Shown here piece by piece: positions 1 to 20,945 of a stretch of DNA of 20,945 nucleotides. The first letter of the stretch is position 1; each line of letters begins with the position of its first letter. The notes under the pieces are model-generated. The model searched no databases. It saw only the letters and a list, made by a program, of their open reading frames with translations, and had not been told where the DNA came from. Origin of the DNA: a virus; IMG/VR virus record IMGVR_UViG_3300037882_001994, positions 1-20,945 of that record; one strand, 5' to 3'. A program made the position numbers and the translations under genes.

Positions 1-19
1 ATTTTAAAAGTTTGTAGTA

Positions 20-25
20 TATATA
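20..25 (+). promoter_or_regulatory. possible -10 box upstream of the structured leader
   Basis: A TATATA hexamer lies about seven bases before position 32, where the first long stem of the leader begins. A transcript starting there would carry the whole folded leader. The matching -35 box would fall at or before the first base of the window, so it cannot be judged. In A/T-rich DNA such a hexamer is common by chance. Confidence 0.2.
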
Positions 26-31
26 GAGCTT

Positions 32-157
32 GTTGCGGGCGTTATTTATCATTGGTTAAAGCTATTATTAATGGCGCTCGCGCCTTACATAAAGCCCTCC
101 AAGGCCACTGAAGAATTCGCTCGCAACGTCTAAACTAAGTCAAAACTTGGAGGGTTT
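32..157 (+). promoter_or_regulatory. structured 5' leader with potential to hide the ribosome-binding site
   Basis: Three pairings can be read directly. Bases 32-41 pair with 118-127 over 10 bp with one G-U. Bases 73-84 form a small G/C hairpin (GGCG, loop CTCG, CGCC). Bases 92-103 pair with 146-157 over 12 bp with one G-U; this second strand holds the GGAGGG Shine-Dalgarno of the gene at 163. The 92-103 segment sits inside the loop of the first stem, so the two long stems could form a pseudoknot. CGCTCGC occurs twice (75-81 and 119-124 plus neighbours), so 35-41 has an alternative partner. This suggests translational control of the downstream replication genes. No known riboswitch class was recognised. 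Confidence 0.4.
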
Positions 158-162
158 CTTTT

Positions 163-333
163 ATGGATTTAAAATACCAAATGAATGAGTCAATAAATAG
201 GGAAGAGCTTTATTTCCTACTTAGCCAATTGGAGAGCGGCGTAGTCAAAAGAATTAACCTATTTTCTGATGGCGACGCCGTATATCTTGTACTCACCTAT
301 ACAAATGAGGAAGTAGAAGATGAGATGGTTTAA
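163..333 (+). CDS. small hypothetical phage protein, 56 aa
   Basis: A short ATG-started reading frame of 56 codons beginning MDLKYQMNES. A strong GGAGGG Shine-Dalgarno lies seven bases before the ATG, which is the main support for it being real. The stop overlaps the next gene by 14 bases, as is typical of translational coupling in this window. The protein is acidic at its C-terminus (TNEEVEDEMV), with no cysteine, membrane segment or recognised domain. Its ribosome-binding site is the one that can pair with 92-103 of the leader, so it may be the sensor cistron of the operon. Function unknown. Confidence 0.6.
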   Translation: MDLKYQMNESINREELYFLLSQLESGVVKRINLFSDGDAVYLVLTYTNEEVEDEMV

Positions 334-1078
334 GCATTATTGCGACAATCACAGGGGTAGAACAATACACAAATTATTGGACGAGGTGGGTCATTCAGGC
401 GCCCTTTCTTTCTACTTTTTAATGGAGCTTTGCGTCGAAAAGTTCGAAATAGAGAGGGGTAAAATAGCTGATGATTCCGACTGCATTTTCACCTTCAACC
501 GGCGGGCAATCGTTTCAGTAACCCGCACTAAGTGGTTTACCATCGCCTTGGTACTCGATATAGGGCGGGAATGCGCCGTTTGGGAGTGGAAACTAAACGG
601 AAATGAAATAGAAATCAAATTCCCTATGTTGCTAGATTTATTAGATAAGAACGTAAAAAGACCGCGAAAAAAGCGCGAGACGGTTTCTCAAAAAGTTCCT
701 CTAGATAAAGAAGAAGATAAAGAAGAAGATAAAGAAGAAGAAAGATGTATTGTCACAAACACCAGCGCGAGTCTTTTAGACTCAATAGTTGATGAATGGA
801 ACAACATGGCTGGCAAGAACTATTTATCAACAGTACAAAAAATAACTCCCAGCAGGAAAAAAGCTTTTAAATCTGTTTCGGATATTATAACTAACAAAGA
901 AGAATGGATCCGAATTATAAATCAAATTCCCCGAGACGGATTTAGAACAGGCAAAAATGATAGAGGGTGGAAAGCCGACTTTGATTATATGTTAAGGGAA
1001 AAAGTAGCAACTAAATTGCTAGAAGAATCTTACGCAGCGGACGCGCTAAGATCACCTTGGGAGCAGAGTGAAAATTGA
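320..1078 (+). CDS. phage replisome organiser / helicase-loader-like replication protein
   Basis: The N-terminus (MRWFKHYCDNHRGRTIHKLL) matches the opening of phage replication proteins of the Lin1244/DUF4373 type, which carry an N-terminal winged-helix-like domain. The C-terminus, about residues 200-240, has W-x-A-x-F-x-Y-(x)n-K-L-L-E-E-S-Y, the tail typical of DnaD-like or loader-type phage proteins. Residues about 129-140 form a charged linker made of three DKEE units. Such proteins bind origin DNA and bring the replicative helicase to it. The next gene encodes a helicase-like ATPase with overlapping ends, which fits that role. Family assignment is from motif memory only; the exact domain class is uncertain. 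Confidence 0.65.
   Translation: MRWFKHYCDNHRGRTIHKLLDEVGHSGALSFYFLMELCVEKFEIERGKIADDSDCIFTFNRRAIVSVTRTKWFTIALVLDIGRECAVWEWKLNGNEIEIKFPMLLDLLDKNVKRPRKKRETVSQKVPLDKEEDKEEDKEEERCIVTNTSASLLDSIVDEWNNMAGKNYLSTVQKITPSRKKAFKSVSDIITNKEEWIRIINQIPRDGFRTGKNDRGWKADFDYMLREKVATKLLEESYAADALRSPWEQSEN
704..739 (+). repeat. three tandem copies of a 12-bp repeat inside the replication gene
   Basis: The unit GATAAAGAAGAA occurs three times in perfect tandem and encodes DKEE x3 in the linker between the N-terminal and C-terminal parts of the replication protein. The unit length is a multiple of three, so gain or loss of copies keeps the frame. The third copy runs into further GAA codons. Confidence 0.9.
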
Positions 1079-1982
1079 TTTAGGCATTTTAACGGACGAG
1101 CAAAAAGTTGATATTGAGCTTTCATCAATTAAACTTTTCAAGTCGAATTTAGATTCACTAGATGGAGTGGGTGTTGCACCGAAGGGAGAACTCACTACGA
1201 TAATTGGCCCTAAAGGGAACGGGAAGTCTGCTTTTGTTAAAAGTATTCTTTATCAAGCGGCTCTGCAAAATGTTAAGACGCTAATTATTTTATCAGAAGA
1301 AAAAACCCACATATATAAAAAGCCAGTTGCTGAAATAGTTGTGGCAACCCTAGGAGAAGAAAGAGCCAAAGAGCATTTAGGCAAACTTTTATACACTTCA
1401 ATTTTAGACTGGCAAGAAGAGACAAAAGCCCTTGATTCATTTCTCGCTAGGCTTGAAGAGACAGTTAAAGAAAACGCGATTGAGTTTGTGATCTTGGACA
1501 ACTTCACTACAAGTTTTTTGGGACGATTAAGAATAGATATGCAGGGAAAGGCAGCGGAAAAGATAAGAGAATTTGCTGGCTATCATGATTTATCTTTCAT
1601 GGTTGTTTGTCACACGGTCAAAGGAATTAATCCACATCAACAATTAATTACAGGCGAAGACGTAAGAGGAAATTCCACAATAACAAACACGGCAGCTTAT
1701 GTTTATGTTTTATCAACTCTGTTTAAATGCTCACCGCCGAGGGCTTTTTTACACATTGATAAGGCAAGATATTACCCAGACTTTAATCAAACATTCTGGG
1801 AGCTGCGCTATGATAAACAGCTTGGAGTTTACACTGAAGATATGAAAGTTTCGGCTAAATTTATTGAGTCGCTTTTGTCGCAAATAAGAAAAGACAGCAA
1901 TTCAGAAACCACAGGAGTGCAAATATGGAAAAACCAAACAAGTATCAAGAGAAAAAAAGACCACTGGACAGAGGCAGATTAA
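1068..1982 (+). CDS. RecA-fold AAA ATPase, probable replicative hexameric helicase
   Basis: A 304-residue P-loop ATPase. The Walker A motif GPKGNGKS is at residues 47-54. SEEKT at 76-80 supplies likely catalytic acidic residues. The Walker B strand FVILDN (140-145) ends in Asp144. VVCHTVKG (179-186) and RGNSTITNTA (200-209) match the late motifs of RepA/DnaB/KaiC-like ATPases. Proteins of this kind unwind DNA at the phage fork as ring hexamers. It starts at GTG 1068, overlapping the preceding loader-like gene by 11 bases. The short length and lack of a primase domain favour a RepA-like stand-alone helicase over a DnaB type. A recombination ATPase is the alternative. Confidence 0.75.
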   Translation: MKIDLGILTDEQKVDIELSSIKLFKSNLDSLDGVGVAPKGELTTIIGPKGNGKSAFVKSILYQAALQNVKTLIILSEEKTHIYKKPVAEIVVATLGEERAKEHLGKLLYTSILDWQEETKALDSFLARLEETVKENAIEFVILDNFTTSFLGRLRIDMQGKAAEKIREFAGYHDLSFMVVCHTVKGINPHQQLITGEDVRGNSTITNTAAYVYVLSTLFKCSPPRAFLHIDKARYYPDFNQTFWELRYDKQLGVYTEDMKVSAKFIESLLSQIRKDSNSETTGVQIWKNQTSIKRKKDHWTEAD

Positions 1983-2110
1983 AACAACTTTGCGATAAAT
2001 ATAAAATACCAATTAACATGGGCGAGTTGTGGGTTAATGAACTAAGGCTTTCAAAGCTAGAGCTAGACAAGCCAGCACAAGAGAGCGCAAAGATATTGGG
2101 GCTTTTGTGA
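1925..2110 (+). CDS. small basic hypothetical protein, 61 aa
   Basis: ATG at 1925 follows an AGGAG sequence with good spacing, and the gene overlaps the 3' end of the ATPase gene by 58 bases in another frame. The N-terminal third is rich in Lys and Arg (EKKRPLDRGRLKQ), suggesting nucleic-acid contact, and the rest is predicted helical. No family recognised. It sits inside the replication block, so an accessory role there is plausible but unproven. Confidence 0.55.
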   Translation: MEKPNKYQEKKRPLDRGRLKQLCDKYKIPINMGELWVNELRLSKLELDKPAQESAKILGLL

Positions 2111-2313
2111 TTTGCTGGTGCGAGGAAATAAATCACGAGTGTGTAGAGTGTGAGGCCAAGAGAAAATATAATTCACTTTCACACGCTGATAAAAAGCTTG
2201 TTGATTTCTTTGAAAAGCACAGTCAGGTTTTATCGGTAAGAAATAATATTAACAAGTTTGAAGAAAGGCACAGGTGTGACTGGACTGATTTTGTGAGGTT
2301 TAAAAATGAATGA
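2107..2313 (+). CDS. small hypothetical protein with N-terminal Cys cluster, 68 aa
   Basis: GTG at 2107 overlaps the preceding stop in a GTGA arrangement. The N-terminus carries four cysteines in 15 residues (CWC at 3-5, then C and C near 12 and 15) with a nearby histidine, a possible metal site. The remainder is charged and probably helical. There is no strong Shine-Dalgarno, so expression likely depends on coupling. Function unknown. Confidence 0.5.
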   Translation: MICWCEEINHECVECEAKRKYNSLSHADKKLVDFFEKHSQVLSVRNNINKFEERHRCDWTDFVRFKNE

Positions 2314-2611
2314 ATATCTAGCAAGCACGAATAGGATTTACTACAAACAGTTTGACCGCATCAAGATGACGAAGGATGTTTTCACAAAAGAAATTAAAGG
2401 CGCTTATGCTTATGGCCAGCTTGAATTGTGTCAAAAACTTTTAAGGCTAGTTGCTAAAAAAGAGATAAAAAACTTTGATGAAATGGTTGGTGAGCTACAA
2501 ATTGAGTTGCATAAAACCTATACTGATTGCAAAAGTAATTTAAAATTAAAAACACCACACTACGATCAAGAAAAATTTATTCAGGCAATACAATGCGAAA
2601 TAAACAGTTAG
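2306..2611 (+). CDS. hypothetical phage protein, 101 aa
   Basis: Starts at ATG 2306 within an ATGAATGA overlap with the previous stop. The protein looks mainly helical with many Lys and Glu residues and no clear motif. It overlaps the next gene, an HNH-like protein, by 19 bases. Its place in the replication block is the only clue to function. Confidence 0.55.
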   Translation: MNEYLASTNRIYYKQFDRIKMTKDVFTKEIKGAYAYGQLELCQKLLRLVAKKEIKNFDEMVGELQIELHKTYTDCKSNLKLKTPHYDQEKFIQAIQCEINS

Positions 2612-2856
2612 CGGAAAAATTTAGGGGCTTGCCTTGTATAGTTTGTTTTCGTTCGGGCGAGGGCGACCATATTTTAAATTATGCAGGCGACCCCGATAAA
2701 GATGTTGAAGAAAATATTTGGTGCCTATGCAGGGCACACCACATTGAAAAGGGCACCATTGGGCTTGGAGCTTTTGTTTTAGCCTATAATCTTAAGGATG
2801 AGCTGCTAAGCCGTGGATATTGGTTTGATGGATTTAAGTGGCGCAAGCATTTTTAA
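2593..2856 (+). CDS. HNH-like (DUF968/Ref-type) small nuclease candidate, 87 aa
   Basis: The order LPCIVC (residues about 13-18), GDHI (24-27), then WCLCRAHHIEKGTIGLGAF (43-61) follows the layout of small phage HNH-type proteins: a CxxC zinc pair, a D-H catalytic pair, and a second Cys/His segment ending in an H-x-x-G-x-x-x-F-like tail. The second half of the zinc knuckle is C-x-C-x2-HH rather than CxxC, so metal geometry may be unusual. Such proteins occur in phage replication/recombination clusters and probably nick or process DNA. ATG 2593 lacks a strong ribosome-binding site and is probably coupled to the gene before it. Activity is inferred from motif layout. Confidence 0.55.
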   Translation: MRNKQLAEKFRGLPCIVCFRSGEGDHILNYAGDPDKDVEENIWCLCRAHHIEKGTIGLGAFVLAYNLKDELLSRGYWFDGFKWRKHF

Positions 2857-2892
2857 TAGCACTGTGTTATAACTTATTAAAAAGACATGGGC

Positions 2893-2909
2893 TGTATAAA
2901 ATTTATACA
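2893..2909. promoter_or_regulatory. perfect 17-bp palindrome, candidate operator
   Basis: TGTATAAA, a central A, then TTTATACA form a perfect inverted repeat with 8-bp arms. It lies in the 167-bp gap between the HNH-like gene and the HNH endonuclease gene. It has no G/C stem or T-run in terminator position, so a protein-binding operator is more likely than a terminator. The rest of this gap is A/T-rich and holds no reading frame that looks real. Confidence 0.35.
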
Positions 2910-2944
2910 CCCTCCACGATAACAAAAACCCTGTTTTTAGCGTT

Positions 2945-2972
2945 TTGAACCAAGAAGTAGAGAAATTATATG
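2945..2972 (+). promoter_or_regulatory. weak candidate promoter before the HNH endonuclease gene
   Basis: TTGAAC at 2945-2950 and TATATG at 2967-2972 are separated by 16 bp, giving partial matches to bacterial -35 and -10 boxes. They lie downstream of the 17-bp palindrome and upstream of the HNH gene at 3024. The match is modest and the region is A/T-rich, so chance is a real possibility. Confidence 0.25.
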
Positions 2973-3023
2973 TTCTTTTTAAAAAAGCTTTTAAAACCAA
3001 AAAAGGCGTAGTACATAGATTCC

Positions 3024-3479
3024 ATGAGTAACATTTTGCGCACCGTTATAATAACAAGAGTATCGCAATACGGCGATTACTTCCTGTGCGATGCCGTATG
3101 CCCAGTTTGCGATGCAAGTTGTTTTGTAAGAGATGGTGAACATTTTTGTTGTATCAGCGAAAGCGATTTAATTATGTACAACATGGAGAAAGCAGAAAGG
3201 CGACTTGTTGTTGGGAGCCATAGAAAAATAAGAATAGGTAAAAAAATAATTCATACACTTATGAAAAATCAAGAAGGGAAGTGTGCTTATTGTTTTACTG
3301 AGTTACTGCAAAACTATCACATTGAGCACATAAAACCTCTTAGTGCAGGCGGCACAAATGAATATTCTAACCTGTGCCTTTCTTGCCCAAGATGTAATTT
3401 TATTGCTGGCCCTAAATATTTTAAAGACTATGACGCAAAGAGGGACTATATCCTAAATAGGCGAAATCAGACACATTAG
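3024..3479 (+). CDS. HNH endonuclease with N-terminal zinc-knuckle segment
   Basis: Residues about 88-132 form a classic HNH domain: CAYC zinc pair, then HIEHIKPLSAGG with the catalytic His, then N-E-Y-S-N-L and CPRCN. The N-terminal 50 residues hold a second cysteine cluster (C-x3-CPVC-x3-C, then CC), probably another zinc-binding unit. The gene is free-standing: it overlaps neither neighbour, unlike almost every other gene here, and its ribosome-binding site is weak. This suggests a homing-type or otherwise mobile endonuclease, though HNH proteins near packaging genes can also assist DNA cleavage by terminase. The nuclease call is firm; the biological role is open. Confidence 0.85.
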   Translation: MSNILRTVIITRVSQYGDYFLCDAVCPVCDASCFVRDGEHFCCISESDLIMYNMEKAERRLVVGSHRKIRIGKKIIHTLMKNQEGKCAYCFTELLQNYHIEHIKPLSAGGTNEYSNLCLSCPRCNFIAGPKYFKDYDAKRDYILNRRNQTH

Positions 3480-3521
3480 CCGCCAAAACCGATTTTAAAG
3501 CTTCACCTTAAGAAATATTAT

Positions 3522-3540
3522 ATTTACAAAAAATGTAAAT
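3522..3540. promoter_or_regulatory. perfect inverted repeat, candidate operator
   Basis: ATTTACA, five A bases, TGTAAAT: perfect 7-bp arms. It overlaps the candidate -35 box TTTACA of the promoter listed next, as a repressor site would. A hairpin role is less likely because the stem is A/T-only and no T-run follows. Confidence 0.35.
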
Positions 3541-3551
3541 CATAGTAATAT
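3523..3551 (+). promoter_or_regulatory. candidate promoter for the 3570 gene cluster
   Basis: TTTACA at 3523-3528 (five of six to the consensus -35) and TAATAT at 3546-3551 (four of six to the -10) with a 17-bp spacer. Transcription would start near 3558, at the AAGGAG ribosome-binding site of the next gene, giving a very short leader; that counts against it. Confidence 0.3.
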
Positions 3552-3569
3552 GTTTTTAAGGAGTTAAAA

Positions 3570-3788
3570 ATGAAAAATGAAAGCGTTGAAAAAATAGTTG
3601 AGCTAGTTATGGAAGATAACATTCGGGTGCAAGAGCTTTTAGGAGTGGCTTTTGAATTAGCCAGTGACTACAAAGCGCTAGTTTTTAACAAGCAGGAATC
3701 GGTTGAGATAATGGATGAGTCGATAGCATTAATAAGATTGGCAATAGCCAAAATAAACAAAGCCGAAAGGATTGAGGGGTTAAAATGA
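3570..3788 (+). CDS. small helical hypothetical protein, 72 aa
   Basis: ATG 3570 follows AAGGAG with ideal spacing. The protein is almost entirely predicted alpha-helical with regular Val/Leu/Ile spacing (for example KIVELVMEDNIRVQELLGV), suggesting a helical bundle or coiled coil. No cysteine or membrane segment. It is the first gene of a cluster of small genes whose next member is a superinfection immunity protein. Function unknown. Confidence 0.6.
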   Translation: MKNESVEKIVELVMEDNIRVQELLGVAFELASDYKALVFNKQESVEIMDESIALIRLAIAKINKAERIEGLK

Positions 3789-3967
3789 GCGCAGCGTACT
3801 TAATTTTAGTCTTGTTTGGAATTATTTTTTATTTTTTACCTTTTATGATTGCAAATTCAAGAGGGCATCACAATCAGGGCGGAATTTTTATTTTGAACTT
3901 AATTTTGGGGTGGACTGCAATTGGCTGGATAATTGCGCTAGTCATGGCGTGTGGGAGTAAAAAATGA
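3785..3967 (+). CDS. imm: superinfection immunity protein (T4 Imm-like family)
   Basis: A 60-residue protein with two membrane helices: residues about 3-23 (AYLILVLFGIIFYFLPFMIA) and 34-56 (ILNLILGWTAIGWIIALVMA). The sequence FLPFMIA-x-S-R-x-H-x-N between them and the GWTAIGWI-x-ALV end are the signature of the Imm_superinfect family. Family members sit in the inner membrane and stop DNA entry by later-arriving related phages. ATG 3785 follows GAGGGG and overlaps the previous stop. The early-gene position fits expression soon after infection. The start is clear and the length is normal for the family. Confidence 0.85.
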   Translation: MSAAYLILVLFGIIFYFLPFMIANSRGHHNQGGIFILNLILGWTAIGWIIALVMACGSKK

Positions 3968-4188
3968 AAACAAACAAAACACTTTCCTATGTAAACGATG
4001 AAGGAGAAGAGGTTAGCGTTGATTGTGAAATAACTTATTACGTTGATAGTAGTTATGGCGCTGATGCTGATGGAAACAGAGGTATAAGAGCGGTTTTTGT
4101 TGATGAAGTTATTCCCGAGTATGATGTTGATGATAAGACTTATGAAAAATTAATCGCACTGGCTTGTGATTTAGATTTGGAGGAATAG
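3964..4188 (+). CDS. acidic hypothetical protein, 74 aa
   Basis: Begins in an ATGA overlap with the immunity gene. The protein is strongly acidic (NDEGEEVSVDCE near the start, DLDLEE at the end) and looks beta-rich in its first half, helical at the end. No family recognised. A small acidic protein could mimic DNA or inhibit a host factor, but nothing in the sequence proves this. Confidence 0.6.
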   Translation: MKTNKTLSYVNDEGEEVSVDCEITYYVDSSYGADADGNRGIRAVFVDEVIPEYDVDDKTYEKLIALACDLDLEE

Positions 4189-4190
4189 AA

Positions 4191-4328
4191 ATGAAAACGA
4201 CTTATTACTTAGCAATAAGAAATCATGGAATAATAATAGCTGAAGATGAAGTGGCTTTAACACTTTTAATAATGGACCTTTTAGAACTAGGCGCTGAAAT
4301 GGCCCTTGCTTATGTGGAGGATAAATGA
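4191..4328 (+). CDS. very small hypothetical protein, 45 aa
   Basis: ATG 4191 follows GGAGGAA at good distance, directly after the previous stop. It encodes 45 residues (start MKTTYYLAIRNHGIIIAEDE) and ends in ATGA with the next gene. The strong ribosome-binding site and tight packing on both sides support a real gene. One strand-helix unit with a hydrophobic helix near residues 21-43; too short for a firm family. Confidence 0.55.
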   Translation: MKTTYYLAIRNHGIIIAEDEVALTLLIMDLLELGAEMALAYVEDK

Positions 4329-4525
4329 AGAAAACTAAAATCATAAAAGATAAAGCTTGTAATATTCGAGTTTGTTCTGAGCTACTAGAGGAAGCACTAG
4401 AAAGGTCGGGGTTAAATACTAATCAACTTTTTAACACTTTACTTTTTCAGTACGCTAGTGGCAGCATTAGTCTGTGCAAAAACTCACAGAAGACCAAATC
4501 GAGCAAGCCTGCCTCCAATACCTAA
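4325..4525 (+). CDS. small possible ribbon-helix-helix protein, 66 aa
   Basis: Starts in ATGA overlap with the 45-aa gene; GTGGAGG upstream serves as ribosome-binding site. Residues about 12-44 read as one strand (NIRVCS) followed by two helices (ELLEEALERSG, then NTNQLFNTLLFQYA), the layout of Arc/MetJ-type ribbon-helix-helix DNA-binding proteins. The C-terminus is Ser/Lys-rich and overlaps the next gene by 52 bases. If real, it could be a small transcription regulator. This is structural pattern only. Confidence 0.5.
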   Translation: MKKTKIIKDKACNIRVCSELLEEALERSGLNTNQLFNTLLFQYASGSISLCKNSQKTKSSKPASNT

Positions 4526-4794
4526 CCGCTAAAAAGTGGTTCGCTTTTAAATTCAAGGATCAGACCCTTTTTGCCAATGGAAGGTATAGAAGGGCAAAAC
4601 CATTTCAAATTAATGGCGTAGCAGATGCCTTTGCCTCAAAAGATGGCAAGCACGTTTGGATAGAATTTAAAACTAAAACAGGAACTCAGTCACAATCACA
4701 AAAAGAATTTCAGAAAAATATTGAAATGCATGGCGGCAATTACTGGCTGATAAGATCGCTTGACGAATTGAAAGAGCGCTTGAATAATCTTTAA
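4474..4794 (+). CDS. VRR-NUC domain nuclease (PD-(D/E)xK fold)
   Basis: The 106-residue protein covers a full stand-alone VRR-NUC domain. Asp51 in GVADAF, then Glu64-Phe-Lys66 in WIEFKTKTG, form the PD-(D/E)xK metal and catalytic core. QSQSQKEFQ and the HGGNYWLIRS end are also family hallmarks. Phage VRR-NUC proteins are structure-specific nucleases, often Holliday-junction or flap cutting. The only possible start is GTG 4474, because an in-frame stop lies at 4468; no strong ribosome-binding site is visible, so translation is likely coupled to the previous gene. Confidence 0.85.
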   Translation: MQKLTEDQIEQACLQYLTAKKWFAFKFKDQTLFANGRYRRAKPFQINGVADAFASKDGKHVWIEFKTKTGTQSQSQKEFQKNIEMHGGNYWLIRSLDELKERLNNL

Positions 4795-4814
4795 ATAACA
4801 TTGCAAGGAATAGC

Positions 4815-5045
4815 ATGGCATTAATTTTCGGAATCAACAAACGCAAACCACAAACATTTAAAATAATTCACTGGCCTTCAGGTGATGAGCTTACAATTCA
4901 AACTTATTCAGTTGATGGGATTAAAAAAAGCTCTACCGCATTTCTAAGAATGGGTATTCAAGCAGGAATGGAATTTAAAATAATCAAGGAAAAGGAAGAT
5001 GGAAAAAAGGATTCAGTGGACACCGACCACAAAGAAATTATTTGA
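4815..5045 (+). CDS. hypothetical protein, 76 aa
   Basis: ATG 4815 is preceded by AAGGAA. The first 60 residues look like a small beta-rich fold (TFKIIHWPSGDELTIQTYS) ending in a charged, basic then acidic tail. It overlaps the next ParB-like gene by 47 bases. No recognised domain. Confidence 0.55.
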   Translation: MALIFGINKRKPQTFKIIHWPSGDELTIQTYSVDGIKKSSTAFLRMGIQAGMEFKIIKEKEDGKKDSVDTDHKEII

Positions 5046-5622
5046 GCTAAAACCTTACGACAAAAACCCTAGAATTATAACAGAGTTAGGATTAAATCAA
5101 TTAGGTGAATCGTTTGATGAGATAGGCTTTGCTCAACCCATTAATATAAATACTGATGGCACCATTCTCTCAGGTCACGCAAGATTTAAAAAACTAGAAA
5201 TTGAAGGAGCTCAAGAAGTTCTTTGTATGGTTCCTGATCGCACGCTTACACCAAAACAAGAAGAGGCAGTAATTATTCGCATGAATAAAAATGTAGCGGG
5301 GCAATGGGATTTTGATATTTTGGCAAATCAATTCGAGGTTGAAGACCTAAAGGACTGGGGTTTTAAAGACTATGAACTTGCTGATTTTCTTAAACTGGAA
5401 GAAGTAAATACAGGAGATGAAAACTCTGAGTGGGTTGGGATGCCCGAGTTTGAATCAAAAACGGACACCTTTAAAATAATAATTCACTTTGAACACGAAG
5501 CCACAAGGGAAGAGTTTGCAAACCTTCATGAACTTCAATTCAAAAAGAAACAAGGTAATGCATGGAGCACTACTTTTCCATATACGGATAGGGATGATTT
5601 AGCCTCTGTAAAATATGAATAA
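4999..5622 (+). CDS. ParB/Srx-like (ParB nuclease) domain phage protein
   Basis: Residues 16-75 carry the ParB N-terminal fold: LKPYDKNPR (17-25), a short helix, I-G-F-x-Q-P-I-N (42-49), then GTILSGHAR (54-62) with the GHxR phosphate-binding motif. The remainder is a helical and acidic C-terminal part; no ParB HTH or CTP-dependent clamp region is apparent. In phages such proteins sit next to terminase and to DNA-modification enzymes, where a role in modification or packaging has been proposed. Here the next gene is a glycosyltransferase of the base-modification type. ATG 4999 follows AAGGAAG. Confidence 0.8.
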   Translation: MEKRIQWTPTTKKLFELKPYDKNPRIITELGLNQLGESFDEIGFAQPININTDGTILSGHARFKKLEIEGAQEVLCMVPDRTLTPKQEEAVIIRMNKNVAGQWDFDILANQFEVEDLKDWGFKDYELADFLKLEEVNTGDENSEWVGMPEFESKTDTFKIIIHFEHEATREEFANLHELQFKKKQGNAWSTTFPYTDRDDLASVKYE

Positions 5623-6508
5623 ATACCCAATATATATTGTCTCTAAGGGAAGATGGGAAAATCCGTTGACGGCAAGGTTTTTTATTAAAGATGGGATTAA
5701 CTTCAAAATACTTGTAGAGCCTCAGGAGTATGAAAAATACTGTGAGTCACTTGGAACACAGTATGTCTTAAAGCTGCCTTTTTCAAATCTCGGAGTAGGA
5801 AGCTACCCTGCTAGAAACTTTGCTTGGGAACACTCTATTTCCTTGGGGGCAAAAAGACATTGGGTCTTTGATGATAATATAAGACAGATAAGAAGGTTAA
5901 ATCATGGAAAAAGAATCCCATGCAACGGACTAATAGCAATTCAAGCACTAGAGGATTTCACCGACCGCTATATGAACGTAGGAATAACGGCTTTTAATTA
6001 TCTTATGTTTGTTACAAACGAAACAAAAAAACCCTTCTTTTTAAACGTTCACGCCTATTCTGCAATGCTTATGCTTAACGAAATGCCCCATAGGTGGAGA
6101 TTAAAATATAATGAAGACGTTGACCTGTGCCTACAAGTTTTAGACGCAGGGCTTTGTACTCTTCTATTTAATGCCTTTATGGTAGATAAGACCAGCACAG
6201 TTGCAAAGATGAAGGGCGGCAACCAGACAGAACTTTATAAAGGGAATGCCCATGAAAAAAAAGTTCTTAAAGCCCGAACACTTGAGGAGATTTGGCCTCA
6301 GTATGCTGAGACGGTGATGAGGTTTAATAGACCTCACCACAAGGTGGATTGGAAAAAACACTTTAAGCACCCGTTAATTAGAAGAAAGGATTTTGATTTT
6401 AACACAACTGATAAGATAGATAACTTTGGTCTAGAGCTAAAAGCTAAGGGAGTTATCAGGTCAGAAGCCCTGAAAGACTTATTAAATTTGACACAGACGA
6501 ACAAGTGA
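5615..6508 (+). CDS. TET-associated-type glycosyltransferase, possible DNA base modifier
   Basis: The 297-residue protein opens with YIVSKGR (7-13), TARFF, then KILVEPQEYEKY (31-42), PARNFAWEH (66-74) and WVFDDNI (83-89). FDDN is the metal-binding DxD-like motif of this GT-A family. YNEDVDL (165-171) is the likely catalytic acidic segment and GGNQTELY (201-208) a further conserved patch. The family was described in phages next to TET/JBP dioxygenases, where it adds sugar to oxidised 5-methylcytosine in DNA. Neither a dioxygenase nor a methyltransferase is present in this window, so the acceptor base is unknown. It overlaps the ParB-like gene by 8 bases. Confidence 0.75.
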   Translation: MNKYPIYIVSKGRWENPLTARFFIKDGINFKILVEPQEYEKYCESLGTQYVLKLPFSNLGVGSYPARNFAWEHSISLGAKRHWVFDDNIRQIRRLNHGKRIPCNGLIAIQALEDFTDRYMNVGITAFNYLMFVTNETKKPFFLNVHAYSAMLMLNEMPHRWRLKYNEDVDLCLQVLDAGLCTLLFNAFMVDKTSTVAKMKGGNQTELYKGNAHEKKVLKARTLEEIWPQYAETVMRFNRPHHKVDWKKHFKHPLIRRKDFDFNTTDKIDNFGLELKAKGVIRSEALKDLLNLTQTNK

Positions 6509-6582
6509 AACTAAACTAACTATATGCACCAAATCGGAAGGTCTTTATAAATACAGACAAATACAAGCCAGAATTTTGTGAA

Positions 6583-6936
6583 ATGCTCATTGATCACATG
6601 GCAAGAAGTAAAAGCTATGACTCATTTCCTGCAATCATTTGGGACAAGTTTAAAGTCTATGTAGGGCTATCAACTATGTATGACTGGGAGAAAAGAATAC
6701 CTGAGTGGAAAGAGGCAAAAGAAATCGCAGTAAGCAAGACCTTAGACTTTATGGAAACAAGGCTTGCTGTGAAAATCTCAGGGCAGGAAGTAAAAGGAAT
6801 CGACTCAAGAAAGATTGATTCTTATTGCTTGATGGGAGCATTGGCTAGAAGGTTTCCGCACATCTATTCTGACAAATCGCAAATAGACCACACCGTCACA
6901 GCCAAAAGATTAATCATTGAAGGAATGGATGAGTGA
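6583..6936 (+). CDS. terS: terminase small subunit
   Basis: DNA-recognition subunit of the packaging motor. Residues MLIDHMARSKSYDSFPA, W-D-K-F-x-V, then ST-x-Y-D-W are the helix-turn-helix segment of phage small terminases; the C-terminal half holds the oligomerisation and large-subunit contact region. The ATG at 6583 has no ribosome-binding site and cuts into the conserved opening: upstream codons read N-T-D-K-Y-K-P-E-F-C-E, the usual start of this family. The frame is open to 6520 but contains no ATG, GTG or TTG there; ATA at 6547 lies five bases after GGAAGG. The true start is therefore probably 6547. The end overlaps the large subunit by eight bases. Confidence 0.8.
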   Translation: MLIDHMARSKSYDSFPAIIWDKFKVYVGLSTMYDWEKRIPEWKEAKEIAVSKTLDFMETRLAVKISGQEVKGIDSRKIDSYCLMGALARRFPHIYSDKSQIDHTVTAKRLIIEGMDE

Positions 6937-8206
6937 AATCCGTTGGCGACCTTGGGCGATTCAAAAAGAAGTTTTAAAAGCACGACACGATTACCGCTAT
7001 AGATTAATGTTTGCAGGAAAGCGCGGATCAAAGAGTGAAGTAGCTTACGTTGATACTTGTCTTAAGATAGAAGAAAAACCAAACTACATCAGCAACGGAG
7101 TCGATCCGTATTTAATTGTCATTATCGCACCAACTCATCAAATGTTGCAAAAGCTCGTCTGGCCTAAATTCATAAAATTCGCAGCGCCATGGATAAAAGA
7201 ATTTGTACCATCAGCAAATAAAATTGTTTGCAATGATGGCGAGACAATTATCTATGGCATTAGCGCCGAAAAGATTTCCAGGATGGAAGGTCTTAAGGTT
7301 CACCACATTCACATAACAGAAGTCTTTCAGGTAAAAGAAGAAGTATTTTTAGAATCACTTGCAAGAACGACCGACACAAAAGGCTCAATCACAATAGACG
7401 GATCTTTAGGCCCTCAGTTAATTAACCCTAAAAATCATTGGGTTTATAAACACTTTAAGGAAAAACATTTTCCCAATAGTAAGATATGGGAATGGGCGAC
7501 GATAGAAAATCCCTACATAGACAAAGAAGAAATCCTAAAGATGAGGGAGGCGCTTGATCTGAAAACTTTCCGATCTATGTATGAGATTGATTGGGACACG
7601 CCACCACTTCATGCTGTGTATGATAATTTCTCAGAAAAAAATATTATTGATAGTTATTCACCTTTAAACAAATTAGAAACGATCATCTCAATTGACTGGG
7701 GGTTTGCCCACCCGATGGCAGTTGTGTTCTTGCAGTACGATCGGGCGCGAGATATTTTCTATCAGTTCGATGAGATCATTAAATCAAAACTAACTCTTGA
7801 TAAACTCTATCAACTAATCAAACAAAAGATCGAGCAACACAATTTACAAAATGTAAAATGGGTCTGCGATGTGGCAGGGAATCAAGAGCGTGAGCAATTG
7901 GGAATAAGCAACGTGCGCTGGTTTTGGGAAAATCATCAAATAAGAATCCAGTCTAGTCGGTTAAAGGTTTTAAAAACGGTTGCCATTATTCGCTCCTACA
8001 TTCAGAATAGTAACGAAGTCGTCAGATTTTTTATCTCAAAGAACTGTGAACTAACGATAGATGGGCTTAAGCGTTATCGTTATGTGGTGAAAGACGGGGT
8101 TGTGCAGAATGAGAATCCCGAGAAGATAGATGATGATGGAGTCGACGCATTACGCTATGGAATTTTAAACGGCGCTAAAACAATATCAGGGATCGAAATA
8201 TCATGA
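6929..8206 (+). CDS. terL: terminase large subunit
   Basis: ATPase-nuclease of the packaging motor, 425 residues from ATG 6929, which follows AAGGA inside the end of the small-subunit gene. Walker A is GKRGSKSE (30-37), Walker B ends HIHITE (126-131) with Thr-Glu in place of the usual Asp-Glu, and an IAPTH segment lies at 66-70. The C-terminal RNase H-like nuclease shows its three acids: Asp256 in SIDWG, Asp314 in VCDVAG and Asp406 in DDDGVDAL. The length is on the short side but complete. The ATP and nuclease motifs plus the order small subunit-large subunit-portal make the call firm. Confidence 0.93.
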   Translation: MSEIRWRPWAIQKEVLKARHDYRYRLMFAGKRGSKSEVAYVDTCLKIEEKPNYISNGVDPYLIVIIAPTHQMLQKLVWPKFIKFAAPWIKEFVPSANKIVCNDGETIIYGISAEKISRMEGLKVHHIHITEVFQVKEEVFLESLARTTDTKGSITIDGSLGPQLINPKNHWVYKHFKEKHFPNSKIWEWATIENPYIDKEEILKMREALDLKTFRSMYEIDWDTPPLHAVYDNFSEKNIIDSYSPLNKLETIISIDWGFAHPMAVVFLQYDRARDIFYQFDEIIKSKLTLDKLYQLIKQKIEQHNLQNVKWVCDVAGNQEREQLGISNVRWFWENHQIRIQSSRLKVLKTVAIIRSYIQNSNEVVRFFISKNCELTIDGLKRYRYVVKDGVVQNENPEKIDDDGVDALRYGILNGAKTISGIEIS

Positions 8207-9717
8207 TTAACTTACTCGATAGAAATGTTGTTCAGAAACTTTTACAGGAAGCTTTCTCGCCCGAGGAAGATAGGTACAGAAGATCAATCGACTCTCAATG
8301 GAAAATACTTAGGGGCAATCTTAATCATTTCGTGAGCGCTGACCTGCAAAGAATTTACCCAAAAACATACGCCTCATTTACTGCGACCGATATTAACTTG
8401 GCTAAAAAGATCACGCACAAAAGATCACAGGCATACAAGAAAAACCCTATTCGCGTATTAGACAAAGAAGTTGAGACAAATACATATCAAGACTTAATGG
8501 AAGAGATTGATGCGCTGAAAGTTCTAAGAACTCATGATGCTTACTATAACTTTTTTAAATACTCATGCGTTTGGTTTAATTACTATGAGACCGCAGAAAA
8601 GAAGCAAAAGATTATTCTTAGAGCGCTAAGACCAAATCAATTTAAGCGCAGAGTAAACCATAGGGGCGAAACAGAAGTCTTCCTAGTCTTTTTTGGCGAG
8701 ACAGAATCAAGCGCCGTGAGAATTGAGGGCGATGGTAAGCGCGATGCTTTTCAAGGCGCACCAGAAGATAGAAAGAGTACACTTGTCGGAATGTGGTCAA
8801 AAGATCATCACGTTCTAGTTAATGTAAAACTTAATCGAGATCAATTGGATTTTGACTATGAGCCGATCGAAGGCAATCAAACAAATGTAAACCCACTCGG
8901 AATGATTCCTGCCATGTTCTCACAAGAGGGCGACGAGCAGGATAGGCCAGCGCTGAACAATTTAGCCAATCAAACAGTCGCGCTTAATACAATGCTATCA
9001 ACGATCATTACAGGAATGAACGCTCAGGCATTTGGCCAATTAGTAATTAAATATCCTGAGTCACAAAAGATGCCTGATATAGTTCAGCAGGGCATGATGA
9101 CTTTTCTTAAATTGCCTCAGATTGACAAAGACTCTCCTGCTACTGAAGCGGATTACATCACGCCAACTCCTGATCTAGCTAACGCTCTAAATGTCTTTTA
9201 CTCATACGTTAGTGCGATATTAGATGAGCATCAAATTACCGTCTCGTCTATCAAGGGCGATGTTCAAAAGTTCACAAGCGGACTAGACAGGATGTTGGCG
9301 CAAGCGGACACTAACGAAGTTATCGAAGCCAATCAAGAAATTTATTCTCAGGTAGAAAAAGATTTATATTTACTCGTTAAGAAATTCTCTGAGCAAAAAA
9401 GCCAATACTCATTTAAGTCTGCCTCGCTCATGGTTAAATACTACAAGCCTAATCCAATGATGAGCGAGAAAGAAATTCTAGAAAACTCTAAAGTAAAGCT
9501 AGACCTTGGCATCATAGAGGCGCATGAAATTCTACAGGCGCTTGATCCAAATGTGAGTGACAAGGATGCAATCAAGAGAATTGCAGAGATAAAAGCCAAG
9601 GGCAAAGATGTTGTCGAATCGCTTAAGGAAAAATTAGAAAGCGAAACAGATAAAGAAATGGAGTTTATCAGTGCCAATAAACAAGTCGGAAGTGACGTAC
9701 AATCTTCAGATAGCTGA
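8203..9717 (+). CDS. portal protein
   Basis: A 504-residue protein directly after the large terminase, with ATGA overlap. Its composition and order fit siphovirus portals: an early helical region, a beta-rich wing around residues 130-250, the conserved N-P-L-G-M-I-P-A segment near residue 228, a long helical stem region, and an acidic helical C-terminal crown (KEKLESETDKEMEF). Twelve copies would form the channel for DNA at the head vertex. No active site is expected. The call rests on length, segment pattern and gene order. Confidence 0.88.
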   Translation: MINLLDRNVVQKLLQEAFSPEEDRYRRSIDSQWKILRGNLNHFVSADLQRIYPKTYASFTATDINLAKKITHKRSQAYKKNPIRVLDKEVETNTYQDLMEEIDALKVLRTHDAYYNFFKYSCVWFNYYETAEKKQKIILRALRPNQFKRRVNHRGETEVFLVFFGETESSAVRIEGDGKRDAFQGAPEDRKSTLVGMWSKDHHVLVNVKLNRDQLDFDYEPIEGNQTNVNPLGMIPAMFSQEGDEQDRPALNNLANQTVALNTMLSTIITGMNAQAFGQLVIKYPESQKMPDIVQQGMMTFLKLPQIDKDSPATEADYITPTPDLANALNVFYSYVSAILDEHQITVSSIKGDVQKFTSGLDRMLAQADTNEVIEANQEIYSQVEKDLYLLVKKFSEQKSQYSFKSASLMVKYYKPNPMMSEKEILENSKVKLDLGIIEAHEILQALDPNVSDKDAIKRIAEIKAKGKDVVESLKEKLESETDKEMEFISANKQVGSDVQSSDS

Positions 9718-10132
9718 TCTAGTTCCTGAGTTCTCAAAGCTGCCTGCGGATCAAAAAGAAGACATTAAGGAAATGGTCGGCGATCTATTATTGGAAGAGA
9801 TTGAAAGCTTTTTAGACGATTCAATGTCACCCGTAACAGGAAAAGCATTTAAACCAAAGTCAGACGGTGAGCCATCGCAGTTATATTTAACAGGTGATAT
9901 GCGTTCAGTTCTTGAATGGCAATCAGTAAAGGGAGGGATCAAAGTTGGAATATTTGGAAATGGTGAAACTGAAAAGGCTTTTGCACACAACACCGGTGCG
10001 AAAATAACAAAAGATTTCACCATGCCGAAGAGACAATTTATTCCGGAATCGGATCAAACATTCTTTAAACCGATAATTCAAAAAGCAAAGGAGTTGATTC
10101 TAAATGCAATTGAAGATCAAGAAGAATCTTAG
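9671..10132 (+). CDS. virion morphogenesis / tail-completion-like protein, copy A
   Basis: Residues about 50-78 carry SPVTGKAFK followed by LYLTGDM, the pattern of phage virion-morphogenesis (Mu gpG-like) or HK97 gp10-like head-tail proteins. After it come beta strands and a MPKRQFIPES segment (about 117-126), typical of this family. GTG 9671 overlaps the portal end by 47 bases; a second GTG at 9692 is an alternative start. It is followed by a second gene with the same core pattern, so the two look like diverged tandem copies. Role in neck or tail joining is inferred. Confidence 0.65.
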   Translation: MPINKSEVTYNLQIADLVPEFSKLPADQKEDIKEMVGDLLLEEIESFLDDSMSPVTGKAFKPKSDGEPSQLYLTGDMRSVLEWQSVKGGIKVGIFGNGETEKAFAHNTGAKITKDFTMPKRQFIPESDQTFFKPIIQKAKELILNAIEDQEES

Positions 10133-10553
10133 ATTCGGCGAGACATTTAAAGAGGTTCAGAAAGAATTTGCTAACAAAGAAAATGCAGATGCGTTTAAGA
10201 ATCTGCTTCAAGAAACTATTTATCATGGCATCTCGCCTGTAGCAGGGAAAAAGTTTAAGCAATATTCTAACTCATACGCGGAACTTAAAGGAAAGAAGGC
10301 TCCTGTTGATATGACGGTGACAGGTGATATGCTCGACTCGCTAGAAGTAAAAGTTGATAGTGAGAAATTAGTTGTCGAGTTCACTTCACCCATAGCAAAA
10401 TACCATGACATAGATGGCGCAGGTAAAAGCAAGATCATTAGGCGATTACTTCCAAAACAAGGTAGTGAACGCTTTCGATCAGACATTGTAAAGGCGATTA
10501 AAGAATTTGTAACTAAGGCTATTGACAGAGTTGTCAAGAAGCAAAATAATTAA
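10104..10553 (+). CDS. virion morphogenesis / tail-completion-like protein, copy B
   Basis: A 149-residue protein with ISPVAGKKFK, then Y-A-E-L-K-G-K-K-A-P and M-T-V-T-G-D-M-L-D-S-L, the fuller form of the motif also present in the gene before it. The central strands end in PIAKYHDIDG, matching the AFAHNTG segment of copy A. The C-terminus is a long basic helix. It overlaps copy A by 29 bases; AAGGAG lies upstream of ATG 10104. It may be a connector or tail-completion protein, acting with copy A. Confidence 0.65.
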   Translation: MQLKIKKNLRFGETFKEVQKEFANKENADAFKNLLQETIYHGISPVAGKKFKQYSNSYAELKGKKAPVDMTVTGDMLDSLEVKVDSEKLVVEFTSPIAKYHDIDGAGKSKIIRRLLPKQGSERFRSDIVKAIKEFVTKAIDRVVKKQNN

Positions 10554-10563
10554 GGGGAAGCAA

Positions 10564-11148
10564 ATGGAAAATTCTACGAACGTAGAAACTCAGAGCGAAG
10601 GCTCGAACACAGTTGAAATTGAGAAGGTAATGGAAGAGCTTAAAGCTCTCAAGTCTTCAAATGAGAGATTGCTGACTGAATCGAAGGATTGGAAAGCGAA
10701 GTATCAATCGGCCTACACCGAGAAGACTGGGATCGAAAAGCAAAGGCTTGAAAAAGAAGGGAACTTTCAACAACTGCTAGAGCAGGAGAAGAAAGAAAAA
10801 CTTGAGATCGAAAAGAAACTAAAAGATCGAGAGAAATCACTTCTTAAAACACAAGCTAGAGCTATGCTCGCGGAGCTTGCCAAGGACGCTCATGACGTTG
10901 GCGATCTTTTGAAGCTAGATGAAGTTAGCGCTATTCAGTACGATGAGGAAAATCTTACTGTGCTAAAAGATTCTGTTCAAAACTTCGTAGCATCTGTTAG
11001 AGAGAAGAAACCTTGGATGTTTGGGGAAAAGAAAATCCCGACAAGCACTGACGGAAAACCTTCAACGAGTTCAGCTAAATCATTTGCACAAATGACTTCC
11101 AATGAAAGGGAAGCTGAAATGAAAAATAGTTTTAAACAATTACTCTAA
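10564..11148 (+). CDS. capsid scaffolding protein
   Basis: A 194-residue highly charged protein dominated by coiled-coil heptads from about residue 18 to 95 (Glu/Lys/Leu-rich), then a short helical domain and a low-complexity Ser/Thr-rich tail before a final basic helix. This is the GP20-type scaffold layout, and it lies directly before the capsid gene. It would guide procapsid assembly and then leave. Start is ATG 10564 after AAGGGGAAG; a TTG further upstream would only add residues from the preceding frame. Confidence 0.8.
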   Translation: MENSTNVETQSEGSNTVEIEKVMEELKALKSSNERLLTESKDWKAKYQSAYTEKTGIEKQRLEKEGNFQQLLEQEKKEKLEIEKKLKDREKSLLKTQARAMLAELAKDAHDVGDLLKLDEVSAIQYDEENLTVLKDSVQNFVASVREKKPWMFGEKKIPTSTDGKPSTSSAKSFAQMTSNEREAEMKNSFKQLL

Positions 11149-11160
11149 AAGGAGAATATC

Positions 11161-12006
11161 ATGGCTGATGCTTTAATGGGCGTAACAGAAACTTCTGCTG
11201 CTGCTCTTGCTAACATTTCTAAAATTGCTCAAACTTTTCTTATCCAGAACTCAGTTCTACTTCCTACTGTAACTGATTACAGTGCCCTTGCGGTTGCTGG
11301 TGCTTCAAGCATCAAACTCCCGCGCTCGGGCGGATTTACCGTTGGTGACAAATCCGAAAATACCGCAGTCGAAGCACAGATCATCACCTATGCTGCTGAC
11401 ACTATCACTTTCTCACACAGAACAGTTCAGTTCTTACTTGAGAAGATTGCAGCCAAGCACTCAGTTGTTGATGTTGTTTCTGATGCTGTTATGAAAGCTA
11501 CTAAAGCTCTTGCTCTTGACCTTGATGCTAAAATCATTGCTCAACTTGAACTTGCTAGTGCTTCTGGGCCAGATCACCAAATTAACTTCATCGACACTGC
11601 AAATGATGTTATCGCTAAAGGCGACATCCTTGCCGCTCGCAAATTACTTCTTACTCAGAACGTAAATCCTAAAGAGTCTTACCTTCTTGTCGGTCCTGAG
11701 AAGGAAGCCGAAATGTTAGCGCTCGCAGATTTTATTCAGGCAGAAAGATACGGCAGCAACATGCCTATCACTGCTGGTGAGATCGGAAGCGTTTATGGGA
11801 TGAAAGTTCTTGTTCACACTTCTGTTACTGATTACATTCTTGCTTATCACCCAAGCGCAGTTGGTTATGCTTTCTCTCAGCCAATTGAGCTTGATTTCGA
11901 CAAAGACCTTGCAAACATCGGTATGAGATATTCTCTCGACTATATCTTTGGTGCAAAAGTTCTTGACGGTGGTAAACGCTGCGTGAAAGTAGATTCTACT
12001 AACTAA
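11161..12006 (+). CDS. major capsid protein
   Basis: 281 residues after a strong AAAGGAG ribosome-binding site. Ala/Leu-rich N-terminal helix, then beta segments and a long spine-like helix (VVDVVSDAVMKATKALALDLD) followed by the conserved A-K-I-I-A-Q-L region, in keeping with an HK97-fold coat of phage type. The C-terminus has D-L-A-N-I-G-M-R and G-A-K-V-L. Codon choice is strikingly shifted towards CTT, GCT and TCT compared with its neighbours, as expected for the most expressed protein. An intrinsic terminator follows. Scaffold-capsid order supports the call. Confidence 0.9.
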   Translation: MADALMGVTETSAAALANISKIAQTFLIQNSVLLPTVTDYSALAVAGASSIKLPRSGGFTVGDKSENTAVEAQIITYAADTITFSHRTVQFLLEKIAAKHSVVDVVSDAVMKATKALALDLDAKIIAQLELASASGPDHQINFIDTANDVIAKGDILAARKLLLTQNVNPKESYLLVGPEKEAEMLALADFIQAERYGSNMPITAGEIGSVYGMKVLVHTSVTDYILAYHPSAVGYAFSQPIELDFDKDLANIGMRYSLDYIFGAKVLDGGKRCVKVDSTN

Positions 12007-12015
12007 TTAATTTAG

Positions 12016-12041
12016 GGGAGGGCTTCGGCTCTCCCTTTTTT
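12016..12041 (+). terminator. strong rho-independent terminator after the capsid gene
   Basis: GGGAGGGC, loop TTCG, GCTCTCCC gives an 8-bp stem with one G-U pair and a stable tetraloop, followed by six T bases. It lies ten bases after the capsid stop codon and would reduce transcription into the accessory and tail genes or set their level by read-through. Confidence 0.92.
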
Positions 12042-12053
12042 ACATGAGGTCTT

Positions 12054-12314
12054 ATGGCAGAATTTACTCACAAACCACTATCTGGAAAAGTGACTGCGAC
12101 TGGCACAGCAGCAGTTATTTCAGCAAGCGAAAAACAATTACAGCAAGGCATCTGGATTCAAGTGAGAACGGGTGACGCTACTGTAGAAGTGATTGCTGCT
12201 GGTCAAGCAGAAGGCATTAACGTTGCTGCTGGGACTGAGAGATTTTTCCCATGTGATTCATTTAATGATGTTCTTGTTAAGGGATCAGATGACGTTTACT
12301 ATTGGGCATTTTAA
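12054..12314 (+). CDS. small beta-rich virion protein, possible head decoration, 86 aa
   Basis: ATG 12054 lies 12 bases after the terminator's T-run, preceded by a weak ATGAGG. The protein alternates short polar and hydrophobic stretches, consistent with a small beta barrel, with many Ala, Gly, Thr and Val. Placed right after the capsid gene, it could be a decoration protein or head-fibre base. No family motif was recognised. The next gene follows at once. Confidence 0.6.
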   Translation: MAEFTHKPLSGKVTATGTAAVISASEKQLQQGIWIQVRTGDATVEVIAAGQAEGINVAAGTERFFPCDSFNDVLVKGSDDVYYWAF

Positions 12315-13037
12315 TTGAAGCTAATTATACCGACACTATTTACGCCATCATCATCGATATTCTCACCGAGCGATGTGAGTGGATTACTTGCGTGGTGGAA
12401 ATCTGATGCGGGAGTTTTAAACCCATCTAATGCCGGAGCTGGGCATAGCGATCATGTGAAAACTTGGCAAGATCAATCTGGAAACAGCAGATCACTAGAG
12501 CAGAACACTGGTGCTAATAGACCTACTTATAACACAAGTTCATTCAGTAGGCCTGTTATCGAATTTGACGAGCTTGGGCCTGATTTTCTTATTACATCGA
12601 CAACTCAGCCAAGCGATACAGTGCCTTATACTATTTTTTTAACATGGGCACCAAGAACAGGCGTGAACAATGCTTCAATTGTTTTCAATACTAACCAAGC
12701 AGGAGTTGGTTCTTTCTTTCTAGAAGATGCTGGCACTGACACATTTTATTTAAACGCTGGCGCAAGTGTTTTGGGCTCAGCTTATACGCTAAACTCATTT
12801 GCATATTCAGCAATTGTCTTTAATGGTGCAAGCTCTAAGCATTATAAGAACGGTACACTCATCGGCACGGATAACCCGGGAACTAGAGCACTTGCAGGAT
12901 TTTGCCTAGGCGCTTACATCACAGGCGGTGATCCGACTCATATGTATGTTAGTGAGTGTTTAATATTTAACTCAGAATTGAGCGCAGGCGATCTTGCTAA
13001 TATGCACAGCTATTTAGCTGGGAGATTGCCAGCATGA
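12315..13037 (+). CDS. LamG/concanavalin-like lectin-fold virion protein
   Basis: 240 residues. DVSGLLAWWKSDAGV (20-34), then W-Q-D-Q-S-G-N (about 51-57) and N-R-P-T-Y (68-72) are the signature opening of LamG-type jelly-roll proteins; the H-Y-K-N-G-T-L-I-G (about 181-189) and M-Y-V-S-E-C-L-I-F (about 212-220) segments are the matching later strands. These domains bind sugars or glycoproteins. In a phage this suggests a head or tail adhesin. The start is TTG 12315, one base after the previous stop; no ATG or Shine-Dalgarno is available, so translation is likely coupled. No signal peptide is seen. Confidence 0.75.
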   Translation: MKLIIPTLFTPSSSIFSPSDVSGLLAWWKSDAGVLNPSNAGAGHSDHVKTWQDQSGNSRSLEQNTGANRPTYNTSSFSRPVIEFDELGPDFLITSTTQPSDTVPYTIFLTWAPRTGVNNASIVFNTNQAGVGSFFLEDAGTDTFYLNAGASVLGSAYTLNSFAYSAIVFNGASSKHYKNGTLIGTDNPGTRALAGFCLGAYITGGDPTHMYVSECLIFNSELSAGDLANMHSYLAGRLPA

Positions 13038-13213
13038 GCACTTTAACCACAGTCAGAGTATTCTTAGAAGCAAAATCAAAAGAGGAAATGATAATCAAAC
13101 AAATGGAAAATAATTCTAAGCGAGGCACTTGGTTCGATTATTCTGTGCCAGTGAAAGATGGAAATGTTTGGGTCTGCTGGTATTTCGATGACCTAATGAA
13201 GAGGCCTAGATGA
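13034..13213 (+). CDS. small hypothetical protein, 59 aa
   Basis: Starts and ends in ATGA overlaps with both neighbours, which strongly supports a real gene. Begins MSTLTTVRVF and has an aromatic-rich second half (W-F-D-Y, then V-W-V-C-W-Y-F-D-D), with a basic end. No family recognised. It is linked to the fibre and lectin genes by position only. Confidence 0.6.
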   Translation: MSTLTTVRVFLEAKSKEEMIIKQMENNSKRGTWFDYSVPVKDGNVWVCWYFDDLMKRPR

Positions 13214-13482
13214 GTCATACATTAGAAGACAAAGACTATTTATCATTTGAACAATTGTCGACTGCTTCATATGCGCGAAAAGTAAAAGTAACATCAATCG
13301 AAGAGGGATTACTTGCGGGGGTGACTTACGATTATCTCTCAATGGCATTAAGCGCAGGGGACACGACAGAAACCTATACATATAAAACAGGCGGCGCAGG
13401 AGGAACAACTGTTGCGACCGTAGTTGTTGTTTACACGACAAGCGCAAGATCAATTTTATCTTCAGTAACAAGGACAGTTTAA
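13210..13482 (+). CDS. hypothetical virion-associated protein, 90 aa
   Basis: ATG 13210 overlaps the previous stop. Ser/Thr/Gly-rich and beta-like, with G-G-A-G-G-T-T in the middle and a Val-rich strand near the end, similar in style to small phage structural proteins or fibre-base proteins. It precedes the fibre gene with no gap. No firm family. Confidence 0.55.
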   Translation: MSHTLEDKDYLSFEQLSTASYARKVKVTSIEEGLLAGVTYDYLSMALSAGDTTETYTYKTGGAGGTTVATVVVVYTTSARSILSSVTRTV

Positions 13483-15741
13483 GTGGGTTATGCTTTTAAT
13501 CCATTCACTGGGAACCTAGATAACACAGGAGCGGGCGCAACTCCTGCTGGCTCAAATACTCAAATTCAATTTAATGATAGCGGAGCTTTTGGCGGTGATG
13601 CTGGTTTAACCTATAATAAAACTACCGACAAATTATCTAGCACTATAAACGCACTCGCTGCGACAACTCTTTCTGCTCACGTTTTAGAAAATACAACTGC
13701 GGCTTTGACGGGTGCAAGAATACAAGTTTCTCCTGCTACTCAATGGAGTGGCAGAGGCTGGAAAACAAATTCAGTAGCAGGCAGTCAATCGGTAGACTAT
13801 CGAGCTTACACGTTGCCAATAACTGCATCGGTGAGCCCGATAGCTCAATGGAAACTACAATCATCTGTAAATGGTGCCGCTTATTCAGATTCCATTGCAT
13901 ATCAGAATCAAGTCTCTGACGGAACAAACATCGGGCTTTTTACTGTCACGGGGTTTCATAAAATAACGGCGAGTAACTCATCAACCATTAGCACACTTCA
14001 AAATCTAGATATAACAAATACGTCTGGGACCAGGACACATCTTACTTTTAGATTTGGGTCAACAATTCAATCGGGGATAACTGCGCAAGATAACGGACTT
14101 ATATCAATTAGGTCGGCGGGAAGCTCTCAGACAATTAATTTTGAAATTGGCTCGGGGATCGAATCAACTAACCTAGTGGGGCAATTCTATAGCGGTGGTC
14201 TTTATGTTTCGGGTAGTGGTTTTCATACATCTAAAGTAACAGCTGGAAGCGGAGATACTTCCGTACAAACCACTCTATCAACCTATGGCTCATTTGCGGC
14301 TAAGGGGAGATTGGTAACAGATAGCTCGTACACTTTAGCAGAAACTGAGACCTTTGTTTATGTTGATCCGAGCAATGCGAATATTTGCGCCGGAACTCCT
14401 GCGGTGACTTGCTCAGTGCTAAACGAAGCAAATTGCAATGCTAATACTGCGGTCGGATGTACTTGGTATGCGGGCGATTCTTGCGGAGGCGCTACTGGCA
14501 CCGACTCTGGCACCTGTACGGGTCAGGGCGCTGGATGTACTTGGGAAGAAACTTCGTGTTCAAGCGCAAACAATACCGACCAATCAACTTGTGAAAATCA
14601 AGATGATGCTTACGGCGGAAATTGTGCCTGGGATACTTCAACCTGCCCAGGTCAAACAGATCAAGGTGGATGTGAAGCAATTTCGGGATGTACTTGGAAT
14701 TTTTCAGACTGCGCAAATTTCAATGGAAACAGCCAAGCAACTTGTGAAGGAAATGCAGGATGTAGCTGGACGGGAGCGGCTTGTTCTGCTTTCGATGCAA
14801 CTGATCAATCAACTTGTGAATCAGGTCATACGGGCTGCTCGTGGGATAGTGGTAATAGTCTTTGCGTAGGCGTTTATGACGAGGCATCTACTTGCGCTGG
14901 GCAATACGATACTTCATGCTCCGGGGATCTTTGTTCTGGGAATTTTGCAACTGGGAATTGTACAGGAACTTTTGGAGCAACTTGCAATGGAACCGCAGCG
15001 TGCAGTAATTTAACAGATGATGGCTCTGTAACTTGTAATGCTCAGAGTGGATGCACTTGGACTACGGGGGTTACTGTTACCCTGCCGACGACTACAAATG
15101 CGAACAGAAGCGGAACAGGAAGAGTTTATAGTATTATCCACGTTGGCGAAACTGGGACCGTGAACATCGTCGGCCAATCAGGCCAGCCGATCTTTCAATA
15201 TACAAATCTGCCGCTGCTTAAAAAGGGTGATAAAGTTTTACTTCATAATCAAAACATTACTTTTCAGTGCTCTGTTTTTGTAACATCAAGCCCATGTAAT
15301 GCGCAAACAGGATGCACATGGAGAGATTGCCCTGCCTTTGGCGATCAGTCTTCTTGCGAAGGCGCTGGGTGTGCTTGGAATGGAGATACCAACGTTTGTG
15401 AAGGTGCAATTAGTTGTATAGGCACTTACTCAAATGGCGCTCACTGGTATGCTCATTCACTAGAGCGAGGATTAAATTACACTGAGAAAACAGCTAACTA
15501 CACGCTTTTATCTATTGATGATGTGGTGAATTGTACGGCAAATAGCTTCGCCATTACTTTGCCTAGCGCACCTTTGAACAATGGTAAAAGGTATGAGATA
15601 AAAAATACAGGCGCTGGAACAATAACTATGAACACTACGAGCGGCCAGACGATTGATGGCAATGCGAGCGGAGTCTTAACTATCGCGGCAGGAAGTCAGA
15701 TGTCAGTAGTTTCAAATAATACAAATTGGATAAGAATATGA
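13483..15741 (+). CDS. large fibre protein with cysteine-rich repeat insertions
   Basis: 752 residues from GTG 13483, with AAGGA upstream. The opening YAFNPFTGNLDNTG and SNTQIQFNDSGAFGGDAGL (24-42) are typical fibre N-terminal modules. A Thr/Ser-rich beta region follows to about residue 300. Residues 302-526 hold about 28 cysteines in repeats built on [GN]C[TSA]W; a shorter block with eight cysteines is at 596-645. Between and after them lie two similar beta modules (YTL...V-x-LP...GTV/TIT...), so the cysteine blocks look like insertions in loops of a fibre domain. It probably binds the host surface. The next gene is a CxxC thioredoxin-like protein. Confidence 0.8.
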   Translation: MGYAFNPFTGNLDNTGAGATPAGSNTQIQFNDSGAFGGDAGLTYNKTTDKLSSTINALAATTLSAHVLENTTAALTGARIQVSPATQWSGRGWKTNSVAGSQSVDYRAYTLPITASVSPIAQWKLQSSVNGAAYSDSIAYQNQVSDGTNIGLFTVTGFHKITASNSSTISTLQNLDITNTSGTRTHLTFRFGSTIQSGITAQDNGLISIRSAGSSQTINFEIGSGIESTNLVGQFYSGGLYVSGSGFHTSKVTAGSGDTSVQTTLSTYGSFAAKGRLVTDSSYTLAETETFVYVDPSNANICAGTPAVTCSVLNEANCNANTAVGCTWYAGDSCGGATGTDSGTCTGQGAGCTWEETSCSSANNTDQSTCENQDDAYGGNCAWDTSTCPGQTDQGGCEAISGCTWNFSDCANFNGNSQATCEGNAGCSWTGAACSAFDATDQSTCESGHTGCSWDSGNSLCVGVYDEASTCAGQYDTSCSGDLCSGNFATGNCTGTFGATCNGTAACSNLTDDGSVTCNAQSGCTWTTGVTVTLPTTTNANRSGTGRVYSIIHVGETGTVNIVGQSGQPIFQYTNLPLLKKGDKVLLHNQNITFQCSVFVTSSPCNAQTGCTWRDCPAFGDQSSCEGAGCAWNGDTNVCEGAISCIGTYSNGAHWYAHSLERGLNYTEKTANYTLLSIDDVVNCTANSFAITLPSAPLNNGKRYEIKNTGAGTITMNTTSGQTIDGNASGVLTIAAGSQMSVVSNNTNWIRI
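14386..15060 (+). repeat. cysteine-rich repeat block 1 in the fibre gene
   Basis: Encodes seven [GN]C[TSA]W motifs spaced irregularly, with a common order Q-x-x-C-E-x(3-9)-C-x-W-x(3-6)-C. At DNA level the 12-mer GGATGTACTTGG recurs exactly at 14455, 14533 and 14686, so the block seems to have grown by recent duplication. Cysteine codons mix TGC and TGT. Confidence 0.85.
15268..15417 (+). repeat. cysteine-rich repeat block 2 in the fibre gene
   Basis: Encodes eight cysteines and two further CxW motifs (GCTW, GCAW), with the same Q-S-S-C-E spacing as block 1. It interrupts the beta module directly after LLHNQN and before HWYAHSLERG, a second insertion point of the same repeat type in one protein. 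Confidence 0.8.
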
Positions 15742-16172
15742 TCTTGAACGAGAGTAATTTTCACGAATCAATCGCAGGGAAAAAAGTTATCGTAATGTTT
15801 TATAGAGAATCGGGCTGTTCGTTTTGTGATAAAGCTAAGCCTATTTTTGAATCTTATGAGGGCAACGAGAAAGCAATGTATGCTCTAGGGCAAGTTCCTG
15901 ACTCGATCAATGAAGAGTTTCCTATTGAAAGATTTCCTACGTTTTACGCTTTTGAGAATGGAAAAGCTGTTAATAAAATGGAAGGCGTTCCTACTCATGA
16001 AAAACTAGACGCGCTATTTAATCCGCCTGTTTTAAAAATAGAAGAGGCACCGCTAGAAGTATTATTGAAAGATGAGGCGATTATCATAGATAAAATTTAT
16101 CCTTTAGCATCTCACCTTAAAGTGATTAGAGCTGAGATAGCAAAAAGAAAAGAGGCAATTAGTGGGCTGTAA
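15738..16172 (+). CDS. thioredoxin-like protein with CSFC active site
   Basis: 144 residues from ATG 15738, overlapping the fibre stop in ATGA. The thioredoxin fold is seen in KVIVMFYRESGCSFCDKAKP: active-site CSFC at 27-30, and the cis-proline at Pro67 in RFPTFYAF. A non-thioredoxin C-terminal helical tail of about 40 residues follows. There is no signal peptide, so it works in the cytoplasm or inside the assembling particle. It could reduce or reshuffle disulfides in the cysteine-rich fibre encoded just upstream; a general thiol role in virion assembly or in DNA synthesis is the alternative. Confidence 0.8.
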   Translation: MILNESNFHESIAGKKVIVMFYRESGCSFCDKAKPIFESYEGNEKAMYALGQVPDSINEEFPIERFPTFYAFENGKAVNKMEGVPTHEKLDALFNPPVLKIEEAPLEVLLKDEAIIIDKIYPLASHLKVIRAEIAKRKEAISGL

Positions 16173-16413
16173 GGCTTGCAAATTCCCATCGCTCGCAGAA
16201 CAGGCTTCAAACGTGAGCATTAGCCTGTTTAATGTGATTACTCAGGCACTTAAAACTGGTCAGGTGATAGCTAGTGGTAGCGAAGTTCAACACAGAGTAG
16301 ACTTGTGTAATGGTTGCAAATTTTTACAAGATAACCGCTGCTCAGAATGTGGTTGCTTTATAGCTTTAAAAGCAGGGCTGAAGTCAGAGAAATGCCCTAA
16401 AGGTAAGTGGTAA
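16162..16413 (+). CDS. cysteine-rich zinc-ribbon-like phage protein, 83 aa
   Basis: Eight cysteines at residues 3, 6, 49, 52, 60, 63, 65 and 78, as CxxC, CxxC, CxxCxC and a final C-P-x-G-K-W. The second half (LCNGCKFL, RCSECGCFI, EKCPKGKW) matches a common small phage zinc-ribbon-like family with an unknown job. GTG 16162 is preceded by AGAGG and overlaps the thioredoxin-like gene by 11 bases. The central 30 residues form an amphipathic helix. Metal binding is likely; the role, perhaps in fibre attachment, is unknown. Confidence 0.6.
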   Translation: MGCKACKFPSLAEQASNVSISLFNVITQALKTGQVIASGSEVQHRVDLCNGCKFLQDNRCSECGCFIALKAGLKSEKCPKGKW

Positions 16414-16414
16414 C

Positions 16415-16678
16415 ATGGCTTGGGAAAAATCAATTACAAGAGAAGATAACGGAGCGGTAGCTACTTATTGGGAAGTTATCTCTGTCTATTACAATCACAG
16501 AACACAAAAATCTATCCTCGCCGTAGGTGGATGGGTCAATCAATCTGCTTATGAGAATAACTTAGAGGCTTTAATTCTAAAATCATGGGAAATACCTGCA
16601 GGGGTAGCGCCTGAACTAGCTACTGGTGCGGTTACTTTTGTTTCAACTTTTGCTCAAGCCCAAGCGGAGTTTCAATAA
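16415..16678 (+). CDS. hypothetical virion-associated protein, 87 aa
   Basis: ATG 16415 lies two bases after the previous stop. First half is beta-like with aromatic residues (TYWEVISVYYN), the end helical and Ala-rich (STFAQAQAEFQ). It lies between the accessory fibre cassette and the connector genes, and overlaps the next start by one base. No family recognised. Confidence 0.6.
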   Translation: MAWEKSITREDNGAVATYWEVISVYYNHRTQKSILAVGGWVNQSAYENNLEALILKSWEIPAGVAPELATGAVTFVSTFAQAQAEFQ

Positions 16679-17481
16679 TGCTTAAGATATATCATAACAC
16701 CACAAATTATTCTAAGAAGCTAGAAAACTACGTCGATGAGACGCAAGCAATAACTTTGCTTAATACTGATTTTCTTTATGTTGGTTACAAAAAACCAATC
16801 AATGCGATCTATGTCGGCATGAGCACTGTCAGCACAGGCACAAGAACGTTTGCGCTAGAATATTACAACGGCTCAGCATTTACCTCTGTAACAAACTTAG
16901 ATGACGGGACCATTGGGTTTACTAGAAATGGATGGGTGAAATGGGACAGAAACCAAACTAACGAAGCAGAGACGACTATTAATTCGGTTGAGCTTTATTG
17001 GTACAGAGTTTCAGTTGGCACCTCTACGAGCGCGGTTACTTTTCTAGGAATAAATTTACTACTAAGCGATGACATCATGATTAAGGAAATGGAGCCACAT
17101 TTACTTGATGCAGATTTTTACCCCACAGGATACACTAGCTTTATTCCTTTTCATCAGGCCGCTAGAAATGAAATTGTGCAGAGGTTAAGAAATGAAGGAA
17201 GAGGCACTTATAATGGCTCCACTTTTAATGATCTTACTGTGTTCGATCTATTGGACTTTTCGCAGTTAAGTGAAGCATCTAAATATTTCGCCTTATCGCA
17301 AATCTATTTCAACCTAAGCGATTCTACAGATGATAAATATTGGCAAAAGTTTGAAGATTACTTGAAGCGATATAACAATGCTTACAGAGTTTTCTTTTTG
17401 TCTCTCGATGCAAATGATGATGGAAAGCAAGATGCGGATGAAAAAGAATCATTCAAATCTGGCTTAATAGTGAGAGTATGA
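16678..17481 (+). CDS. probable head-tail connector / neck protein with EF-hand-like loop
   Basis: 267 residues. Residues about 30-130 look like a beta sandwich (YVGYKKPINAIYVGMS and ALEYYNGSAF); 140-225 are helical with F-x-P-F-H-Q-A-A-R-N-E-I and the repeated aromatic helices of many head-tail connectors. The C-terminus has DANDDGKQDADE at 244-255, an EF-hand-like calcium loop with acids at positions 1, 5, 9 and 12. Position just before a tail terminator gene fits the neck. ATG 16678 follows GGAG. The connector assignment is by position; the calcium site is by motif. Confidence 0.55.
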   Translation: MLKIYHNTTNYSKKLENYVDETQAITLLNTDFLYVGYKKPINAIYVGMSTVSTGTRTFALEYYNGSAFTSVTNLDDGTIGFTRNGWVKWDRNQTNEAETTINSVELYWYRVSVGTSTSAVTFLGINLLLSDDIMIKEMEPHLLDADFYPTGYTSFIPFHQAARNEIVQRLRNEGRGTYNGSTFNDLTVFDLLDFSQLSEASKYFALSQIYFNLSDSTDDKYWQKFEDYLKRYNNAYRVFFLSLDANDDGKQDADEKESFKSGLIVRV

Positions 17482-17921
17482 ACTTAGTTGAACAAATAAC
17501 TACAGGCATAGAAGACAGATTAGCAGCAGTCCTTACCGATTTCTCGCCACTAAGATTCTATTACGATATTGAGAAAAATGACTACAAAGGCAACACAAAC
17601 CGCTATGGTGTGATACCTCAAGAAATAGAGAGCCAAAGCGGAGTCACTCGCTCGGTTACTGTTAATCAGACCTTTCAAATTGTTCTGACAACCGATTATA
17701 GAAATGATCCAAAATCAGATATGGACTTGCAAACCAAGGTAAAAGAACTCTACAATAAAATGGATGAACTTACTCACGATCTTGTGCTAACAAAGGTGGG
17801 AGTGCCGTCGATAATTTTATTGATTACACTTTCAGGATATGAAGCACCAGAAATTTTGGAAGAGCATAAAGTGATCGCGCTAAGAATGGACTTAACCGTT
17901 AGATATCGGAGAGATTTATGA
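17478..17921 (+). CDS. tail terminator protein
   Basis: 147 residues with the alpha/beta layout of siphovirus tail terminators: an N-terminal helix (LVEQITTGIEDRL), strands through F-Q-I-V-L-T-T-D-Y, a long middle helix (DLQTKVKELYNKMDEL) and a closing strand pair (VIALRMDLTVRYRRDL). It ends the tube at the head-facing side. The gene directly precedes the tail-tube gene, the standard order. It starts and ends in ATGA overlaps. Confidence 0.7.
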   Translation: MNLVEQITTGIEDRLAAVLTDFSPLRFYYDIEKNDYKGNTNRYGVIPQEIESQSGVTRSVTVNQTFQIVLTTDYRNDPKSDMDLQTKVKELYNKMDELTHDLVLTKVGVPSIILLITLSGYEAPEILEEHKVIALRMDLTVRYRRDL

Positions 17922-19102
17922 CTATAGGTGTTAGTAAAGAATTAACCAAGATTGCAGTAAAAGAAGAAACTACAGAAGGAACTTATGTTGCTCCTGCTGC
18001 TGCTACCGACTACATTCAGCCAATTGAAGGTGGCTACTCTATCAATGGAGCCAAAGAGTTAAAAGAACGCACAATACTCACCACAGGCTTCGGTCAAGCT
18101 CGCCCGCGAGTAGGACAAAGATCAGTGGAATTTCAGCTTAACGTAGAAGCAAGAGGCTCGGGCACCGAAGGCGCTGTGACTGACTATGATTTACTTCTTA
18201 AAAATATGCTAGGCTCAAAGAATACTTTAGCGGCAAGAGTAACAAGTGGAACATCTCACACTTCTACAGTGATTAATCTATCAAGCACTACAGGATTGAG
18301 TGTTGGTGATATTGTTTGTGTTTTAGAGTCAGGTGCTCATCACATCTCACCAATCGTTGCAGTTGTAACAAACACTAGCATTGAACTTTTAGTTGCAGGC
18401 GCAGGAGCTTTCACTAACGGCGTAGAGATAGCAAAATTTGTTGCCTACAAGCCATCAAATACTCCAAGCGATTTTAAACCGCTTTCAGTTTCTCTTTACC
18501 ACGGTGATCAAATCCTTGAGAAAGGAATTGGATGCAGACCTGAGTCAATGGCCCTAGAAGGTTTTGAGACAGGCGGAATTGCTCAATTTAATTTCTCAGG
18601 CTCAGGTATGGATTTTGACCGCATCGACGGATCAGCTCCTCATACTCCTGACTATGACAACGAAGTTCCTCCTCTAATTCTTTCTGCCTGTGTTCATATT
18701 GATGGATCGGCTGTTAACCTAAATAGCTTTGCATTTAACATTGAACACTCGAACGGGTTCATTACTTCTACTTGTTCAGAAAGCGGTAGAATTTCAGGAA
18801 GAAAAACAGGCAAGAGAAAAATTTCTGGCTCTATCAATCCTTATTTAGATGATTCTTCGGTTGCCAACTTTACTAAGTTCAAAAACAACACTCCGTTCTC
18901 TTTGTTTGCGTATGCAGCAAACCCATCTAGCACAGCAGGAGAATTTGACTTAGGAAGTATTTGGGCGGTATATTTTCCTAACTGCGTAGCTAACGCGAAC
19001 ACCGTTGCAGATTTAGAGGGTGTTTTAACTGAGGAGATAGAGTTTACCGCTGATGCTGGGACTTCTGGTGAAGAAAGCGAGATGACTCTAACATTCATTT
19101 AA
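17918..19102 (+). CDS. major tail (tube) protein
   Basis: 394 residues after CGGAGAG. The opening GVSKELTKIAVKEETTEGTYVAP, then D-Y-I-Q-P, and R-T-I-L-T-T-G-F-G, follow the common phage tail-tube family start. The protein is nearly all beta. Residues about 105-155 (STVINLSSTTGLSVGDIV and the following strands) resemble an inserted Ig-like surface domain. The end holds E-I-E-F-T-A-D-A. Neighbours (terminator before, chaperones and tape measure after) fix the role. No sheath gene follows, so the tail is non-contractile. Confidence 0.85.
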   Translation: MTIGVSKELTKIAVKEETTEGTYVAPAAATDYIQPIEGGYSINGAKELKERTILTTGFGQARPRVGQRSVEFQLNVEARGSGTEGAVTDYDLLLKNMLGSKNTLAARVTSGTSHTSTVINLSSTTGLSVGDIVCVLESGAHHISPIVAVVTNTSIELLVAGAGAFTNGVEIAKFVAYKPSNTPSDFKPLSVSLYHGDQILEKGIGCRPESMALEGFETGGIAQFNFSGSGMDFDRIDGSAPHTPDYDNEVPPLILSACVHIDGSAVNLNSFAFNIEHSNGFITSTCSESGRISGRKTGKRKISGSINPYLDDSSVANFTKFKNNTPFSLFAYAANPSSTAGEFDLGSIWAVYFPNCVANANTVADLEGVLTEEIEFTADAGTSGEESEMTLTFI

Positions 19103-19512
19103 TGATTATTCATAAAATCACGGACAGAATAAAAGTAAAGATAGGTGAGATAACATTTCACCTATCTCCTTTATCATGGGATCAAAAACAGGACATTGTT
19201 AGTGATGCGAAGTTGGTTGAGGGAAAGCCCACTAATAGAAATTCTACTTATAAATGTCTTAAATATGCTGTAAAAAATATCGAGGGAGTCACTCTTGCAG
19301 ACGGCTCGCCTTATGTTGTTCAATTAGAAAACAACGTCCTTAGTGATGAGTGCGTAGAAGACCTTCTAAATCTAGAGCTGTCAAATAAATTAATCATCGC
19401 CTGCTATTCTATGGTGCAGGGAGTTCCGTCTAAAATCATCAATCCTGTTACTGGGCAAGTTCTTGAAGGCGTTGAGATCGTTCACAAAGAAAGTAAAAAA
19501 AAAGCAGAGTAA
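19102..19512 (+). CDS. tail assembly chaperone, short (G-like) product
   Basis: 136 residues. Opens with I-T-D-R-I-K-V-K-I-G-E-I-T-F-H-L-S-P-L-S-W, a pattern usual for gpG-like chaperones that bind the tape measure. The end is a run of lysine codons (KESKKKAE) with nine A bases before the stop. This is the unshifted product; a fraction of ribosomes would slip into the following frame to give the long form. Overlaps the tail-tube stop in TAATG. Confidence 0.75.
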   Translation: MIIHKITDRIKVKIGEITFHLSPLSWDQKQDIVSDAKLVEGKPTNRNSTYKCLKYAVKNIEGVTLADGSPYVVQLENNVLSDECVEDLLNLELSNKLIIACYSMVQGVPSKIINPVTGQVLEGVEIVHKESKKKAE

Positions 19513-19961
19513 AAGAATCCCCCGAAAGTCCTTTAATCTACAGGCTCTTGCAAATTATTGATGCAATAAGCTCGGTTTCCAATTGGGATTATTTCCATAT
19601 TAAATCTTCCCTTATGTCAGACCACATGGAGCGAGTGAACTGCTTCAAATGTGTCACATTGAAAAACCACGACAAGATAAAAAACATTCAAAGATGCACG
19701 ACAAGCGGCAAGGACATTTTATTCCCTACCGATGAGTTCAACTACTATACTTGCGTAGGGAAATTCAGGCTCGTTAATTGGACAAGCATTACAATGATGT
19801 GCGAAATTTTCTCTAAGGGGATAAATCCATTTGGTGGGGCGCTTATTGATACGCCTAACAAGCTTGTAGAAGTAGCCAATATCTTGCATAATTTTAAAGT
19901 AGAGCAGCAAATAAAGGATCATAAAGAATGGCAAATGAAGTCAAAATCGAAATCTCGCTAG
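19102..19961 (+). CDS. tail assembly chaperone, frameshifted long (G-T-like) product
   Basis: Joining codons 19102-19503 to the frame starting at 19503 gives about 286 residues. The second part, T-like, has no usable start of its own: the first candidate is TTG 19548, with no ribosome-binding site, while the frame is open across the overlap. It contains N-C-F-K-C, Q-R-C-T-T and Y-Y-T-C, which may bind a metal. It ends inside the tape-measure start, by 34 bases. Lambda-type G and G-T proteins coat the tape measure during tube assembly, and this gene order is exact for that system. Confidence 0.7.
19495..19504 (+). other. -1 ribosomal frameshift slippery site (A-run)
   Basis: Nine A bases followed by G, with zero-frame codons AAA AAA AAA GCA. 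Slipping one base back at A-AAA-AAA moves ribosomes from the G frame into the frame of the next open region, which is open from before the site (S-R-V-K-E-S-P-E-S-P after the slip) to 19961. A downstream pairing element was not clear by eye. Confidence 0.75.
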
Positions 19962-20945
19962 AGGAGAAACAAGCCCTAGATGCTCTGACTAAGCTAATTA
20001 AAAAGACCGACGAGCTTGGCGACACCGTAAAGAAAACTTCAAAAGAATCATCCAATGCTTTTAGTGTTTTCGCTGGTTCACTTGCTGCTAATTTGGTCAG
20101 TGAAGGTATTTCAAAAGTAGCAGACGTAGCCAAAAAGATGTTTGATGTTTTTGTCACCGATGGAATAAAAGCCGCGCAAGCTGCTGAAGGTTCACTTAAT
20201 AAATTAAATACCGCGCTTAAAATCTCTGGTCTAGATGTAGAAAGTACAAGTGCGAGCCTACAAAAGTTTGCCGCTGAATTGCAAAACACAACTAAGTTTG
20301 AAGGTGATTTTGTAATTGAAAATATGGCCGTACTTCAATCAATGGCAAATCTCACAGAGCGCGGATTAAAAGAAGGCACTAGGGCTGCTGCCGATTTGTC
20401 TGCTGCCATGGGAATAGATTTAGAAATGGCCATGAGGATGGTCGGAAAGGCCGCCAATGGAGAAGTTGCTTCATTTAAAAAGTTTGGAATAGAAATAGTT
20501 AAAGGCAAGAATGATGCCGAGACATTTGCAAATGCTCTTGCAACGTTAAATTCTAAGTTCGGTGGGAGCGCAGCCGCTCAGGCCGATACTTATGCAGGCA
20601 GAATAGAGCAGCTAAAAAATGCTTTCGGTGACTTGCAAGAAGAGACAGGGAACGCAGTAATTCAAAACAAAGACGTACTGGAAACAATAGACCTTTTATC
20701 TAAGGGAATAAAGTTCTTCACAGAAGAAGTTAAAAAAGGCGCTGGTCAATCTTCACTACTCGGCGACTCATTAAGATTTCTATTTATAGAGCCTGCTAAA
20801 TTCTGGTCTGATTTTTTCTTCGGCGAAAAACAAACAGCTTTACCGTCAGTAGAGGAGAGCCTTGGAAAAGTTAATTCACAGATGGAAAAACTACAGGCGC
20901 ATCTTGAGAAGTTTCCTAAAGGCGGAGTATTTGAAGGCACTTTTG
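19928..20945 (+). CDS. tape measure protein, N-terminal part (runs off the window)
   Basis: ATG 19928, with AAGGA ten bases upstream; the frame is open for 1018 bases to the window end. The first 40 residues are Lys/Glu-rich helix (EVKIEISLEEKQALDAL), then a hydrophobic stretch around F-A-G-S-L-A-A-N-L-V-S and alpha-helical repeats with A-A-D-L-S-A-A-M-G and A-D-T-Y-A-G-R-I-E-Q-L-K-N, signatures of phage tape measure proteins. It sets tail length and is later threaded through the tube. The rest of the gene lies outside. Confidence 0.9.
   Translation, partial: MANEVKIEISLEEKQALDALTKLIKKTDELGDTVKKTSKESSNAFSVFAGSLAANLVSEGISKVADVAKKMFDVFVTDGIKAAQAAEGSLNKLNTALKISGLDVESTSASLQKFAAELQNTTKFEGDFVIENMAVLQSMANLTERGLKEGTRAAADLSAAMGIDLEMAMRMVGKAANGEVASFKKFGIEIVKGKNDAETFANALATLNSKFGGSAAAQADTYAGRIEQLKNAFGDLQEETGNAVIQNKDVLETIDLLSKGIKFFTEEVKKGAGQSSLLGDSLRFLFIEPAKFWSDFFFGEKQTALPSVEESLGKVNSQMEKLQAHLEKFPKGGVFEGTF

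Follow-up and report, generated by a model that had tools for sequence, protein, structure and literature searches.

A cysteine-rich fibre and a thioredoxin-fold protein are encoded in one module that recurs in several uncultured bacterial viruses, which are otherwise unrelated. In all 14 viral contigs with the cysteine domain (the window and 13 relatives) the thioredoxin is encoded on the same strand, zero to two genes downstream of the fibre. Since this co-occurrence emerges from three search directions, a functional pairing of the two proteins is strongly supported. Considering the linkage together with the intact catalytic site and the conserved cysteines of even count, we find it rather probable that the product of the thioredoxin-like gene is a cytosolic thiol-disulfide oxidoreductase, which the phages keep specifically for folding the cysteine-rich part of the fibre.

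Gene order in the window and the cysteine-rich fibre

The window, i.e. the whole IMG/VR contig of 20.9 kb, stems from a tailed phage and contains genes for terminase, major capsid and tape-measure proteins. Head genes are followed by the fibre, thioredoxin-fold and DUF6171 genes and then by tail genes (Table 1). When we re-derived the open reading frames and their overlaps, the coordinates and the description of the three genes in an earlier note on this sequence proved correct. As it had described, a CxxC thioredoxin-like gene (CSFC, ATG at 15738) overlaps the stop of the cysteine-rich fibre, by 4 nt, and is itself overlapped, by 11 nt, by the gene for an 83-aa protein with eight cysteines. 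An alternative thioredoxin start is TTG at 15726, yet the ATG agrees with the N-termini of homologues and gives the ATGA overlap. Two further genes of the window may be mentioned here. Directly 5' of the fibre (12315-13037) lies a gene whose product, with a lectin domain of the concanavalin A-like type (Laminin_G_3, E=5e-5, under the cut-off), is a phrog_10356 virion protein and perhaps a second surface-binding protein. The product of 5615-6508 matches a beta-glucosyl-HMC-alpha-glucosyltransferase of PHROGs (E=9e-33), which suggests glucosylated DNA or another sugar transfer.

Table 1. Features of the fibre module in the window
Feature	Position	Strand	Description and evidence
Fibre ORF	13483..15741	+	GTG start, 752 aa, 37 Cys; Cys-rich virion fibre
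N-terminal adaptor motif (NTQIQFNDSGAFGGDAGLTYNKTTDKL)	13483..13641	+	Common to many phage fibres without Cys block
Cys block 1, residues 302-524	14386..15054	+	CxxxxxGCTWxxxxC-type units; alignment A9, Cys spacing
Cys block 2, residues 596-645	15268..15417	+	After Cys-free beta-rich segment; A9, AF2 secondary structure
C-terminal fibre domain (TLPSAPLNNGKRYEIKNTGAGTITMNTTSGQTIDGNASG...NWIRI)	15496..15738	+	Only in some relatives; alignment A5
ATGA overlap, fibre stop/thioredoxin start	15738..15741	+	Sequence
Thioredoxin-fold protein, class A	15738..16172	+	ATG start, 144 aa; Pfam PF00085, AF2, Foldseek
CSFC active site, residues 27-30	15816..15827	+	Both Cys invariant in all relatives; alignment A8
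C-terminal helix, residues 106-142 (37 residues)	16053..16163	+	Beyond thioredoxin domain; AF2 DSSP
DUF6171 protein	16162..16413	+	GTG start, 83 aa, 8 Cys; Pfam PF19668, phrog_13558, alignment A6
phrog_5084 protein, 87 aa	16415..16678	+	Similar protein 3' of DUF6171 gene in L097

The adaptor motif at the start of the fibre (its first ~53 residues) also occurs in many other viral contigs, and the first 60 aa match proteins of Synechococcus phages that are annotated as tail fibre or 'mtd'. By this shared adaptor the protein belongs to the tail or virion fibres. Homologues with the same fibre body and cysteine domain occur in other viral contigs; the median across 63 fibre loci with the same adaptor is a single cysteine. 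In the window, 36 of the 37 fibre cysteines fall within residues 302-645, arranged in two blocks. An alignment of 13 sequences (A9) revealed that 30 of these 36 positions are invariant vs 26 of 333 other columns, so that the cysteines, conserved far above chance, are the best-conserved residues of the domain. Moreover, the domain has an even number of cysteines in 12 of the 13 sequences, despite their differing lengths. Both the even counts and the conservation are predicted by disulfide pairing, and the spacing is unlike that of zinc fingers. Tandem repeats in the DNA, considered as a source of the cysteine units, were not found.

Neither a sequence comparison nor Foldseek (no hit with E<=0.001) matched the cysteine domain to a solved fold. 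The AF2 model of the fibre has a pTM of 0.36, and its overall predicted shape is thus unreliable. A search of predicted structures yielded one fragment of apparently the same cysteine domain, from an uncultured phage, as well as matches of ~60 residues that include proteins named tail fibre and collagen-repeat proteins. The part of the fibre that carries the cysteine domain is probably receptor-binding. Neither this domain nor the thioredoxin class turned up in the bacterial genomes, plasmids and isolate phages searched.

Association of fibre and thioredoxin across phages

Every contig recovered with the fibre as query encodes the thioredoxin downstream. Searching with the thioredoxin led only to contigs with this fibre, or with its C-terminal end where the contig is cut. 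Among the 14 positive contigs, L084 ends 99 nt past the fibre and was counted via that stretch, MLILNEKNFKEELSKHPQVLVFFYREKGCSFC. As controls we used unique fibres that share the adaptor but lack the cysteine block and are followed by 2 kb or more of sequence; a fibre-linked thioredoxin was present in none of 36 (Fisher p 1e-12). The single weak match in this set, a glutaredoxin-like ORF of L058 (E=0.007), lies at a distance of 4.6 kb, next to what appear to be genes for ribonucleotide reductase. A third search started from a ~140-aa protein whose gene immediately precedes that of the fibre in many relatives. Among unique contigs with this protein, the thioredoxin occurred in all 10 that have the cysteine fibre (L084 again counted via its 99 nt) and in 0 of 13 that lack it (p 9e-7). 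These Fisher values ignore shared ancestry and, given the descent of every contig from some shared module, overstate independence. Poor sensitivity does not explain the zeros in the controls, as the thioredoxin profile also detects ordinary thioredoxins (E. coli TrxA, 43.5 bits). Hence a frequent occurrence of the gene beside fibres without cysteine repeats, which the earlier note had named as the observation that would speak against its proposal, was looked for and not seen (0/36 and 0/13). The upstream protein also led to L188, in which the fibre lacks the usual N-terminal body and has kept the cysteine domain; a CPYC thioredoxin follows after 1 nt. Distances between fibres and between thioredoxins are correlated only modestly (Mantel r=0.34, p=0.004).

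The module resides in various phage backbones. Mu/P2-type baseplates are encoded near it in L087, L005 and L090, a podovirus-type portal and internal virion proteins in L100 and L103, a phrog_12 portal in L099, and other head genes in L084 and L085; one further carrier is a tape-measure phage. Between fibre and thioredoxin there are either no genes or genes for proteins of 85 aa, ~185 aa, 384 aa, or 92 plus 105 aa. As intervening genes and backbones vary while the pair remains constant, function accounts better for the association than simple linkage. The coupled translation that the earlier note had made part of the system does not extend to the relatives: the 4-nt overlap is specific to the window, gaps elsewhere are between 1 and 1,168 nt long, and translational coupling thus cannot be a general feature. 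In L094 (871-1578) a single reading frame joins the thioredoxin to the C-terminal portion of a capsid protein of the HK97 type (PF05065, E=5e-7), which points either to recombination of the cassette into a capsid gene or to a chimeric contig. The gene after the CPKC thioredoxin in L005 (8957-9346) and L086 (12521-12922) encodes a protein ending in VCECD and VCDCEE, respectively, a C-terminal CxC motif.

The thioredoxin-fold enzyme and the DUF6171 protein

The 144-aa protein matches the Pfam family Thioredoxin (PF00085) at E=1.3e-8. A thioredoxin fold is also predicted by AF2 (mean pLDDT 88.5), with Foldseek matches to thioredoxins at TMt values of mostly 0.7-0.8. The redox-active CxxC and the cis-proline that mark the thioredoxin superfamily are both present: C27, C30 and P67 are invariant in 12 of 12 sequences (A8), and L188 has CPYC and APAT. 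The dipeptide between the cysteines is SF, SH, PK or PY, never GP, and no tryptophan precedes the first cysteine; the enzyme therefore lacks the classical WCGPC motif. We refer to the CSFC and CSHC forms as class A and to the CPKC and CPYC forms as class B. In the tree, ordinary phage thioredoxins part the two classes (93/94), but an independent recruitment of class A and class B is only suggested by these sequences. Two recruitments are not proven, since the AU test keeps one clade possible (p=0.246), and the unrooted fibre tree also permits class B as a single group. By inspection the enzyme has no signal peptide, which is why it is probably cytosolic and would act where the fibre is made.

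The third gene encodes a member of DUF6171 (PF19668; E=1.8e-10, 41.5 bits, cut-off 27). Its product has an N-terminal CxxC and a C-terminal CxxC...CxxCGCF...CPKGKW pattern, and these cysteine motifs are probably a zinc site. DUF6171 genes follow the thioredoxin in five contigs with the fibre (the window, L002/L088, L090, L097 and L099) and are absent from six others that extend far enough (L092, L095, L086, L087, L005 and L188). Furthermore, the family is found in dozens of phages without a cysteine-rich fibre, including cyanophages and phages of Stenotrophomonas and Rhizobium, and is therefore not a required part of the system. Thus, of the three-gene co-occurrence that the earlier note had proposed to look for in other phages, the fibre/thioredoxin pair stands (14/14), whereas the tie to the third gene is loose. 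The extra N-terminal CxxC is present in 10 of 53 unique DUF6171 proteins, including all five fibre-linked copies.

Two contigs without DUF6171 encode thioredoxins with a cysteine-rich C-terminal tail (L092:9998-10519, CCESCSDGGSCSGGH; L095:9989-10510, CCDGCAEGNGCGGGH). In L188 (10124-10264) the thioredoxin stop is overlapped by the start of a further gene. Its product, of 46 aa (MSCNECGW...), has two CxxC motifs and what appears to be a membrane helix. These tails and the 46-aa protein may be equivalents of DUF6171. Unrelated cysteine-rich proteins, probably virion proteins, are encoded near DUF6171 genes in the virion-gene regions of five contigs (L164:5782-6942, L165:4052-5629, L169:3303-4850, L106:2-2008 and L107:3254-7528). 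They have 32-63 cysteines (44-63 in L164, L165 and L169; 32-54 in L106 and L107) and no nearby thioredoxin. Cysteine richness alone thus does not require such an enzyme; DUF6171 itself may be linked more widely to cysteine-rich virion proteins.

Possible roles of the enzyme and comparison with known systems

If the enzyme serves the folding of the fibre, it would probably act as a PDI- or DsbA-like oxidant or isomerase, giving the domain of ~36 cysteines its correct disulfides during fibre folding, before or around lysis. The enzyme may hold the fibre by its helical C-terminal extension, and the small CxxC protein encoded after the thioredoxin may, as a weakly supported addition, have an accessory role as a thiol or metal partner. 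Linkage and catalytic competence are supported by the data, whereas we infer the identity of the substrate (the fibre), the disulfide-bonded final state of its domain and the direction of the reaction. Of the dedicated folding or oxidation system proposed in the earlier note, the pairing is borne out by co-occurrence, but oxidation gains no support over isomerisation or reduction, and a 'redox control' of the fibre is unsupported. Counting against disulfide formation, fibres are built in the cytoplasm, which is normally reducing, and an FAD thiol oxidase of the Erv1, DsbB or Ero1 type was not recognised with PHROGs and Pfam among the ORFs of the 20.9-kb window, which is a fragment.

The main rival explanation is a reductase or holdase, which we consider unlikely. 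Such an enzyme would prevent the many fibre thiols from pairing by keeping them reduced in the cytoplasm, so that the fibre remains soluble and can trimerise; disulfides would form spontaneously in air after lysis. The probable cytosolic location and the lack of an oxidase partner in the window fit this role, the best Foldseek E-value belongs to E. coli YbbN, and the predicted C-terminal helix could offer a surface for holdase activity. Yet host thioredoxin and glutaredoxin already perform such reduction, which would make a dedicated copy redundant; the CGPC or preceding tryptophan of reductases is never present; and the superposition with YbbN is poor (rmsd 12.9), the enzyme having no TPR domain. 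It is improbable, though conceivable, that the thioredoxin sits on the fibre as a virion component and shuffles disulfides of the fibre or the receptor at the cell surface during attachment. The gene lies among structural genes, the modelled helical extension could be a docking segment, and vaccinia G4L, on which the formation of viral disulfides depends, is likewise packaged into virions (PMC9282662); the case is one of gene position and analogy.

We give very little credence to a passive cassette, in which fibre and thioredoxin merely move together and the enzyme supplies, e.g., electrons to ribonucleotide reductase or processivity to a polymerase. The module clearly moves between phages, and thioredoxin-fold genes can serve nucleotide metabolism, as the position of the L058 glutaredoxin-like gene illustrates. 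Against this, the thioredoxin persists while other cassette genes come and go, and it is missing from all 13 unique contigs with the upstream protein but no cysteine fibre. A reductase or T7-like polymerase was not recognised in the window, and among the contigs scanned only L103 has a ribonucleotide reductase subunit, the small one, near the module. Both roles were therefore rejected, the L058 ORF being the only control match.

A fibre-dedicated oxidoreductase, by comparison, could have broader implications. Phage fibres usually contain few cysteines and assemble in a reducing cytoplasm, and cystine-rich units normally arise only outside that compartment. If the reading is true, a fibre with ~36 paired cysteines and its own oxidoreductase would show a route to cystine-rich binding tips of phages and be the counterpart, in a bacterial virus, of the disulfide pathway of poxviruses; it might also yield a compact enzyme for producing disulfide-rich proteins in the bacterial cytoplasm. 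We tentatively suggest, as a possibility short of an expectation, that this is the first known cytosolic disulfide-folding system of a bacteriophage, in which the enzyme, possibly with a small CxxC partner, enables a receptor-binding tip of cystine-rich units. Candidate partners are DUF6171 with the extra CxxC, the cysteine-rich tail fused to the thioredoxin, and the 46-aa protein of L188. A literature search that reached few subscription journals returned no paper on a phage fibre with a dedicated phage-encoded thioredoxin. Taken together, the constant pairing suggests that these viruses carry their own enzyme for handling the disulfides of the fibre, a capacity known from poxviruses and, within the literature searched, not found for phages; the broader class of virus-encoded maturation enzymes for virion proteins is already known.

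Among fibre-specific assembly chaperones, T4 gp38 and Tfa are encoded directly after their fibre. The present module resembles them in having a small, directly downstream gene devoted to maturing one fibre, but the helper is a thiol-disulfide enzyme rather than a classical folding chaperone. With CnoX/YbbN, a thioredoxin-domain chaperone or 'chaperedoxin', the enzyme shares the best Foldseek E-value and a thioredoxin domain with helical extension, whereas it has no TPR repeats (144 aa, a single C-terminal helix), another active site and the above rmsd over the full alignment. Likewise, it has the fold, CxxC and cis-proline of the PF00085 thioredoxins, including those of phages, and differs in its CSFC, CSHC, CPKC or CPYC site instead of CGPC, the missing preceding tryptophan and the long C-terminal helix. 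It is encoded in a structural-gene region beside one fibre type, whereas the annotated phage thioredoxins that we checked sit among tRNA and hypothetical genes. The third gene is a member of DUF6171/phrog_13558, from which the fibre-linked copies differ by the extra N-terminal CxxC. The closest functional parallel comes from vaccinia virus, whose E10R, A2.5L and G4L are virus-encoded, late thiol oxidoreductases that make disulfides in cytosol-facing virion proteins and show that virus-run disulfide chemistry is possible in the cytosol (PMC1318495, PMC9282662). Both systems would have a virus-encoded thiol oxidoreductase for a virion protein; an FAD-linked oxidase of the E10R type was found only in vaccinia and not in the 20.9-kb fragment studied here, and the presumed substrate is a phage fibre, with no sequence relationship claimed.
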